NCBI GenBank assembly: GCA_007753915.1
Contig: CP036352.1
Coordinates: forward strand, 806,001-870,000
From: Phycisphaerae bacterium RAS2
Lineage (GTDB): Bacteria > Planctomycetota > Phycisphaerae > UBA1845 > UTPLA1
Reading direction: 5' to 3'
Length of the DNA stretch: 64,000 bases
Each line of letters begins with the position of its first letter. Positions within the stretch are counted from its first letter, which is position 1. Position numbers and translations under genes: made by a program. Of this stretch, positions 1 through 64,000 are shown piece after piece. The notes below the pieces were generated by a model that did no database searches, was not told where the DNA came from, and was given only the letters and a program-made list of their open reading frames with translations.

Positions 1-462
1 CGAAATCAGACCGCGTCGCTGCTCGTGAAGCTGGAGCCGGTGCGGCCGTTCGAGGGGACGGCGACGTTGACAATGCTCGGCCTACCGCCGCATGTGACGT
101 GTTCGCCGAAACCGATCACTGCGGCGGATAAGGAAATTGTCTTCGATGCCGCCATCGGCCCCGAAGCGCCCATTGGTCAGCATGGCGGGCTGTTGTGCCA
201 GTTGTCGATTGTGCAGAACGGCGAGGAGATCGCTCATCGCGTCGCGCAAGGCGGCGTGCTTCGCATCGATGCGCCGCCGCCCGCGCCGGCCGTCGCCGCC
301 GCGCCGACTCCTCCGCCACCGCCCGCTGCCGCGCCTGCCGCGAAGCCCTTGAGTCGCCTCGAGCAATTGCGCAAGCAGGCCGCCGAGAAAGCCGCCGCGG
401 CGAGCAATCCGCCAGCCGCGGGCGAAGCGTCCGGCGGCATGGCCAAGGGGGCGACGCCATGA
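1..462 (+). CDS. C-terminal end of a secreted planctomycete protein (partial)
   Basis: The frame is open from base 1, so this is the 3' end of a longer gene whose start lies outside the window. The visible 153 residues hold a beta-rich segment (about 1-90), which resembles the C-terminal beta-sandwich found in large secreted planctomycete proteins. A proline/alanine-rich linker follows, then a short charged Ala/Lys-rich helix near LSRLEQLRKQAAEKAAAA. The stop codon overlaps the start of the next gene in an ATGA, so the two are probably translationally coupled. Such proteins are commonly encoded just ahead of DUF1549/DUF1553 genes in planctomycetes, which fits the neighbour here. The specific function cannot be told from this fragment. 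Confidence 0.7.
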   Translation, partial: RNQTASLLVKLEPVRPFEGTATLTMLGLPPHVTCSPKPITAADKEIVFDAAIGPEAPIGQHGGLLCQLSIVQNGEEIAHRVAQGGVLRIDAPPPAPAVAAAPTPPPPPAAAPAAKPLSRLEQLRKQAAEKAAAASNPPAAGEASGGMAKGATP

Positions 463-2975
463 CGCGTGCAGCGATCATCGTGATGGGGGCACTGGTTCAT
501 TCGGCATTCGCGGCAAGTCCGACGCGCGACCCACTGCCGACCACCATGCCCGCCGCGGCCCCCGAGCTCCCTGCGATGCAGCGAATTGAAGTTTTCCCGT
601 CCGCCATCGCGCTTCAGGGCGGGCACGATTCGCAGTCGTTTGTCGTGCGCGGCGTTGATGCAACGGGCGTGACGCACGATCTGACGGCCGATGCGTCCTT
701 CAGCATTGCCGATGTGAAGTTGGCCGGCTTGCTGGGCCGCACCGTGGTTCCGGTCGCCGACGGCCAGACAATACTGACAGTATCGTGGCAGTCCCATCGC
801 GTGGACGTTCCCATCATCGTTTCAAGCGCCGCATCGCGACGTCCGGTCGGCTTTCGGCTGGATGTGTTGCCCGCGCTGACCAAGAGCGGCTGCAACAACG
901 GCGCGTGCCACGGGTCCGCCCGTGGGCAGGACGGATTTCACCTGTCGCTGTTCGGCTACGATCCGGCCGGCGACTATCGCACGGTGACGCGCGAGACGCC
1001 GGGGCGGCGGCTGAATCCCGCATTGCCGGAAGAGAGCCTGATACTGCTCAAGGCGGTCGGCGGCGCGCCACACACCGGCGGCAAGCTGTTTGAACGGAGC
1101 GATGCTCGATACAGGACAATTGTAGAGTGGCTGGCCGCCGGCAGCCCGACCGATTCGCCGGATGTGCCCGTCGTCGTCGGGTTGGAAGTGTTTCCGCAGG
1201 ACATTGTGCTGGGCGGCGTCGGTCGCTCGCAGTCGCTCGTCGTCCGCGCGGCCTATTCCGACGGCGCCGACCGCGACGTGACCGCTCTGGCGACGTTCAT
1301 CAGCAACAACGACTTCGCGGTGACCGCGTTCTCCGAGGGCGCGATCCGCGCGGCGCACGCGGGCGAGGCGCTGGTCATGGCCCGTTTCGACGCGCTCACA
1401 GTGGGCACGGCTGTGATTGTCGTGCCGCCGGAAACGCACCTGCGCGAGACGCTCGCGCCGGCCGATTCGGCCCTGCCGGGCAATTACGTCGACGAGCACA
1501 TCGGCCGCAAGCTTGCAAAAAGGCGCATCGCGCCGTCGGGACTGTGCAGCGATGAGACTTTTCTGCGCCGTGCCACCATCGATCTCATCGGCCTGCTGCC
1601 GACCCCCGCCGAGTATGAGCGGTTTCTCTCCGACCCCGCGCCCAACAAGCGCGCGCAGCTCGTGGACGAACTGATGACGCGCAAGGAGTTCACCGAGCTG
1701 TGGGTCATGAAGTGGGCCGAGCGCCTGGGAATTCGCTCGACGCTTGAGGTCTCGCAAAAGGCCATGCTGCTCTACCACGGCTGGTTGAGCGAACGGCTGG
1801 CGGCCGGAACGCCGATCAACCTGATCGTGCGCGACATCCTCGCGGCCAACGGCGGCACGTTTACCAACCCCGCGACCAACTTTTATCAACTTGAAACGGA
1901 TGTCCTGAAACTCACCGAGAACGTTGCCCAGGCCTTTCTCGGCATGCGCATCCAGTGCGCCCAGTGTCACAATCATCCCTTCGACCGCTGGACGATGGAT
2001 GACTACTACGGTTTCGCGGCGTTTTTCTCGCAGGTCGGGCGCAAGGGCGGCGAAGACCCGCGCGAGATGATCATCTTCAATGGCGGCGGCGGCGACATGA
2101 AACACCCCGTCGGTGGGCGCGTCATGGCTCCGAAGTTCCTCGGCGGACCGGTCGCCGACGCGGCCGGGAAGGACCGCCGCGCGGTGCTGGCCGACTGGCT
2201 GACGGCGAAAGAGAATCGCATGTTCGCGCGGAACGTGGCGAACTTCACCTGGGCGCATTTCTTCGGCCGCGGAATCATCGAGCCGGCCGACGACCTGCGC
2301 GTAAGCAATCCGCCGTCGAACGGCCCGCTGCTTGAGGCGCTGGCGGACCGTCTCATTGCATACGAGTTCGATCATCGCAGGCTTGTGCGCGATCTCTGCA
2401 CGTCGCAGGCGTACCAGCGCGCGGCAGAGCCGAACGCCACCAACGCAACGGACCTGTCGAATTTCTCCCGGATGCAGGTGCGTCGAATCCGCGCGGAGTC
2501 ACTTCTGGACGCCGTCGCGCAGGTGACCGACACGAAGAACAAATTCGGCGGCCTGCCGCTGGGCGCGCGGGCGGCGCAGATTCCCGATGGAAACACATCC
2601 GACTACTTTCTGTCGACATTCGGGCGCTCCACGCGAGCCACCGTGTGCACCTGCGAAGTACGCATGGAGCCGAACCTCTCGCAGGCGCTGCACCTGCTCA
2701 ATGGTGAGACCACACACCGGCGGATCCACCAGGGCGCGATCGTGGCAAGGCTCATGGAACAGGGCCGAACTCCGACACAGATCATCGATCAGCTTTACGT
2801 GGCGTGCCTGTCGCGCCGGCCAACCGACGCCGAGCGTGCCGGGCTGCTCGCGCAGTTTCCTCCCGTCGATCCGACCAGGCCGGATGCAAAGCCTGATGCC
2901 GCTATGTCGCGCGCCGCGCTGGAAGACGTCTTCTGGGCGATCCTGAACAGCCGAGAGTTCATGTTCAATCATTGA
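459..2975 (+). CDS. DUF1549/DUF1553 planctomycete cytochrome-type protein with Ig-like domains
   Basis: An 838-aa secreted protein beginning MTRAAIIVMG with a short signal peptide ending near AFA. Bacterial Ig-like (Big_2) segments lie around residues 40-125 and 235-325. Between them is a GCNNGACHG motif (C145, C150, H151), a CX4CH variant. The DUF1549 domain (about 345-560) carries a canonical haem-type CAQCH (C500, C503, H504), and DUF1553 fills the C-terminal part. This domain pair is a hallmark of Planctomycetota; its biochemical role is unproven, though it is thought to be exported and haem-binding. The start at 459 overlaps the upstream stop by 4 bases and places a signal peptide at the N-terminus; the longer open frame upstream is arginine-rich and looks non-coding. 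The next gene follows after 12 bases. Confidence 0.9.
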   Translation: MTRAAIIVMGALVHSAFAASPTRDPLPTTMPAAAPELPAMQRIEVFPSAIALQGGHDSQSFVVRGVDATGVTHDLTADASFSIADVKLAGLLGRTVVPVADGQTILTVSWQSHRVDVPIIVSSAASRRPVGFRLDVLPALTKSGCNNGACHGSARGQDGFHLSLFGYDPAGDYRTVTRETPGRRLNPALPEESLILLKAVGGAPHTGGKLFERSDARYRTIVEWLAAGSPTDSPDVPVVVGLEVFPQDIVLGGVGRSQSLVVRAAYSDGADRDVTALATFISNNDFAVTAFSEGAIRAAHAGEALVMARFDALTVGTAVIVVPPETHLRETLAPADSALPGNYVDEHIGRKLAKRRIAPSGLCSDETFLRRATIDLIGLLPTPAEYERFLSDPAPNKRAQLVDELMTRKEFTELWVMKWAERLGIRSTLEVSQKAMLLYHGWLSERLAAGTPINLIVRDILAANGGTFTNPATNFYQLETDVLKLTENVAQAFLGMRIQCAQCHNHPFDRWTMDDYYGFAAFFSQVGRKGGEDPREMIIFNGGGGDMKHPVGGRVMAPKFLGGPVADAAGKDRRAVLADWLTAKENRMFARNVANFTWAHFFGRGIIEPADDLRVSNPPSNGPLLEALADRLIAYEFDHRRLVRDLCTSQAYQRAAEPNATNATDLSNFSRMQVRRIRAESLLDAVAQVTDTKNKFGGLPLGARAAQIPDGNTSDYFLSTFGRSTRATVCTCEVRMEPNLSQALHLLNGETTHRRIHQGAIVARLMEQGRTPTQIIDQLYVACLSRRPTDAERAGLLAQFPPVDPTRPDAKPDAAMSRAALEDVFWAILNSREFMFNH

Positions 2976-2987
2976 GGGTCCCGTTTC

Positions 2988-5966
2988 GTGCATTCCGCCC
3001 CGCGCTCATCCTGCCCGCGACGAACTCGGTTCGCAGCGATGCGCTGCGCGATAACCGGGGTCGCATTCGTGTGCGGTGCCGCGCGCGTGACGGCCGACGA
3101 CAAGGTGACGTATGTGGATCACGTCCGCCCGCTGCTCGCCAACCGTTGTCTGAACTGCCACAACCCAGACCGACTCAAGGGCGGCCTCGACTTGAGCGCG
3201 ATCGGTCCCGCCCTGTCCGGCGGTAGCGGCGGCGCCGTGCTCAAACCCGGCGACCCGGACGGCAGCACGCTCCTCGCTGTCGTGAAGCATCAGCGCGAGC
3301 CGTTCATGCCTCCCTCGGGCAGTCCGTTGAATGAGACAGAAATAGATATTCTCCGGCGATGGATCGCCGGCGGCTGCCTCGAAACGGCCTCCAGCACGGC
3401 GCCCAAATCCGCCGCGCCGGCACTTGCCGCAGTGAGTGCGCCGCCTCCGGTAGCAGAAGCCGCCCAGCCCATCGTTGCGCGCTACCCGCTGGCGGACATC
3501 GTCGCGACCGCGCGAGGCGGCGCGGTGCTTGATATCGCGGCTCATCCCGCGCGACCGCTCGTTGCCGCGACCGGGCAGAAGCAGGTCTTGTTGCTGGACG
3601 GGCGCACGGCGGAACTGGTCGGCGTGCTTCCGGTTCCACGGGGGTTTCCCAATTCCCTGCGGTTCAGTCGGTCCGGCCGCGTGCTCATCGCCGGTGTCGG
3701 CGAAGGTGCGCGGTCCGGAGGCGTCGCGATCTGGTCAACGGCCGATGGTTGTTTGCTCGGCATGGTCGGTGACGAGTCGGATTCGGTCCTGGCCGCCGAC
3801 ATCGATCCACAGGAGCAACACGTCGCTTTGGGCGGTCCGTCGCGCAAGGTGATGATTTGCAGCACGTCCGACGGTAAACTTCGCCATCGGATAGACAAGC
3901 ACACGGATTGGGTCACGTCCGTGGCATACAGCCCCGACGGCGTCTTGCTCGCGACGGCGGATCGCGGGGGCAACGTTCACCTCTGGGAGGCTGAATCCGC
4001 GGCACCCTATCTCGCGCTGGCGTCACACCCCGCGGCGGTGACCGCGCTGGCATGGCGAGGCGATTCCAATCTGATCGCGACCGTGTGCGAAGATGGTCGC
4101 GTGCGATGGTTCGAAGTGAACGGCGGCGCAATGGTGAAGGAATGGCCCGCGCACGATGGCGGCTGTTTGTCCGTGCGGTTCGCGCCGGATGGCCGTTCGG
4201 TGACGGCGGGCCGGGATCGGCACGTCAAGACCTGGGATGCGGGCGGCGGTGCGATCCGGGCAATGGGGCCGATGGACGACTTGGCGCTGGCGGCTGTCTT
4301 CGTGTCCGGCTCGGCGAATGCGGTCGGCGAGGATCGCATCCTGGCGGGCGATTGGTCGGGCCGGTTGCGCGTGTGGTCGGCGACGGACGGCGCCGTTCGA
4401 GGCGATGCGGTGACGAACCCGGCGCTTTTGCCGGAGCAACTTGATCGAGCGAACAAGGCCGTCGCAAGCGCGAAGTCGGCGCACGAGACATCGGTTCAGG
4501 CGCGCGACGTGGCGCAGGCAGCGCAAGCGGCGGCGTCCGGCTCGCACAATCAATCGCAAACGGCGCGCACGGCGGCATCGGCCGCGCTGGCGTCGGCGCA
4601 GGCGGCTGTGGCAGCGGCGAATCAGGAGGTCGAGGCGGCCGGTCGCGCGCGGGAAGAGGCTGCGGGGCGTGTCACAAGTGCGGCACAAACGACGGCGACT
4701 GCGTCGGGCCTCGTCGACGCGAGTTTGCAGGCGCTGAAGGCGGCGGTGGATGCGGACGCAATCGCGCAGGCCGCCGTTGCGGGCGCGCCAGGTTCAAGCG
4801 CCGCCGCGGCGACACAACCGGCCGATGGCGCACCATCGACCGCCGCGGTCGCACGGGCTGCGCAGACATCCGAGTCCTTGAAAGCGGCGATGGCGGCGGC
4901 CGATGCAGCCAAATCGCAGCGCACGGCAGCGATGACGGCCGAGCAAGAGGCCCGGCGCGCCTTGCAGAGCAATGAATCGCTGCTCGCCACAGCAACGGCT
5001 CGACGCGACAACATGGTAAACCAGACGGCTGCGGCGCAGGCCAATCTGGATCAGGCGCAGTCGCGCGAGCGCGAGGCCGAGGCGGCATTGAACGCTGCGA
5101 AGGCCGCTGCCGATCAGGCTTTGAAGTCGGAGCAGGCCGCCGGCCACGCGTTACGACTGGCCGAAGCCCGTGTGGCGATGCTTCGCGCCGGTGAGTTGCG
5201 CAAGCAATTGGATGCCGCGCGTCAGACGCTCGCCGAGGAGCGAGCCCGATTCGCTCCGCTTGCTGCAGCGGCCGACGATGTACGACGTGATGCCGAACGT
5301 GCCGCGGCGGAACTTGAAGCGATGCGAGCGCAACTCACAAACGCTCCGGCGACGCTTGCCGAGATGGCGCGATCGGTTCAAGCGGCCGAGCAGGCGCTGC
5401 GCAATGCGGAACAGAAGGTCGAACTCGCACGATCAGAACATCACCGTCTCGTGCAATCGACGGCGAATTTCTCCGAGTCGGTCGAGGCACTTCGGCAAAG
5501 CCTGGTCGCTGCGCCGGCTGTTGCCTCGGCGCAGCCGTCCACCCAGCCATCGGAATCCAAGTCGGGCATCGCCGCGTCGCAGCCTTCGGCATCACGGCCC
5601 GCCGATGATCCAATGAACAACCCGGCATTCGCGAAAGCGGAAGAAGCGCTCGCCCTGTTGCGCAAGTCAGCCGCCGACGCAGAGAAAGGTGCAGCGACCG
5701 CCGTACAAACGCACGCCGCGGCGCAGTCGGCGTTGATCTCCGCCCGACAGCGTGCGGCCGACGCAGAAGTCGAGCGGGCAAAGCTGCCCGATCGCATCGT
5801 GCAACAGGAAGCCGCGCTCACGCAGGCGCAGGCACGGGCAAAAGCCGCCGCAGATGTCGCCGCCGAAGCCCACCGTCCGGTCGATGCTGCGCAGGCTCGG
5901 TTGGATGAGATTGGCAAACAATACGACGTGCTGGTGACAGCCGCCGCGCCGTTGGCGACACTATGA
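2988..5966 (+). CDS. Cytochrome c (PSCyt1)-WD40 protein with long alanine-rich coiled coil
   Basis: A 992-aa exported protein. The GTG at 2988 has a GAGGG about 8 bases ahead; an internal ATG at 3039 (MRCAITGVAFVCG) would give a more standard signal peptide. A planctomycete cytochrome-type domain follows, with NRCLNCH (C54, C57, H58). WD40 repeats cover about 160-480, visible as repeated H-x-D-W-V-x-S-V and D-G-x-x-L-A-T-A units. From about 485 to the end the protein is almost entirely Ala/Glu/Gln/Arg-rich heptads, a coiled coil of roughly 500 residues. It lies 12 bases after the DUF1549/DUF1553 gene, so both are probably made together. The combination of haem domain, propeller and coil suggests a periplasmic scaffold, but this is inference. 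Confidence 0.88.
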   Translation: MHSAPRSSCPRRTRFAAMRCAITGVAFVCGAARVTADDKVTYVDHVRPLLANRCLNCHNPDRLKGGLDLSAIGPALSGGSGGAVLKPGDPDGSTLLAVVKHQREPFMPPSGSPLNETEIDILRRWIAGGCLETASSTAPKSAAPALAAVSAPPPVAEAAQPIVARYPLADIVATARGGAVLDIAAHPARPLVAATGQKQVLLLDGRTAELVGVLPVPRGFPNSLRFSRSGRVLIAGVGEGARSGGVAIWSTADGCLLGMVGDESDSVLAADIDPQEQHVALGGPSRKVMICSTSDGKLRHRIDKHTDWVTSVAYSPDGVLLATADRGGNVHLWEAESAAPYLALASHPAAVTALAWRGDSNLIATVCEDGRVRWFEVNGGAMVKEWPAHDGGCLSVRFAPDGRSVTAGRDRHVKTWDAGGGAIRAMGPMDDLALAAVFVSGSANAVGEDRILAGDWSGRLRVWSATDGAVRGDAVTNPALLPEQLDRANKAVASAKSAHETSVQARDVAQAAQAAASGSHNQSQTARTAASAALASAQAAVAAANQEVEAAGRAREEAAGRVTSAAQTTATASGLVDASLQALKAAVDADAIAQAAVAGAPGSSAAAATQPADGAPSTAAVARAAQTSESLKAAMAAADAAKSQRTAAMTAEQEARRALQSNESLLATATARRDNMVNQTAAAQANLDQAQSREREAEAALNAAKAAADQALKSEQAAGHALRLAEARVAMLRAGELRKQLDAARQTLAEERARFAPLAAAADDVRRDAERAAAELEAMRAQLTNAPATLAEMARSVQAAEQALRNAEQKVELARSEHHRLVQSTANFSESVEALRQSLVAAPAVASAQPSTQPSESKSGIAASQPSASRPADDPMNNPAFAKAEEALALLRKSAADAEKGAATAVQTHAAAQSALISARQRAADAEVERAKLPDRIVQQEAALTQAQARAKAAADVAAEAHRPVDAAQARLDEIGKQYDVLVTAAAPLATL

Positions 5967-5998
5967 TGGCATCGCCGGATGGCGCGAAGCCAAGCGCT

Positions 5999-7789
5999 TC
6001 AACTCGCGCGTGCTTGGTGCTCGTTCAGTGCCTTGACGCAGGCATTGATCAAGTCTCGGGAGCGAATGGGTTTGGCCAGGAATCCATCGCAACCGGCCGC
6101 GAGACAGGCTTCGCGATCGGACTGCATCGCATTGGCCGTGAGCGCGAGCACCAGCCCGCGATACCCTCGCCGGCGCAGGGCCTGGATCGCCGTCAGACCG
6201 TCCATCTCCGGCATCTGCATGTCGAGTAGCACCAGCGAATACGGCGCTGGCATGCGCAGCGGCGCGTCGAGCGAGCCGTCGGTCGTCAGGCGACGCAGGC
6301 ACTCCAGTCCGTTGACGGCCGTGTCCACGGTTGCTCCTGCGCGTTCAAGCATGACGGTGATCAGTCGCCGATTGTCGTCGCCGTCCTCGGCCAGCAGGAT
6401 CCGCCGGCCTGACAACTCGGCCGGGCGCTTGGTCGCGCTGGAAACGGTCGCTTTCGCGTGCTCATTAAGAAACTTCGATGTGCTTTCTCCCGGCCGCCCA
6501 AGGTTGATGGGCTCCGGTGTCGAGTGCGGAACCCCGACGAGCAGCCCTGTCGCAATTGACAACGTGAACGCGCTACCTAGGTCGGGAGAAGACTCAACGG
6601 AAATGTCGCCGCCGAGCAGTTGGGCCAGGCGGTTGGAAATGCGCAGCCCCAGGCCTGATCCGCCGAACCGCCGCGCGATCGTCTGGTCGGCCTGTGCGAA
6701 GGGCTTGAAGATCGTGTCGATCTGGCCCTGCGTCAGCCCGATGCCTGTGTCGCGAATGGTGAATGTTAATTTGGACTCGCCGGATTGTGCCGATCCCGCG
6801 GCATGAATTGCTACGTCAATTTGAACGCCGCCCGCGTCGGTGAACTTGATCGCGTTCCCCACGAGGTTGATGAGCACTTGGCGCAATCGTACGGGGTCGG
6901 ACTGGATGATCTGCGGAATGGCGCCATTAAATTGCGCCACAAGGTCGATCCCCTTTTGCGTCGCCCGGCCGTGCATCATCGTGACGACGTCTCGCACGAC
7001 TTCTACCGGAGAGACCGGAATCTTCTCGACCGTCATCTGGCCCGCCTCGATCTTTGAGTGGTCCAGAATCTCATTGATGACGTTGAGCAAGTGCTCGCCG
7101 TTGCGATGAATCACGCCGAGAAGCTCCCGCGTGCGGTCCAGCCACGATGGCCTGCCTTGAGGTGCGATCTCACCCACCGTCGTTGCGGGCAATTCGGCCG
7201 TCTCATGCAGTAGCAGCTCGGTGTACCCCAGGATCGCCGTAAGAGGCGTGCGAATCTCATGGCTCATGTTGGCCAGAAACTCACTCTTGGCGCGGCTCGC
7301 TGCCTGGGCCGCGGACATCTCGCGAACGCGCAGCGCTTCCGCGCGCACTTCGTCGGTGATGTCGGCGCACGCGCCCACAAAACCCGCGAGCGCGCCGCCT
7401 TCGGCGAACTGGGGCGCGCCGCAATCGCGAATCCGCCGATAGGCTCCGTCGTGGCGAAGCACGCGGTACTCGACCTCGAACCGGCGACGCTCTCGGTAGG
7501 CCCCGATCCACTCCTCAAGACATCGTGCGACGTCTTCGGGGTGGATGCCCTCGGCCCAGCCGTCGCCGGATTCCTGCTTTGCGGTCCGGCCGCGGAACGC
7601 CAGAAGCGCCTGATTGAAATACGTTCGATGCCGCAGTGCGTTCGCAGACCAGATCATCACCGGGACGGCATCAAATGCGGCCTGAAACGCTGCCGCGACG
7701 CCGTTCGCAGGACCGATCTTTACACCGTCGGCAACCCGCGCACTCGCACTATCTTGGCTCTTGAATTTGGAGTGACTTCGACGACTCAC
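5999..7789 (-). CDS. Hybrid sensor histidine kinase (PAS-HisKA-HATPase-REC)
   Basis: 596 aa, with no membrane segment, so probably cytosolic. A PAS domain (about 35-150) is followed by HisKA with the H-box FLANMSHEIRTPL (phospho-His H177). The HATPase_c domain has the NLVGNAIKFTD N-box and the DTGIGL and GGSGLGL G-boxes. A C-terminal receiver carries LLAEDGDDN and phospho-acceptor D523 in LLDMQMPEMDG. The arrangement is that of cytosolic hybrid kinases that pass phosphate to an internal receiver. It is the last of four co-directional signalling genes, 270 bases after the stand-alone receiver, and ends 32 bases from the convergent WD40 gene. The PAS ligand is unknown. A downstream HPt partner is not seen in this protein but exists in the kinase at 9577-13464. 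Confidence 0.93.
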   Translation of the reverse strand: MSRRSHSKFKSQDSASARVADGVKIGPANGVAAAFQAAFDAVPVMIWSANALRHRTYFNQALLAFRGRTAKQESGDGWAEGIHPEDVARCLEEWIGAYRERRRFEVEYRVLRHDGAYRRIRDCGAPQFAEGGALAGFVGACADITDEVRAEALRVREMSAAQAASRAKSEFLANMSHEIRTPLTAILGYTELLLHETAELPATTVGEIAPQGRPSWLDRTRELLGVIHRNGEHLLNVINEILDHSKIEAGQMTVEKIPVSPVEVVRDVVTMMHGRATQKGIDLVAQFNGAIPQIIQSDPVRLRQVLINLVGNAIKFTDAGGVQIDVAIHAAGSAQSGESKLTFTIRDTGIGLTQGQIDTIFKPFAQADQTIARRFGGSGLGLRISNRLAQLLGGDISVESSPDLGSAFTLSIATGLLVGVPHSTPEPINLGRPGESTSKFLNEHAKATVSSATKRPAELSGRRILLAEDGDDNRRLITVMLERAGATVDTAVNGLECLRRLTTDGSLDAPLRMPAPYSLVLLDMQMPEMDGLTAIQALRRRGYRGLVLALTANAMQSDREACLAAGCDGFLAKPIRSRDLINACVKALNEHQARAS

Positions 7790-8059
7790 GGCTGCCTTTC
7801 ACCGTCTGAACCGATCGCATGGCCAGTCGCCCCTGGTTGGACGAACAGCCATCTCTCGTGCCTGATCGGAGCCCGTCATCCACTAGGAAAGTTCGTGCCC
7901 AAGTCCGACGTAGCGAGTCCGATGCAACCTTACATCGGCCCCGGAGCGAGGGTCGGTTATGTCAACACGCCGCTGGTGCGGAACGTCGTCCGAAAACGCG
8001 AGCGCGATCGATCACGGATGACTCGCGGATCGGGCCAGGTGACCTCAATAAATCGATCG
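7790..8059. other. Intergenic stretch between two signalling genes
   Basis: About 270 bases separate the stand-alone receiver (ending at 8060) from the start of the hybrid kinase at 7789. No convincing gene, hairpin with T-run, or clear promoter hexamers were seen. The length suggests the second kinase has its own promoter here, but this is inference. Confidence 0.3.
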
Positions 8060-8497
8060 TCAGGATGGATTCGAGTTCTTGGACGTGGGCGCCACGACGG
8101 GATGAGCGTTTGTCGCCTGTAGCACGGCCGATGCGGAGAGCTGATCCTCGATGCGTCGCACGAGATCGTCCATCGAGAATTCGGACTTGAGCATGTACGC
8201 CGCCGCGCCGAGCGCGTGCGCCTGCATGACGAACGAGCGATCGGTCACGTTGGTCAAAAGAATGACCGGAACGTGCTTAAAACGGATATCGGATCGAATC
8301 CGTTCAAGAACGCTGATTCCCTCGACGCGAGGCATCAGAATGTCCAGCAGCACGAGGTCTGGTTTCGCCTGTTCCATTGCCTGGAGGATGTCCGTCCCAC
8401 CGGCTGCAACAGTGACTCGATAACCCCGGAAACGCAGCGCCTCGGCCAGCGGCTCGCGACAAATGGGTTCGTCGTCCACAACCAGAATCGATTTCAT
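8060..8497 (-). CDS. Stand-alone response regulator receiver protein
   Basis: A 145-aa single-domain CheY-type receiver. Conserved features are the acidic pair in LVVDDE (residues 8-9), phospho-acceptor D52 in LVLLDILMP, the Thr in ILLTNV and the Lys in MLKSEF. There is no output domain, only a 20-residue tail ending PTSKNSNPS. Such proteins act by binding partners or as phosphate shuttles. It starts 34 bases after the stop of the HD-GYP regulator gene (8532-9596) and is probably co-transcribed with it and the large hybrid kinase. It may therefore share or compete for phosphate from that kinase; that link is inferred from position only. Confidence 0.93.
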   Translation of the reverse strand: MKSILVVDDEPICREPLAEALRFRGYRVTVAAGGTDILQAMEQAKPDLVLLDILMPRVEGISVLERIRSDIRFKHVPVILLTNVTDRSFVMQAHALGAAAYMLKSEFSMDDLVRRIEDQLSASAVLQATNAHPVVAPTSKNSNPS

Positions 8498-8531
8498 ACC
8501 ATGTGGCTCCCTTCACCCAGCCCTCAAGTGC

Positions 8532-9596
8532 TTAGATCGAACGCACGGAAGGCGGGACACGACCCGCGACGAGTTCGCGACCGGCTCCGAATCGCGGCTT
8601 GGGTTTCGCGCGTTGGCTGATCTCGCTGAACGCGCTTTCCCGCTCGACGAATGCATCGACAACCAGTGGGTCAAAGTGTCCACCGCGCTCGGCCACGACC
8701 ATCCGCCGGGCATCTTCGTGCGAAATTGCCTGTTTGTAAACCCGCCGAGACGTCAGCGCGTCATAAACATCGGCCACCGCCATGATGCGCCCGCCAAGGG
8801 GAATGTCGCGCTCCGCCAGTCCATTCGGGTATCCGCTGCCGTTGTAGCGTTCGTGGTGCGTCAGGGCAATGTCACGCGCCATCCGAAGAAACGCCGCGCC
8901 GGGGAACCGCTCGCTGGCTGCACCGAGCGTGTCGGCCCCGATGGTCGTATGCGTCTTCATGACGCGAAACTCATCCGCGTCGAGCGGGCCCGGCTTCAGC
9001 AGAATGCGGTCCGGAATGCCCACCTTGCCGATGTCGTGCAGCGGACTTGTCAACTGTACGAGTCCAACGAATTCCGGTCCGATCTTGTCGCGAAGGCCGG
9101 GCTGCGTTGCCATGGCCTCGGCCAGCAACCGGCAGTACGTCCGCACGCGTTCAAGGTGCTCGCCGGTCTCCTGATCGCGCGATTCGGCCAGCTTCGCCAG
9201 TGCAAAAATCGTGACGTCGCGCGACTCCAGCGCTAGGACGCGCTCCGCCGCACGGATGCGAGCACACAATTCCGCCGGCTCGAACGGCTTCGTCAGGAAC
9301 TCGTCGGCCCCCGCGCTCAACCCGGCCACAACGTCTTCATGCCGGTTGCGAGCGGTCAGCAGGATAAAGTAAACATACGTCGGTGTGCGCGCGGTCCGTA
9401 TCCGCCGGCATACCTCCAGCCCGTCCATTTCGGGCATCTGCCAATCGCAGATCACCAGCCGCATCGATTCACGACGCAGTTGCGCGAGCGCCGCCTCTCC
9501 GCTGTCGGCCCGAACCACGTCGTGCCCGCCGCGCACCAGCTCGCGCTCGAGTACGTCCAGCGCGATCTCGTCGTCATCAACGATCAGAATTCGCAT
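8532..9596 (-). CDS. HD-GYP response regulator (c-di-GMP phosphodiesterase, RpfG type)
   Basis: 354 aa. An N-terminal receiver (LIVDDDE, phospho-acceptor D51 in LVICDWQMPEMDG) is joined to an HD-GYP domain. The catalytic signature looks complete: LHDIGKVGIPD (H187, D188), THTTIGA, THHERYNGSGYP (H247-H248, GYP 255-257) and VADVYDALTS. The common HHExxDGxGYP has Asn in place of the usual Asp. HD-GYP proteins hydrolyse c-di-GMP to pGpG or GMP. The start at 9596 is chosen because MRILIVDDDE is the family start and AGGGAG lies ahead of it. It overlaps the 3' end of the large hybrid kinase by 20 bases, so the two are very likely translated together and functionally paired. Confidence 0.94.
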   Translation of the reverse strand: MRILIVDDDEIALDVLERELVRGGHDVVRADSGEAALAQLRRESMRLVICDWQMPEMDGLEVCRRIRTARTPTYVYFILLTARNRHEDVVAGLSAGADEFLTKPFEPAELCARIRAAERVLALESRDVTIFALAKLAESRDQETGEHLERVRTYCRLLAEAMATQPGLRDKIGPEFVGLVQLTSPLHDIGKVGIPDRILLKPGPLDADEFRVMKTHTTIGADTLGAASERFPGAAFLRMARDIALTHHERYNGSGYPNGLAERDIPLGGRIMAVADVYDALTSRRVYKQAISHEDARRMVVAERGGHFDPLVVDAFVERESAFSEISQRAKPKPRFGAGRELVAGRVPPSVRSI

Positions 9597-12500
9597 CGCC
9601 CGGTTCTCCCTCCGCGATTGCGGACGCTTCAACTTTCGTACTTCCCGCGTCCCCCCGCTCGGCGGCGCCATCGATGCGATAGGCTACGCAGGCATCGGCC
9701 GCGTCACGCAGCTCGGCCGACGCGACCCGTGCATCCTCCAGGCGATTCTCGTTGCATGCAGTTTCGATCAATGCCGCCGCGGCCCGAACGCGCCGTGCGC
9801 ACACATAATCCGATGCGCCCTTCAGGCCGTGCGCCGCCGCGGCCGCCGCGCCGGCATCGCCCGCGCGCAAATGCGATTCGATGCGATCGACGTCGGCCCC
9901 GAGCCGGCGCTGGTACTTCGCGATCAACCCGCGGCAGAAGGCCATGTCCGCGCCCCACTTCTTGCGCAGCAGTTCCAGGTCGAACGGCATCGCCGGGCGC
10001 GCCCGATCTACGGGAACCTTCGGCGCCGGCGTCGAACGCTCCTGCGGCGATGCAGCAACCTGCGACCCCGTCGATGCGCCCCTTCCGGCAATGTGAGTTT
10101 CGAGAACCTCGATCAGCCGGTCCATGTTCAGCGGTTTGCTTAGGTAATCATCCATGCCGGACGCAAGGCACCGCTCGCGGTCGCCCTTGATCGCGTTTGC
10201 GGTCAGCGCAATGATCGGGATGTGCCCCCCAGCGCCGGCATGCGTCTGACTCTGACGTTCCATTCGACGAATCTCACGCGTGGCTTCGAAGCCGTCCATC
10301 TCGGGCATCTGGCAATCCATCAGCACCGCCGCGAACGGCCTTACTCGCACAGCCTCCACAGCCAAACGGCCGTTCGCGACGACCTCGCATTGATAGCCAG
10401 CCATGCGAAGCATCGTCTCCGCGACTTCCTGGCTGATCTCGTGATCTTCGGCGAGCAGGATTCGACGCTGTTCGAGAGTAGTTGCGACCGGCAGCCGTCG
10501 TGTGTCCGGACTTCCGCGATGCCCCGAATCTACGGAGTGGGTCTCGGCCTGCAATGCGCGCTCGGTGGCGGCTGGAGCGCTCGCGGCGGATGTCGGCGAC
10601 AGCAGCTGCGCCAGGAGCGCGAGAAGCTGCGGTTGACGAATCGGCTTCATCAACCCGCCCGCGAAGCCCTGTTCCTTCAGCCATTCGTCGTTCATGTCGG
10701 CGGTGTGAGAGGACAGCAGCACAAGTACGGCCTCTCGAAGGTCGGAATCGGACTTGACCCGACGCGCCAGAGTGCAACCATCCTGGTCGGGCATCTGCAT
10801 GTCGATGAGCGACAGGCCGAACGGTCGGCCTTCGCGGCGGGCCGCACGCATTCGATCGATTGCATCCTCGGCGTGCGCCGCGCAATCATGGTCGACGTGC
10901 CAGGCCGATAGCATTTCCGAAAGGACTTCCCGATTGGTCGCATTGTCGTCCACGATGAGGACACGCACGCAGCGCAGCGCCGCCGGGATCGGGCGCAGGT
11001 TTGGATGAGCCGACGTGCCCTTTCGCAGCGACGCGGTAAACCAGAATGCGGAACCCTTGCCGAGTTCCGTGTCAACGCCGATCTCGCCGCCCATCAATTC
11101 CGCGAGCCGCTTGCAGATGGCCAGGCCCAGCCCCGAGCCGCCGGCTCGCCGCGTGGACGAGGAATCCACCTGTGAGAACGATTGGAAGAGCCGGTTGAGT
11201 CGATCGGCGGGAATCCCCGGACCGGTATCGCGCACCACGAATCGCAGGCCGACGGTGTCCGAATCGTTGCGCGACATCGTCACCCGCAACGAGACCTCCC
11301 CGCGGTCGGTGAACTTGATCGCGTTGCCGATGAGATTCAGCAGGATTTGCTGCAATCGCCCCGGATCGCCCCGCAACAGGCAGGGCACATCCGGATGCAC
11401 CGCCGCGACCAGCTCAAGCCCTTTGCCCTCGGCGCGCGATGCGAACGACGCGGCGACGTTTTCCACTGCGTATCGCAGATCGAAGTCGTTCGATTCCAAT
11501 TCCAGTTTGCCCGCCTCGATCTTCGAAAAGTCCAGGATGTCGCTGATCAGGCTCAACAGCGTGTCGCCGGACGACTTGGCAAGCCAGGCAAACCGGCGCT
11601 GCTCGGGCGTCAGCTCCGTCGACAGCAACAGGTCCATCATTCCGATCACACCGTTAAGCGGCGTGCGCAATTCGTGGCTCATCGTCGCAAGAAACTCGCT
11701 CTTGGCGCGATTCGCGGACTCCGCGCTTCGCGTTGCCTCCTCAAGGGCCGACTGGGCGCGTCGCCGTTCGGTGATGTCCTGGATCGCTCCAATGAACAAT
11801 CGGCGCCCGCCGGTGTCGCACTCCCCGACGGCGAGCTGCAAGGGAAACGTTGTGCCGTTTTTGCGGCGCCCCATGACCTCGCGCACGTTGCCAACGACGT
11901 GCCGCTTCCCCGTGCGGCGATAGTTCTCCAGGTATCCGTCGTGCTTGTCGTGATCGGGAGACGGCATCAGCATGTTGACGTTCTGCCCGATGAGCTCCGC
12001 CGACGTGTAGCCGAAAAGTTGCTCCAGCGCCGGATTGACGAACTCAATGGTCCCGCGATCCGAAATGGTGATGATGCCGTCGATGGTGGTCGTCACCACC
12101 GTGCGATAGCGTGCCTCGCTCTCCCGAAGCTTCACCTCGGCGTGCTTTCGTTCGGTGATGTCGCGGAACACAACCACGCCCCCGTTCAGCTCGCCGTTGT
12201 CACCGGTCAGGGGGTGCCCGCTGGCCAGCAACGCGGTCAATTCATCGCTGCCGGGATGGCGACACGCCACTTCGACGTTGTTGACGCACTCACCGTTCAT
12301 TGCTCGCACGAGCGGAATTCGTTCAGGTGGGCAGACGGTCTTGCCGTCTGCTTCGAAGATTTCGTAGTGGCTGGACCAATCTTTGATGGGCAAGGGACTG
12401 GCACCGCGCCCGAGGATGCGCTCGGCCGCGCGATTCCAGATCGTGAAGTTGCCCCGCTCATCCGCCGCCACGACTCCCTCGGCCAGGTTTTCGAGCACGG

Positions 12501-13464
12501 ACGAAAGCAGGCGACTCTGGTTTCGCAGCGCCAGCCCCGCTTCGTGGCGCTGCCGTTCCGATTTATGCAGCGACGACGACGTGAAGCACACCAGCAGCGT
12601 CAGAATTCCAACCATGCAGACCGCATGCAGCGCCACGCCGAACTCGGTCTCGTACAGTCCGCGATGCTCGCCCATCAATCGAAGCGCGCCGAGCATGGGC
12701 GGAAGAAGCACGATCGTCGGGAGCAGCCGCCGCGCCATCACCCCACCGGCGCTGTCGCTGATAAAAATCGACATCATGCCGCGATCCGGCCGCGCCAGCA
12801 GGATCGCGACGCACATCACCAGAAACAGGCCGGCCGTGTGGACCGCCATCGGGATGTACGCCGCCACGCCGTAGAACCGCTGAACCCCGAACGCATAGCC
12901 AAACAGCGCCAGCAACGCGAGAATGCCCTGAAACATCGCCATGTATTCGCTGGGCCGGTGGCCGCGGCGGCGCGTCTGCACATCCAGCAGCATCACGGCC
13001 AGCGCCGACAGGCAGAATGAGACCGCCGTATTGGGGGCCATTCGATTCGGCCCGGCGACGTCGTTCGCCAGCGCGCTGCGAAACAACCATCCATCCAGGC
13101 CGATGTCCACGCCCGTCGCATATCCCAGAATGCGTGACAACGCCATGCCCAGCACAAGCACGCTGGCGCCAAAGGCAATGCGCGTCTGAATCCGGCTCGG
13201 CTGTTCAGCGGCGCGCCGCATCAGCGCGAAACCAAGCAGGCAAAAACAGACACCCGTCAAGGGGTTCATCGCCACCCAGTCCGATTGAATGCGCTTGAGC
13301 TTTTCCACGCCGAAGACCCAGCCGATCAGGACCAGTGCTGCCAGCCCGATCAGGACCCAGCACAAGCCGCGCGACATCTTCTGAAGGCGTGCGATCCGTG
13401 AATCGGGGGCTTCCGATTCGTGGCCCGGCGTGGGCGTTTCAAGCGTATCGGTCTTGATATCCAT
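9577..13464 (-). CDS. Membrane hybrid histidine kinase with PAS-PAS(FixL-like)-HisKA-HATPase-REC-REC-HPt
   Basis: 1295 aa. About eight hydrophobic segments lie between residues 32 and 295, forming a membrane sensor. PAS1 is about 315-440 and PAS2 about 450-568. The HisKA H-box FLATMSHELRTPL has H597; HATPase_c includes NLIGNAIKFTD and GGSGLGLA. Two receivers follow (D888 in LIDMQMPDQDG; D1050 in LMDCQMPEMDG), then an HPt domain with AHGLKGAS (H1212). PAS2 matches the FixL haem PAS pattern: KHDGY (H508), RHVVG (H522) and R528, followed by GRRKNGTTFP. This is a complete phosphorelay on one chain (His-Asp-His-Asp), like BvgS/ArcB-type kinases. It overlaps the HD-GYP regulator gene by 20 bases, making that protein the likely target. 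Haem binding is inferred from motif placement only. Confidence 0.94.
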   Translation of the reverse strand: MDIKTDTLETPTPGHESEAPDSRIARLQKMSRGLCWVLIGLAALVLIGWVFGVEKLKRIQSDWVAMNPLTGVCFCLLGFALMRRAAEQPSRIQTRIAFGASVLVLGMALSRILGYATGVDIGLDGWLFRSALANDVAGPNRMAPNTAVSFCLSALAVMLLDVQTRRRGHRPSEYMAMFQGILALLALFGYAFGVQRFYGVAAYIPMAVHTAGLFLVMCVAILLARPDRGMMSIFISDSAGGVMARRLLPTIVLLPPMLGALRLMGEHRGLYETEFGVALHAVCMVGILTLLVCFTSSSLHKSERQRHEAGLALRNQSRLLSSVLENLAEGVVAADERGNFTIWNRAAERILGRGASPLPIKDWSSHYEIFEADGKTVCPPERIPLVRAMNGECVNNVEVACRHPGSDELTALLASGHPLTGDNGELNGGVVVFRDITERKHAEVKLRESEARYRTVVTTTIDGIITISDRGTIEFVNPALEQLFGYTSAELIGQNVNMLMPSPDHDKHDGYLENYRRTGKRHVVGNVREVMGRRKNGTTFPLQLAVGECDTGGRRLFIGAIQDITERRRAQSALEEATRSAESANRAKSEFLATMSHELRTPLNGVIGMMDLLLSTELTPEQRRFAWLAKSSGDTLLSLISDILDFSKIEAGKLELESNDFDLRYAVENVAASFASRAEGKGLELVAAVHPDVPCLLRGDPGRLQQILLNLIGNAIKFTDRGEVSLRVTMSRNDSDTVGLRFVVRDTGPGIPADRLNRLFQSFSQVDSSSTRRAGGSGLGLAICKRLAELMGGEIGVDTELGKGSAFWFTASLRKGTSAHPNLRPIPAALRCVRVLIVDDNATNREVLSEMLSAWHVDHDCAAHAEDAIDRMRAARREGRPFGLSLIDMQMPDQDGCTLARRVKSDSDLREAVLVLLSSHTADMNDEWLKEQGFAGGLMKPIRQPQLLALLAQLLSPTSAASAPAATERALQAETHSVDSGHRGSPDTRRLPVATTLEQRRILLAEDHEISQEVAETMLRMAGYQCEVVANGRLAVEAVRVRPFAAVLMDCQMPEMDGFEATREIRRMERQSQTHAGAGGHIPIIALTANAIKGDRERCLASGMDDYLSKPLNMDRLIEVLETHIAGRGASTGSQVAASPQERSTPAPKVPVDRARPAMPFDLELLRKKWGADMAFCRGLIAKYQRRLGADVDRIESHLRAGDAGAAAAAAHGLKGASDYVCARRVRAAAALIETACNENRLEDARVASAELRDAADACVAYRIDGAAERGDAGSTKVEASAIAEGEPGDANSDR

Positions 13465-13886
13465 GTACGTGGTTTCCCTGGCGCGGCGGCCGCAAGTCGG
13501 CCTGGTTCCCGATTGAGTGATTCAGGCTCTGGAATCGAGCCTGGCGCGGCGCAGCGGAAATGCTGTGTTGCCGTCTTTATTCATCGACCTCCATGCGAAG
13601 GCGGATCAAGGTCCGATTGTGGAAATGGCCACATTGGAAAGATCAGTGCCGAAGTGTGTCACTTTCGCAGCGCCGGCGCTTCAAAGTGATTGGTACTCCG
13701 TTCTTGCGCCGGCGCGCAACTATGCCTGGCCCCGTTATCCGGCGGCTGATCAGGACCTGAACGGGACCTAAAAATCCTGGAGGTGGGCTGCGGAATCGGA
13801 TTGTTCGCCGTTAGCAAATATGGCGAATTAGCGGGAGCGAAGTGCCCATAAAATTATGTGTCGAATGAAGTTGCAAGCCTGAGTCG
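13465..13886. other. Intergenic region upstream of the hybrid kinase operon
   Basis: About 420 bases between the start of the hybrid kinase (13464) and the end of the GspE/PilB-type gene (13887), both on the − strand. It must hold the promoter of the kinase operon and the end of the ATPase transcript. No convincing gene was found: short frames on the + strand are arginine/serine-rich and lack family features. No strong hairpin with T-run and no clear -35/-10 pair were recognised. Confidence 0.3.
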
Positions 13887-15557
13887 CTAACCCTTCGTCG
13901 CTTGAACAACCTCGGAAAGCGTTGTAATCCCCTTGCGAACCTTTTCCCAGCCGTCGTCGCGAAGCTGAACCATCCCATGCTGGATCGCGAGGTTGCGAAT
14001 CTTGCCGGAGCTGGATCGTTGCAGGACCAGTTCTCGAATGTCGTCGTCGACCATCATGAGTTCGAAGAGGCCCTTCCGCCCCGAGTACCCCGTGTTTCGA
14101 CATTCCCGGCAGCCGCGCCCGCGGAACAGTTTCTCGCCCTGGTAGTTGAAGTCCGGCGGAATCTCGTGCTTTTCGGGCAGATACTCTTCCTTGCAATGCT
14201 TGCAGATCGTTCGGATCAGGCGTTGCGCGAGAACTGCCTCCAGCGAGCTGGATACGAGAAAAGGCTCCACGCCCATGTCCAGCAAACGCGTCGTGGCGCT
14301 CGGGGCATCGTTGGTGTGAAGCGTCGAGAGCACGAAGTGGCCCGTCAGCGAGGCCTGCACGGCTGTTTCGGCCGTCTCCAGATCGCGAATTTCACCCACC
14401 ATGATGACATCGGGATCGTGACGTAGAAACGCGCGCATGCCCTTGGCAAAGGTCAGCCCCGCTTTCAGATTCACACCGACCTGGTTGATGCCTTCGAGGT
14501 GGTATTCAACCGGGTCCTCGACGGTGAGTGTCTTTAGCTCGTCACTCTTGATGCTGTTCAGCGCGGCGTACAGCGTGGTCGTTTTTCCGCTGCCGGTCGG
14601 GCCGGTCACCAACAGGATTCCGTGCGGCTGGCTGATGACATGCTCGAACTGTTTGCGCATGACGTCCTGAAAGCCCAGGTCCGACATCGACAGCAGAATG
14701 GCCTGCTTGTCGAGAATACGCATGACCACGCCCTCGCCGAACACCATCGGGATGATGCTGACGCGAAGGTCGATCTCGCGCGAGTGCACTTTGATCTTGA
14801 AACTGCCGTCCTGCGGCACGCGCCGCTCCGCGATGTTCAAATTCGATAGAATCTTGATGCGGCTGATGATCGCCGCCTGCAACTGGCGAATCTGCGGCGG
14901 CACGTTCGTGTTCCGAAGGACGCCGTCCACGCGGTAGCGAATTTTCAAGTCGTGCTCATACGGCTCGATGTGAACGTCGCTCGCTCGCTCGTTGATCGCT
15001 TCGAGCAGGATCTCGTTTACCAGCTTGATGACGCTGGCGTCTTCGGCCATTTGCGCCAGGTCGCCGGCCGATTCGCCGACTTCGCTGACGACTTCCAGCC
15101 CGTCGTCCTCGACGAGCTGGCTGACGGTGTCGCCGCCGACGCCGAAGTGCTTCTTGATGATCTCGTTGATCTCGCTCTCTTTCGCGAGGACGGGCCGCAC
15201 CTCCAGCCCGCAGAGCATTCGTAATTCGTCAAACGCATAAATCTGAAACGGGTCCGGCGTCGCCACGCGGATCGACCCATTCACCCGGTCCAGCGGAATC
15301 AGCTTCGATCGATGCACCAGCTTCGACGGCATCTTGCGAAGGATGTCCATGTCGACCTTGATGTCCGGTGCCGTCAGATCCACGACGTCGAAGTGATACA
15401 ACGCCCCCAGTGCCCCCAGCACCGTTGTCTCGCTGCAATAGCCCAGCCGCACCAGCACCCGATCCAGCCGATCCGTCGGACCACACTGCTCGTTGGCCGC
15501 GCGAAGCTGGTCGGACGTGATGGCCTTTTGTTCGAGAAGGATATCGCCGAGATTCAT
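13887..15557 (-). CDS. GspE/PilB-family secretion or pilus assembly ATPase
   Basis: 556 aa, full length for the family. The N-terminal MshEN-type domain (MNLGDILLEQKAITSDQL) is followed by the T2SE ATPase domain. Walker A is GPTGSGKT (319-326), with an Asp box near RHDPDVIMVGEIRD (379-392) and a His box STLHTNDA. A tetracysteine zinc site is present (C452, C455, C483, C486). These hexameric ATPases power type II secretion or type IV pilus extension. The start at 15557 is taken because the MshEN domain begins there; the 33 codons of open frame upstream look non-coding. No other secretion or pilin gene lies nearby, so pilus and type II secretion cannot be told apart. The gene is flanked by an unrelated unknown gene and the kinase operon. 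Confidence 0.93.
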   Translation of the reverse strand: MNLGDILLEQKAITSDQLRAANEQCGPTDRLDRVLVRLGYCSETTVLGALGALYHFDVVDLTAPDIKVDMDILRKMPSKLVHRSKLIPLDRVNGSIRVATPDPFQIYAFDELRMLCGLEVRPVLAKESEINEIIKKHFGVGGDTVSQLVEDDGLEVVSEVGESAGDLAQMAEDASVIKLVNEILLEAINERASDVHIEPYEHDLKIRYRVDGVLRNTNVPPQIRQLQAAIISRIKILSNLNIAERRVPQDGSFKIKVHSREIDLRVSIIPMVFGEGVVMRILDKQAILLSMSDLGFQDVMRKQFEHVISQPHGILLVTGPTGSGKTTTLYAALNSIKSDELKTLTVEDPVEYHLEGINQVGVNLKAGLTFAKGMRAFLRHDPDVIMVGEIRDLETAETAVQASLTGHFVLSTLHTNDAPSATTRLLDMGVEPFLVSSSLEAVLAQRLIRTICKHCKEEYLPEKHEIPPDFNYQGEKLFRGRGCRECRNTGYSGRKGLFELMMVDDDIRELVLQRSSSGKIRNLAIQHGMVQLRDDGWEKVRKGITTLSEVVQATKG

Positions 15558-15789
15558 GACGGTCCGTTGGGGGTTGGAATTCCGTTGAAACGCGACCATG
15601 GCAGCGCGCCGTCCAACCGATGGAGCAGCCTTGCAGCTGGCGCGAACCGCTTCCATCGGAGTCTATCGGCGCATCAGTTCTTACGCTCCCCTACGGCTGC
15701 GGGTTGCAAAGCGAGGCCAACTCGATCAAAGGCCGGGAGCAGTCGTGAAGAACGGTGATAGATTCGTTAACTCCAGCGATAGCAGCGGG

Positions 15790-16455
15790 TTATCGGCCAT
15801 CCGCGGAGAGCGCGACGTCCATGATCCCGGGGGCTTCCCACCCCCACCGTGAATCGGTTGCCCAACGTAGGGCCGCAAGCATGCCCGCGTACTCGCAGGC
15901 GCAGGCCAGGAGCGGCTCGTCGCCGGCCGAATGGACCGGTTCGCCAAAGACGCTGACGGGCAAGGCGAGGGCGATTTCGTGCTCGGCCTGAAGCGCGGGC
16001 ACGGCGCCGGGGTTTGAATGTTGACGTATGGCTATTTCATGGCGCAATCGCCAGAGGCCGCGCTGAACTTCGGCGAGCTTGGTCTGAATATCGCCGCAAC
16101 ATCGGATGGACTCGGCCGGCGGGAGCGGGTCGAAGCAGATGGGCCGTTGCGGATCGACGTGGGGGAACAGCCAGCAGAGGGCACAGAACTCGCCCCAGAC
16201 CTGCCGGAGCCGAAGCGATATTTCGCCGGCTGTATATTCCTTGAGCGTTCGCGGGTCGATCAGAATCTCACGCATCCGGCGCACCGAGCCGGGTGAAGGC
16301 GTCCGGATTTCGTGCAAACCCGCCGGCTCGCCGGTGTGACGTTGCCATGCCACGCGCAACGATGCGACATTTGCCTGCACCGCGTGCGCCGCCGCAGCGA
16401 TGTCGTCGATGTTGCGCGGGGCCAGTGCCGATAACACATGAAGGTCCGTCGACAT
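15790..16455 (-). CDS. Hypothetical protein
   Basis: A 221-aa protein not recognised as a known family. The start MSTDLHVLSALAPRN at 16455 is preferred over an upstream ATG at 16581, because the added residues have poor composition. The sequence is Ala/Leu/Arg-rich and probably helical, with a central Trp/Cys/Pro stretch (GEFCALCWLFPHVDP) and a Trp-rich end (WATDSRWGWEAPG). No signal peptide or membrane segment is evident. It lies upstream of, and in the same direction as, the GspE/PilB-type gene with a 230-base gap, so a shared role is not implied. Coding status is supported by length and balanced composition only. Confidence 0.55.
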   Translation of the reverse strand: MSTDLHVLSALAPRNIDDIAAAAHAVQANVASLRVAWQRHTGEPAGLHEIRTPSPGSVRRMREILIDPRTLKEYTAGEISLRLRQVWGEFCALCWLFPHVDPQRPICFDPLPPAESIRCCGDIQTKLAEVQRGLWRLRHEIAIRQHSNPGAVPALQAEHEIALALPVSVFGEPVHSAGDEPLLACACEYAGMLAALRWATDSRWGWEAPGIMDVALSADGR

Positions 16456-17027
16456 GATTCGATGATAAGCGTGTGGCGTGTCGAAAGGAGATCGTGCAAT
16501 AATCTCGGAACAATCTGACGAGTTATCGGACATTACAACTGTTTGCGTTAACCTGTCACGCATGCTGGCGTTAGCACACATCCGCGTGTTCCTCGCCGCC
16601 TTGTAGCAGCACTGAGGCGCGAGGTCACATGTACTCGTAAGCGATGATTTTCAAAGCAGTTGCGACATCACCGGGTCGGATGATGCCATTGAAAAATGTT
16701 GCTTCGGTTCCACGCCTGAAAGGCCGATTTGGCTTGACGCGGCGGCCTGATTTTTGGTAACATGCGGGTAATCGTCCGAGATGCCACCGGGGATTCCCGC
16801 TCCCGAATGGCCTCGCACGAAGGGATGGGAAGCAGTTTTTTAGACGAACGTGGTTTTCTCGACCGCCGCGCGTGCGACGGTTTTGATGTGTTTCGACGTG
16901 AGTGGGAACAAACTGCAAGAGGGTGGTCTAATCAGACAGAGCAAGGCGTGTTCGATGCCGGAGTGCATCAACAACAGCCCCATGTTCTCCCGTTTTGATG
17001 GATCCATTTTTTAAGGAGCAGGTGTCC
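16456..17027. other. Divergent intergenic region ahead of the large secreted protein gene
   Basis: About 570 bases between the starts of the − strand unknown gene and the + strand secreted protein gene. It holds a candidate promoter (16734-16763) and a probable 5' leader of some 260 bases with a strong ribosome site at its end. A 97-codon − strand frame inside it is judged non-coding. No further structure was recognised. Confidence 0.35.
16734..16763 (+). promoter_or_regulatory. Candidate promoter for the large secreted protein gene
   Basis: TTGACG (16734-16739) and TAACAT (16758-16763) are separated by 18 bases. It is the best sigma-70-like pair in the region and would give a leader of about 260 bases before the ATG at 17028. 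Confidence 0.4.
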
Positions 17028-20000
17028 ATGAGTAACGCAAGAGGCTTTAAGACGCTGTGGATGACGGCGTGCATGTGTTGCGCCATCATCGCCAACACGA
17101 CGTGGACGGCAAAGGCCGACTCGGCTCCCAAGTCGAGCTCGGCTTCTGTTGTTTCACAGGCCGGCCAGCCGACGGTCGCGGATGCAGCGACTCCGGTTGA
17201 TTGGGCTGCTGCCAGCGGCATGACCCCGGTCTTGGCTGATCCGAACCGCGTGATTCCGGTCGATCTGTCCGGCATCGGTGGTGAGGACACCGAAGGCGCC
17301 GATCCGCGCGGCGGCTGTGTCACCATCTACAACAATATGTTGGGTGGCACGTCCGCGTACATCATTGTTGGCTCGGACCGCATCACGGCCGACACCTGCA
17401 CCATGGCCGGCACCAATCGCTTCGTGTGCCAGATCACGGTGTTCGTCGGTTCGTTCGGCGGCATCCCGGCCTTCCCCCTCCGCGTTCAGATCTGGAACAA
17501 CACGTCGCCGTTCTGCCCTGATGCCGGCGCCGTGCTGTTTGCAGAAGACATTCACCTGACGGTCGCTCCGACCTTCCACAACGAAATCTATGCGTTCCCC
17601 GATGTCTTGATCCCCAACACGGTCAACATCGGCTTGGTCACTCCGGTCGTTACGGCGGCCGGAAGCGGCCCGGCGTGGGTCATCACGCGCGACTTCTCGG
17701 GCGCGGGTGAAATCGGAACCAGCGGCGACGTCTTCCTTGAGCAGGATCCTCCGGCTCCGGACGGCTGCACTGCCACGGCTTACTTCTTCGGCGGCGCGCC
17801 GACGCTGGCGAACTTTGGTATCGACATCCAGGCCGGTGCGGGTCCCGATGGCGCCTGCTGCAACCAGCAGACGGCTGTCTGTACCGATCCGACGCCGCTT
17901 GGCAATTGTCTGGATTACTTCCATCGCTGGACGGAAGGCACCTGTGCCGAGGCTGCTCCTTGCATTCTGTGCAACGTGATCCAGGGCACCGACGCCGATC
18001 CGAACACGATCGACTGCAATGCCAACATCGTTGACAACGAGCCGAATTGTGCGGCGAACTACGTGGACACGACCAACAGCGGTTGTGCCTTCTCGCCGGA
18101 TCCCAACAACCCGAACTTCACGAACGTCCAGTGCGGCGATCGCATGTTCGGCACGATGGGAACCTACACCTTCCAGAACGGAACGGTGGTCGAGAATCGC
18201 CGCGACAACGACTACTACCGCTTCACGCTGACCAGCACGTCGCGCGTCACGTGGACGGTCACGAGCGAAGCGGGCGCCAATGCCCAGCTCTTCATCCCGG
18301 TTCCTCCGGGTCCGTGTAACCTCGTCGGTCCGGCAGGTCCGGGCGACGTCGCCTCGGGCACCTCGGGCGCCGGTTGTCTGCCGGCCGTTGCGACGGCTTG
18401 TCTGCCTCCGGGCACGTACTACGCCGTGGCCCGAACTCCGACCACGGTCGGATTCCCCTGCGGAATCGAGTACTGCGGTGTTCTGACTTGTGTTCCGTGT
18501 GATCTGGTTGACGGTGCCTGCTGTCTGCCGACGGGTTGTGTGGATGATCCGAACGACCCGCAAGGTCGCACGAATGCGATTGGTTGCGTCCTCGCCGGTG
18601 GCGTTTACCAGGGCGACGGCTCGACCTGTGGTTCGGTCACTTGTCCGACGCCCCCGACGAACGAGACCTGTCTGACGAAGATCGCGTTGACGAACGACAG
18701 CGTCATGGTTGCGTTCGACACGACCTTCGCCATCACCGAGAGCACCACGACGACCGCGACCTGTGAAAACGGTCCGGTGCCGATCTTCCGCGATATGTGG
18801 TGGGACTACCGCCCGACCGTTGCGAACGTGCCGGCTGGCGTCGTTGCCGGTCGTCTCGTCGTGAGCACTTACGACTCGTGCGTTGACACGCGCGTCGTGG
18901 TCTACCGCGTCGATTGTGGTTCCAACCAAACGGCCCAGTGTGCCGCCCTCGAAGAAGTTGCCTGCAACGACGACATCAACATCAACCGCGGTAACTTCGC
19001 CTCCTATGTCGCGATTTCCGACATCGGCGGCGGCGGCCCGCCGGCGGTTGGCGAATGCTTCAAGATCCGGGTTGGCACGTTCGATGAGACCGACGCCAAC
19101 CGCGGTCCTGGCATGTTGAGGATCGATTTCGTGCCGGTCGCTGATTTCCCGTGGACTGCCAACTCCGGTCGCTGCTGCTGGCCGGATGGCGGTTGCGCGA
19201 TCACGACAGGCGATTCGTCGACCTGCGAGCAGGACGGTGGTTACTTCACACCCGTCTATGACCCGACGGAAGGCGACCCGACCCTGTCCACAATCGCGGG
19301 TATCGGTTGCAAGACGATTCCGTGTCCGGAAATCGGCGAAGCGTGCTTCAAGCCGTTCCGCCTGGCCGGACCGGATGGTCAGGGCCCTGAGCTGCTTCCG
19401 GGCGGCTTCGGCACCACGACCAAGGCCGTTCGCAAGCGGTCGTTCTTCAAGTACCAGATCCCGGTCACGGCAACGCCGGGCCAGGGCATCACGTTCAGCA
19501 CTTGTGGTTCGGACTTTGACACGGTGATCGCGATTTATGCGGACGGCGTGCTGGATCCGACCAACGGCGAGTGCATCGGCACACCGGAAGTGACGAACGA
19601 CGACTGCTCGCCGAACGAGCTGACCGGCGTTACGGCGCAAGGCATCGCATCGTGCTTCAGCGCGACCGAAGCTGACTCGTGTGTCTGTGTGACGGTCGGC
19701 TCGACGCCGGCGTCGCCGTTCTTCCCGGGTAACTTCATCTTCGTTGAGGTCGGTGCGTTCAACTCGATTCTGAACTCGACTCTGGCGACGATTGATCCGG
19801 TTCCGGAGAACTGCGGGACCCCGGTTCTGCTCTCATTGACGGTCACGTCTTCGGCCCAGTGCTTCGCCTGTGCGATCACTTGTCCGGGCGGCGGCGTGCC
19901 GGAGAATGAGCCGGTCTGTGCGGCGAACTACGTGGATACGACCAACGGCGGTTGCAACAGCACCCCGAACGTGTTCACGACGGTTACCTGCAACAGCACG

Positions 20001-21719
20001 GTCTGCGGCGAGGCGGGAACTTACACCTTCCTCGATGGCACCGTCACGCAGAATCGACGCGATACCGACTGGTACCGCCTTTCGGTCGCGACGGCCAGCA
20101 CGTTGAACCTGAACTTCAACGGCGGCTTCCGCGGCATCACGTCGATCTTCAAGCTCGACAATCCGGGTGACCCGTGTGCGGGTAACCTGTTCGGAATCGC
20201 GTCCGCAACGGCGGGCGCGGCCTGCGAAGACACGCCGATTTCGGCGGCGGTTTGCCCCGGTGAGTACATCATCATCGTGGTGCCCAACGTCTTCACCGGT
20301 ATCGATTGCGGAACCGAGTACGTGTTGACCATCGATTGCGATGCCGCCCCGGCGCAGGATTGCTGCAAGGGTGACATGAACAACGACGGCCGACGCAACG
20401 GTCTGGACGTACGTCTGTTCGTCCGGAACATGCTCGCTCCGCCGATCGCTCTGTTCCCGATCGATGGTTGCTACAACCTGAACACGTGCCGCGCCGACAT
20501 GAATGGCGACTATGCCATCACGCTGGCCGACGTGCCGGGCTTTGTGAACCTGCTTCTGACGGCGGCTGATTGTCCGGCCGGTGCGACCTGCGCCGATCCG
20601 GCCAAGTGCCACGTGACCACCTCGGACGGTGGTGCGGTCAGTGCGTTGAGCGCGGCCCTCGGCTGCAATCAGCGGACGACCGACGACTTCCGCCCGAACG
20701 TCAGCGGTGCGATCACGACCGTCTGCTGGCACGGGTTCTACCTGAACCTGGCCGGTGGCGTGGTTTGCCCCGATCAGGCTGGCACCGGCGATGACTTCCG
20801 CATCACCATCTTCAACGACAACGCAGGTGTCCCGGGCGGCGTGCTGTCCGGTCCGCATGCGGTGGCACCGACGAAGACGGCTGATGGGTTTATCCCGCCG
20901 ATCGGCAGCTTTGGTCAGGCCACGCAGTGGCGCTACACGGCGACGATTCCGGCTGTGAACGTCACCGCGGGCACGTGCTACTGGATCGAGATCGTCAACA
21001 ACACGACCGGCGCCTGCTGCTGGTTGTGGTCGCTGGCTGGAACGGCCAACAACGTCTCGGCCTCGCGGCTGGGCGGTACGGCTGGTCAGGCCAACTACGT
21101 GGCGGGTGACCTGTTGAGTGGTGACTTCGCGTTCTGCTTGGACAACATCCGCATCGACAAGCAGGATTGTGGCTTGCCGCAAGGCCGCTGCTGCTTCACA
21201 CAGGGACCGAACGTCCTGTGTCAGAACAGCGACGAGCCGACGTGTCTGAACCTGATCGGTGGTACGTGGACCCTGGGCCAGAACTGCACGAACAATCCGT
21301 GCCCGCAGCTGGCTCCGGACGCCTGTACCGACGCCGCGCCGCTCACGCTGAACGTTCCGAAGGATGGAACGACGGCGGGTCTGACGCCCAGCGCTGGTCT
21401 GGTTCCCTCGTGTGAGTCCACCGGCACCGGTCAGAACACTGCACCGGACGGCTGGTACACCTACACCGCCACGGTCACCGGCCCGCACACCGTTTCGGGT
21501 TGTGCGGATCCGGATCCTGTGTACGACATGATCATGGTCGTGTACAGCGGCGCCTGCGGCAGCTTGACGGAAGTCGGTTGCTCGGACGACGAGTGTGGCC
21601 CGGTGGCGGGCGACTCGACCGTGACGTGGAATGCTGTCAACGGCACGACCTACCGGATCCGAATGACCGGTTGGCATGGCTCGTCGGGTGCCTTCCAGAT
21701 CGTGGTCACCCAGCCGTAA
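17028..21719 (+). CDS. Large secreted cysteine-rich protein with GxCC modules and an internal dockerin-like segment
   Basis: 1563 aa. The ATG at 17028 has AAGGAG 9 bases ahead and starts a signal peptide (MSNARGFKTLWMTACM, cleavage near AKA). Four cysteine modules of the form G-[AR]-C-C...C...C...C-x(3-5)-C are coded at about 17850-17963, 18513-18644, 19167-19325 and 21183-21302. A beta-sandwich unit beginning NEP-C-AANYVDTTN and ending near a DWYR/DYYR motif occurs twice (about 18035-18230 and 19904-20091). A dockerin/EF-hand-like segment with GDMNNDG and ADMNGDY calcium loops lies at 20358-20559, inside the protein rather than at its end. The gene has its own promoter region and a strong terminator, so it is probably monocistronic and abundant. 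A structural or surface role is inferred; no enzyme motif is seen. Confidence 0.88.
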   Translation: MSNARGFKTLWMTACMCCAIIANTTWTAKADSAPKSSSASVVSQAGQPTVADAATPVDWAAASGMTPVLADPNRVIPVDLSGIGGEDTEGADPRGGCVTIYNNMLGGTSAYIIVGSDRITADTCTMAGTNRFVCQITVFVGSFGGIPAFPLRVQIWNNTSPFCPDAGAVLFAEDIHLTVAPTFHNEIYAFPDVLIPNTVNIGLVTPVVTAAGSGPAWVITRDFSGAGEIGTSGDVFLEQDPPAPDGCTATAYFFGGAPTLANFGIDIQAGAGPDGACCNQQTAVCTDPTPLGNCLDYFHRWTEGTCAEAAPCILCNVIQGTDADPNTIDCNANIVDNEPNCAANYVDTTNSGCAFSPDPNNPNFTNVQCGDRMFGTMGTYTFQNGTVVENRRDNDYYRFTLTSTSRVTWTVTSEAGANAQLFIPVPPGPCNLVGPAGPGDVASGTSGAGCLPAVATACLPPGTYYAVARTPTTVGFPCGIEYCGVLTCVPCDLVDGACCLPTGCVDDPNDPQGRTNAIGCVLAGGVYQGDGSTCGSVTCPTPPTNETCLTKIALTNDSVMVAFDTTFAITESTTTTATCENGPVPIFRDMWWDYRPTVANVPAGVVAGRLVVSTYDSCVDTRVVVYRVDCGSNQTAQCAALEEVACNDDININRGNFASYVAISDIGGGGPPAVGECFKIRVGTFDETDANRGPGMLRIDFVPVADFPWTANSGRCCWPDGGCAITTGDSSTCEQDGGYFTPVYDPTEGDPTLSTIAGIGCKTIPCPEIGEACFKPFRLAGPDGQGPELLPGGFGTTTKAVRKRSFFKYQIPVTATPGQGITFSTCGSDFDTVIAIYADGVLDPTNGECIGTPEVTNDDCSPNELTGVTAQGIASCFSATEADSCVCVTVGSTPASPFFPGNFIFVEVGAFNSILNSTLATIDPVPENCGTPVLLSLTVTSSAQCFACAITCPGGGVPENEPVCAANYVDTTNGGCNSTPNVFTTVTCNSTVCGEAGTYTFLDGTVTQNRRDTDWYRLSVATASTLNLNFNGGFRGITSIFKLDNPGDPCAGNLFGIASATAGAACEDTPISAAVCPGEYIIIVVPNVFTGIDCGTEYVLTIDCDAAPAQDCCKGDMNNDGRRNGLDVRLFVRNMLAPPIALFPIDGCYNLNTCRADMNGDYAITLADVPGFVNLLLTAADCPAGATCADPAKCHVTTSDGGAVSALSAALGCNQRTTDDFRPNVSGAITTVCWHGFYLNLAGGVVCPDQAGTGDDFRITIFNDNAGVPGGVLSGPHAVAPTKTADGFIPPIGSFGQATQWRYTATIPAVNVTAGTCYWIEIVNNTTGACCWLWSLAGTANNVSASRLGGTAGQANYVAGDLLSGDFAFCLDNIRIDKQDCGLPQGRCCFTQGPNVLCQNSDEPTCLNLIGGTWTLGQNCTNNPCPQLAPDACTDAAPLTLNVPKDGTTAGLTPSAGLVPSCESTGTGQNTAPDGWYTYTATVTGPHTVSGCADPDPVYDMIMVVYSGACGSLTEVGCSDDECGPVAGDSTVTWNAVNGTTYRIRMTGWHGSSGAFQIVVTQP

Positions 21720-21752
21720 TTCGGTTGAGTTGACGCGATAAGTTGTTCAACC

Positions 21753-21794
21753 CCGCGGCCTCTGAAGGGCAACCTTCAGGGGCCGCGGTTTTTT
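21753..21794 (+). terminator. Rho-independent terminator of the large secreted protein gene
   Basis: A 16-bp stem (arms 21753-21768 and 21773-21788, one G·T pair) with loop GCAA is followed by six T residues. It starts 33 bases after the stop codon at 21719. Confidence 0.92.
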
Positions 21795-21839
21795 ATGCGC
21801 GAGCGCATTCGTGTCTCGCTTCGATGCACGTCAAACAAC

Positions 21840-21870
21840 AAAAAAGCCCCAGGCAAGATGCCTGGGGCTT
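21840..21870 (-). terminator. Terminator of the MmgE/PrpD gene
   Basis: A perfect 12-bp stem (21844-21855 and 21859-21870) with a 3-base loop. On the − strand it is followed by a run of six T (A run at 21840-21845). It lies about 90 bases past the stop of the MmgE/PrpD gene. Its arms are identical to those of the terminator at 48345-48372. Confidence 0.85.
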
Positions 21871-21960
21871 GGAGAGAAGTGCGCGTTTAGCGCGAGGCGA
21901 GCATGGCAAGCGCGACGCTTATCTGAACTTCACGGCACGCTGCGAATCGAACGGTACGAA

Positions 21961-23334
21961 TTACTTCGAAACCGGAAACGCCCAAAGCTTTCGAACATCC
22001 TTCGCCTTATCGAGCGACCACATTTGATCGAGCAGCTTACGCTGCAATCGCTCGGGAATGACGCCGTCGGCAAGTGTTGAGAACTTGTACTCAACTTCGT
22101 CGTCGGTCATCGGGTTGCCCGCATGGCCTCGCGGATAGGTCACCGTCATCTGATAGACGCGGCCGTCCTTCATGTGCAGCTTGAGGCGATTGGGAATGCC
22201 GTCGGGGTAGCCGGCGTTCAGGTCGTCGGCCTCGACGATGGTGGTGTGATCGAGAAGGTCGAGGTATTTCTTGTTGGTGAACTTCTTCGGCGAAAACGTC
22301 TCGCGCGTCACGTCGCCGTCAATCAGCGCGGCGATGGTCATGTAGCCCATGCTGTGATCGGCGGTCTCCCGGCTGGTCGGCCGCCATTTTTCCGGCTCGC
22401 TGCCGATGATGGACACGGCGGCTTCAAACGACTCCATTTCAAGTTTGGCGATGTCCTGCCACTTGTAACCGTCGGCCATGAACTGCTTTCGGATTTGCAG
22501 GGCGGCGTCGATGGAGCTTTGTGCGTGGTACTCGGCGGGCCAGAACTTGATGTACGTCTTGTTGATCATGTACCCGCCGGACTTGGAGCCGAGCTGCACG
22601 TCGAACGGCGTCTTGGTCAGCATCTTGAAGACGCCCTTGGGGCCTTCGAAGATCTCGTGTGGTCCGGTGAAGCCCTGTCGCGCGAGATTGGCGGCGAAGA
22701 TCGCATTGCGGCAGGCGTTGGAAAAGGCACAGGCCTTCCACATGGAAATCTGTCCGGTGCGGGTCTGCCGCGTGGCGATGTTGCAGACGCCGGCCAGTCC
22801 CTGTGCATGGATCATTTCTTCGACCGACATCCCCCAGAGCTTGGCCGCACCGAGCGTGGCGCTGAACGCGCCGTAGGTGACGTGATCGAAACCATGCGCG
22901 CGAAGCGAGGCCGCATCGCAGAGCCGACACTGGATTTCATAAGCGATGATGGTGGCGAGGATCATGTCCTTGCCGGATCGATTAGCGCTTTGAGCAACGG
23001 CGAGCGTGGCGGCGATATTATCGGACGGATGCGCCGGCTCTTTTGAAAGGTATGTGTCGTTGTAGTCCAGGTAGCGGATGTGCGCCCCGTTCGCGAAGGC
23101 GGCGAGGTCGGGCGTTGTTTGCAGGTTTGTGCCGACGACGACAGCCCCGCCTTTCTTGATGGGCAGCGCTGCCGCAGTCGCGCGAGCGATGGTTGCCGGC
23201 TTGGATTTGTAGGCGCCCAGCGCCGTGCCCAGCGAATCGATGAATCGCCGCTTGCATTCGTGGATCGCGTCTTTGGACAGGTCGGAGTATTTGAGCTTGT
23301 GGGTCCAGCGGGCGAGTTTTTCCGCGAGCAACAT
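21961..23334 (-). CDS. MmgE/PrpD family protein (2-methylcitrate dehydratase-like)
   Basis: 457 aa, close to the usual 450-480 of the family, with no signal peptide. The N-terminus LARWTHKLKYSDL and the RFIDSLGTALGAYK segment are typical of MmgE/PrpD. AAFANGAHIRYLDYNDTY and AHPSDNIAATLAVA match the conserved family core; a YHAQSSIDAAL stretch lies in the C-terminal half. PrpD members dehydrate 2-methylcitrate in propionate breakdown, but the family also includes other dehydratases and isomerases, and no prpB or prpC neighbours are present. It is divergent from the MBL hydrolase, with a promoter at 23384-23411 and a terminator at 21840-21870. The nearby acyl-CoA genes make a link to propionyl-CoA disposal plausible but unproven. 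Confidence 0.9.
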   Translation of the reverse strand: MLLAEKLARWTHKLKYSDLSKDAIHECKRRFIDSLGTALGAYKSKPATIARATAAALPIKKGGAVVVGTNLQTTPDLAAFANGAHIRYLDYNDTYLSKEPAHPSDNIAATLAVAQSANRSGKDMILATIIAYEIQCRLCDAASLRAHGFDHVTYGAFSATLGAAKLWGMSVEEMIHAQGLAGVCNIATRQTRTGQISMWKACAFSNACRNAIFAANLARQGFTGPHEIFEGPKGVFKMLTKTPFDVQLGSKSGGYMINKTYIKFWPAEYHAQSSIDAALQIRKQFMADGYKWQDIAKLEMESFEAAVSIIGSEPEKWRPTSRETADHSMGYMTIAALIDGDVTRETFSPKKFTNKKYLDLLDHTTIVEADDLNAGYPDGIPNRLKLHMKDGRVYQMTVTYPRGHAGNPMTDDEVEYKFSTLADGVIPERLQRKLLDQMWSLDKAKDVRKLWAFPVSK

Positions 23335-23383
23335 GGGGTGAACGTCCTTTCGTTGATTGGGGCGTAATTGAAATCGGGCCGCG

Positions 23384-23411
23384 ATTATAGCGATCCGGCG
23401 GGGGAATCAAA
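23384..23411 (-). promoter_or_regulatory. Promoter for the MmgE/PrpD gene
   Basis: On the − strand, TATAAT (23389 to 23384) follows TTTGAT (23411 to 23406) after 16 bases. CGCGG follows the -10 box immediately. The start codon is about 50 bases downstream. Confidence 0.65.
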
Positions 23412-23438
23412 GGACGTCATCGCCGTGCAGCCGAGCGA

Positions 23439-23467
23439 TTGATTCGGTTTCAGCCATTCACTATAAA
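23439..23467 (+). promoter_or_regulatory. Promoter for the MBL hydrolase gene, probably leaderless
   Basis: TTGATT (23439-23444), 17 bases, TATAAA (23462-23467). The ATG at 23475 follows after only 7 bases and no Shine-Dalgarno fits between, so transcription would begin at or next to the start codon. Confidence 0.6.
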
Positions 23468-23474
23468 CGAGTCT

Positions 23475-24383
23475 ATGAGCAGTGCGACGACATCAACAAA
23501 CCAATCCCGGACCGGCCCCACGGCGAAACCGGCGATCATTCCGCTTGGAGATATGCAACTAACGCTGCTTGATGGCGGCGGGTTGTGGCTGGATGGCGGG
23601 GCGATGTTCGGCATCATTCCCAAGCCGATGTGGTCGAAGCTGGTGGAAGTGGATGAGGCCAATCGCATTCCGCTCGCGACCACGTGCGCGCTGGTGGAGA
23701 CGAGCGGCCGGCGAATTCTGATTGAAACGGGCGTCGGAGCGGCGTCAAAGTTCGAAGAGAAGGAACGGGGGTTTTTCCGCCTGTCGCCGTTCGGCTTGAT
23801 GGACTCGCTCGCCGCGGCGCAGATCGACCCGGGCACGATTGACACCGTCATTCTGACGCACCTGCATTTCGATCACGCCGGCGGCGGCACGATGGCTGAC
23901 GGCCGAGGGGGGTTCGCGCCCGCGTTTCCAAACGCGAAGTACATCGCGCAACGTGGTGAATGGGACGATGCGGTCACCAATCACGCCGTGATGACCGGAA
24001 CGTATCGCAAGGAGAATCTCGCACCGTTGGAAAGTGCCGGCGTTTTGTCACTCGTCGCGGGGGAGGCCGAGATCGCGCCGGGGGTTTCGGTGCGGCCGAT
24101 GCCGGGACACACGCGACATCAGCAGGGCGTGATCCTTCGCGGCGGCGACGAGACGATTGTGTTGCCGGCCGACCTGATGCCGACCTCCGCGCACGTTGGC
24201 TTGCGGTTCAACATGGCCTACGACCTGCTCCCGCATGAAAACATGCTGGCCAAGGGCAGGCTTCTGGACGAGGCGGCACGCGGCGGCTGGCGATTGCTGC
24301 TGGGCCAGGACCCCCACCATGCACTGTGGCAGTTCGAGGGTGACGCGAAGGGGCGCTACCGGCTCGATCCGTGGCGGGGCTGA
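23475..24383 (+). CDS. MBL-fold metallo-hydrolase
   Basis: 302 aa, cytosolic. The metallo-beta-lactamase zinc motif is THLHFDHAGG (HxHxDH). A third metal His is expected at PMPGHTRHQQG, the bridging Asp at LPADLMPTSAH, and the last His at GQDPHHALW. The spacing is that of glyoxalase II/lactonase-like hydrolases. The start at 23475 (MSSATTSTNQS) is favoured because a promoter ends 7 bases ahead; an upstream in-frame TTG at 23439 overlaps the -35 box. It is divergent from MmgE/PrpD and lies ahead of the acyl-CoA dehydrogenases, so a thioester or lactone substrate is possible, but the sequence does not specify one. Confidence 0.9.
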   Translation: MSSATTSTNQSRTGPTAKPAIIPLGDMQLTLLDGGGLWLDGGAMFGIIPKPMWSKLVEVDEANRIPLATTCALVETSGRRILIETGVGAASKFEEKERGFFRLSPFGLMDSLAAAQIDPGTIDTVILTHLHFDHAGGGTMADGRGGFAPAFPNAKYIAQRGEWDDAVTNHAVMTGTYRKENLAPLESAGVLSLVAGEAEIAPGVSVRPMPGHTRHQQGVILRGGDETIVLPADLMPTSAHVGLRFNMAYDLLPHENMLAKGRLLDEAARGGWRLLLGQDPHHALWQFEGDAKGRYRLDPWRG

Positions 24384-24434
24384 ATGCGGCTTTGGTGGAC
24401 GGTCTTGGCCGAGTGTTTGCGATGATCGCGGGCT

Positions 24435-24462
24435 TTGACCGCAGGCGATGCCGGTTTATAAT
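24435..24462 (+). promoter_or_regulatory. Promoter for the acyl-CoA dehydrogenase genes
   Basis: TTGACC (24435-24440), 16 bases, TATAAT (24457-24462), followed directly by CGCGG. It lies 91 bases before the ATG at 24554. Confidence 0.75.
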
Positions 24463-24553
24463 CGCGGCTGGATCGCCGGTTCTGCATCACGTAACCCATT
24501 GTCATGCAGATTGATACAAGGGGCCTGCGCCCCGTCCACTCGAAGTGTGCAAC

Positions 24554-25705
24554 ATGAGTTTTGAGCTATCGGAAGACCTTGCCGCGTTTCGCGACCTGAC
24601 CCGCAAGTTCGCGCTGGAAGTCATCGCGCCCAATGCCCGCAAGTGGGACGAGGTGAAATGGCTGCCGGACGAAGTCATCGCGGAGATGGGTCGAATCGGC
24701 CTGCTTGGGGTCACGGTTCCGGAGGAGTACGGCGGCTCGGGGCAGGGTCTGCTGGGCATGACGGTCGTGACGGAGGAGTTGGCCCGGTGGTGCGGCGGTA
24801 CGGCGCTGTTCCTCGCGGCGCACGCCGGCTTGTGCGGCACGCATATCCGCCTTGCGGCAAATGAAAAACAGAAGGCGCAGTGGCTGCCGAAGCTGGCAAC
24901 GGGCGAGGTCATCGGTTCGTGGTGTTTGAGCGAGCCGGACTGCGGCACCGATGCCGAGGCGATGACGACGCGCGCAGAGCGTACCAAGACGGGATGGAAA
25001 CTGAACGGTCGCAAGTTCTGGATCACGAACGGCAAGCGCGCCGGAGTGTTTGTGGTGACCGCGCGCACCGAGCCGAAGCGCGGCGCGCGGACGATCTCGG
25101 CGTTCATCGTCGAGGGGGATCGGCCGGGGCTGATCGTCGGCGAGCCGGAAGACAAAATGGGGATGCGGGCGAGCGACACGGTTCCGGTGAATTTCGAGAA
25201 CTGCGAGATTCCCGAGGAGAACCTTTGCGGGAATTACAACGAGGGGTACGTCGACGCGCTGCGCGTGCTGGACCGCGGGCGATGCACGATCGGCTCGCTT
25301 TCCGTGGGGCTTGGCCGCGGATGCCTGGAGGAGGCGGTGAAGTATGCGGCCGAGCGGAAGAGCTTCGGCGTGCCGCTGCATTCTCATCAGGCGATCGGGT
25401 TCAAGCTGGCGGACATGGAGATGCAGGTGGAATCGGCGCGGTTGCTGGTTCGTCAGGCGGCGAGCACGCACGACGCGGGTCGGCCGGACAAGCGGTTGAG
25501 TTCCATCGCGAAGTTGTACGCGTCGGAGATGGCCAGCCGGGTGGGCTGGGAGTCGATCCAGATTCACGGCGGGGCGGGGTACGTGAAGGACGTGTGCGTG
25601 GAGCGGCTGGTGCGTGACAACAAGCTGTGCGAGATCGGGGAAGGGTCGAGCGAGGTTCAGCGGATGTTGATTGCCCGCGCGGAGTTTCAGCGGCGCAGTG
25701 CGTGA
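24554..25705 (+). CDS. Acyl-CoA dehydrogenase (first of two)
   Basis: 383 aa, the standard length. It shows the family flavin and substrate motifs WCLSEPDCGTDAEAM and FWITNGKRAG, then GRGCLEEAVKYAAERKSFG. The catalytic base region is IGEGSSEVQR (Glu about 363). The enzyme oxidises an acyl-CoA to the 2-enoyl-CoA, passing electrons to electron-transfer flavoprotein. It sits 59 bases ahead of a second, distinct acyl-CoA dehydrogenase and shares its direction and promoter. The chain-length or branched-chain preference cannot be read safely. The ATG at 24554 is preferred to the GTG three codons upstream. Confidence 0.95.
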   Translation: MSFELSEDLAAFRDLTRKFALEVIAPNARKWDEVKWLPDEVIAEMGRIGLLGVTVPEEYGGSGQGLLGMTVVTEELARWCGGTALFLAAHAGLCGTHIRLAANEKQKAQWLPKLATGEVIGSWCLSEPDCGTDAEAMTTRAERTKTGWKLNGRKFWITNGKRAGVFVVTARTEPKRGARTISAFIVEGDRPGLIVGEPEDKMGMRASDTVPVNFENCEIPEENLCGNYNEGYVDALRVLDRGRCTIGSLSVGLGRGCLEEAVKYAAERKSFGVPLHSHQAIGFKLADMEMQVESARLLVRQAASTHDAGRPDKRLSSIAKLYASEMASRVGWESIQIHGGAGYVKDVCVERLVRDNKLCEIGEGSSEVQRMLIARAEFQRRSA

Positions 25706-25764
25706 GTAGCGCGAGGCAGCGCGGCGGGATTGGGACGATTGAATCAACGAGAGTGCAGGGCGGC

Positions 25765-26961
25765 ATGAGCAACACGATGACGACACCAGGCCCGATCGGA
25801 TTCGGCTACGAATTGGACGAAGACCACGCAATGCTCCGCGAGAGCATTCGGGATTTCGCGCGGAGCGTGGTCGCGCCGGGGGCGATGGAGCGCGACATCA
25901 AGGGGGAGTTCCCGCGCGAGATCATCAAGCAGCTCGGAGAGATGGGGTATCAGGGAATTTGCATTCCGGAGCAATACGGCGGCCCCGGTCTGGATGCGCT
26001 GGCCTCGGCGATCGTCGTGGAGGAGCTGTCGTACGCCGATGCGTCGGTGGGTGTCATCAACAGCGTGCAGAACTCGCTGGTGATCGACCCGATCCTGAAG
26101 TTCGGGACCGAAGCGCAGAAGAAGGCATGGCTGCCGAAGATGGCGTCGGGCGAATGGCTGAACTGTTTTTCGTTGAGTGAGGCGGGGAGCGGGTCGGACG
26201 CGGGCGCGATGTCGTGCCGGGCGGAGTTGAAGGGCAGCGAGTGGGTCATCAACGGCACGAAGATGTGGGTGACGAACGGGTCCGAGGCCGACGCGATCCT
26301 TCTGTTCGTGCGAACGGAGGAGGGCGACCGTCGCAACGCGAGCTGCCTGCTGGTGCCGAAGAACACGCCGGGCGTGACGGTCGGCAAGCATGAAGACAAG
26401 CTGGGCATTCGCGGCAGCAGCACGACGGAGTTGATTTTCGAGAACGCGAAAGTGCCCGCGGGGAACCTAGTCGGTGAGCGCGGCGGCGGGTTGAAGATCG
26501 CGCTGACGGCGATTGACGGCGGCCGGCTGGGCATTGCGGCGCAGGCGCTGGGCATCGCGCAGGCCGCGCTGGATCGCTCGACGGATTATGCCATGGCGCG
26601 GCGGCAGTTCGGCAAGAGCCTGTCGGAGTTTCAGGCGATTCAATGGAAGATCGCCGACATGGCCGTGCGCATCGAGGCGTCGCGCGCATTGCTGCTGAAG
26701 GGTTGTTGGCTGAAGGCCCAGGGCGCGCATTCGCTGCACATTCCGGCGATGGCCAAGGTGTTCGCCTCCGAAACAGCGACGTTCTGCGCGAACCACGCCA
26801 TTCAGATCTTCGGCGGCATGGGCTACTGCCGCGAAAGCGAAGTCGAGCGCTACCTGCGCGACGCGAAGATCACCGAAATCTACGAAGGCACGAGCGAGAT
26901 GCAGCGCATGACGATCGCGGAGAGCCTCATCCGCGAACCGCAGCGCGTCTCGGCGATCTGA
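25765..26961 (+). CDS. Acyl-CoA dehydrogenase (second of two)
   Basis: 398 aa. Motifs include CFSLSEAGSGSDAGAM, MWVTNGSEADAI and AMARRQFGKSLSEFQAIQWK. The catalytic Glu is in ITEIYEGTSEMQR (about E374), which fits short-chain or branched-chain acyl-CoA dehydrogenases better than the first paralogue does. The start MSNTMTTPG at 25765 matches family N-termini; the upstream open frame overlaps the previous gene and is non-coding in character. It is co-directional with the first dehydrogenase and lies 258 bases ahead of the thiolase, which has its own promoter. Together they cover the first and last steps of a beta-oxidation spiral; hydratase and hydroxyacyl dehydrogenase genes are not in the window. 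Confidence 0.95.
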   Translation: MSNTMTTPGPIGFGYELDEDHAMLRESIRDFARSVVAPGAMERDIKGEFPREIIKQLGEMGYQGICIPEQYGGPGLDALASAIVVEELSYADASVGVINSVQNSLVIDPILKFGTEAQKKAWLPKMASGEWLNCFSLSEAGSGSDAGAMSCRAELKGSEWVINGTKMWVTNGSEADAILLFVRTEEGDRRNASCLLVPKNTPGVTVGKHEDKLGIRGSSTTELIFENAKVPAGNLVGERGGGLKIALTAIDGGRLGIAAQALGIAQAALDRSTDYAMARRQFGKSLSEFQAIQWKIADMAVRIEASRALLLKGCWLKAQGAHSLHIPAMAKVFASETATFCANHAIQIFGGMGYCRESEVERYLRDAKITEIYEGTSEMQRMTIAESLIREPQRVSAI

Positions 26962-27100
26962 CCCCATCGTAGTCGCACCCATTTCGCATTTGCACGAAGA
27001 ATCGGACAGCGAGAGTCTACGCCTTTACTGCCCTGTGTGCCCATAAAATCGGCCCAATCGGTACCCATCCAGCCGGGCGGGCTCATGTCAGCCGCGCCTG

Positions 27101-27130
27101 TTGTTGCGATTGCACAAATACCGTTATAAT
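27101..27130 (+). promoter_or_regulatory. Promoter for the thiolase gene
   Basis: TTGTTG (27101-27106), 18 bases, consensus TATAAT (27125-27130), followed by CTCG. It is 89 bases ahead of the thiolase ATG at 27220. Confidence 0.6.
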
Positions 27131-27219
27131 CTCGATGAAGGCGGGCAGGGTTGTCCGCATGGCATGACCGCGACGGCCACAGGGAGGATTCCACGGCCGG
27201 TCGCCACCGGGGATATTGC

Positions 27220-28401
27220 ATGACACGCAGCGTGATTGTCGAAGCACGGCGCAGCCCGATGGGCAAGTTTCTGGGGACGCTAAGCCCGTTGAGCGCGACG
27301 GAGATCGGGGCGCAGGTGGCGAAGGCGACGCTTGAGGCGATCAAGTGTCCGGTCGATTCGGTGGACTGGGCATTGATCGGGCAGGTGCTTCAGGCGGGCG
27401 CGGGGCAGAACCCGGCGCGACAAGTCGCGCTGAAGGCCGGCCTGCCGGAGACGATCACGGCGGTGACGGTGAATCAGGTCTGCGGATCGGGCATGCGCGC
27501 GGCGATGAACGCCGACAACAACATCCGACTCGGCGAAGCCACGACGATCCTAACCGGTGGCATCGAAAGCATGTCGAACGCGCCGTATTACGTGCGCGGC
27601 ACACGGACCGGCGCGGTGAAGTTCGGGCACATGACGATGGAAGACGGCATGGTGTCCGACGGCCTGACCTGCCCGTTTGAGAAGTGGGGCATGGGCAATG
27701 CGGCCGAGCACACAGCGCGGAAGTATGGCGTCAGTCGTGACGACCAGGACGCATTTTCGCTGGAGAGTCATCGCCGCGCGGCGGCGGCGCGGGCTGCGGG
27801 GCACTTCAAACGGACGATCGCCGCGATCGAAGTGCCGGGTCGCAAGGGGCCGACGGTGCTGTCGGAAGATGAGTCGATCCGTCCCGACGTGACGCTGGAC
27901 GACCTCAAGAAGCTCAAGCCCGCATTCGAGAAAGACGGCACGATCACGGCGGGCAATTCGTCGCAACTGACCGACGGGGCGGCCATGGCGCTGATCACGT
28001 CGGAGGCCGAGGCGAGCAAGCGAGGCTGGCCTGTGCGGGCGCGAATCGTCGCGCACACGACGTTCGGCGTGGCGCCGAAGGAGCTGTTCATCGCGCCGGT
28101 GGGGGCTGTTCGCGGGGCGGTGGAGAAGGCCGGCTGGAAGATGAAGGATGTGGACCTGTTCGAGATCAATGAGGCATTTGCCGCGCAGATGCTGGCGTGC
28201 ATGCGTCAGTTGGAGATTCCGCACGAGAAGGTGAACGTGCTGGGCGGGGCGATCGCGCTGGGGCACCCGATCGGATGCAGCGGAACGCGCGTGATCGTGA
28301 CGCTGATCAACGCGCTGGAAGTGCTGGGGCGCAAGCGCGGCGTGGCGTCGCTATGCCTGGGCGGTGGGAACGCCGTGGCGATGGCCATCGAGGTGCCGTA
28401 A
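27220..28401 (+). CDS. Acetyl-CoA C-acyltransferase (thiolase)
   Basis: 393 aa, the usual thiolase length. All catalytic elements are visible: nucleophile C88 in VNQVCGSGMRA, the INEAFAAQ motif, H349 in ALGHPIGCSG and C379 in SLCLGGGNA. The enzyme either cleaves 3-ketoacyl-CoA in beta-oxidation or condenses two acetyl-CoA; with two acyl-CoA dehydrogenases just upstream, the degradative role is more likely. The start at 27220 (MTRSVIVEARRSPMG) is the typical family N-terminus, with GGGGAT a few bases ahead. It has its own TATAAT promoter at 27125. It converges with the membrane protein gene ending at 28402, with no gap. Confidence 0.96.
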   Translation: MTRSVIVEARRSPMGKFLGTLSPLSATEIGAQVAKATLEAIKCPVDSVDWALIGQVLQAGAGQNPARQVALKAGLPETITAVTVNQVCGSGMRAAMNADNNIRLGEATTILTGGIESMSNAPYYVRGTRTGAVKFGHMTMEDGMVSDGLTCPFEKWGMGNAAEHTARKYGVSRDDQDAFSLESHRRAAAARAAGHFKRTIAAIEVPGRKGPTVLSEDESIRPDVTLDDLKKLKPAFEKDGTITAGNSSQLTDGAAMALITSEAEASKRGWPVRARIVAHTTFGVAPKELFIAPVGAVRGAVEKAGWKMKDVDLFEINEAFAAQMLACMRQLEIPHEKVNVLGGAIALGHPIGCSGTRVIVTLINALEVLGRKRGVASLCLGGGNAVAMAIEVP

Positions 28402-30111
28402 TCACGGCACGCTCTTTGCCGCCTCATTGCGACGGCTTGGCTCACTTGTCACGATGTGCAGGCTCGGATCGTCCAGCGGGCGGGCGAACCGGAAGCTCAA
28501 TTCCGTTATCTGGTTTTCCTTCACCCCGGTGATTTCCACCGTGAAGTCGGGCAGATCGAACCGCGCGCCGATCCGCGGCGACCAGCCTCCGCCGAGCATT
28601 CGCGCGGCCAGGGCGGCATCCAGCAACGACGGGCGCGGCATCCAGTAGCGATACAGCCAGGATCGCTCGTTCCAGGCGCGGTCGGTCGCGTCCTGATCGA
28701 GCGCGACGCGCAGCGTATGGGCATCGACGCGGTCGATTCTTGATCGCGCGTCGGCGGCGTGCAGGAAATGCAGCGCGACGTTTCGACGGCCGGAGAGAAA
28801 TTGCAGGCGGTCCCCGGCGGCGAGCCACTCCAGGTCGATCTCGGGCGAGGGGACGATCAGCGTGTCGCCGTCGCGCAGGGGCGACGTGAGCGAAGCGACG
28901 CGTGTCTGGATATGCGATTGGGCCTGCCGCTCGGCGTGCATGGAAACGACGACGATGCCGACGGCCGCAGCCATGCCGATGCCGCCGTTGGAAAAAAGCA
29001 GGTGATGCCGGAGCATGAGGGAGGGCGGGCGCGGCCCGTTTGACGCGGCGGATTCCTTCGGCAGGAGCAGGTGCGCGAGGAAGTAGGCCCAGCCCGGCGT
29101 GGCGAGACAGAGGGCGCGGGCTTCGGGCGTGGTGAGCAGGGCGATCGCGCCGAAGGCGACAGCCCAGCAGAGAAAGAACCGCGCGGCCGGTTCGGCGGCG
29201 AGCATGCGGCGTACGTGCGGCGCGATCAGGGCGAGCGTGATGAGGCAACCGGCGGCGAGGGGGACGGTGGTGTCCAGCCCGCGATCGGTGAGAAGATTGA
29301 TTGGCGCACCGAGCATCCAGAGTGACAGATAAAAGACACTGCTCCGGGGGGCGGCGGCAAGCAGGGCGGTCCGTGAACCGGCTCCGGCGCGCGTGCTGAC
29401 GTAGTAAGCCATGTACGCGACGAGAAGGGCCAGCGTCAGCGCGAGCATCCCCGCAAGCAGGCGGGGTTGCGGGGTCTGGTCACGACGAATTCGCCGCCAG
29501 AGTTCGAACAGGATGATCGTGCCTGCCCAGCCGACGGCGATCTCCTTGCTAAGCAGCGCCGCGGCGAAACCCAGTCCGGCAATTGCCGCGGCGGATCCCG
29601 TGCGAGCGGGCTTTCGCGCGGCCGACGGCGCGATGAGCGGGGCGAAGGCGTGCGCGGCGATGCATGCGCCGATGAGCACGAACAGATCGCTGCGATTGCT
29701 GATGAATGTGGCGGGCTGGGCGGCGGCCTGTGACACGCCGAACATCATCGTCGCGAGCCCGGCGCGCAGGGGATCGACTCCCATTCGCAGAAACAGGCGG
29801 TGCAGCAGAACGAGCGCGGCGATAAATGCGGCGAGGCTCATGAGGCGGTGCGCCCAGGGTCGTCGTCCAAATAGCTTCATGTCAAGATAGAACGCGGCTT
29901 CGGCGAGCGGGCGGAAAAAATCGGCGCGCCCGTCGGCCGGCGACCACCACGGATAGGACCCGGCGCGGCGCAGGCCCTGCCAGGCCTCGGTGTCCGGCGC
30001 GAAGCGAAAAAGCGATGAATCGGTCGACGCCCCGGCGAGGTAGCGCTCGGCCTTGAGCACGATGTTCAGGTCGTCAAAGCAGAACGGCCCGGAGAGCGAC
30101 CAGACGTGCAA
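28402..30111 (-). CDS. Multi-pass membrane protein, GT-C glycosyltransferase-like
   Basis: At least 569 aa with about ten hydrophobic segments and a soluble C-terminal part (from about residue 385). FDDLNIV near the N-terminus and the FISNRSDLFVL segment resemble GT-C transferases that use lipid-linked sugars, a family common in planctomycetes. The only ATG/GTG/TTG start in frame is the TTG at 30111, but this cuts into a hydrophobic helix. The frame continues upstream with plausible residues (LRRHAARPLAWIGLPLLL), so the true start is probably a CTG near 30183-30186, overlapping the stop of the upstream glycosyltransferase, or there is a sequence error. Function is tentative; the partner glycosyltransferase supports envelope glycan work. 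Confidence 0.7.
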   Translation of the reverse strand: MHVWSLSGPFCFDDLNIVLKAERYLAGASTDSSLFRFAPDTEAWQGLRRAGSYPWWSPADGRADFFRPLAEAAFYLDMKLFGRRPWAHRLMSLAAFIAALVLLHRLFLRMGVDPLRAGLATMMFGVSQAAAQPATFISNRSDLFVLIGACIAAHAFAPLIAPSAARKPARTGSAAAIAGLGFAAALLSKEIAVGWAGTIILFELWRRIRRDQTPQPRLLAGMLALTLALLVAYMAYYVSTRAGAGSRTALLAAAPRSSVFYLSLWMLGAPINLLTDRGLDTTVPLAAGCLITLALIAPHVRRMLAAEPAARFFLCWAVAFGAIALLTTPEARALCLATPGWAYFLAHLLLPKESAASNGPRPPSLMLRHHLLFSNGGIGMAAAVGIVVVSMHAERQAQSHIQTRVASLTSPLRDGDTLIVPSPEIDLEWLAAGDRLQFLSGRRNVALHFLHAADARSRIDRVDAHTLRVALDQDATDRAWNERSWLYRYWMPRPSLLDAALAARMLGGGWSPRIGARFDLPDFTVEITGVKENQITELSFRFARPLDDPSLHIVTSEPSRRNEAAKSVP

Positions 30112-30178
30112 CAGCAGGGGCAGGCCGATCCATGCGAGGGGGCGGGCGGCATGCCGCCGCAGGTTGTCGAACTGTTTT

Positions 30179-31480
30179 TCAAGCAGGGCTGCGTTCGTAG
30201 GAGGTCCCTCGCCAGGTGATGCGCGCGCCGCGCAGGAGATGCACGGCTGCTCGCAGACAAATGTAGGTCATCATCAGGGTTCCCAGCGGGTGCAGCCACA
30301 CGGCCGAGCCGCCGGTGCCGGCCGTGCGATGAACGACGCGAATGAGCGCGGTGGAGACGAGCAGGTGCACGCCGGCGATACCCGCGAGCAGGCCGCCATG
30401 AGGGAGAGTCGCCCCGCGCGCCGCGGCGACGCCGACCGCCCCCAGCAGGAGAATCGGCAGCACCGAGACGAAGAACATGGAATTGATGGTGATGAGAATG
30501 CGCGGGATGGACTTCAAGCCGCCCACGAGCGTTCGCGTGATGCCGTGAATCGTGCGCTTCAGCGTGCCGTAGTGCCGCTGGCTGAACAGTTCGGGCACCA
30601 TGACAAAGCTGACGCGCTGGCCGGCGCGCTTGGCGATGCGGATCAGCTCGCTGTCTTCGTCGTAGATGTTGATGACGGCGCGGTGGCCGCCGATGGCGTG
30701 GTAGGCCGACGCGCGGCAGACCATGAGTGCCGAACCGACGGCATTGGGCCATTTCGGATCGCTGATCTTGCGGGGGTCGTACCAGGCGAAGGTGATCGCG
30801 CCGAGCAGCGGCACGAGGAGCTTCTCCCAGAAGCGCGAAATCTCCGGGCGGCCCATCGTGGCGACCCAGTCGAGATTGTGTTGCAGCAGGTGATGCGTCA
30901 GCGTGCGCAGGCAGTGCGGCTCAAGATGCAGATCGCTGTCAACAAACGCCAGCACGTCGCCGCGAAGCTGCGGCGCAAGCGAGTGCAGCGCGTGCGGCTT
31001 GCCGTACAGCCCCTCGGGCAATTCGCGAATGTCCAGCCGCTGGACGTGCGCGTGCGCGTCCTGCACAGCCTGTACGGCGGCGGCGGTGTTGTCGGTCGAG
31101 CGATCGTTCACGACGAGCAGGCGCGGCCGGCCGTCGGGAGGGGCATCGGGCGCTGTGGAGTTGCCTGCTCCGGGGGTTTGCGGGTTGGTGCTGTTCGCGG
31201 CGGTTGTCGCGCAGTCGGGAAGTGTGCCACCGGCTTGCGCGCCGGTGGTGGTGGCGCGATAGTCCTGCTGAAGGACGGATTGAAGGCACGCGGCGATGGT
31301 GGCGGCTTCATCCTTGACGGGGACGAGCACATCCATGGGTGGCCATTCGCGCCCGTTGCGCGGTGCGGCGGCGATCTGCTGCTGGTTGCGAAGTAGGAAG
31401 ATCGTGCTGAAGAGGCTGTAGGTGAGCCACAGCACGCCGCCGAGGTAGAGGAGAATCAGGATAAAAAGGGCGTCGTCCAA
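30179..31480 (-). CDS. Membrane glycosyltransferase, family 2 (HpnB/ceramide glucosyltransferase-like)
   Basis: 433 aa. An N-terminal membrane helix (about 5-27) is followed by a GT2 domain: MDVLVPVKDEA, LLVVNDRSTDNT, AFVDSDLHLEP (DxD) and an IYDEDSEL acid site. Three hydrophobic segments close the protein (about 325-410). The order matches hopanoid- or ceramide-type glycosyltransferases that act on lipid acceptors at the inner membrane. About 35 Pro/Thr/Ala/Gly-rich residues are inserted between residues 78 and 115, within the nucleotide-binding half, which is unusual. The gene is followed directly by the GT-C-like membrane protein, so both probably form an envelope glycan or glycolipid unit. 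The donor and acceptor are unknown. Confidence 0.88.
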   Translation of the reverse strand: MDDALFILILLYLGGVLWLTYSLFSTIFLLRNQQQIAAAPRNGREWPPMDVLVPVKDEAATIAACLQSVLQQDYRATTTGAQAGGTLPDCATTAANSTNPQTPGAGNSTAPDAPPDGRPRLLVVNDRSTDNTAAAVQAVQDAHAHVQRLDIRELPEGLYGKPHALHSLAPQLRGDVLAFVDSDLHLEPHCLRTLTHHLLQHNLDWVATMGRPEISRFWEKLLVPLLGAITFAWYDPRKISDPKWPNAVGSALMVCRASAYHAIGGHRAVINIYDEDSELIRIAKRAGQRVSFVMVPELFSQRHYGTLKRTIHGITRTLVGGLKSIPRILITINSMFFVSVLPILLLGAVGVAAARGATLPHGGLLAGIAGVHLLVSTALIRVVHRTAGTGGSAVWLHPLGTLMMTYICLRAAVHLLRGARITWRGTSYERSPA

Positions 31481-31759
31481 GTGCGGGTCTGCCTCGGTCT
31501 GATTCGTTCGACGGCGGAAACCATCTACCAGTGCTTGCCGCTAACCCGCGGTGCATCCCAGCGAGCAGACGGGTCGGCGCAGCGGCATCGGCCGCCGGGC
31601 TTGTTTGCGGCGAGCTAGGCTATGAATCACGGGGGCAGATGTCAACGCGACAGGGGCGGGGGAAACCCGCATTCGGTGATCTGGGCAAGACAACGGCGCC
31701 AGGGGATTGCGAGAGGTTCCTTGCTCGGGGCGTTGTTTCGATTAACATGGAAGCAGCTA

Positions 31760-31835
31760 CGGGGCGTAGCTCAGCCTGGTCTAGAGCGTCTGCATGGGGT
31801 GCAGAAGGTCGCTAGTTCGAATCTAGTCGCCCCGA
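31760..31835 (+). tRNA. tRNA-Pro (anticodon GGG)
   Basis: A full cloverleaf. The acceptor arm CGGGGCG pairs perfectly with CGCCCCG (31828-31834). D arm GCTC/GAGC; anticodon stem TCTGC/GCAGA with loop ATGGGGT (anticodon GGG); T arm GCTAG/CTAGT with TTCGAAT loop. Discriminator A at 31835. CCA is not encoded, so it must be added enzymatically. Confidence 0.96.
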
Positions 31836-31876
31836 GTACTTTCAGAAGTCCGCTGTCACCCTATACACCCCGCCGC

Positions 31877-32566
31877 CTATTCCAGCGCGGTGCGGCGGCG
31901 CCAATCTAACGAAATGCCAAACTTGCTGGTGAAGTTACCATCCCAATCGACTTCAAAACCCTCATCGCGAAGCGCGGCGCAGACCTCGCGAGCAATTCCA
32001 AGTGCATGCTTCTCGTACTCGTCGGGAGGCACGTCCTTCCGGTCCGGCGAGAACCAACCATAAGCAAAGTAGACCGACAATCGGGTGGTTGCAGCCAGAG
32101 ATTCCGGCATGTTCTGTTCAATAAAGAACGCGTAGCCTCGGACGCGATCGCAAAAACCCGGATGGCGCGCATCGATCATTTTGATTCGAGCGGGAAGTTC
32201 GCCCACCGAGCACGTATCGCAGCATGGAGAGGCTTGCCAAAACAGGATTGCACGGTCGCGGAGCGTTGCTTCGACGCGGTCCAGCCGGTCGCAATCCGTT
32301 TGCTCCGGCCAATCGGCTTGTTCAGCAGCATGGCGCTTCTGAGCTCGGCTCAATTCCTCCGCTGAAAACCGAATGAACTCGTCTCGTTCCGATTCGGGAC
32401 AGCTTTCCTCAATGTGGACTTCGCGGCAATTCTCGAGGATTTCCTCGGGCTCAAGCTTGGATAGTCGAATCTCGCCCAATATCATGGACCGAATCGAGTT
32501 TTTGAGCGCTTCCCGTGCTTCGTCATTCAACGCTTTGTCGGAATTGAACATCGGATCATTATTCAC
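31877..32566 (-). CDS. DUF6891-like protein, lower G+C than its neighbours
   Basis: 229 aa, cytosolic. The sequence has WPEQTDCDRLDRVEATL followed by SPCCDTCSVGEL and AFFIEQNMPESL, the pattern I associate with DUF6891 (a CC-x2-C pair after a Trp-Pro helix); the function of that family is unknown. C-terminal residues include VDWDGNFTSKFGISLDW. G+C in hand-counted lines is about 50-55%, clearly below the surrounding 63-68%. It ends 42 bases from tRNA-Pro on the opposite strand. Low G+C beside a tRNA suggests horizontal gain, though no integrase or attachment repeat is seen. The start MNNDPMFNSD is the first ATG. Confidence 0.75.
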   Translation of the reverse strand: MNNDPMFNSDKALNDEAREALKNSIRSMILGEIRLSKLEPEEILENCREVHIEESCPESERDEFIRFSAEELSRAQKRHAAEQADWPEQTDCDRLDRVEATLRDRAILFWQASPCCDTCSVGELPARIKMIDARHPGFCDRVRGYAFFIEQNMPESLAATTRLSVYFAYGWFSPDRKDVPPDEYEKHALGIAREVCAALRDEGFEVDWDGNFTSKFGISLDWRRRTALE

Positions 32567-32653
32567 TCGACTCCGTATGCGTCAACTGTGGAGTTGTGGC
32601 GTCATATGCTGGGCGTGAGGCTCGCTTGCTGCATTGATTGATCAGCGCAAAGA

Positions 32654-32688
32654 AAAAGCCGCGGCCCGTTGCCCGAGCCGCGGCTTTT
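32654..32688 (-). terminator. Terminator of the redoxin gene
   Basis: A perfect 12-bp inverted repeat (32654-32665 and 32677-32688) around an 11-base loop. It has A and T runs at both ends, so it could work in both directions. It follows the redoxin stop at 32756 on the − strand. Confidence 0.85.
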
Positions 32689-32755
32689 CATTTGACTGGC
32701 AGAGTTTTCGACTCCGACGCTGTCCTCGCGCCGGGCGTTGCCTTCCGCGCCGCGA

Positions 32756-33421
32756 TCAGTACTTCACGCTGCAGCCGTAGGGCTTGACCTCCGGCGTGGC
32801 GACCTTCTTGCCGGCGGTCAGATCGTTCAGCGCCGCGCGGACGTAGTTCACCTTCTCGGCGCCCTTCTTCTCCATGCGCGGGTCGTTGTCCATCGCGCCC
32901 TGGTACGCCAGCGTGCCGTTCTTGTCGATCACGAACATGTGCGGCGTCGTCTTCGCGCCGTAGGCATGGCCGACCTTGCCGTCGGAATCCCCCAGAATCG
33001 CGAACTCCATCTTCCACTTGGTCTTGGCGTCGGCGTCCTTGCCGAAATCCGGATGGCCGGAGTTGGTGGAATTGATGGCGATGAAGACGACGTCCTTGTC
33101 CTTGAAGTCCTTGTACAGATCGGCGACGGTTGTCTGCTTTTCGTGGTGCAGCTTGATGAAGGGGCAGCCGGAGTTGAACCACTCGAGCACAACAATCTTG
33201 CCCTGCTTGGTGTAGTCGCTAAGTTTGTGCTCCTTGCCGTCGGTGTCTTTCAGGGTGAACTCCGGCGCTTTGTCGCCGATCTTGAGCGCGGCCGCCGACG
33301 CCTGCTCGCTCTTCTTGCTCTTGCTGTCGCGCGGGCCGGCCATGAGCAGGCCGACGCCCGCCACGGCGATCGCCGCAACGCCCGTGAGTGCCATCAGTCC
33401 GAAGTGTTTTCGCTGTGCCAT
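32756..33421 (-). CDS. Exported thioredoxin-fold redoxin with single active-site Cys
   Basis: 221 aa. An N-terminal membrane anchor or signal (about 8-28) is followed by a linker and an AhpC/TSA-type redoxin domain with KIGDKAPEFTLKDTDGKEH. The active site is SGCPFIK (C86), so the second Cys of CxxC is absent. TPHMFVIDKNG is the usual cis-proline strand. A second Cys lies in the final YGCSVKY. The GCPF-type redoxins are a known family in planctomycetes and Bacteroidetes, possibly acting as peroxidase or thiol reductase. It follows the DsbD-domain gene by 68 bases in the same direction, suggesting a periplasmic electron path from DsbD-type carrier to redoxin. The start MAQRKHFGL at 33421 is preferred to the ATG ten codons upstream. 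Confidence 0.9.
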   Translation of the reverse strand: MAQRKHFGLMALTGVAAIAVAGVGLLMAGPRDSKSKKSEQASAAALKIGDKAPEFTLKDTDGKEHKLSDYTKQGKIVVLEWFNSGCPFIKLHHEKQTTVADLYKDFKDKDVVFIAINSTNSGHPDFGKDADAKTKWKMEFAILGDSDGKVGHAYGAKTTPHMFVIDKNGTLAYQGAMDNDPRMEKKGAEKVNYVRAALNDLTAGKKVATPEVKPYGCSVKY

Positions 33422-33489
33422 GGATGCATTCCTTCTTTCTTGCCGCATCATCGCGCCGAACGCCGGTCAGCGACGATGCAGGACGATTC

Positions 33490-34362
33490 TCATTTCAATT
33501 CCGGGGGCTTGATGCTGATTTCAAGGTATTCCTCGCGACCGCCGCGCGTGACCGACAGCAGCCCGGCGACCTGCTTCAGGCTCTTGACCTCGTCGTGGTA
33601 GTGCAGTCGAAGCGTCTCGGATTTTGCCGTGCCATCGCGGATCATGTCGGAGGGATAGACGCTTTCGTCGTTCTCATAGGGAAAGAACGTGAGGCTCGTC
33701 GCATCCTTCACGCGAATCGTCAGGTCGCGCCCGTTCCATCGCGTTTCGCAGTGCTTTGAATCGGCGGCCGGTCGGGGATGACGAGCACGGGCGGCGGAAA
33801 ACAGCTTCGCGTCAGCAGAGAGCGCGCCGCCATCCGCGAGAGGCAGCGATGCCGTCACTGTGGATCGACCCGGCAGGCATCGCTCTTTGCAGACAAGCCA
33901 CTCAACGTCGGCGGCAATGGGCAGGGTTGAACCGCCCGCGTACTTCGCATCGACCGTCACGGGGACGATCAGGACCAGCTCGCGCTCGTAGATGTAGTCG
34001 AGAAGCACATCGCCCTCGACTTTGCGCTTCGGCGCGGGCCATTGCGGCGGGCCGAAGGTGACGCCGTCGATGGGCTTGAAGGCGACGCGCGGCGGCAGGC
34101 CGGAGTCGCCGGGGTTGCGCCAATAGAGATGCCAACCGGGCGCGATGTCGAAGATGACGGCGATGCTCGATGTGCCCGACTTTGCGACGGTGGATTTTTC
34201 CGTCGCAAGCCGGACCTTGACGAACTCGTTTCCGGGTTCGGCGGCGCTGGGCTTGGCATCCTGCGCCGTTGCCGACTGTGCGCCGCCGGTTTGCCACGCC
34301 GTCGCAAGCCCGATTGCGACAGCCAAAGCGAACGAGTGCTGGTTAGAAGTGAACCGCGCCAA
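33490..34362 (-). CDS. Stand-alone DsbD N-terminal (alpha) domain protein
   Basis: 290 aa, exported (signal peptide about 1-34, ending TAQ). The Ig-like fold of the DsbD alpha domain is marked by PGWHLYWRNPGDSGLPP, PAPKRKVEGDV and YIYERELVLIVPV. The redox pair is C158 and C162 in EWLVCKERCLPG, matching the family CX3C. The central membrane and C-terminal thioredoxin domains of full DsbD are missing, so a separate membrane partner (CcdA-type) would be needed; none is in the window. It is followed by the exported redoxin gene. A − strand TATAAT (34405 to 34400) lies 38 bases upstream, with no good -35. Confidence 0.88.
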   Translation of the reverse strand: MARFTSNQHSFALAVAIGLATAWQTGGAQSATAQDAKPSAAEPGNEFVKVRLATEKSTVAKSGTSSIAVIFDIAPGWHLYWRNPGDSGLPPRVAFKPIDGVTFGPPQWPAPKRKVEGDVLLDYIYERELVLIVPVTVDAKYAGGSTLPIAADVEWLVCKERCLPGRSTVTASLPLADGGALSADAKLFSAARARHPRPAADSKHCETRWNGRDLTIRVKDATSLTFFPYENDESVYPSDMIRDGTAKSETLRLHYHDEVKSLKQVAGLLSVTRGGREEYLEISIKPPELK

Positions 34363-34602
34363 GGATCGCTCCGGAAATCAAGAGGCAGTTGCCGGGCTGA
34401 TTATAGTGAGGCGATTCTTCCCCGGCATTTTGCGCGGCGGCGAGGCCCGGGCGACTTGCACGGCATCGGTTTGCACGCGACGCGACGCCGGATAACGGGG
34501 CGTGATCCATTCGCCCGAATGCACTGGTCGACCCGGGTCGGTATATCATGGTGGCGAGGCGACGCGACCAATCGTGGCGCGACCCGGCGAGGAACTCGGC
34601 CG

Positions 34603-35523
34603 ATGCGAATTGTCTCACTCTTACCGAGCGCGACGGAGATCGTGTGCGCCCTGGGGCTGGGCGACCAGCTCGTCGGCGTGACACACGAGTGCGATTACCC
34701 GCCGGCGGTGCGCAGTTTGCCGAAGGTGACGCACACGCTGATCCCGACCGACGCGGCGAGTTGCGACATCGACGAAATGGTCCGTGCGCAGCTCAACACC
34801 GAGCGCACCCTGTACAGACTCGATCTGCCGGCGCTGGAGCGACTGCAGCCCGACCTGATCGTCACGCAAACGCTGTGCGATGTCTGCGCCGTGGCGGAGT
34901 CAGATGTGACGGCTGCGGTGTGCAGGTTGCCCGGTCGGCCGACGGTGATCAACCTCGAACCGACTCGACTGGAAGATGTATTCGAGAGCATGCACACCGT
35001 CGGGGCGGCGGCAGGAATTGCGAATCGCGCGAAGGAAGTGGTCACCGAATTGCGGGCGCGTGTGGCGGCGGTCGCAGGACGAGCGCAACGCCTCGCGCAT
35101 CGTCCGCGAGTCGTGCTGGTGGAGTGGATCGATCCGCCGTTTTCGAGCGGGCATTGGTCGCCGGAATTGGTGGAGTTGGCGGGCGGACGAGAGATGATCG
35201 GCCGTGCGGGTGATCGCTCGCGCCGGGTGGAATGGGAAGAGGTCGTGCGCGCGGATCCGGAGGTGCTCGTCGTGGCATGCTGTGGTTTTGATGCGGCGCG
35301 CACGATGCAGGACTTGCCGATCCTGCGGGGCTATTCGGGATACGAGGGGCTTTCATGCGTCCGTGCGGGCCGGGTGCATGTGGTCGATGGCAATGCCTAT
35401 TTCAGCCGCCCGGGGCCGAGACTGGTGGAGAGTGTGGAGATTCTCGCCGAGTTGATCCATCCGGCTGGAGAACTCACGAACGCCGCGATGGCGTCGGTGC
35501 GCCGCGTCGCAGGGTCGCAGTGA
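34603..35523 (+). CDS. Cobalamin-binding-like protein without signal peptide (BtuF superfamily)
   Basis: 306 aa. It begins MRIVSLLPSATEIVCALGLG, the usual core start of BtuF/FecB-type periplasmic binding domains, but here it is the very N-terminus, so the protein appears cytosolic. Further motifs are THECDYPP, QTLCDVCAVAE, HWSPELVELAGG and a VVDGNAYFSRPGPRLVESVE end. Similar signal-less proteins are widely annotated as cobalamin-binding. The open frame extends upstream but overlaps the divergent DsbD-domain gene and lacks family sequence. A BtuCDF-type importer is encoded about 2 kb away on the other strand, so a role in intracellular handling of corrinoid is possible, not shown. Confidence 0.85.
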   Translation: MRIVSLLPSATEIVCALGLGDQLVGVTHECDYPPAVRSLPKVTHTLIPTDAASCDIDEMVRAQLNTERTLYRLDLPALERLQPDLIVTQTLCDVCAVAESDVTAAVCRLPGRPTVINLEPTRLEDVFESMHTVGAAAGIANRAKEVVTELRARVAAVAGRAQRLAHRPRVVLVEWIDPPFSSGHWSPELVELAGGREMIGRAGDRSRRVEWEEVVRADPEVLVVACCGFDAARTMQDLPILRGYSGYEGLSCVRAGRVHVVDGNAYFSRPGPRLVESVEILAELIHPAGELTNAAMASVRRVAGSQ

Positions 35524-35540
35524 ATCGGGAGGTCATTCGC

Positions 35541-36464
35541 ATGGGAATTGGTCGGTCCACCGCGCTGGCGATTCTTGTTGGCGCGACGACGCTGGCGGCC
35601 GGGTGTCAGACGACGATGCTGGCAGTCAGCGATGCGTTCTACACGCCGGATCAGAAGACCGCGCTCGAAGCGCGCCTGGAGCGCACCGCACGAGGCGGCA
35701 TGGCGGGCATTGCAGGCACGCCGATCACTTTTTGTTTCCATGACACGCAGTTGGGTGAGGCCGTCACGGACGACATGGGCGTGGCCCGGCTGGAGTGCGA
35801 TTTGCCGGCCGATGCGACGCATTTCCGCGCCGAGTTGACCCATGCGGGCGACCGGCTGAAAGGCGACGGGCTGGTTTTTCGATTTCCGCCCGGGCGAATG
35901 GTGATTGTGTGCGACATCGACGGGACGGTGTCGATGACGCACTACCGCGAGCTGGTGTTTGACGAACACGACATGGCGTCACGGCCGTTCGACGATGCCG
36001 CGGCGGTGCTGACGAAGTTGAGCGAACGATTCGGGCTGGTGTACCTGACGGCACGGCCGGGATTTCTGCTGGAGAAATCGAAACGGTGGCTGGAGGCGAA
36101 CGGGTTCCCGCGCGCGCCGGTGATCACGACGCCGAGCCTGGCGCAGAGCATCGGGGTTCAGAAGTTCAAGGCGGAGCGCATTGCGCACCTGAAGCGTGTG
36201 CTGGGTCGTGTGGGGATCGGCATCGGCAACGCGGACACCGACTCCGAGGCGTACGCCATGCAGCACCTGTTGACGATTATTCTGGACAACGACGACGACA
36301 AACGGTTCCGCTCGCATGCCGTGGTGCTGCGCGACTGGAAAATGATCGAGGCGTTTTTTGACGCGAACCGCGAGATTCTGGAAGACTACGACCGACTCGA
36401 TGCGGCGATCGACGGTGAGGAGTTCATCCGCCGGCCGATCCTGCATTACCGACCGAAGCGATAG
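35541..36464 (+). CDS. Lipoprotein with LNS2/lipin-like HAD phosphatase domain
   Basis: 307 aa. It has a lipoprotein signal peptide (ATTLAAGC, lipidated C22) and a middle beta domain (about 55-115). The LNS2/lipin-type HAD domain starts at MVIVCDIDGTVS (D125, D127 of DxDGT). Further motifs are VYLTARP (motif II Thr), KFKAERIAHLK (motif III Lys) and GNADTDSEAY (motif IV). The catalytic residues look complete. In eukaryotes LNS2/lipin acts on phosphatidic acid or binds it; bacterial members are mostly uncharacterised. Lipid anchoring would place it on the envelope, close to phospholipid. SD GGGAGG precedes the ATG at 35541, and it follows the cobalamin-binding-like gene by 17 bases. Confidence 0.85.
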   Translation: MGIGRSTALAILVGATTLAAGCQTTMLAVSDAFYTPDQKTALEARLERTARGGMAGIAGTPITFCFHDTQLGEAVTDDMGVARLECDLPADATHFRAELTHAGDRLKGDGLVFRFPPGRMVIVCDIDGTVSMTHYRELVFDEHDMASRPFDDAAAVLTKLSERFGLVYLTARPGFLLEKSKRWLEANGFPRAPVITTPSLAQSIGVQKFKAERIAHLKRVLGRVGIGIGNADTDSEAYAMQHLLTIILDNDDDKRFRSHAVVLRDWKMIEAFFDANREILEDYDRLDAAIDGEEFIRRPILHYRPKR

Positions 36465-36485
36465 AAGGGGACGGGACCGGCAGCG

Positions 36486-36938
36486 TTACTTCCGATCCGC
36501 GTCGATTTCCCCGGAGAGCGTGGCGGAGGATTCGACGTGGCGTTGTTCGGCGACTTCGGGCGAGACACGAGGAAAGCCGGGCCATTGGGCGTGTTCGACG
36601 CGGCGCTTGAACTGCACGGCGAGGTAGTACATTCGCAAGGCAATGACGAGGTAGACAGCTTCGCCGAAGATGAAGACCGGGTCACCGCGCTGCAGGGCGT
36701 AGACCAGAACGGCGGCGGTGGCGAGCAGGGCGACCGCGGCGGCGAAGGGCGGCAGCCAGAATCGGCCGCGGCGGTTGGATTCCCACCATTGCCAGACAAA
36801 TGTCACCGTGATGAGGGCCTGCGCGACCATTCCGACAAGCAGCCAGGGATCGCTTCCGTCATCGGTGGCCACCGCGTCGGCGTCGGGCCGGGCGGCGAGC
36901 AGGAGCGAGGCACAGGCGTAGGTGAGCGAAGTCGGCAT
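36486..36938 (-). CDS. LAB_N (lipid-A-disaccharide synthase N-terminal domain) membrane protein
   Basis: 150 aa with three or four membrane segments. The stretch FVWQWWESNRRGRFWLPP and ALQRGDPVFIFGEAVYLVIA matches the LAB_N domain, which occurs fused to or near LpxB and other lipid sugar enzymes. LAB_N proteins are thought to help lipid-A-type sugar transfer, but no lpx gene is in the window. The 5' end may include a short signal (MPTSLTYACASLLLAA). It starts 3 bases after the phosphatase-like gene's stop, so they are one operon. It converges with the LNS2 lipoprotein, 21 bases away. Confidence 0.85.
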   Translation of the reverse strand: MPTSLTYACASLLLAARPDADAVATDDGSDPWLLVGMVAQALITVTFVWQWWESNRRGRFWLPPFAAAVALLATAAVLVYALQRGDPVFIFGEAVYLVIALRMYYLAVQFKRRVEHAQWPGFPRVSPEVAEQRHVESSATLSGEIDADRK

Positions 36939-36941
36939 GCG

Positions 36942-37586
36942 TCAGTTGCCCGGATCCTCGTTCGCACGAGCGCTGGAAACCGCGGCTGAACCGCGCGGGC
37001 GATAGGCGCGGACCTGGTCCAGAAGCAGCCGATGCGGCTCGACGTCGAACCCGAATGAGAGCAGTTCTTCGACGGCGCGGTCGTTCGACCAGCCGTCGCG
37101 CTCCATGCGATAGGCGGCGCAGAGGACACCGGTGCGGTGCCGGCCGGCCGAGCAATGGACCAGGACAGGAAGATTGGCCGGATCATTCAGGCAGTCGAAG
37201 AACTCTCGGATGCGTTCGGGCGGGACGGGCTGGCGGCTGACGACGGGCGCCTCAATGACGCGGAGGCCGATCCGGCGAGCTTCGGCGATTTCGTTCTGAA
37301 CGCTTTCGCCGCCGACATCGCGCACGATGAAGAGCGTCTTGATGCCGAAGTCCTCGACAAGTGTCTCCAAGTGCCGCGGCTTGGGCTGGGCGGAACGGTA
37401 GAGCACGCCCTCGCGCACGGTTGCCAGTCGCCGCGGATAGCGCGCCGAAAGCTGATACCCCACCCACGAAAACGCGCCGACCATCAGGAGCGCGGTCAAC
37501 ACGACTGTGCGACGTCGCCGGCCCCGGCGCGGGGCAGGAGCGGGTCTCGGGTGCGGGTCGGGTGTTGAGTGGTCGGAATCGATCAT
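36942..37586 (-). CDS. Membrane-anchored dual-specificity/tyrosine phosphatase-like protein
   Basis: 214 aa. A basic N-terminus is followed by one membrane helix (about 27-45), then a protein tyrosine phosphatase fold. VREGVLYRSAQPKPRHLE is the typical start of DSP/PTP-like domains of the YopH-Siw14 kind. The P-loop is VHCSAGRHRTG (C145, R151), the CX5R signature, so it should be active. The domain would face the periplasm or cytosol depending on topology; positive N-terminal charge favours a periplasmic domain. It lies 83 bases after the ABC permease gene and 3 before the LAB_N gene. Substrate could be phosphoprotein, phosphoinositide or an envelope phosphate; unresolved. The start at 37586 avoids an arginine-rich, non-coding extension. 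Confidence 0.87.
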   Translation of the reverse strand: MIDSDHSTPDPHPRPAPAPRRGRRRRTVVLTALLMVGAFSWVGYQLSARYPRRLATVREGVLYRSAQPKPRHLETLVEDFGIKTLFIVRDVGGESVQNEIAEARRIGLRVIEAPVVSRQPVPPERIREFFDCLNDPANLPVLVHCSAGRHRTGVLCAAYRMERDGWSNDRAVEELLSFGFDVEPHRLLLDQVRAYRPRGSAAVSSARANEDPGN

Positions 37587-37669
37587 GCAAAGATGCCGGG
37601 GGCGGCGGGCTAGCCCCGGTGGAGTAAGGATAGTCGCAGACCAACCGGGAGACAAACTCGAGTGAAGCG

Positions 37670-38716
37670 CTACACGATGCGCCGATGCAGCAGGACGAGG
37701 AAGATGGGCACGCCGACCACGGCCGTCACGACGCCGACGGGGAGGATCACGCCGGACAAGTCGCGATTCGACGCCCAGCCGACCCAGGTCATGGCAAGCT
37801 GGCTGATCCAGTCGCAGACGGCGAGGAAGACGCCGCCGGCCAGCGCCGACATGGGAAAGAGAATCCGGCAATCTCGACCGGTGATGAGGGCGATGATCTG
37901 CGGGACGACGAGGCCGACGAAGCCGATGGGACCACAGATAGCGACGACGGCGGCCGTGGCAAGGGAGGCGAAGACGATGCAAAAAAATCGCAATCGGTCG
38001 ATATTGACGCCGCGCGTGCGGGCTAGTTCGTCGCCGAGCAGGTACTGATTGAGGCTTCGCGCCGCGGCGATGAGGACGATCCACGCGGGGACGGTCAGCG
38101 GGAGGCTGGTGGTGTTCTCAAAGTGGCCGACCGTGTCAAGCGAGCCCATCATCCAACGGACGATTTCAAACGTTTGTCGCGCGTTGGAGAAATAGGTGAC
38201 GAGCATCATCATGGCCGAGCAGAAGAGGCCGAGCGTGACGCCGGACAGGAGCAGTTCGTTGGTGGTGAACCGCCTGGCGCCGCGCGTGACGAGGAAGACG
38301 ACGCCGACGATCGTCATCGCGCCGAGAAACGCCGCGAGGGAGATGCTGGAGATTCCCAGGAGCGAGACCTCGAAACCGAGCTTGATGGCGAGCAGCGCGC
38401 CGAGCGAGCCGCCGCTGGAGATGCCGAGGGTGTAGGGCGTGGCGAGCGGGTTGCGAAAGAGAGTTTGAAAGACCGCGCCGCACAGCGCGAGTGTAATTCC
38501 GACCTGCACTGCCAGCAGCGTGCGCGGCAGTCGAAGCGAAAACGCGATTTGGTACGCCAGCGGATTCGCATCCGGCGATTGCCAGGCGCGCCACGCTTCG
38601 ACCGGGCCGATGGATGTTTGACTGCCGATGCCCGGCGCGAGGAGCAGCACCGCGCCGAGAACGGCCGCGCCGCAGAAAAGCGTCATCCAATAGCGGAAGG
38701 GCGTGACAGTCGTCAT
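37670..38716 (-). CDS. FecCD-family ABC importer permease (BtuC type)
   Basis: 348 aa with nine to ten membrane helices. FecCD motifs include RLPRTLLAVQVG, GAVFQTLFRNPLATPYTLGISSG, TNELLLSGVTLG, and CGPIGFVGLVVPQI (coupling loop to the ATPase). It carries vitamin B12 or ferric siderophore across the inner membrane. The start at 38716 overlaps the stop of the ATPase gene in an ATGA, giving translational coupling. Substrate specificity is not readable from the permease. Confidence 0.94.
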   Translation of the reverse strand: MTTVTPFRYWMTLFCGAAVLGAVLLLAPGIGSQTSIGPVEAWRAWQSPDANPLAYQIAFSLRLPRTLLAVQVGITLALCGAVFQTLFRNPLATPYTLGISSGGSLGALLAIKLGFEVSLLGISSISLAAFLGAMTIVGVVFLVTRGARRFTTNELLLSGVTLGLFCSAMMMLVTYFSNARQTFEIVRWMMGSLDTVGHFENTTSLPLTVPAWIVLIAAARSLNQYLLGDELARTRGVNIDRLRFFCIVFASLATAAVVAICGPIGFVGLVVPQIIALITGRDCRILFPMSALAGGVFLAVCDWISQLAMTWVGWASNRDLSGVILPVGVVTAVVGVPIFLVLLHRRIV

Positions 38717-39534
38717 GTCGGCCCTCCGTCGGCTTGGCGTGGTCCGGCGACGACAAGCCACTCGCCCTCGGCGCGGGGCGCCGCGGCACGATCCAGTCGC
38801 ACGTCGTAAACGGATTCAAGCGTTTCGGGGCGCAACACCTCGCGGGGCGCGCCGCAGGCGACGGGTCGGCCTTCGTGGAGGAGCAGGACGCGCGACGCGG
38901 CGCGCCAGGCGAAGTTGAGATCGTGCGTGACGACGACAACGGCGAGTCTGCGGCGAAGCGTCAGTTCGCGAAGGATTTCGAGAAGCTGGAGCTGGTGGTT
39001 CAGGTCGAGCGCGGCGGCCGGTTCGTCGAGCAGCAGCAGATCGGGTTGCTGGGCGAGGGCGGCGGCGACGTGGACGCGCTGGGCCTCGCCGCCGGAGAGT
39101 GTGTCGATGGAGCGGTCGGCGAAGGCGTGCGTGTGTGTCAAAGTCATGACATCTTCGACAACGGCGTGATCGGCGGGCCGGTCGAAGAGCCCGAAGCTGC
39201 GATGCGGGAAGCGGCCCATGAGCACGATTTCGCGCGCGGTCAGACCCAGATCGCGCGGCAGGTGCTGCGGCAGCAGGGCGATGCGCCGGGCGCGCTGCCG
39301 CGCGGGCAGGTTGCAGAGGTCTTCCGATTCGACGCGCACGATGCCTCCGGTCGGCCGGGCCAGGCCGCCCATGAGTCGCAGCAACGTGGACTTGCCCGCG
39401 CCGTTAGGTCCGATGACGGCCCAGAGGTCGCCGCGCGCCACCGACAGCGTGACGGGCTTGAGGAAGTCCGGCCGTCGGGGGAAGCCGAAGGTGACGCGAT
39501 CCAGCGTGAGGATGGGCGCGGCGGCGTCAGTCAA
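38713..39534 (-). CDS. ABC importer ATPase (BtuD/FecE type)
   Basis: 273 aa. Walker A is GPNGAGKST; Q-loop LLPQHL; signature TLSGGEAQR; Walker B DLLLLDEPAAALD; H-loop VVTHDLN. It powers the adjacent FecCD permease. Its ATG lies 8 bases inside the 3' end of the binding-protein gene and its stop overlaps the permease start, so all three form a tightly coupled operon in the order binding protein, ATPase, permease. About 20 extra residues follow the conserved core. Confidence 0.95.
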   Translation of the reverse strand: MTDAAAPILTLDRVTFGFPRRPDFLKPVTLSVARGDLWAVIGPNGAGKSTLLRLMGGLARPTGGIVRVESEDLCNLPARQRARRIALLPQHLPRDLGLTAREIVLMGRFPHRSFGLFDRPADHAVVEDVMTLTHTHAFADRSIDTLSGGEAQRVHVAAALAQQPDLLLLDEPAAALDLNHQLQLLEILRELTLRRRLAVVVVTHDLNFAWRAASRVLLLHEGRPVACGAPREVLRPETLESVYDVRLDRAAAPRAEGEWLVVAGPRQADGGPT

Positions 39535-40453
39535 GTTTCGCCTCCGGGTGCAGAAGGCGCGCGACAGCGGCGACGGTATCGACGACGCGGTGCGAGGGGA
39601 TCAGCGCGTGCGGCAGATCGAGCAGATAGAGTCGGCCTGATGCGACGGCGGGCACCTGGGCCAGCGGCTTCCATGCGTTCCTTACTTTTTCGCGCAAGGC
39701 GTCAGTGAGCGTCGCCTCCGGCATGCACTCGATGATTACGTCGGGCCGGGCGGCGAGGACGGCTTCCGGGCTGACCTGCGGGTAATCGAGCGAAGCATCG
39801 GCGAAAACGTTGACGCCGCCGGCGCGACGGATGATTTCGTCGACAAAGGTGTTTTGCCCGGCGGTCATAACCGCGGCGAGCGTGTCGGGGTTGCGCGAGA
39901 GCGTGATGAACACGCGCGGGCGCGGCAACGGGGCGACGGCAGTCTCGATCCGCGTGAGCCGGTCGCGCATCGTGTCGGCAAGCTGGTGGACTCGGTTTCC
40001 TGCCTGGAGCAGTTCGCCCAGTTCGTCGAGCGTGCGAAAAATATCGTCAAATGTATTTGTTCGGTCCCGATAGATTCGGATGCGATTGCGTGCACAAAGC
40101 TCCTGCACGGCGCGATTCTCGCCGCGCAGCACGATCAGGTCGGGCTGCAGCCGCAGCACGAGTTCGAGGTTGATGTCGAACAGTCCGCCGATTCGCGGAA
40201 GCTCTTTCACGCGGGGTGGGTCAATGCAGAACGAACTGACGGCGATGAGGCGGTCGGCCGCGCCCAGCGCGCCGATCATTTCCGTGGCGTCGGGTGAAAT
40301 GGAAATGATGCGGCGATAACGAAGTGGATCGGATGCGGGCTGCGATGTGGAACCGGCGACTCCTGCTGCTTGGGATGCCGGCGGCGCGACGGTGGACGAA
40401 CGATCGCACGCCAGAGCCAGGGCCGGCAACAGAAAGGCTGCGGCCCGCAGCAT
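39527..40453 (-). CDS. ABC importer substrate-binding lipoprotein (BtuF/FhuD type)
   Basis: 308 aa. It has a lipoprotein signal (LLPALALAC, lipidated C near residue 16) and a binding domain with RRIISISPDATEMIGALGA, LRLQPDLIVL and VSPEAVLAARPDVII, the class III helical-backbone fold for corrinoids, haem or siderophores. The start at 40453 (MLRAAAF) gives a compact signal peptide; another ATG at 40519 would add 22 basic residues. It is the first gene of the importer operon. A nearby cytosolic cobalamin-binding-like gene favours B12, but no cobalamin riboswitch was recognised upstream, and an iron chelate remains possible. Its promoter region lies against that of purQ, which runs the other way. 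Confidence 0.88.
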   Translation of the reverse strand: MLRAAAFLLPALALACDRSSTVAPPASQAAGVAGSTSQPASDPLRYRRIISISPDATEMIGALGAADRLIAVSSFCIDPPRVKELPRIGGLFDINLELVLRLQPDLIVLRGENRAVQELCARNRIRIYRDRTNTFDDIFRTLDELGELLQAGNRVHQLADTMRDRLTRIETAVAPLPRPRVFITLSRNPDTLAAVMTAGQNTFVDEIIRRAGGVNVFADASLDYPQVSPEAVLAARPDVIIECMPEATLTDALREKVRNAWKPLAQVPAVASGRLYLLDLPHALIPSHRVVDTVAAVARLLHPEAKLD

Positions 40454-40600
40454 CCGCGCAGCTCGATTGCGATTGCAGGCTGACGGGCGCGTCACCGGGT
40501 GAGTCCTCCGAACGATCATTGTCCGACGCGTTGGCGCATGCGTCAAAGAGCCGCCCGCGCACGGTGGCGCCGCCAACCAGCACCAAGGCTCAAGCGGCGC

Positions 40601-40629
40601 TTGGCCGACTGCGCCGCGCGGATTACAAT
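40601..40629 (+). promoter_or_regulatory. Promoter for purQ, probably leaderless
   Basis: TTGGCC (40601-40606), 17 bases, TACAAT (40624-40629). The purQ ATG at 40636 follows after 6 bases and no Shine-Dalgarno lies between, so the mRNA probably starts at the ATG. Confidence 0.6.
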
Positions 40630-40635
40630 TCGCAC

Positions 40636-41430
40636 ATGGCTGCTGTTCGTGTGCTGGTACTGCGGGCGCCGGGGACGAATTGCGACGAAGAGACCGCGCA
40701 CGCATGGCGGTTGGCCGGCGGCGAGCCGACGGTCATTCACGTCAATCGTCTGATTGAACGGCCGGGCCTGCTTGAAGAACATCAACTGCTGACGATCCCC
40801 GGCGGGTTCTCGTACGGCGACGACATCGCCAGCGGTCGAATCTTTGCGAATCAATTGCGACAGAATGTCGGGGACGAGCTGGCGCGATTCGTCGATCGCG
40901 GTGGACTGGTCCTGGGAATCTGCAATGGGTTTCAGGTGCTTGTCAGCCTCGGCTTGATACCGGGGCGGAAGTCCGATGCTCCCTTTACGCTGACGCTCGG
41001 CGATCGGGGGCGCTACGAAGACCGATGGGTGCGATGCCGGGTCGATACCGACGCCTGCCCGATGCTGGAGCGAGGCGAGACAATGGTCCTTCCCGTGGCC
41101 AATGCCGAGGGGCGTGTGTGGTCGACCATGGAGGAGGCGGAGCGGGCGCGGCCGGCGTTTCAGCAGCACTTGGCGATGCGCTACGTCGGAGAGGCCGGCG
41201 ACAACGGCGCGGGAGCCGAATCGAGCAGCTTCGGCATGGGGCCGGCCAACCCCAATGGCAGTATTGAAAACGCGGCCGGGCTGATCGACACGACCGGCCG
41301 GGTGCTCGGGCTGATGCCGCACCCCGAGCGGAATGTGGATAAGTCGCAATTGCCCGACTGGATCGCGGGTGGCAATACTGAAAGCGACGGTCTGCGGATC
41401 TTTCGCCGAGGCGTGGCGGCGTTTCGATAG
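40636..41430 (+). CDS. purQ: Phosphoribosylformylglycinamidine synthase subunit PurQ
   Basis: 264 aa. Class I glutamine amidotransferase of purine biosynthesis: it releases ammonia from glutamine for PurL to convert FGAR to FGAM. Visible motifs are APGTNCDEE, the GGFSYGDDIASG family signature, the nucleophile C96 in LGICNGFQVL, and the His-Glu pair H229 and E231 in MPHPERN. Length fits the stand-alone PurQ of Gram-positive and planctomycete type, slightly longer than Bacillus PurQ. The usual partners purS and purL are not next to it; the next gene is an unrelated lipoprotein with its own promoter. The start is fixed by homology and by the promoter 6 bases ahead; the upstream open frame is non-coding. 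Confidence 0.97.
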   Translation: MAAVRVLVLRAPGTNCDEETAHAWRLAGGEPTVIHVNRLIERPGLLEEHQLLTIPGGFSYGDDIASGRIFANQLRQNVGDELARFVDRGGLVLGICNGFQVLVSLGLIPGRKSDAPFTLTLGDRGRYEDRWVRCRVDTDACPMLERGETMVLPVANAEGRVWSTMEEAERARPAFQQHLAMRYVGEAGDNGAGAESSSFGMGPANPNGSIENAAGLIDTTGRVLGLMPHPERNVDKSQLPDWIAGGNTESDGLRIFRRGVAAFR

Positions 41431-41581
41431 CTCATTCCCTGTGTCTCGGCGCGGACCGTGCTCGGCCCGGGGCTTCCAAACTGTTCCATGCATCAAGCGC
41501 GGAAGCGGTGCGCGACGATATCCGCATAGCGCAGCGGCAAGGCGGCACCGCGGCACGCCCGCTTGAACTTTGGCGCGCCTG

Positions 41582-41608
41582 TTGACAATCGGCCCGCCGC
41601 GTTACAAT
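41582..41608 (+). promoter_or_regulatory. Promoter for the Ig-like lipoprotein gene
   Basis: Consensus TTGACA (41582-41587), 15 bases, TACAAT (41603-41608), with TCGC after the -10. It is 38 bases ahead of the ATG at 41647. Spacing is two bases shorter than ideal. Confidence 0.55.
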
Positions 41609-41646
41609 TCGCCCGTACGGACATTTGTTCAGCAAGGATGCTCGAC

Positions 41647-43254
41647 ATGTGGAACAGCTCACGGATGCGGCTGGCCGTTTTTGCGACGGTCGTCTTTTCT
41701 TTCCTTCTTAGCGCGTGCAGCGAGTTGCCCGCGCCGTTCGCGCGCAAAGACAAAACCCCGCGCAGCGACAAGGACGCGCCGATCGATCCTCCGAATCAGT
41801 ACCCCGAGTGGGCGTACAACCAGCAGAGCTATGTGAAGCCCGCGGCCGAGCTGACGCCGGAAGTGAAAGCGCGGCCGAACGACCCGCTGCACTATTTCAC
41901 GCGTGAGAAAGTTGTCATGATTCGCCGGCCGGCGGGCTATACGCCGGAGGAAGTCCCGCAGGTGGCGTTGTATTGGACCGATAACAACGGCTTCCACTGG
42001 CACAAGGCGGGGTACTTCGGCCGCGAGCAGACATTCTTCCCCTTTGAGGTGGAGGAAGACGGCGATTACGGCATCCGGTTCATCGGGCCGGGCCAGGAGC
42101 CTGCCAAGGAGACGCCCGCCTTCCCCGAGCGCGTGTATCACGTCGATACGTCCCCGCCGGAGGTGGAGGTCTTCATCGAGCCGGAGCAGACCTGGTACAC
42201 ACCGGGTCAGACGATCACGATTTCGTGGACGGCGAAGGACTACCACCTGATTGAGAATCCCACGACGATCAGCATGGCGATGGACTTCACGGCGGACGAT
42301 CACAAGCCGATCGAAGTTCAGCGCGATCTGGCGGATGCCGGATCGATCAGTTACGAGATTCCGTCGGAGGCGGTGGATCACGAGATTCGATTCCGGGTGG
42401 AGGCGATGGACCGCGCAGCGAATCTGGGCCTCGCGTATTCGTACGCGTTGCAGGTCGTGTCGGACCTGGGCGAGCCGAAGTCCGAGGAACCGGCCGGCAC
42501 AGAGATGACGCAGGGCGGCGATGGGTCCGGCGAGTTTGCGCTGCCCGAGGATGCGTCGTCTCGCGCGACGCCGCGTGACGGTCGCGAACCGATTGGTGAC
42601 CTGACGCCGCAGACCCACGAGTCGCTGGCGAAGGTTCACCGCGGGCCGATGACGACGGAGATTCGCAATGAGGTGCTCGACGACTCGGCGACGGGCGGCA
42701 TGACGGACACGCGCAGCGCCAAGGCGACGCGTCGTGAAGCGTCGAATGCAGTGATTGCCAACCAGCCGATTGAAATCGGCGAGACCCCCGGCACGGCCGA
42801 GCACACGGCCTCACCGGCCGAGAGTGACACCAATACGTCACCCATTTCGGCGCGGATCGTGCCGCCGGCGACCGAGGACGATCCGCTTGCCGTTGATCTG
42901 ACGCTGAACGACCTGCGACGATCGGCCATGCTGGCGGCCGTCGATCCGACGCACGGGAATGGGCTGCTGATTCCCCTGCCGGCGACGGTGGCGTCGCAAA
43001 AGCAGGCCGACCCGCGCTGGAACATCGCCCACCCGTGGCGACTGCTGGGCAACGTCGCGGGCAGCACGGCGTCCGTCGTGTGGTCGTTGCCCCGGCCGAG
43101 GTTCACCGGGGACATCGCGAAGTTTATCGAGACCTATGTCGCGTCGGACGATCCGCGCCTGCGGCCTGTGGCCGAGCCGGTGAACGAACAGCCGAGCGTG
43201 GCTGGGATTCAGGATTCCGGCGACACCGGCGAGACGGTGATCGTGCCTCGGTAA
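41647..43254 (+). CDS. Envelope lipoprotein with Ig-like domain
   Basis: 535 aa. The signal peptide has a lipobox ending LLSAC (C24). AAGGATG at 41634 serves as ribosome site, spacing the ATG at 41647 by about 7 bases; an ATG three codons upstream is the alternative. Two beta-rich units cover about 85-180 (IRRPAGYTPEEVPQVALYWT) and 185-290 (VDTSPPEVEVFIEPEQTWYTPG, an Ig-like fold). A disordered, charged region follows to the C-terminus (DDPLAVDLTLNDL and beyond). No enzymatic motif is seen. It precedes two DUF11 surface proteins and has its own terminator, so it may belong to the same envelope system but is transcribed separately. Function unknown. Confidence 0.82.
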   Translation: MWNSSRMRLAVFATVVFSFLLSACSELPAPFARKDKTPRSDKDAPIDPPNQYPEWAYNQQSYVKPAAELTPEVKARPNDPLHYFTREKVVMIRRPAGYTPEEVPQVALYWTDNNGFHWHKAGYFGREQTFFPFEVEEDGDYGIRFIGPGQEPAKETPAFPERVYHVDTSPPEVEVFIEPEQTWYTPGQTITISWTAKDYHLIENPTTISMAMDFTADDHKPIEVQRDLADAGSISYEIPSEAVDHEIRFRVEAMDRAANLGLAYSYALQVVSDLGEPKSEEPAGTEMTQGGDGSGEFALPEDASSRATPRDGREPIGDLTPQTHESLAKVHRGPMTTEIRNEVLDDSATGGMTDTRSAKATRREASNAVIANQPIEIGETPGTAEHTASPAESDTNTSPISARIVPPATEDDPLAVDLTLNDLRRSAMLAAVDPTHGNGLLIPLPATVASQKQADPRWNIAHPWRLLGNVAGSTASVVWSLPRPRFTGDIAKFIETYVASDDPRLRPVAEPVNEQPSVAGIQDSGDTGETVIVPR

Positions 43255-43323
43255 TGGCAATCGAAGTTGGCCGCTACGAGCAGCGGCCATGCCGCCCATC
43301 GCGTTGTGAGATGAGATAACCCG

Positions 43324-43359
43324 AAGGCCGTCGCAAGCGATTGCGGCGGCCTTCTCTTT
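43324..43359 (+). terminator. Terminator of the Ig-like lipoprotein gene
   Basis: A 13-bp stem (43324-43336 and 43341-43353, one T·G pair) with loop GCGA, then CTCTTT. It lies 70 bases after the stop. Confidence 0.8.
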
Positions 43360-43761
43360 GCGCGAGCCGCGCCCCGCGAGGGTGGCGGAGCGCTTCCTGC
43401 CATCTTATCGGTCGCTGCCTGTGCATCTGCGGCCGAAAACTCGAAACAGGTCCCATTTCTAAATGAAGGCCCAGCCTTATCGGGTCGAATAGGGGAGGGC
43501 CGCGCGGGGTCCACACGCTTCGCGCGAGCCGGTTTGTTCGCGCAGGCGGGCGGCGCGGCCGTCGCGGCGCGACAGACCCAGACACGGATGGAGCACTGTT
43601 CGATGAGCAAGGATGCACGTCGAGATTCGTTGATTGCCCGCCCATTCCATGCCGGCACAAGTGCCAAACCAGCGGCCGTCGCGGTCGACGGTGGTAGCGC
43701 AGCGGTAGGCGCGAGCGCGGCGGCGGCACCTCATCTGGTCGCATCGAACATGGAGATTGCC
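43360..43761. other. Region ahead of the first DUF11 lipoprotein gene
   Basis: About 400 bases between the terminator and the ATG at 43762. An open frame continues upstream of that ATG to 43534, but it is Ala/Arg-rich and would bury the lipoprotein signal, so it is not taken as coding. No clear promoter hexamers were found; a G+C-rich hairpin-like stretch occurs near 43499-43530. Confidence 0.3.
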
Positions 43762-46032
43762 ATGAAGCTGAAGTTCACGTGGGTGGCGTGCCTGTTGGCG
43801 GCGATGGTGCTGGCGACGGCGGGGTGCCGCGAGCACATGCCGCATTCGGGCACGTGGCCGGCGACGGGCGACGAGATCAAGACGCATCCGAAGCCGCCGG
43901 AGGGCGGGTATTACTCGGATTGGGACCCGTATGCGGGCACGATCGAGCTGATCCCGGCTGAAGACGTCAACCCGGTGAAGACGCAGCACGTGCTGATCGC
44001 CACGGTGCGCGATAAGGACGGCAAGCCGCTGCCCAACCGCCGCGTGGAGTGGATCATCGCGGACGGCAGTGTCGGCGATATCGTCGAGGTGGACGAGAGC
44101 GGGTGGCGCGCGAGCCGCGGCATGAAGGTGAACAACAAGTTCGCCATTTCGCACACGAATAATTTCAATCACGTGCTCACGCGCGGCAACGACGACCCAT
44201 CCGACGACATCACGCTGGAGCCTGGCCAGACCTGGTGCGTGATCACGTCGCCGATCGAGGGCGACACGCACATCACGGCGTATGCTCCCGGCATTTTCAA
44301 CTGGGACAAGCATAAGGTCTTCGCGGTCAAGCATTGGTACGACGTGGCCTGGGAGTGGCCGCCGCCGGCGCAGAACCCGACGGGCACGCCTCACGACCTT
44401 GAGACGCGCGTCTATCGCATCAGCGACGGGACGCCGCTGGCAAACTACATCGTGAACTACAAGCTCGTGGATGGGCCTGCCGGTTCGTTCCAGCCGAGCG
44501 GCAACGAGACGGTGACAACGAAGACCGACGGCGCCGGCATCGCCCGGGCCGTGCTGACGCAGGTTCAGCCGCAGGAGGGCCTGAACAACATCCAGATCGA
44601 TATCATCCGCCCGGCCGACGAGAAGTGCTGCAAGCCGGCACGACACATCGCGACGGGCGGCACGACCAAGCAATGGATCGCGCCGAAGATCACGATCGAC
44701 AAGGACGCGCCGGAGTTCGCCAACCTCGGCGAGCAGTTCGTTTATAACGTCGTCGTGACGAATCCTTCGACGGCCGACGCGCTGGACGTTTCGGTTTCGG
44801 ATCCGCTGCCGTTGGGCGTCGAGTACGTCTCGGCGAACCCGCCGGCGGAGATTCGGGGCAACGTGCTGGTGTGGAACTTCGACAAACTCTCTGCGCGACG
44901 CAAGCGATCCCTGACGGTGAACGTGCGGGCGATCCACACGGGGCGGTACACAAACTGCGCCGAGGTGACGGCGTCGCAAGGTCTGTCGGCCCGCGATTGT
45001 GCGGACACGGAGATCATCGCGCCGCAGCTCGCGCTGGAGCTTCAATGCATCGGCGAAGCAATTACCTGCGACGTGCTGCCATATTCGGTGCGCGTGAGCA
45101 ATCCTGGCGACGCGCCGGCGACGAATGTTGTGGTGAACGCCCAGTTGCCGCCGGGTCTGCTGACCGAGACCGGCCGCTCGACCATGACGTTCGACGCGGG
45201 CACACTGGAAGCGGGCCAGTCGAAACGGGCGCATTTCAACGTGAAGGCGGCGACGCGCGGTAGCTACCCCGTGCGAGCGATTGCCACGGGCGAGGGCAAC
45301 CTCCGCGCCGAGGCAGCATGCACGACGGTGATTCGCCAGCCGGAATTGATGGTGACCAAGACCGGTCCGGAAAAGCGCTACCTGGGTCGACCGGCGACGT
45401 TTGAGATCACGGTGATGAACCGCGGCGACGCGCCGGCGCGCGACGTGATGCTGACTGATGTGTTGCCGCCGGGCATGGTGCTGACGCAGGCATCGGACGG
45501 TCCGCGGCACAACGGCAGCGAACTGGTCTGGCGACTGGGCACGCTGAACCCCGACGCGTCGAAGACGGTGACCGTGACGGTTCAGTGCAACGAGAGCGGT
45601 GTGTTCCGGAACGACACGGTCGCGCGGGCGTACTGCACCGAAGCCAAGGCATCTGCAACGACGGATGTCGAGGGCATCGCAGCCGTGCTGCTGGAAGTCA
45701 TCGACAAGGACGACCCGATCGAGGTCGGCCAGAACGAGACGTATGAGATCGTCGTGACGAACCAGGGTTCGGCCGACGCAACGAATGTCGTCATCAACTG
45801 CTACCTGCCGACGCAGCAGGAGTTCGTGGCGGCGCACGGCCCGACCGAGGCGACGAACAAGGGCCCGCAGGTCAGCTTTGCTCCCGCGGCGTCGTTGCCG
45901 CCGGGCGGCAAGCTGGTCTATCGCGTGACCGTCAAGGGCAAGGGAACGGGCGACGTTCGCTTCCGCACGACGATGACGAGCGACCAGACGACGTCACCGG
46001 TTGAGGAAACCGAGAGCACGCACATTTATTGA
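43762..46032 (+). CDS. DUF11-repeat surface lipoprotein
   Basis: 756 aa. The signal peptide MKLKFTWVACLLAAMVLA ends in lipobox ATAGC (C22); GGAG lies about 6 bases before the ATG at 43762. An N-terminal Ig/invasin-like part (about 50-300) is followed by four DUF11 domains of about 110 residues, beginning near KITIDKDAPEFANLG, PQLALELQCIGEAITC, PELMVTKTGPEKRYLG and LLEVIDKDDPIEVGQ. The chain ends ESTHIY. DUF11 domains are beta-sandwiches of cell-wall and outer-envelope proteins, related to those in chlamydial OmcB. Some domains carry Cys pairs that could crosslink. The next gene is a paralogue with the same four-domain C-terminal half, so a local duplication is clear. Structural role inferred. 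Confidence 0.88.
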   Translation: MKLKFTWVACLLAAMVLATAGCREHMPHSGTWPATGDEIKTHPKPPEGGYYSDWDPYAGTIELIPAEDVNPVKTQHVLIATVRDKDGKPLPNRRVEWIIADGSVGDIVEVDESGWRASRGMKVNNKFAISHTNNFNHVLTRGNDDPSDDITLEPGQTWCVITSPIEGDTHITAYAPGIFNWDKHKVFAVKHWYDVAWEWPPPAQNPTGTPHDLETRVYRISDGTPLANYIVNYKLVDGPAGSFQPSGNETVTTKTDGAGIARAVLTQVQPQEGLNNIQIDIIRPADEKCCKPARHIATGGTTKQWIAPKITIDKDAPEFANLGEQFVYNVVVTNPSTADALDVSVSDPLPLGVEYVSANPPAEIRGNVLVWNFDKLSARRKRSLTVNVRAIHTGRYTNCAEVTASQGLSARDCADTEIIAPQLALELQCIGEAITCDVLPYSVRVSNPGDAPATNVVVNAQLPPGLLTETGRSTMTFDAGTLEAGQSKRAHFNVKAATRGSYPVRAIATGEGNLRAEAACTTVIRQPELMVTKTGPEKRYLGRPATFEITVMNRGDAPARDVMLTDVLPPGMVLTQASDGPRHNGSELVWRLGTLNPDASKTVTVTVQCNESGVFRNDTVARAYCTEAKASATTDVEGIAAVLLEVIDKDDPIEVGQNETYEIVVTNQGSADATNVVINCYLPTQQEFVAAHGPTEATNKGPQVSFAPAASLPPGGKLVYRVTVKGKGTGDVRFRTTMTSDQTTSPVEETESTHIY

Positions 46033-46099
46033 AGCGCCCAAACGCGGAGACGCGACGGCGGCAGAGCGAATTGGCGAGAGGACGCAAGGATCACTTAGC

Positions 46100-46117
46100 C
46101 GGCGAGCTTGCTCGCCG
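46100..46117. repeat. Short palindromic hairpin between DUF11 genes
   Basis: CGGCGAGC (46100-46107) and GCTCGCCG (46110-46117) form an 8-bp stem with a 2-base gap, inside the 156-base gap between the two DUF11 genes. It lacks a T-run, so it may tune the level of the downstream gene or stabilise the upstream mRNA rather than terminate. Confidence 0.5.
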
Positions 46118-46188
46118 TGAAAAAGCGCGATGAATCGCCGGGACGCCGGGCGGTGGGAAGCGGCGACGAGTCTGCAAGGAGTTTGAGC

Positions 46189-48273
46189 ATGAAGCGGCAA
46201 CGGATAGCCGAGCTGATTCTGGGGCTGATGGGCGGAACGATGATCGTGTCGGCGGCCTACGTGATCGCCTCGGGCGGCATCAAGGTTCCGAGCACAGGTG
46301 GCTTCTTCCGAACGCCGGAGCGCCCCGCTTCGGACGCGACGGACACATGGAACGGCGAAGCGATGACGGAGTCGCTGACGACCCCCGAAACAATGGCCGC
46401 GAAGCCGTCGCACGAGCAGGTTCTGGCGTCATCGGTTCAGCCTGCCATCGCACAGAAGCGTTCGAGAATCATTCCCGCCGGGTATCGGAACGATGCCGAC
46501 CCGGACGAGGAAATGGAGCCGATGCCCGAGCCGGCACCGGCAAATGATCGCACCAGCAACCCGCCGCGTGTGGATCGAACGTATCAAGGCACGCCGCACA
46601 ACCCCCGCACCGAAATTGAGAAGCGCCGCGCCGCCAAGGCGCGTGTCGCCGAGCGCGAAGACGGGCACATGCAGCCGCGCCGTGCCGCGGACGACGAGAT
46701 GATGACCATTCGATCATCGTCGTCGACGCCGGAGGCACACATGCGCAGCAGCGGCTCCTCGCAGGACGAGCGCCCGCGAACAACGCTGGCCCACTCCGCG
46801 CCGAAGCCGACACACGTTGAGAGTCCTGCGCCCAAGGCTTCGCCCGCGTCGCGCATGCCGTCGAAGTCGGCCGGCGTGAAGGAAACCTACGGCACGACGA
46901 AGCAGTTCTTCCCGCCGGGCAACAGCGCCGCGGCAGCCGTGATCCTGGAGCGCGTGACGCCGTCGGAAGTGCGACTTGGCAACGGCATGACGTATGAACT
47001 GAAGGTGACGAACACGACCGGCTGCGGGCTGATCGACGTGATGCTCTACGAGCACCCGCCCGAGGGCATGGAAGTCCGCTCGACCGAGCCGAAAGTCGAC
47101 AAGGTTGAATATGGCTTCTCGTGGGCGATCGGCACGCTGGCCGCGCGCGAGACGAAGACGCTGGTCGTCACGGGCACGGCGAAGCAGGTCGGCGATCTGC
47201 GAGGCTGTGCGACGGTGACGTTCAACACGTCGATCTGCTCGGCGACTCGCGTCGTTGAGCCGTCGCTGCAACTGGTCAAGACCGCGCCGGATATGGTCAT
47301 GCTGTGCGACACGATTCCTGTCAAACTGCGCGTGAGCAACACGGGCAGCGGCGCGGCGAAAAACGTGCGCATCACCGATACGCTGCCCGACGGCTGGATG
47401 ACGATCGACGGTCAGCGCAGTCTGACGTACGCGGTCGGCGATCTGGCGGCGGGCGAATCGCGCGAGTACGCGGCGACGCTCAAGTCGTCGTCGATCGGCG
47501 ACTTCACGAATCAGGCGACGGCCACGGAGGACGGCGGGCTGAATGCCGAGGCGTCCACGAAGACGGTTGTTGTCAAGCCGGAGCTCGAAATCACCAAGAC
47601 CGGCCCCGGTACGCGGTACATCGGCCGGCCGGCGAAGTACGAGATCACCGTCGCCAATCGCGGCAACGCGACGGCGGCGGACACGGTGCTGACCGACGAG
47701 GTCCCCGGGGGCACGCAGTTTGTCGAGTCGACCGACGGCGGCATGCTGAAGGGCGGGCGCGTGGTCTGGCGTCTGGGCGATCTGAACCCCGGCGAGAGCA
47801 AGAGCGTGACGGTGACGCTGAAGCCGACCGAGAAGGGCACGTACACGAATACGGTTGAGGCGAAGAGCTACTGTGCCGAAGCGGTGGCATCTGCGACGAC
47901 GAAGGCTGAAGGCGTGCCGGCGATGCTGCTGGAAGTCGTGGACCTGGAAGACCCGATCGAGGTGGATGCCGAAACGACGTATGAAATCTACGCGACGAAC
48001 CAGGGCACGGCCGAGGGCACGAACGTGGTCATCAACGTGACGCTGCCGCCGGAGCTGGAATTCATCAGCGCGAGCGGCCCGGTCAATCACACGGTCGGCG
48101 GGCAGGAGATTCGCTTCGCGCCGCTGCCGCGGCTCGCTGAGAAGGGCCAGGCGGTTTACCGCATCAAGGTGCGCGGCCTGGACAGCGGCGATGTGCGCTT
48201 CCGCTGCAACATGACCAGCGACCAGTTGCAGACGCCGGTCGAAGAGAGCGAGAGCACGCACATCTATAAGTGA
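46189..48273 (+). CDS. DUF11-repeat envelope protein with N-terminal anchor and long linker
   Basis: 694 aa, paralogue of the preceding gene. AAGGAG sits 7 bases before the ATG at 46189. A membrane segment (about 8-29, LILGLMGGTMIVSAAYVIA) lacks a lipobox, so it is either a cleaved signal or an anchor. About 200 residues of Pro/Ser/Arg/Glu-rich, probably disordered linker follow (about 35-240). Four DUF11 domains begin near AAVILERVTPSEVRLG, PSLQLVKTAPDMVMLC, PELEITKTGPGTRYIG and LLEVVDLEDPIEVDA, matching the four domains of the first protein in order. It ends ESTHIYK. The linker is long enough to reach across the periplasm; that idea is inference. Confidence 0.87.
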   Translation: MKRQRIAELILGLMGGTMIVSAAYVIASGGIKVPSTGGFFRTPERPASDATDTWNGEAMTESLTTPETMAAKPSHEQVLASSVQPAIAQKRSRIIPAGYRNDADPDEEMEPMPEPAPANDRTSNPPRVDRTYQGTPHNPRTEIEKRRAAKARVAEREDGHMQPRRAADDEMMTIRSSSSTPEAHMRSSGSSQDERPRTTLAHSAPKPTHVESPAPKASPASRMPSKSAGVKETYGTTKQFFPPGNSAAAAVILERVTPSEVRLGNGMTYELKVTNTTGCGLIDVMLYEHPPEGMEVRSTEPKVDKVEYGFSWAIGTLAARETKTLVVTGTAKQVGDLRGCATVTFNTSICSATRVVEPSLQLVKTAPDMVMLCDTIPVKLRVSNTGSGAAKNVRITDTLPDGWMTIDGQRSLTYAVGDLAAGESREYAATLKSSSIGDFTNQATATEDGGLNAEASTKTVVVKPELEITKTGPGTRYIGRPAKYEITVANRGNATAADTVLTDEVPGGTQFVESTDGGMLKGGRVVWRLGDLNPGESKSVTVTLKPTEKGTYTNTVEAKSYCAEAVASATTKAEGVPAMLLEVVDLEDPIEVDAETTYEIYATNQGTAEGTNVVINVTLPPELEFISASGPVNHTVGGQEIRFAPLPRLAEKGQAVYRIKVRGLDSGDVRFRCNMTSDQLQTPVEESESTHIYK

Positions 48274-48344
48274 TGCGTGATTGCGTTCGCGTTGCTGCGA
48301 AGCGGCGTAGATTCAAATCAACATCCGGGTTTACGTTTCAAACC

Positions 48345-48372
48345 AAAGCCCCAGGCAATTGCCTGGGGCTTT
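48345..48372. terminator. Bidirectional terminator between convergent genes
   Basis: A perfect 14-bp inverted repeat with no extra spacer (48345-48358 and 48359-48372), with A/T at both ends. It lies between the stops of the second DUF11 gene (48273) and the oxidoreductase gene (48468), so it can serve both. Its arms match the terminator at 21840-21870. Confidence 0.85.
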
Positions 48373-48467
48373 TCATTTAAGCACTGCTTTAGGACCGGGC
48401 TGTTTCGCGTGGATCCGATCTCGAATGTTTCGTTGCCACGCTTCCGCGACGCCGTGACGTCACGACA

Positions 48468-49478
48468 TTACGGCGTCACGACGATCTTGCCGAACACGTC
48501 GCCGCTTTCCATCTGGGCGTGTGCTTGGGCCAGCTCCGCGAGCGACCAGACCTTTGAGATGATCGGTCGCACGAGGTGGCGGTGCGCCAGGCTCCACGCC
48601 CCGGCGATCTGGGCCTCGTCGGAGTAAAACTCCACGATGCCGCGAATGGTCACTTCGCGGAAGAGCAGCTTTGCCGCTTCGATTCGACCCATTTGGCCGC
48701 CGACCATGCCGAGCACGATCCAGCGGCCGCGCAGGGCCATGCACTCCATCGTGGACTCGGCCGTCTCGCCCCAGACGGGATCAAAGACAACGTCTACGCC
48801 TCGCCCGCCGGTGAGATCGCGCACGGTTTTTGCGACATTTTGCGATTTGTAATTGATCGTGTGATCGGCCTTGAGCAGCTCGCGCGCTTTGGCGCATTTT
48901 TCATCGCTGCCGGCGGTGGTGATGACGGTCGCGCCGGCGGCCTTGGCGACCTGGATGGCGGCTGTGCCCGCACCGCTGCCGCCTGCGTGAACGAGGACCG
49001 TCTCACCGGGCTTGAGCGCTGCCTGCAAGATGAGGCCGTACCAGGCCGTGAGATAGACGCATCCGAATGCCGCGGATTCTTCCCACGAGTAGTTCGCGGG
49101 TTTGGGGGCGAGACAATGCGCGGGAACACAGACACATTCCGCGAAGCCGCCGGGCCGCGCGATGCCGAGAATGTCGAGGCGGCCGCGCGCCGCGGGTCCG
49201 GTGACACGCGCGTTGACGACGCTTTGCTCGCCGACTCGCTTGGGGTCGACGCCGGGGCCGACCGCGGCCACTTCGCCAGCGAAGTCAAAACCGCCGATGT
49301 GCGGCATTGTGAACCCGGGCATGGACGTCGCGCCGCTGCGGAGAAACACGTCGAGCCGGTTCAACGCGGCAGCGCGGACTTTGAGCAGGACCTCGCCGGC
49401 CTGCGGCACGGGGTCGGGCACGTCTTCGTAGCGGATGACTTCGGGCTTGCCGGTCTGGTGATAGCGAGCGGCTTTCAT
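48468..49478 (-). CDS. Zinc-binding dehydrogenase-like quinone oxidoreductase (MDR family)
   Basis: 336 aa. A GroES-like domain (VPDPVPQAGEVLLKVRAAALN, HIGGFDFAGEVAAVG) is followed by a Rossmann domain with VLVHAGGSGAGTAAIQVAKAAGA, the NAD(P)-binding motif. FGKIVVTP is the usual family end. The structural-zinc cysteines are missing, placing it with zinc-free quinone oxidoreductase or enoyl reductase types. The start MKAARYHQTGKPEV at 49478 fits the family. No operon partner is evident. Confidence 0.93.
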   Translation of the reverse strand: MKAARYHQTGKPEVIRYEDVPDPVPQAGEVLLKVRAAALNRLDVFLRSGATSMPGFTMPHIGGFDFAGEVAAVGPGVDPKRVGEQSVVNARVTGPAARGRLDILGIARPGGFAECVCVPAHCLAPKPANYSWEESAAFGCVYLTAWYGLILQAALKPGETVLVHAGGSGAGTAAIQVAKAAGATVITTAGSDEKCAKARELLKADHTINYKSQNVAKTVRDLTGGRGVDVVFDPVWGETAESTMECMALRGRWIVLGMVGGQMGRIEAAKLLFREVTIRGIVEFYSDEAQIAGAWSLAHRHLVRPIISKVWSLAELAQAHAQMESGDVFGKIVVTP

Positions 49479-49556
49479 GGGGGACGGTTTCTCCGTGGTT
49501 CGGCGTATTGTGAGGCAATCGGATGAGCGCGACAAGGCAAAGACTTAGTGATAAGT

Positions 49557-49681
49557 GCGAATAGCGAATGGCGAAAGGGGCCGGTCGCGCAAGCGATCGA
49601 ATGATTGAGCTGGTTCCTCGATTGCCTGCGCAATAGGCACTTTGGAGACAACTGACTTCGCTATTCGCTATTCGCCATTCG
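49557..49681. repeat. Facing tandem heptamer (GCGAATR) repeats
   Basis: GCGAATA-GCGAATG-GCGAAA lies at 49557-49576 on the + strand. A longer copy in the opposite direction (ATGGCGAATAGCGAATAGCG on the − strand) lies at 49657-49681, overlapping the stop codon of the next gene. A third partial copy is at 56500-56516. The two arms here are about 80 bases apart and could fold together over an 11-base core. Confidence 0.6.
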
Positions 49682-52000
49682 ACCTTCACCGCGCCGGCCA
49701 ACAACGACGAGCAAGAGTCCCACGAGAAACGCTGCGAGGAACGTTGCGGCGCGGGCGTCGAACACAATCTCGCCTGCCGGCGGGACCTCGACCAACCCAA
49801 GCCATGCTGCGAGGCGCGCGCCTTCGGGCCGCGCGGCGAGCAACGCCAATCCATTGTTGGCGGTGTGAACGAGCATGGCGGGGAAGATGCTGCCGGAATA
49901 CAGGCACACAAGTGAAAGAACAAACCCCAATGTGGCGGTCAACGGAATTTTCTCGGCGTAGATGTGGAACAGCCCGAACGCAAGGCCGACCACCATCGCG
50001 ACGGCGACCGGCCGGGCGCGATCCTTCAGCCCGCCGAGCAGAAAGCCGCGAAACAGAATCTCCTCGCAGACGGCCGGCACCAGCGCGAATGCAACCAAGA
50101 TCGCCGTTAGCGATCCATCAAGCATGAGTTCGGCCTGCTTGCGGAACATTTCGCCGCCAGGTCGCAGACCGGGGACGGCCCAGCCCTGAATCTGCTGCAG
50201 CAATTGACCAACGGGGACGATGGACGCGGCGATGAGCAGCGCGCCAAGCGTCGGCAGCAGCGCCGGCGCGCGGAGCGAAAACGTCTCGCGCAAGTCAAGC
50301 TTGGCGTAAGCGGCGAGCAGGAGCGGCGGCGCCGCGAGGATCAAAAGCTGGCCCAACGCGACGGCGTTTCGGAGCCTGTCGGCCGTACTGTCAACTGTGA
50401 TCGATGCGGATTGCCAATAGAAGTAGACGGGGAACGCGAGGGCGACCGTGAGCAAAGCCATGGCGGGGCCGGGCCGCGGGCGAGGCACGATGAATCGACG
50501 GCGCAGCAGCGTCTTGTATCCGGCGACATCGGAGAAAAGCACGGCTTCGTGCCCGTAGAGTTTCGCGGCAGCGGCGACGGCGGCGGCGGCGTAGAAACTC
50601 GTGGACAGCAGACAGATCGTGGCGGCCGAGCCGTTTGCCTGGCCGAGAAAGAGGTCGCGAATCAGCACGACGACGTTCGCGACGGGGACGACGAGCAGCG
50701 CGCCTTCGAGCTTGAGCGTCGGCATGTAGCTGACGACCATCGCGGGGATGATCGCGGCCATCATGACGGGCATCATGTAATTCTGGGCTTCCTTGAACGT
50801 GCGCGCGAAGCTGCACGTCGCCAGCATGACGGCGCTGAAGAGCACGGCGAAGGGAACCATCGCCAGCATGACGAGCGGGGCCGCGAGGACGAGAAAGCTG
50901 GATTGCTGCTTTGCCTCGGCTTCGAGCCGTGCGCGAAGCGCGAAATAGTCAGCCTGGCGTGGCGCGGCGGAAGCGTGCTGCGTCGTTACGGCTGTGTCCG
51001 GCACTTCATTGGTTCCGCCGGAAACGACCGGCGATGTCGTGGCCGGTGCGGCGCGGCGGGATTTCAGGTCGAGCAGTTGCTCCAGCCCGGCGAAGTGAAT
51101 CACGGCCGACATGGACGCGAGGTTGAGCGCCGTGCTGACCATGGCGATGGTGACGATGACGCCGAACTTGCCGGCGACGATCTGCCCGACGGGAACGGGC
51201 GAGGCCGCGAGTGTTTCGAGCGTGCCGCGTTCGCGTTCGCCCGCGGTGAGATCGATGGCGGGGTACATCGCGCCGGTGACGGACATGATGACGAGCAGGA
51301 AGGGGACGACCATCGCGAGGATCTTCGCGAATCGTTGTTGGGGGCTGGCGGTGGAAACGGCTGCGGCGGTGAACGGCTGCAACAGGTGATCGCTGCCGGC
51401 CGCGCGCGTGACGCGGGCCTGAATCACGCGCTGGGCCTCGCGATCGAGGACGCGCGAGAGGTAGTTGAAGACGAACTCGCTTCGGGGGTCGCTTTCGTTG
51501 TAGATGAATTGAGTCGCGCGATTGGTTTCGTCGGCCCAATGGGCCGCGTCGGGCGGAGGTTCGACGATCATCCCCAGTTGATGCGATTGCCGCGTGACGA
51601 GATTCCAGAGCGATTGATCGCCGGCGACGGTGATTTCGAACTGCTTGGCAGTCAGCGTTGTGGAGAGGCCTGCGTCGGGCGGGGCGTCCGTGGGCGTTAT
51701 TGGCGGCTCCGCGGAGGCGGGAGACTTCTTATCGAGGTGGCCGGCATCGCCTTCCGCATCGTCGCGACGAAGGACTTCGAGCAGCCATGCGCGGTGCGCC
51801 TCGTCCGGCACGGCGACGGTGTATTGCTCGACCTGACGCCGACCGGCCTCCATGCGCAGCGCCTGCACCATCACGAGCATGAGAATGGGATACAGGACAA
51901 TCGGCACGACGATCATCGCCAGCAGCGTGCGACGATCGCGCAGCGTATCGAGCAGCTCCTTGCGAAAGACAACCCAGACGCGGCGAAAGCGAGACGGCAT
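49661..52000 (-). CDS. ABC-2 permease fused to CPBP intramembrane protease
   Basis: 779 aa. The N-terminal half is an ABC-2/NatB-type exporter permease: FRKELLDTLRDRRTLLAM, a large extracytoplasmic loop (about 50-215) and the GERERGTLETLAASPVP motif. The second half is a CPBP (CAAX-like) protease: CEEILFRGFL (motif 1, near residue 645), FGLFHIYAEKI (motif 2) and VHTANNGLALL (motif 3). All expected catalytic residues are present. This fusion is known in planctomycetes. The last residues RMANSE are encoded by the heptamer repeat at 49657-49681, suggesting the repeat entered the gene end. It pairs with the ATPase gene ending at 52007, 6 bases upstream. Substrate unknown; sodium or peptide export is only a family-based guess. 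Confidence 0.92.
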   Translation of the reverse strand: MPSRFRRVWVVFRKELLDTLRDRRTLLAMIVVPIVLYPILMLVMVQALRMEAGRRQVEQYTVAVPDEAHRAWLLEVLRRDDAEGDAGHLDKKSPASAEPPITPTDAPPDAGLSTTLTAKQFEITVAGDQSLWNLVTRQSHQLGMIVEPPPDAAHWADETNRATQFIYNESDPRSEFVFNYLSRVLDREAQRVIQARVTRAAGSDHLLQPFTAAAVSTASPQQRFAKILAMVVPFLLVIMSVTGAMYPAIDLTAGERERGTLETLAASPVPVGQIVAGKFGVIVTIAMVSTALNLASMSAVIHFAGLEQLLDLKSRRAAPATTSPVVSGGTNEVPDTAVTTQHASAAPRQADYFALRARLEAEAKQQSSFLVLAAPLVMLAMVPFAVLFSAVMLATCSFARTFKEAQNYMMPVMMAAIIPAMVVSYMPTLKLEGALLVVPVANVVVLIRDLFLGQANGSAATICLLSTSFYAAAAVAAAAKLYGHEAVLFSDVAGYKTLLRRRFIVPRPRPGPAMALLTVALAFPVYFYWQSASITVDSTADRLRNAVALGQLLILAAPPLLLAAYAKLDLRETFSLRAPALLPTLGALLIAASIVPVGQLLQQIQGWAVPGLRPGGEMFRKQAELMLDGSLTAILVAFALVPAVCEEILFRGFLLGGLKDRARPVAVAMVVGLAFGLFHIYAEKIPLTATLGFVLSLVCLYSGSIFPAMLVHTANNGLALLAARPEGARLAAWLGLVEVPPAGEIVFDARAATFLAAFLVGLLLVVVGRRGEGRMANSE

Positions 52001-52006
52001 GGCGAT

Positions 52007-52795
<789 letters not shown>

Positions 52796-52886
52796 GTCGC
52801 TACTGTACGCGGGCGTTCAAGTCGTGCAATGTCGCCGTCTGCGGACCGGCGGGATGTCGCTTCGTCACGACGGTATCATGGGGGCC

Positions 52887-55241
52887 ATGTCGCCGCGAAA
52901 GCGAGATCGATTCACGGGCTCCCTGCTGGAAAAGCCGACGCTGGAGCGCGGGCCGGTCGCGACGGTCGCGCTGCTGCGCCCGGTGGACAAACCTTATTCA
53001 TATCGCGTGCCGGCCGAACTGGCGGCGACGGTGAAGCCAGGTGCGCGGGTGCGCGTGCCGTTCGGTCGAAGCGGCGCGCCGGCGGATGCGATCTGCCTGG
53101 CGGTGTCGGAAGGAGTCTGGGAAACGTCGCTGCGGCCGATTCTGTCGGTGGATGAATCGAGCGAACCGATCCCCGAGCGGTTGCTGGAACTGGGTCAATG
53201 GGTGTCGCGCTATTACGCGGCGCATCTGGGCCGCACGCTGGATTTGCTCGTGCCGCGCGCCGCGCGGCGAAAATCGGGCTGGCGGAAGGTGCGCTATGTG
53301 CGAATCGTTCCGACCCAGGAATCGGCATCGAGCAAAGTGTCGGAGCCGGGGCGTGGCACCCCGGCGAACGATGAAAGCGCTGCGAATGTGAAGAAGCGCC
53401 GCCCGTCCGCGTTTGCCGAGAAGGCATCTCGAATTGCATCGGCGTTGACGGCGGCGGGAGGGCGCATGGAGCTTGTCGCCTTGTGTTCGGCTGCGGCGTG
53501 CAGCACCGCGACGATTCAGACGCTGGTGCGTCGCGGACGAGCGACTATCGAGATCGAGCGCGAGCCGCAGGAGGCGGCAGCGCCGGTCGTGGAGCGTCAC
53601 GAGCCGAGTTTCTCATTGAACGAAGATCAACAGGCGGCCGTGGAAGGCATCGAATCGGCCATGGCGGGCGGCGGCTTCAGCGTGCAGGTGTTGTTCGGCG
53701 TGACCGGCAGCGGAAAGACGGAAGTCTACGTCACGGCGATTCGGCGCGTGATCTCCGCGGGGCGACAGGCGATTTTTCTTGTGCCGGAGATCGCGCTGAC
53801 GACACAGACGATCACTCGGCTGGCGGCGCGGTTCGACCGCGTGGCGACGCTGCACAGCGGCTTGAGCGACGTGGAGCGGTCGCGCGCGTGGAGTGCGATC
53901 GCGCGGGGCGAGGTGGACGTGGTCATCGGCACGCGCAGCGCGGTGTTCGCGCCGTGTCCGCGGCTGGGGCTGATCGTCGTCGATGAGGAGGCCGAGCCGA
54001 GCTACAAGAGCCAGGCCAGCCCGCGGTATCACGCGCGGGATGTCGCGGTGCGCCGCGCATCGCTGGAGGGCGTCGTGTGCGTGCTGGGTTCGGCGACGCC
54101 GTCGCTGGAGACGTGGCAGAATCTCAAGACCCGCGCGCACTACAAGCTCCTGCGATTGCCGCGGCGAGTCGGCGATCTGCCGATGCCGCAGGTTCATCTG
54201 GTGGACATGCACGAGGAGCATCACGCGCGCGGCGGGGTGCACCTGCTCTCGCGCGAGATGGAGGCCCGGTTGGCGGCGACGCTGAACCAGGGGCAGCAGG
54301 CGGTGATCCTGCTGAACCGCCGGGGTTATGCGAGCTACCTTCACTGCCCCAAGTGCCGCTACGTCGCGACGTGCCCCCGTTGCAGCGTGCGAATGGTGTT
54401 TCACCAGACGACGGGTCAGGTGCATTGCCATTATTGTCTCAATCGAGTGAACCCGCCGGTGCAATGCCCGATGTCGGACTGCGACGGGCGCATGGTGCGA
54501 TTCGGACTCGGCACGCAGCGCGTGGAAGAGGAACTGGCGCGGAAGTTCGCCGGTGTCCGCGCCCGGCGCATGGATTCGGACGTGATGCAGCGGGCGGCGG
54601 ACTACGCCGAAGTGCTGTCGGCCTTCGAGCGGCGAGAGTTCGACGTGCTGGTCGGGACACAGATGATCGCCAAGGGGCTGGACTTTCCGTTTGTGTCGTT
54701 CGTCGGCGTGGTCAGCGCCGATACAGCGCTGGCACAGAATGACTTCCGCGCCGAGGAGCGCACGTTTCAACTCGTCTTGCAGGTCGCGGGCCGCAGCGGG
54801 CGGGGTTTTGCCGGGGGGCACGCCGTCGTGCAGACCTTCGCGAAAGACAACGAGGCGGTGCAGCACGCCGTGCGCGGTGATTACGAGGCCTTCGCCGAGC
54901 GCGAGCTGGCGAGCCGGCGGCGCAATCATCTGCCGCCTGCGACGCGCATGGTGCGCATCGTTCTGGCCGATCAGCAGGCGTCGAAGCTGGCGAAGGAATC
55001 GGCCGCGATGGCGGATCGGCTGCGGGTGATTCTGGCGAAGCGAAACATTGGGGGGACGGTGCAGCCGGCGCGCGAGGCGCCGATCGCGCGGCTGCGCGAC
55101 CAGTATCGCCACGAGATCGTGATGGTATTCTCGGGCGGGGACGCGGTGCTGGCGGCGATGGACGCATTTCGAGCGGAGGGGGCGCTGCGCAGCGCGATCC
55201 AGAGTGTCGTCGTGGACGTAGATCCGGTGTCGTTGCAATAG
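52887..55241 (+). CDS. priA: Primosomal protein N' (replication restart helicase PriA)
   Basis: 784 aa. The start MSPRKRDRF at 52887 is followed by the N-terminal 3' DNA-binding domain (RPVDKPYSYRVP, VRVPFGRSGAPADA). Walker A is GVTGSGKTEVY (271-278 for the P-loop). The DEEH box reads VVDEEAEPSY, with Ala369 in place of the common His. The zinc-binding part has four Cys pairs: CPKC, CPRC, CHYC and CPMSDC, the last with two extra residues. C-terminal helicase motifs include VLVGTQMIAKGLDFP and LQVAGRSGRG. A linker of about 55 residues near 145-200 is Ser/Ala/Lys-rich. PriA reloads the replicative helicase at stalled forks. An alternative ATG at 52878 adds three residues. Confidence 0.96.
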   Translation: MSPRKRDRFTGSLLEKPTLERGPVATVALLRPVDKPYSYRVPAELAATVKPGARVRVPFGRSGAPADAICLAVSEGVWETSLRPILSVDESSEPIPERLLELGQWVSRYYAAHLGRTLDLLVPRAARRKSGWRKVRYVRIVPTQESASSKVSEPGRGTPANDESAANVKKRRPSAFAEKASRIASALTAAGGRMELVALCSAAACSTATIQTLVRRGRATIEIEREPQEAAAPVVERHEPSFSLNEDQQAAVEGIESAMAGGGFSVQVLFGVTGSGKTEVYVTAIRRVISAGRQAIFLVPEIALTTQTITRLAARFDRVATLHSGLSDVERSRAWSAIARGEVDVVIGTRSAVFAPCPRLGLIVVDEEAEPSYKSQASPRYHARDVAVRRASLEGVVCVLGSATPSLETWQNLKTRAHYKLLRLPRRVGDLPMPQVHLVDMHEEHHARGGVHLLSREMEARLAATLNQGQQAVILLNRRGYASYLHCPKCRYVATCPRCSVRMVFHQTTGQVHCHYCLNRVNPPVQCPMSDCDGRMVRFGLGTQRVEEELARKFAGVRARRMDSDVMQRAADYAEVLSAFERREFDVLVGTQMIAKGLDFPFVSFVGVVSADTALAQNDFRAEERTFQLVLQVAGRSGRGFAGGHAVVQTFAKDNEAVQHAVRGDYEAFAERELASRRRNHLPPATRMVRIVLADQQASKLAKESAAMADRLRVILAKRNIGGTVQPAREAPIARLRDQYRHEIVMVFSGGDAVLAAMDAFRAEGALRSAIQSVVVDVDPVSLQ

Positions 55242-55267
55242 CGCGCGGGGGAGGGGATGATTCGGCC

Positions 55268-56497
55268 ATGTCCTTGATCGTGTTTGAAGACGCGGGCTAC
55301 CGCAACCTGCTGCCGATTGTCTATTCGCGGGCGACGTTCAATCTGCGCATCGGCTTCGACAACCTGCTGGCCAAGGTTGAGACAGCCGTCAATCGAACAG
55401 CCGATGCGGTGTACGTGCGTCCGGTGCTGGCGGCCGTGCTGGCGGAGCGACAGCCGCGGCGCGTGAATCAGCCTTCGACCTGCGACGATCAATTGTGGAT
55501 CAATGGGCGCGTGTTGTTGCGAGCCGCGCCCGCGTTGCCGCCGATGTCGGCCGTGTGGCGGGGGGATGTGCTCGTGGCGGCGCGGGTCAATCGGGCGCTG
55601 GGTTCGCAGTTGACGCCGGACGTGCTGCTTGACCCGGCGGCTGTTCGACAGAAGCTGGGCGGGCTGGCCGGCGCAACGATGCCGGACGAGTCCTGGTCGC
55701 TGATCGACTGGCCGTGGCAGGCGGTCCAGGAGAACGCAGGCGAAATCGTGCGTCAGGCGGCGCAGCGGCAGTGCGACGTGCTGGGCCGTGTGTACGCCGG
55801 CGCGCACCTCGTGAGCGGGCATTCGATTCATGTCGGCAATGGTTCAAAGATCAAACCCGGGGCCGTGCTGGACGCCGAGGAGGGACCGATCTACATCGGC
55901 GAGAACGTCACGGTCTCACCCGGCGCGGTGATCGCCGGGCCTTGCTACATCGGCGACAAATGTATGATTAACCCCGGTGCAGCCGTGCGGCCCGGGTGCA
56001 GCATCGGCGAGGCTTGCAAGATCGGCGGCGAGATCGAAGGGACGATCTTCCACGGATACTCGAACAAGCAGCACGACGGGTTCATCGGGCACTCGTATGT
56101 CGGCGAGTGGGTGAACCTCGGCGCGGATACGGTGGGGAGCGATTTGAAGAATACATACGGCCCGGTGCGCGTGCCGATCAACGGCGAGGCGGTCGACTCC
56201 GGGCAGATGTTTGTCGGCGCGTTCATCGGCGACCATACGAAGACCGCGATCGGCACGCGCCTGCCGACTGGCGCAGTGATCGGTTACGGGTGCAATCTGT
56301 TGAGCAGCCGCATGCCGCCGCAGTTTGTGCCGAGTTTTTCGTGGTTGACGGATGCCGGCTCGGCGCGAAATGACCCGGCCAAGGCGCTGGAGGTGGCGCT
56401 GAAGGTCGTGGCGCGCCGCGGGCGGAAATACTCCGCGGCGGAGCAGAAACTGTTTCTGGCTATTTCCGAAGAAGCAGAGAAAGTTGAGCGGAATTGA
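55268..56497 (+). CDS. GlmU-like sugar nucleotidyltransferase with hexapeptide-repeat domain (NTP_transf_4)
   Basis: 409 aa. The N-terminal part (about 1-190) begins MSLIVFEDAGYRNLLPIVYSR, the pattern of the alternative bacterial GlmU-like nucleotidyltransferases of Bacteroidetes, planctomycetes and archaea, lacking the standard GXGTRM loop. Left-handed beta-helix hexapeptides (about 195-360) include IYIGENVTVSPGAVI and CYIGDKCMINPGAAV, with EGTIFHGYSNKQHDGFIGHS and GADTVGSDLKNTYG typical of the acetyltransferase active site. It probably makes or activates UDP-sugar for cell envelope glycans. It starts 26 bases after priA and is followed by repeat-rich DNA. Substrate not assigned. Confidence 0.9.
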   Translation: MSLIVFEDAGYRNLLPIVYSRATFNLRIGFDNLLAKVETAVNRTADAVYVRPVLAAVLAERQPRRVNQPSTCDDQLWINGRVLLRAAPALPPMSAVWRGDVLVAARVNRALGSQLTPDVLLDPAAVRQKLGGLAGATMPDESWSLIDWPWQAVQENAGEIVRQAAQRQCDVLGRVYAGAHLVSGHSIHVGNGSKIKPGAVLDAEEGPIYIGENVTVSPGAVIAGPCYIGDKCMINPGAAVRPGCSIGEACKIGGEIEGTIFHGYSNKQHDGFIGHSYVGEWVNLGADTVGSDLKNTYGPVRVPINGEAVDSGQMFVGAFIGDHTKTAIGTRLPTGAVIGYGCNLLSSRMPPQFVPSFSWLTDAGSARNDPAKALEVALKVVARRGRKYSAAEQKLFLAISEEAEKVERN

Positions 56498-56499
56498 TA

Positions 56500-56516
56500 A
56501 TGGCGAATAGCGAAAT
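56500..56516 (+). repeat. Third copy of the GCGAATR heptamer repeat
   Basis: ATGGCGAATAGCGAAATA begins 2 bases after the stop of the GlmU-like gene and shares 15 bases with the copy at 49657-49681 (there on the − strand). Confidence 0.5.
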
Positions 56517-56556
56517 AATGTAGAATGATGAATGTAGAAAGGGTGGCGCCAATCTC

Positions 56557-56671
56557 AGCCCCGAGCGCCAGCGAGCGGGCACCAAGTGCATTCAATTGAG
56601 TGCGAATTTGGGATTGATTATGAATTCGGCAGTCCAACACGCCGAGTGCCCACTCGCTGGCGCTAGGGGCT
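56557..56671. repeat. Imperfect inverted repeat element (MITE-like)
   Basis: A 26-base arm at 56557-56582 pairs with its inverted copy at 56646-56671, with two mismatches, around a 63-base A+T-richer centre that contains the palindrome TCAATTGA. It fills most of the 235-base gap between two convergent genes. It could be a mobile palindromic element, and it may also act in transcription stop. Confidence 0.65.
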
Positions 56672-56732
56672 GGGTCTAATTGTCATCCGTCGGCATGGAT
56701 AGCGGCAGTCGCCTCGCTACATTCCTAATTCT

Positions 56733-57986
56733 TCATTCAGATGTTTGTGTGGCGTCGGTTGAACCTGTCGCGCCCGGCTGGCTTGCCATCTGCTCCTGCG
56801 GTTGCACGCCGTCTTTCAGGAACAGGTAATACAGCCGACCTTCGCTGTAAGTGAAGCCCGCCATCTTGCCGGCCTCGTCGCCGACGCCCATGTAAATATC
56901 GCAGCGGCCGGGGGCGCGAATCGCTGCGCCGCGATCCTGATCCAGCACAAATGTGCGGAACGGCCGTTTGGTGCCGTGGTCGCGCTCATCGGGAATGCGC
57001 GTGTCGACAAACGCAAGGCCCGCACGGGGGAAGATGTCCTTGTCGGTGGCGATGGAGTGGAACGGTCGCACCTTTTCGGCAAGGCAGCCGTACGGCCCGC
57101 CGGAGGATTCCTGGAAGAAGACGTACCGCTTGTTGAGGTGCAGGTACGTGTCGATGTCTTCCGGGTGTTCCTTGAAGTATCGGATGAGAGTATCGAGTGA
57201 TAGCTTGTATTTGTCGATTTTGCCGTCGGCGACCATCTGGCGGCCGATGGGCGTGTATTCCTGTCCGTTGTGACCGGCGTAACCGATTTCAAAGAGCGAT
57301 TGATCGGGCAGGCGGATGAAGCCCGACCCCTGCACGGTGAAGACGTACGCCTCGAAACGATCACCGAGCCAGACGATTTCATTGCCCATCAGCTCCTGAC
57401 TGGTCTCGATCTCGGCGCGGGTCTTGTACGGCCCGCCGAGCGGGTTGCCTTCGGTGTCCTTCGTGAAGCCGGGCGGCAGACGATAGAGCGGCACAGTGTG
57501 TTCGGCGGTCTGCTCCTTGCTGCCGTTGAAGATCGGGGAGTAATAGCCGGTGAACAGCACGGCGCCTTCGTCGTCGCAGCCGATGGACATGTACACGTCG
57601 TAATCGCGACGAATGGCTTCATCGAGCGCTTCGGGGCTGCTGGACTGGTCCAGCGTCACGAGAAAAGCCTGAAGCGTGCTCATGGCCTTTTCATGCGTGA
57701 TGGGGCCGAGGGGGTAGTACTTCTTGCTCGACGGCTTCTTGAGGTAGTTGATGCTCCCCAGCACGCTGTCGCGCAACGTCGTGCCCTTGGCCTTGAACCA
57801 GGCATCGCCGAACCGCGGATACTGCGATGGGTCAATCTTGCGCAGAGCAAACGCGCCCGGCGGCAGCGGGCGGTCGTAGTCCTTGTCGATGTTGCCGATC
57901 GGCAGCGGCTGGTCGGGCTTCTTGCAGCCGGTCAGTGCGATGGTGGAGAGGGCAATGGCGCAAAACAGGACGAGCGTACGTGGCAT
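56733..57986 (-). CDS. mltA: Membrane-bound lytic murein transglycosylase A (MltA)
   Basis: 417 aa lipoprotein (MPRTLVLFCAIALSTIALTGC, lipobox LTGC, C21). The MltA domain includes VLFTGYYSPIFNGS, and the 3D domain has LDQDRGAAIRAPGRCDIYMG, with the expected catalytic Asp near 363. KRYVFFQESSGGPYG and GRAGLAFVDTR-like positions (PRAGLAFVDTR) match MltA active-site loops. MltA cleaves the MurNAc-GlcNAc bond of peptidoglycan, forming 1,6-anhydro ends, so it supports a peptidoglycan wall in this organism. The start at 57986 sets the lipobox; the longer frame upstream is non-coding. The C-terminal 20 residues are a Gln/Ser/Thr-rich tail. It is divergent from the metzincin-like gene. Confidence 0.94.
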   Translation of the reverse strand: MPRTLVLFCAIALSTIALTGCKKPDQPLPIGNIDKDYDRPLPPGAFALRKIDPSQYPRFGDAWFKAKGTTLRDSVLGSINYLKKPSSKKYYPLGPITHEKAMSTLQAFLVTLDQSSSPEALDEAIRRDYDVYMSIGCDDEGAVLFTGYYSPIFNGSKEQTAEHTVPLYRLPPGFTKDTEGNPLGGPYKTRAEIETSQELMGNEIVWLGDRFEAYVFTVQGSGFIRLPDQSLFEIGYAGHNGQEYTPIGRQMVADGKIDKYKLSLDTLIRYFKEHPEDIDTYLHLNKRYVFFQESSGGPYGCLAEKVRPFHSIATDKDIFPRAGLAFVDTRIPDERDHGTKRPFRTFVLDQDRGAAIRAPGRCDIYMGVGDEAGKMAGFTYSEGRLYYLFLKDGVQPQEQMASQPGATGSTDATQTSE

Positions 57987-58138
57987 GTTCCGACTCCTTT
58001 CGGCGTGGCCACCCGATCCCGGTACGGGACCCCGACCTCTTCGGGCGACGCGAATATCCTTATCTGCCGCCGAATATAACGGCCGATCCGGGGAGATGGC
58101 AACACATTCGACGGTGGGCGGTCCGCAAATTTCGGCGG

Positions 58139-58144
58139 TATAAT
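58139..58144 (+). promoter_or_regulatory. -10 box upstream of the metzincin-like gene
   Basis: Consensus TATAAT followed by CGCAG. No good -35 is seen. A GTG at 58152 lies 7 bases downstream, but the preferred start is 58245, giving a leader of about 95 bases. Confidence 0.45.
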
Positions 58145-58244
58145 CGCAGCCGTGGAGTTGGATGTGGCTGGCGTGTCCCGTGGTGCACGATGGGGAGCCT
58201 GCCTGCATAGGATCAAGTACGCCCTCGCCGGAGAGTTCCCGCTT

Positions 58245-59330
58245 GTGAAATCAGACCCGTTCCATTCACCATTGCGAGCATGGATCGCCTTTCTCGTCCT
58301 TGCCATGCCATGCGCGCTGGGCCTGACCTGCGGCGGGAGCATGAATACGCCGCTTCCGCCCGGACCGATCGGCAGCACACTCGGCACGGCGACGCGGTTG
58401 ATCCTTGACGACGCGGGATTCGCCCCGCTGGATTCGAGTCTCGTCCCGAACAAGGTCGACGTGTACGACCTCGGGCCGGTGCAGCCGGGTGATCGCGTTC
58501 GCGTCGCGCTGGAACCGCCGATCGGCACGCTGCGACCCAAGACGGCGTTGCTGGATTTTGACGGCGTGCTGTTTACCTACTTTTCCGGGCAGGGCGGCGC
58601 GGCAGGCCTGCAAACCGTGATCGACGCCGTGGTTACGCAGGCGACGGGCAAGCTGTTTCTCTGCCTGGCAAACTCGGCAGCGAACAACGTGACGCAGTCG
58701 TACACGGGATCGGTCGAAATACTGCGCAGTCAGCCGATTCCTGCGCCGCCACCGCAGATTCTCCTGTTGAACTTCGCGGGCGGATCGATCCAGCTGCCCG
58801 AGGGCAATTTCACCGTGATGCCGTTCGACGCCGCGGACATCGACGCGACCTATGCCGGTTTGACCGATGCGATCAAGTCGAAAATCGCCGAAGTCGTGCG
58901 CGAGAACTTCGAGGACACGCCCGTGCAGGTCGTCACCAGCGACGATCCGCCGCCCGCGGGCAACTTCAGCACAATCGAGTTCGGCGCGTTTAGCGCCACG
59001 CTCTTCGGCATCTCGCAGGACGTCGATCAGGAGAATGTCGAGTGCTGCGACGATGCCATCGTCTTCACCAATGATTTCGATAAGGCGTTCGCCGTGCAGC
59101 CGACCGCCGACGGCATCGCAACGGCCATCGGAAACGTCGCGGCGCACGAGGCGGGGCACCTGCTGGGGCTGAATCACACATCCGACATCACCGACCTGAT
59201 GGACACGACCGGCTCGGCGAGCACGCTTCTGGGCGATCAGGATTTCAAGACCGCGAACCTGCACCCGAACATCTTTCCGTTTGGAAAGCAGGACGGCCCG
59301 GGGATGATCAATCGTGTCGTGGGGCCGTAA
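58245..59330 (+). CDS. Secreted metzincin-like zinc metalloprotease (putative)
   Basis: 361 aa. The GTG at 58245 with GGAGA ahead gives MKSDPFHSPLRAWIAFLVLA, a signal peptide ending near a possible lipobox (LGLTC). A beta-rich N-terminal unit (about 40-170) resembles a pre-peptidase-type domain. The catalytic part has HEAGHLLGLNH (H301, H305, H311), the HExxHxxGxxH zinc motif, with a Met turn at DLMD (M319). The spacing to the Met is short compared with most metzincins. A GTG at 58152, seven bases after a TATAAT, would add 31 residues ahead of the signal and is less likely. Its substrate is unknown. It is divergent from mltA. Confidence 0.82.
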   Translation: MKSDPFHSPLRAWIAFLVLAMPCALGLTCGGSMNTPLPPGPIGSTLGTATRLILDDAGFAPLDSSLVPNKVDVYDLGPVQPGDRVRVALEPPIGTLRPKTALLDFDGVLFTYFSGQGGAAGLQTVIDAVVTQATGKLFLCLANSAANNVTQSYTGSVEILRSQPIPAPPPQILLLNFAGGSIQLPEGNFTVMPFDAADIDATYAGLTDAIKSKIAEVVRENFEDTPVQVVTSDDPPPAGNFSTIEFGAFSATLFGISQDVDQENVECCDDAIVFTNDFDKAFAVQPTADGIATAIGNVAAHEAGHLLGLNHTSDITDLMDTTGSASTLLGDQDFKTANLHPNIFPFGKQDGPGMINRVVGP

Positions 59331-59465
59331 GGCGAAGCCAGACGTCGAGAAATCGAAAAGTCAAAACAAGGGTACGGAGGCGTAAGGTGGGCATCGCCCG
59401 CCGTAAGTCGTAGTCGTAGGGTGGGTCCTCGACGCACCACTTTTTCTAAGAATCAATGACCTCGC

Positions 59466-60110
59466 TCACTGCGGCGCATTGGTCATCGGGTCTTTGGTGG
59501 TCGACGCGCTGACGCCTACAAGATGAATGGTCGTGCAGCGTTCCTCCCCGTCGAAGCGAAGAACGCAATAGCGTGCTCCGCGTGAATTGGTCCAATTTCG
59601 AACATCGTAAACGCGCAGGGTCTCACCGGATTCGCGATTGCGCAGCGTGGCAAGCGGCTCTTTCAACTCGGCGTCCTGCCGGCAGGCGTCCGGTGACTTG
59701 CCCATGACCTTCGGCTTGATCGCGGCGGCCTTGATCACGTCTTCCACGCCGTCGATGTTTCGCTTCACGCGCGACAGGGCAACGATCTTCCCGCTCCGCG
59801 CTTCCACGACCCAGTTCTGCGTGTCGAGCGGGTCGCCCTTCACGAGGTAGGTAATCAACTCGCGCTGCGGGTCCTGTGCATCGACAAGCGTCTCCTCGCG
59901 CGTTCCGAACATCTCATCGGCCGCGCTGACCGGCTGCTCGTGCAGCTTCTCCTGCCGCTTCTTCACTTCGCTATCGTTGATGACATCGCCAATCGCCATC
60001 GCGGCGAGGCTGACGGGGTGAAGGCGGCAACCCGCCGACGCACCGAGCAGCAGCCCAAGGATTCCTGCTGTGAACGTCAAGCGACCGCGAAACGAATCTC
60101 GAATGATCAT
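59466..60110 (-). CDS. Hypothetical lipoprotein
   Basis: 214 aa. The N-terminus MIIRDSFRGRLTFTAGILGLLLGASAGC is a lipoprotein signal with lipobox ASAGC (C28). The rest has no recognised domain: a helical stretch (about 40-65), then mixed alpha/beta with QNWVVEARSGKIVALSR and RVYDVRNWTNSRGARYCVLRFDG. No membrane segment beyond the signal. It has a 135-base gap from the metzincin-like gene, which it converges with, and is separate from the UVR-domain gene. Envelope location is the only thing that can be stated with support. Confidence 0.8.
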   Translation of the reverse strand: MIIRDSFRGRLTFTAGILGLLLGASAGCRLHPVSLAAMAIGDVINDSEVKKRQEKLHEQPVSAADEMFGTREETLVDAQDPQRELITYLVKGDPLDTQNWVVEARSGKIVALSRVKRNIDGVEDVIKAAAIKPKVMGKSPDACRQDAELKEPLATLRNRESGETLRVYDVRNWTNSRGARYCVLRFDGEERCTTIHLVGVSASTTKDPMTNAPQ

Positions 60111-60340
60111 GATGCACTGCTCCAGATGGCTACCGGCGTCGGGTTGGATGCGCGCGGCACGTCAATTCTGAAACCCGGATCATGGTCCATTCCGGCGTGG
60201 AGGGCAAACTTTGCGGATGAGGCACGAAGGGAATAGGTATCAGGAAACAGTAGAACGGAGTCGTAAAGCCGGTCCTGGCCACCGGCCACTAACCACTGCC
60301 AACTGCTCTGTACTTGGTTGACGGCTCACGGCTCGCGGCG

Positions 60341-61135
60341 TTACTTCTTCGGCCGCCGTCGGGCGGGGGCCCCGGCCTGCTGCTCGCGCATGGACTGCAT
60401 GCGCTGCCGCAGCACGATGGCGTCTTCGTAGCGCTCTTCGTCCACGGCGCGTTGCAGTTCGTCTTCGAGCTTCTGCAGCGGGTCAGCCGGCAGGCGCGCG
60501 GCGATTTCGCTTCGAAGCGCCATGAGAATGGAGACTTCGGTGGCGTCTTCCCAGCGTTCGTCCTGACCCGATTCGGACATGACGTCCTTGATGGCGGTCA
60601 GGCCGGCGTTGACGCGGGCCAGGGCCGTCTTGAACGAGCCTTTGCGCAGGGCGAGATGAACCTCGGCGCGGGTGTTCATCATGATGAGGTACGGGCGGTA
60701 CTGCTCCAGCACCTCGCGGTCGCTCTCCTCGCGGGCGTAATTGCCGCACAGGTCGAGCACGCGCAGATTGCGACTGGTGTCGCGCTGCACGCCGGCAAAA
60801 TCCTCGAGAACGAACTCGGCGAGGTAGCGGTGGTAGTACTGAACGGATTCTTCGCGCAGGGCCTGGCACTCTTCGGGCGTCAGCTCCAGCCCCAAATCGG
60901 TGCCGTTCTTGTTCGTGTGTTCGGTGATGCGGTTTTCGTGAAAGTCGAGCAGCGATTCAAACCCGTGGGGGCGAAGCCCGTCGGGCCGACCCTGGACCTC
61001 CATCTGCAGCAGGCCCAGGTCCAGACGCATCTGGATCTTGATCGTGCCGTCATCCCCGGTGACCTTCCGCACCGTGATTTGATTGGGCTCGTAATCCCAA
61101 CCGGCCAGGATACGTCGCAGATCGTGAGATGCCAT
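60341..61135 (-). CDS. UVR-domain protein
   Basis: 264 aa, cytosolic. The start MASHDLRRILAGW at 61135 is preferred to an ATG five codons upstream. The middle is mostly helical (TPEECQALREESVQYYHRY, REVLEQYRPYLIMM), and the C-terminal UVR motif is KLEDELQRAVDEERYEDAIVLR (shown here in two parts: KLEDELQRAVDE and RYEDAIVLRQRM), as in UvrB, UvrC and McsA-type proteins, where it mediates protein contact. No nuclease or zinc-finger residues are seen. A − strand TATAAT (61185 to 61180) lies about 45 bases upstream. It is transcribed away from rpsA. The role could be an adaptor; not assigned. Confidence 0.85.
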   Translation of the reverse strand: MASHDLRRILAGWDYEPNQITVRKVTGDDGTIKIQMRLDLGLLQMEVQGRPDGLRPHGFESLLDFHENRITEHTNKNGTDLGLELTPEECQALREESVQYYHRYLAEFVLEDFAGVQRDTSRNLRVLDLCGNYAREESDREVLEQYRPYLIMMNTRAEVHLALRKGSFKTALARVNAGLTAIKDVMSESGQDERWEDATEVSILMALRSEIAARLPADPLQKLEDELQRAVDEERYEDAIVLRQRMQSMREQQAGAPARRRPKK

Positions 61136-61904
61136 GGCGGTCTCCCCCAAGCAAGGGTATTTACGTCGGGAGTCACTCCATTATATCTCTTAACTTCGGC
61201 CGAATGCGCCGGATTCTCGTCCATTGATTTCCACACGCGCATTTTTTTCCCAAGGTGCCGATAAAGCCGGTGACAACGCGCCGCCGCGCGGCCTATCATC
61301 TGTCAGGAGCCTCGCACTTACACAACTCGATTGCTGCCTTCGCCGGCCGCGCTCACGGTTCGCGCCGCAGGCGAATATCGGCTTCGTCGCAGTCCGTGGG
61401 CCCTGCGCATTTCCGCGACCACGGCGCAGTTCTTGTCGTCGCGGCCATTCACGTTTCGTGCCTCGCCGACGGACGTTAGCGAATCGCAGCCATCACGTCG
61501 GCCTTCATCCAGTAGACACATTCTCGATCCGGCAGATAGTCCGAAAGCACGCTGGACGGTCGAAAGTCGTCTGCCGTTACATGAGAAATGCGCTTTTCTG
61601 TATCGAGTTCGCGACAGGGCGATTCCCGACCGATGAAAGACAGGGGCGACCGGACCGTGGTGTCGACTTGGCCGTCGCCTTCGGGTATCGTATGGTCTAA
61701 TCGGCGGGAAGGAATTCTCCGCCGTTTTCCTGCTGTCTCGTCCCGCACGCAAATGGAATTGCTGCGACGAACGATCGCCGAATCGCCATGCTCTCCGTAC
61801 GGCTGGGAGAGCGGCCCGATCGGCGATGGCCTTTGCGTGCCTCGTTGTTTACCAGCCGAACGTTCGCGCGGTCGCCTGACGGCTGCGTGAGGATTAAACC
61901 GACC
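61136..61904. other. Long intergenic region ahead of rpsA
   Basis: About 770 bases between divergent genes. The left end has a − strand TATAAT (61185 to 61180) that probably serves the UVR-domain gene. The promoter of rpsA must lie in the rest, but no clear pair was found. Several small open frames exist; they are arginine/serine-rich or have weak third-position G+C bias, and none is accepted. The length would allow an untranslated regulatory leader for ribosomal protein S1. Confidence 0.4.
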
Positions 61905-63590
61905 ATGGACTCGACCGACCCCGTCTCACAATCATCCGAATCACAATCGTCTAATTCACAATCGGCCGCCCCGGTGAACCCGCCGGCGCCCGCCGATTCA
62001 GCCGCGCCGGTTCGGCCATCCGGGGGAGGGGCCGCGTCCCGACAGAAACTGTCCGGGGCCGACCTGGTGGCGTCCCTCGCAGGCGTCGATGACCCGTCGG
62101 TCAACGCGGCGCTTGAAGAGGCCATGGCCGGGCTGACGGATTCCGATCGCACCGCCGATGTGAACAACCAATTGGCAGTGGGCGAGCCGACGAATGACAC
62201 GATTGTGTCGGGTCGCATCGCCAACATCGGGTCCGAGGACGTGCTGATCGACTTCGGCGGCAAGAGCCTGGGCACGATGCCGAAATCCGAGTTCAGCAAG
62301 GATGAGAAGTTCGCGGTCGGTGATTCGATCGAAGTCGCGGTACTGGAGAGCGACGAACGCACCGGCTTGCTGAATGTGTCGCGGCGCAAGGCGCGCCAGG
62401 CGGCAATTCTTCGGGAGTTGAAGCCCGGCACGGTGGTCACCGGCCTCGTCACCGGCATGAACAAGGGCGGGCTGGAGGTCAACATCGAGGGCCTGCGCGG
62501 GTTCATTCCCGCGAGCCAGGTCGATGTGCACTTCCTCAAGGACATCTCCGAGCTGATCGGCAAGACGGTCTCGGCCGAGGTGACCAAGTACGACGCGGGC
62601 GAGGAGAACATCATTCTCTCGCGGCGCAAGTGGCTGATGAAAGAGCAGACGCATCTGCGCGAGAAGGCATTGGGCGAGCTTGAACTCGGCCAGCTTCGCC
62701 GTGGCAAGGTCAAGGGCATCGCCGAGTACGGCGCGTTCATTGATCTCGGCGGCGTCGACGGCCTGTTGCACGTGACCGACATGAGCTGGGGTCGCGTCAA
62801 CAAGCCGGAAGATATCCTGAAAGTCGGCGACGAGGTCGAAGTCAAGATCATTAAGCTCAACAAGGAGAAGAACCGCGTCTCGTTGAGCCTCAAGCAGGCG
62901 CAGCCCGATCCCTGGACGCACGTCGCTGAGAAGTTTCCCATCGGCGCGAAAGTTTCCGGCCGCGTTGTGCGCTTGCAGGCATTTGGTGCGTTCGTCGAGC
63001 TGGAGCCGGGCGTGGACGGGTTGCTTCCGCTGGCGGAGTTGAGCTGGACGCGGCGCGTGCATCACCCGAAGGAAGTCGTGAAAGAGGGCGATGTCGTTGA
63101 GGTCGGCGTGCTCTCGGTCGATGCCGAGAAGAAGCGAATCGGCTTGAGCCTCAAAGCGGTGACGGATGACCCGTGGTCCAAGGCGGCCGAGAAATATGTG
63201 GCCGGGACAAAGATCACCGGCAAGGTTGTGCGCACCACCGAGTTCGGCGCGTTTGTCGCGCTGGAGGACGGCATCGACGGCCTGATTCACATCTCGGAAC
63301 TGTCGGACACGCGCATCAAGGCTGTGACCGACAAGGTCAAGCCGGGCCAGGAAGTCGAAGTGCGCGTGCTCGGTGTCGATACGACGAACCACAAAGTCTC
63401 GCTCTCGATGAAGACGCCACCGCGGGAGCCGACGCCCGAGGAACTCGCCGAGCGCGCGGCTGCCAGGGCTGCGGCCGAGAAGGAAGCGGCCAAGCGTCGC
63501 GAGAAGTCCGCGGGTCGCCGGGGCGGTTTGACGATTTCGTGGGACCAGGGTCTGGGTTCGCTCGATCCATCCAAGTTTGCGCGGTCTTGA
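61905..63590 (+). CDS. rpsA: 30S ribosomal protein S1
   Basis: 561 aa with a disordered Ser/Gln/Pro/Ala-rich N-terminus (about 1-45) followed by five S1 RNA-binding domains. These start near IVSGRIANIGSEDVLIDFGG, VTGLVTGMNKGGLEVNIEG, RRGKVKGIAEYGAFIDLGG, KVSGRVVRLQAFGAFVELEP and KITGKVVRTTEFGAFVALED. E. coli S1 has six domains; five is common in other phyla. A basic, Ala/Glu-rich helix and Gly-Arg tail ends the protein. S1 brings mRNA to the 30S subunit. The start at 61905 with GAGGA upstream is selected; the frame further upstream is non-coding. A 9-bp hairpin (63618-63645) without T-run lies 28 bases after the stop. Confidence 0.95.
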   Translation: MDSTDPVSQSSESQSSNSQSAAPVNPPAPADSAAPVRPSGGGAASRQKLSGADLVASLAGVDDPSVNAALEEAMAGLTDSDRTADVNNQLAVGEPTNDTIVSGRIANIGSEDVLIDFGGKSLGTMPKSEFSKDEKFAVGDSIEVAVLESDERTGLLNVSRRKARQAAILRELKPGTVVTGLVTGMNKGGLEVNIEGLRGFIPASQVDVHFLKDISELIGKTVSAEVTKYDAGEENIILSRRKWLMKEQTHLREKALGELELGQLRRGKVKGIAEYGAFIDLGGVDGLLHVTDMSWGRVNKPEDILKVGDEVEVKIIKLNKEKNRVSLSLKQAQPDPWTHVAEKFPIGAKVSGRVVRLQAFGAFVELEPGVDGLLPLAELSWTRRVHHPKEVVKEGDVVEVGVLSVDAEKKRIGLSLKAVTDDPWSKAAEKYVAGTKITGKVVRTTEFGAFVALEDGIDGLIHISELSDTRIKAVTDKVKPGQEVEVRVLGVDTTNHKVSLSMKTPPREPTPEELAERAAARAAAEKEAAKRREKSAGRRGGLTISWDQGLGSLDPSKFARS

Positions 63591-63617
63591 GTTGGCGTTG
63601 TTTGACGGGGCGGCTGA

Positions 63618-63645
63618 ATGCGAGCGAGATGGAACGCGCTCGCAT
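63618..63645 (+). other. Hairpin after rpsA
   Basis: ATGCGAGCG (63618-63626) pairs perfectly with CGCTCGCAT (63637-63645) around a 10-base loop. No T-run follows, so it may be an RNA-stabilising hairpin or a weak terminator. Confidence 0.4.
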
Positions 63646-63834
63646 GGGTTCGTCGCCCAAGAGCCGATTACGCAAGCAATCGAAGACACGACCGCTACGT
63701 TTCGCCGGCGCGTTGGTCCAGTTAAGACGGTTCGCCGCGGCCTTCTCCCCCTTGCAAGGTTTGCGCAGGGGGGGATAATCACGAGTCGCTCGGTCGCCGC
63801 GACGGTGGAAGCCGACCATCGGATTGGTAGACGC

Positions 63835-63921
<87 letters not shown>

Positions 63922-64000
63922 TTTCATTTCTGATCGTCTTGATTCACTTCGATGCGCGGTAATGCCTTGCTCGCAACGGCCTTAACGTGATCTCAATGGT

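Follow-up and report, generated by a model that had tools for sequence, protein, structure and literature searches.

A secreted-type planctomycete protein of sandwich domains and recurrent six-cysteine modules, with a possible likeness between the module and the iRhom domain

What might a planctomycete do with an apparently exported protein of 1563 residues, 5.9% of them cysteine, in which no enzyme can be recognised? The gene lies in a stretch of 64,000 nucleotides (the window) analysed from Phycisphaerae bacterium RAS2, whose genome consists of one contig of 4.32 Mb and is 97.4% complete. An earlier note on this DNA had described the product as a secreted protein with four GxCC modules, duplicated sandwich units and calcium-type loops, perhaps an S-layer or matrix protein held together by disulfides, and had pointed to signals of strong expression.

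The signals themselves are present around the gene. A Shine-Dalgarno sequence and an intrinsic terminator flank the reading frame, and the N-terminus is of the signal-peptide type (Table 1). The codon adaptation of the gene ranks 8th among 39 ORFs of the window, measured against a ribosomal reference that is rough and contaminated by shadow ORFs. Two long ORFs on the opposite strand beneath the gene were taken as GC-driven shadow frames. Cys15 and Cys17, in the hydrophobic core of the signal peptide, are cysteines in 9 and 8, respectively, of 11 aligned proteins, the AxA-type end notwithstanding. The same genome encodes a further GxCC protein with AMTACLCF, a sequence that resembles such a cysteine-bearing core (L108:2-3757, genome positions 1871500-1878500). 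Besides its four GxCC motifs, this protein has an internal dockerin, which is weak, and what we take to be lamin-tail-like regions and the start of an endonuclease/phosphatase-like region.

The motif G[AR]CC is found five times in the 1563-residue protein, against a mean of 0.08 and a maximum of 2 in 1000 composition shuffles. Those at residues 275, 496, 714 and 1386 each open a six-cysteine stretch, in line with the four modules claimed; the fifth, GACCWLW at residue 1328, is part of a sandwich rather than of a module. The two NEP-C-AANYVDTTN units were found near residues 338 and 961 and are 38.7% identical with their surroundings included (E 4e-21). Moreover, no enzyme matched the protein in Pfam or NCBIfam, which accords with the reported absence of a catalytic motif. 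Weak PPC, dockerin and DUF7901 matches are the three Pfam rows obtained for the whole protein up to E 10; SLH, YTV and rhomboid are absent from them (Pfam presumably includes a YTV model), and NCBIfam gave no match at all. Inspection by eye revealed no anchor or sorting signal at the C-terminus. A PDB sequence search with the whole protein gave only matches to a putative phospholipase A2 at E 0.6-0.9, which were rejected as chance matches of cysteines.

The protein was modelled in two parts with AlphaFold (AF2). Residues 92-768 gave a mean pLDDT of 72.2 and a pTM of 0.44 from a 29-row alignment, and residues 766-1563 a pLDDT of 82.7 and a pTM of 0.63 from a 51-row alignment; the domain geometry is poorly modelled in the N-terminal half, as its pTM indicates. 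The predicted layout comprises two jelly-rolls, five PPC/collagen-binding-like sandwiches (two of them less certain), one dockerin-like segment and four GxCC modules.

Table 1. Features of the locus, with positions in the window and the evidence for each.
Feature	Position	Strand	Basis
PilB/GspE-type ATPase gene, divergent neighbour	13887..15656	-	T2SSE 464 bits
263-aa protein gene, divergent neighbour	15790..16581	-	no Pfam match at E 0.1
Shine-Dalgarno AAGGAG, 9 nt before ATG	17013..17018	+	direct reading
ORF, 1563-aa secreted-type protein	17028-21719	+	ATG start, read from sequence
Signal peptide, residues 1-31, AxA-type end TAKA/DS	17028..17120	+	sequence and alignment; putative cleavage site, by eye
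Antisense ORF, 828 aa, under the gene	17154-19640	-	
Jelly-roll domain 1 (predicted), residues 95-272	17310..17843	+	AF2 model and fold search
GxCC module 1, residues 275-312, divergent	17850..17963	+	motif; six Cys invariant in 11 aligned proteins
NEP-C sandwich 1, PPC/collagen-binding-like, residues 333-491	18024..18500	+	Pfam PPC below cut-off, fold search
GxCC module 2, residues 496-539	18513..18644	+	profile match 3.3e-8; itself 1 of 20 profile rows
PPC-like sandwich 2, residues 544-708, less certain	18657..19151	+	two-domain fold match
GxCC module 3, residues 714-766, with insert	19167..19325	+	profile match 8.6e-8; itself a profile row
PPC-like sandwich 3, residues 770-943, less certain	19335..19856	+	first half of two-domain fold match
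Antisense ORF, 614 aa, under the gene	19833-21677	-	
NEP-C sandwich 2, PPC/collagen-binding-like, residues 945-1106	19860..20345	+	38.7% identity to NEP-C unit 1, fold search
Dockerin-like EF-loop pair, residues 1111-1186	20358..20585	+	Pfam Dockerin_1
Jelly-roll domain 2 (predicted), DUF7901-like, residues 1187-1375	20586..21152	+	weak Pfam, fold search
GxCC module 4, residues 1386-1425	21183..21302	+	profile match 1.2e-11; itself a profile row
C-terminal PPC/GBD_T9SS_assoc-like sandwich, residues 1431-1563	21318..21716	+	weak Pfam, fold search
Intrinsic terminator, 16-pair stem then TTTTTT	21753..21788	+	sequence

In fold searches, the predicted models of both NEP-C sandwiches matched the collagen-binding domain of ColG (1nqd) with an rmsd of 2.1 over 108 residues (Z 11.3 for residues 333-491 and Z 13.1 for residues 945-1106), and that of the C-terminal sandwich matched 1nqj (Z 11.2, rmsd 2.2 over 95). 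The two less certain sandwiches fall in two-domain matches to ColG s3a-s3b (5iku), obtained with model residues 242-610 (Z 10.8, rmsd 18.1 over 222) and with residues 8-339 of the C-terminal model (Z 12.9, rmsd 16.6 over 209); we took these large rmsd values to reflect another relative orientation of the domains in the models. Pfam scores for the sandwiches stay below the cut-offs: 24.7 bits for PPC on the whole protein and 19.4 on the slice (cut-off 25.9), and 22.3 bits for GBD_T9SS_assoc on the C-terminal sandwich (cut-off 27).

For the predicted jelly-roll 1, the phage phi812 baseplate (9euf; Z 11.8, rmsd 3.1, 148 aligned) and the lectin-like region of Cwp84 (4ci7; Z 11.7, rmsd 3.6, 147 aligned) are tied. 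Jelly-roll 2, which reaches 21.1 bits for Pfam DUF7901 (cut-off 24), has the central fibre of phage Douge as its top single-domain row (8zdp; Z 11.7, rmsd 3.4 over 157), and also matches a carbohydrate esterase (7toj; Z 9.5, rmsd 3.6 over 147). Given that the top rows include phage structural proteins, 'lectin-like' is one option of several for these predicted folds, a choice among ties, and similarity of a predicted fold is no proof of binding.

The architecture is conserved well beyond the species. Long homologues (E 1e-90 or better) occur in 8 of the 16 other genomes of the family (G001, G002, G005, G007, G008, G009, G013 and G015). We aligned the window protein with ten full-length or near-full-length homologues from six of these eight genomes; identity to it is 87% in the congener and 33-36% in the other aligned homologues. 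The domain order is common to all 11 proteins up to GxCC module 4, beyond which several homologues add GxCC and sandwich units; one homologue (L050) ends at a contig end. Overall, 67 of the 92 cysteines are the same in all 11 proteins; for no other residue type does the invariant share exceed 29%. Of the 11 proteins, 7 have a small extra cysteine-rich insert in NEP-C sandwich 1 and 9 have one in sandwich 2; both inserts are missing from the window protein and from its congener.

The surroundings of the gene are retained in other genera. Both divergent neighbours, encoding the PilB/GspE-type ATPase and the 263-aa protein, adjoin one homologue copy in G001, G002, G013 and G015; of the two, only the 263-aa gene was found in G008, about 5.4 kb from the homologue. 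A downstream MmgE/PrpD-MBL-acyl-CoA dehydrogenase block (MBL and dehydrogenase named by eye) is also present in G001 and G009. The second homologue copies of G002, G008, G013 and G015 have none of these neighbours within the stretches examined. When named genomes were scanned, the bare protein returned no locus and the 11-protein alignment returned 11, from the planctomycete MAGs PLA2, PLA6 and NC_groundwater_1803, a Phycisphaerales MAG and one Candidatus Zixiibacteriota genome. In the last of these (L067), the protein matches within residues 306-1562 and carries two GxCC modules and one non-module GxCC motif; the module and part of the architecture thus exist in another phylum.

The calcium-type loops had been reported at an unusual place, in mid-protein, and that is where they are: DMNNDGRRNGLD starts at residue 1116 and DMNGDYAITLAD at residue 1157 of 1563. 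Dockerin_1 (PF00404) scores 19.6 bits on the whole protein and 26.2 on the slice, which passes the cut-off of 22.9. Could the protein then belong to a cellulosome-like or 'planctosome' complex, as scaffold or as client, with its dockerin held by a cohesin? Such a cohesin/dockerin complex is hypothesised for other planctomycetes in the accessible part of PMC6461901, and the key positions of the first loop (D1116, N1118, D1120, G1121 and D1127) are invariant in 11 of 11 aligned proteins. However, in the second loop D1157 and D1168 are invariant in the 11 proteins, yet the middle acidic residue is lost in 3, the dockerin is internal rather than terminal, and no cohesin (PF00963) match was obtained in the genome itself, 97.4% complete, or in its congener G001, although 11 of the 41 genomes searched have matches, 9 of them over the cut-off. 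We consider such a complex very improbable here, though a divergent or foreign cohesin could still supply a partner. The mid-protein placement is unusual but not unique: in the retrieved loci of the same genome, a sample rather than a genome-wide census, 14 other dockerin proteins end no more than 8 residues after their last dockerin and 3 have internal ones. The segment would rather be a calcium-rigidified linker than a docking device.

The GxCC module has a modal spacing of CC-x5-C-x7-C-x13-C-x4-C, and x4 and x6 are the next commonest first gaps. A profile of 20 modules (A2), to which eight genomes of the order contributed rows and which includes window modules 2, 3 and 4, detected 14 copies in the RAS2 genome at E 0.001. 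Module 2 was modelled as two short strands, a helix and a short strand (pLDDT about 78-84), and module 4 as strand-strand-helix-strand (pLDDT about 80-84). Module 1, with a pLDDT mostly below 50, was not retrieved from its own genome by the module profile even at E 10; it is a divergent member, known from its pattern and invariant cysteines alone.

A search for the module across the phylum, which the earlier note had proposed, found it in 20 of 392 sampled genomes, the RAS2 genome being the sole match there from its order. Within the order, it is present in 107 of 114 genomes, including the eight that supplied profile rows, and the top genome has at least 66 copies. Two proteins of other planctomycetes are almost wholly tandem modules, 15 in L113:3529-5604 and 13 in L114:4522-6726. 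Neither array matches a family in Pfam (E 0.1) or in NCBIfam (E 1); a characterised enzyme family behind the modules, the outcome that would have told against the earlier description, did not emerge.

The module also occurs in varied company. We scanned 37 of 39 GxCC ORFs in 40 loci from the top of the order-wide list; among the 25 of 31 companion families listed are dockerin (8 ORFs), Laminin_G_3 (4), PPC (3), GBD_T9SS_assoc (3), P-domain (2), MAM (1) and lamin tail (1). The same list holds an M10 peptidase (1) and a PETase-like family (1), so some modules serve enzymes. The module looks like a promiscuous part of seemingly secreted, often adhesion-type proteins.

Do its cysteines join molecules or hold the module itself together? 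Among 468 distinct modules from the retrieved loci, Cys1 to Cys6 are present in 466/466, 465/466, 466/467, 465/468, 460/461 and 409/409, counting only modules with a letter at the site and with a threshold that favours complete modules; in a looser search of 562 rows the six are present in 549, 547, 525, 521, 518 and 448. This conservation of six cysteines per module suggests internal rather than inter-protein disulfides. In proteins with two or more modules we saw no paired loss and four single losses; the cysteines hardly vary, so that the pairs cannot be deduced from paired loss.

The earlier proposal of an S-layer or matrix protein held by disulfides is supported in part: the modular, cysteine-rich make-up finds support, and disulfides as glue between molecules do not. 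The cysteine counts also weigh on a related alternative, a structural wall or S-layer protein whose cysteines cross-link molecules, by analogy with the YTV wall proteins of Planctomycetales. The cysteine content and the pI of 4.1 would suit such a protein, and cysteine-rich YTV proteins occur in wall preparations of related planctomycetes according to PMC8567305, whose available sections confine YTV genes to Planctomycetales and do not state cross-linking. Against it stand the conserved six-cysteine sets within modules, the lack of any YTV or SLH row in Pfam to E 10, and the peptidoglycan transpeptidases (PF00905) of the genome, with which a protein-only wall is not required; that variant was rejected. 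Intermolecular cross-linking in a wall therefore appears improbable.

We favour a Sec-exported, non-catalytic surface or matrix protein that would act as a rigid multi-ligand adhesin or scaffold, with a probability of about 0.55. This reading draws on the lack of a catalytic family in the 1563 residues, on the three predicted sandwiches that match ColG domains and the jelly-rolls that match, among other folds, lectin- or CBM-like domains, on the domain order and invariant cysteines kept in 11 proteins together with the neighbours, and on the adhesion-type domains of many of the 37 other GxCC proteins. The two jelly-rolls and five sandwiches would bind extracellular polysaccharide or protein, ligands that we infer, like the location, from the domain types. 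Calcium bound by the dockerin loops, and perhaps also by the PPC domains, may stiffen the chain. Each GxCC module would be a staple of about 40 residues with three internal disulfides, capping and spacing the neighbouring sandwiches.

Part of the same evidence could serve an accessory substrate-binding protein of secreted degradation, which would tether hydrolases or substrate near the cell and build no matrix. CBM-like and collagen-binding-like predicted folds would fit this role, as would the GxCC proteins that carry enzyme families; however, neither the gene nor the two conserved genes closest to it encode a recognisable secreted hydrolase, and seven binding-type domains in a conserved string are more than accessory modules usually have. 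We regard this role as unlikely, and retain the adhesin or scaffold.

Moreover, the module has one candidate relative of known structure. Against 177,635 distinct PDB sequences, profile A2 had four matches at E 1 or better, all to iRhom1 or iRhom2, the best at E 5.1e-4. A broader profile of 50 modules (A6) returned the same four only, up to E 10: iRhom1 at 1.4e-4 and 1.8e-4, and iRhom2 at 0.016 and 0.018. The iRhom1 chains have two passing stretches and the iRhom2 chains one passing and one weaker; the second stretch contains all six cysteines, spaced CC-x6-C-x7-C-x13-C-x4-C. Single stretches are weak (i-E 0.12 and 0.75 for iRhom1, 0.44-0.5 for the better one of iRhom2), so that the whole-sequence value of 1.4e-4 rests on two copies.

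One explanation of the match is convergence of small disulfide folds with no common ancestry. It would suit a similarity that spans only about 36 residues and reaches its E-value by summing two weak stretches. Shuffles of three iRhom fragments with fixed cysteines attained the real score in 12, 8 and 0 of 5000 cases, and a reverse search with one fragment among 9784 local ORFs gave GxCC proteins only at a non-significant E 0.8-9, the best row (E 0.27) being a partial match to a 102-aa ORF. Yet iRhom1 and iRhom2 are the sole PDB matches to E 10, both modules of iRhom1 match, and two decoy profiles, in which the cysteine columns were kept and the others permuted, found no iRhom to E 10 (best rows E 3.6 and 0.34). 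Similarly, hhalign gave 74.6% for iRhom against the real profile and 0.6% and 0.2% against the decoys, and 0 of 300 permuted profiles reached the real score. The iRhom fragments were chosen after the hit, and the database E-value is for this reason a fairer figure than the shuffle tests. iRhom is absent from the fold-search rows of both models, which concern the sandwiches and hardly probe the modules. We give convergence a little under an even chance.

The other explanation is that the module is an undescribed, widely reused domain of Planctomycetota that may be of common descent with both structured regions of the iRhom homology domain (IRHD). The iRhom domain is called unique among all known structural domains, with two structured regions predicted, in the available text of PMC8233286; in that of PMC10148629, Foldseek and Dali gave no structural homologue for a model of it, and in that of PMC11248996 its cryo-EM structure, which has 8 disulfides, is called apparently unprecedented. 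A pair of modules would agree with the pair of structured regions. The setting differs, since the 1563-residue protein has no rhomboid family match and presents no rhomboid-like TM1-TM2 insert. We hold shared ancestry tentatively, at clearly less than an even chance, an estimate kept low by the weakness of each stretch on its own and by the lack of significance in the reverse search. The literature searched, which included few subscription papers and some sources in part, yielded neither a link of iRhom to planctomycetes or other bacteria nor a prior description of the module.

If the kinship is real, the key extracellular domain of the animal ADAM17 sheddase regulator would have arisen by duplication of a module with which bacteria staple secreted adhesive proteins by disulfides. 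The module would then show where a domain so central to the release of TNF and EGF ligands came from, and would serve as a compact model of it. Independently of iRhom, the module represents a six-cysteine domain family without a model in the Pfam and NCBIfam copies searched, and with a name for it many planctomycete surface proteins now called 'hypothetical' could be interpreted.

Compared with known systems, the protein resembles the PPC (PF04151) and clostridial collagenase collagen-binding domains in the predicted fold of three of its five sandwiches; it differs in its Pfam scores below the cut-off, in stringing such units without a peptidase and in its extra conserved cysteines. It shares with type I dockerins (PF00404) two EF-type loops, in a slice that exceeds the Pfam cut-off, whereas here the pair is in mid-protein, has extra cysteines and belongs to a genome without a PF00963 cohesin match. 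Like the YTV wall proteins, as described in the accessible part of PMC8567305, it is cysteine-rich, putatively of envelope type and restricted to a planctomycete lineage; unlike them, it has no YTV match and a different module, and YTV genes are limited to Planctomycetales. Finally, the module and the IRHD of human iRhom1 and iRhom2 have a similar six-cysteine signature, with a first gap of x6 there and a modal x5 here. The iRhom domain, with 16 cysteines and 8 disulfides in the published material available, is an extracellular or luminal insert of a seven-helix pseudoprotease, whereas the module is a repeat in apparently secreted bacterial proteins.
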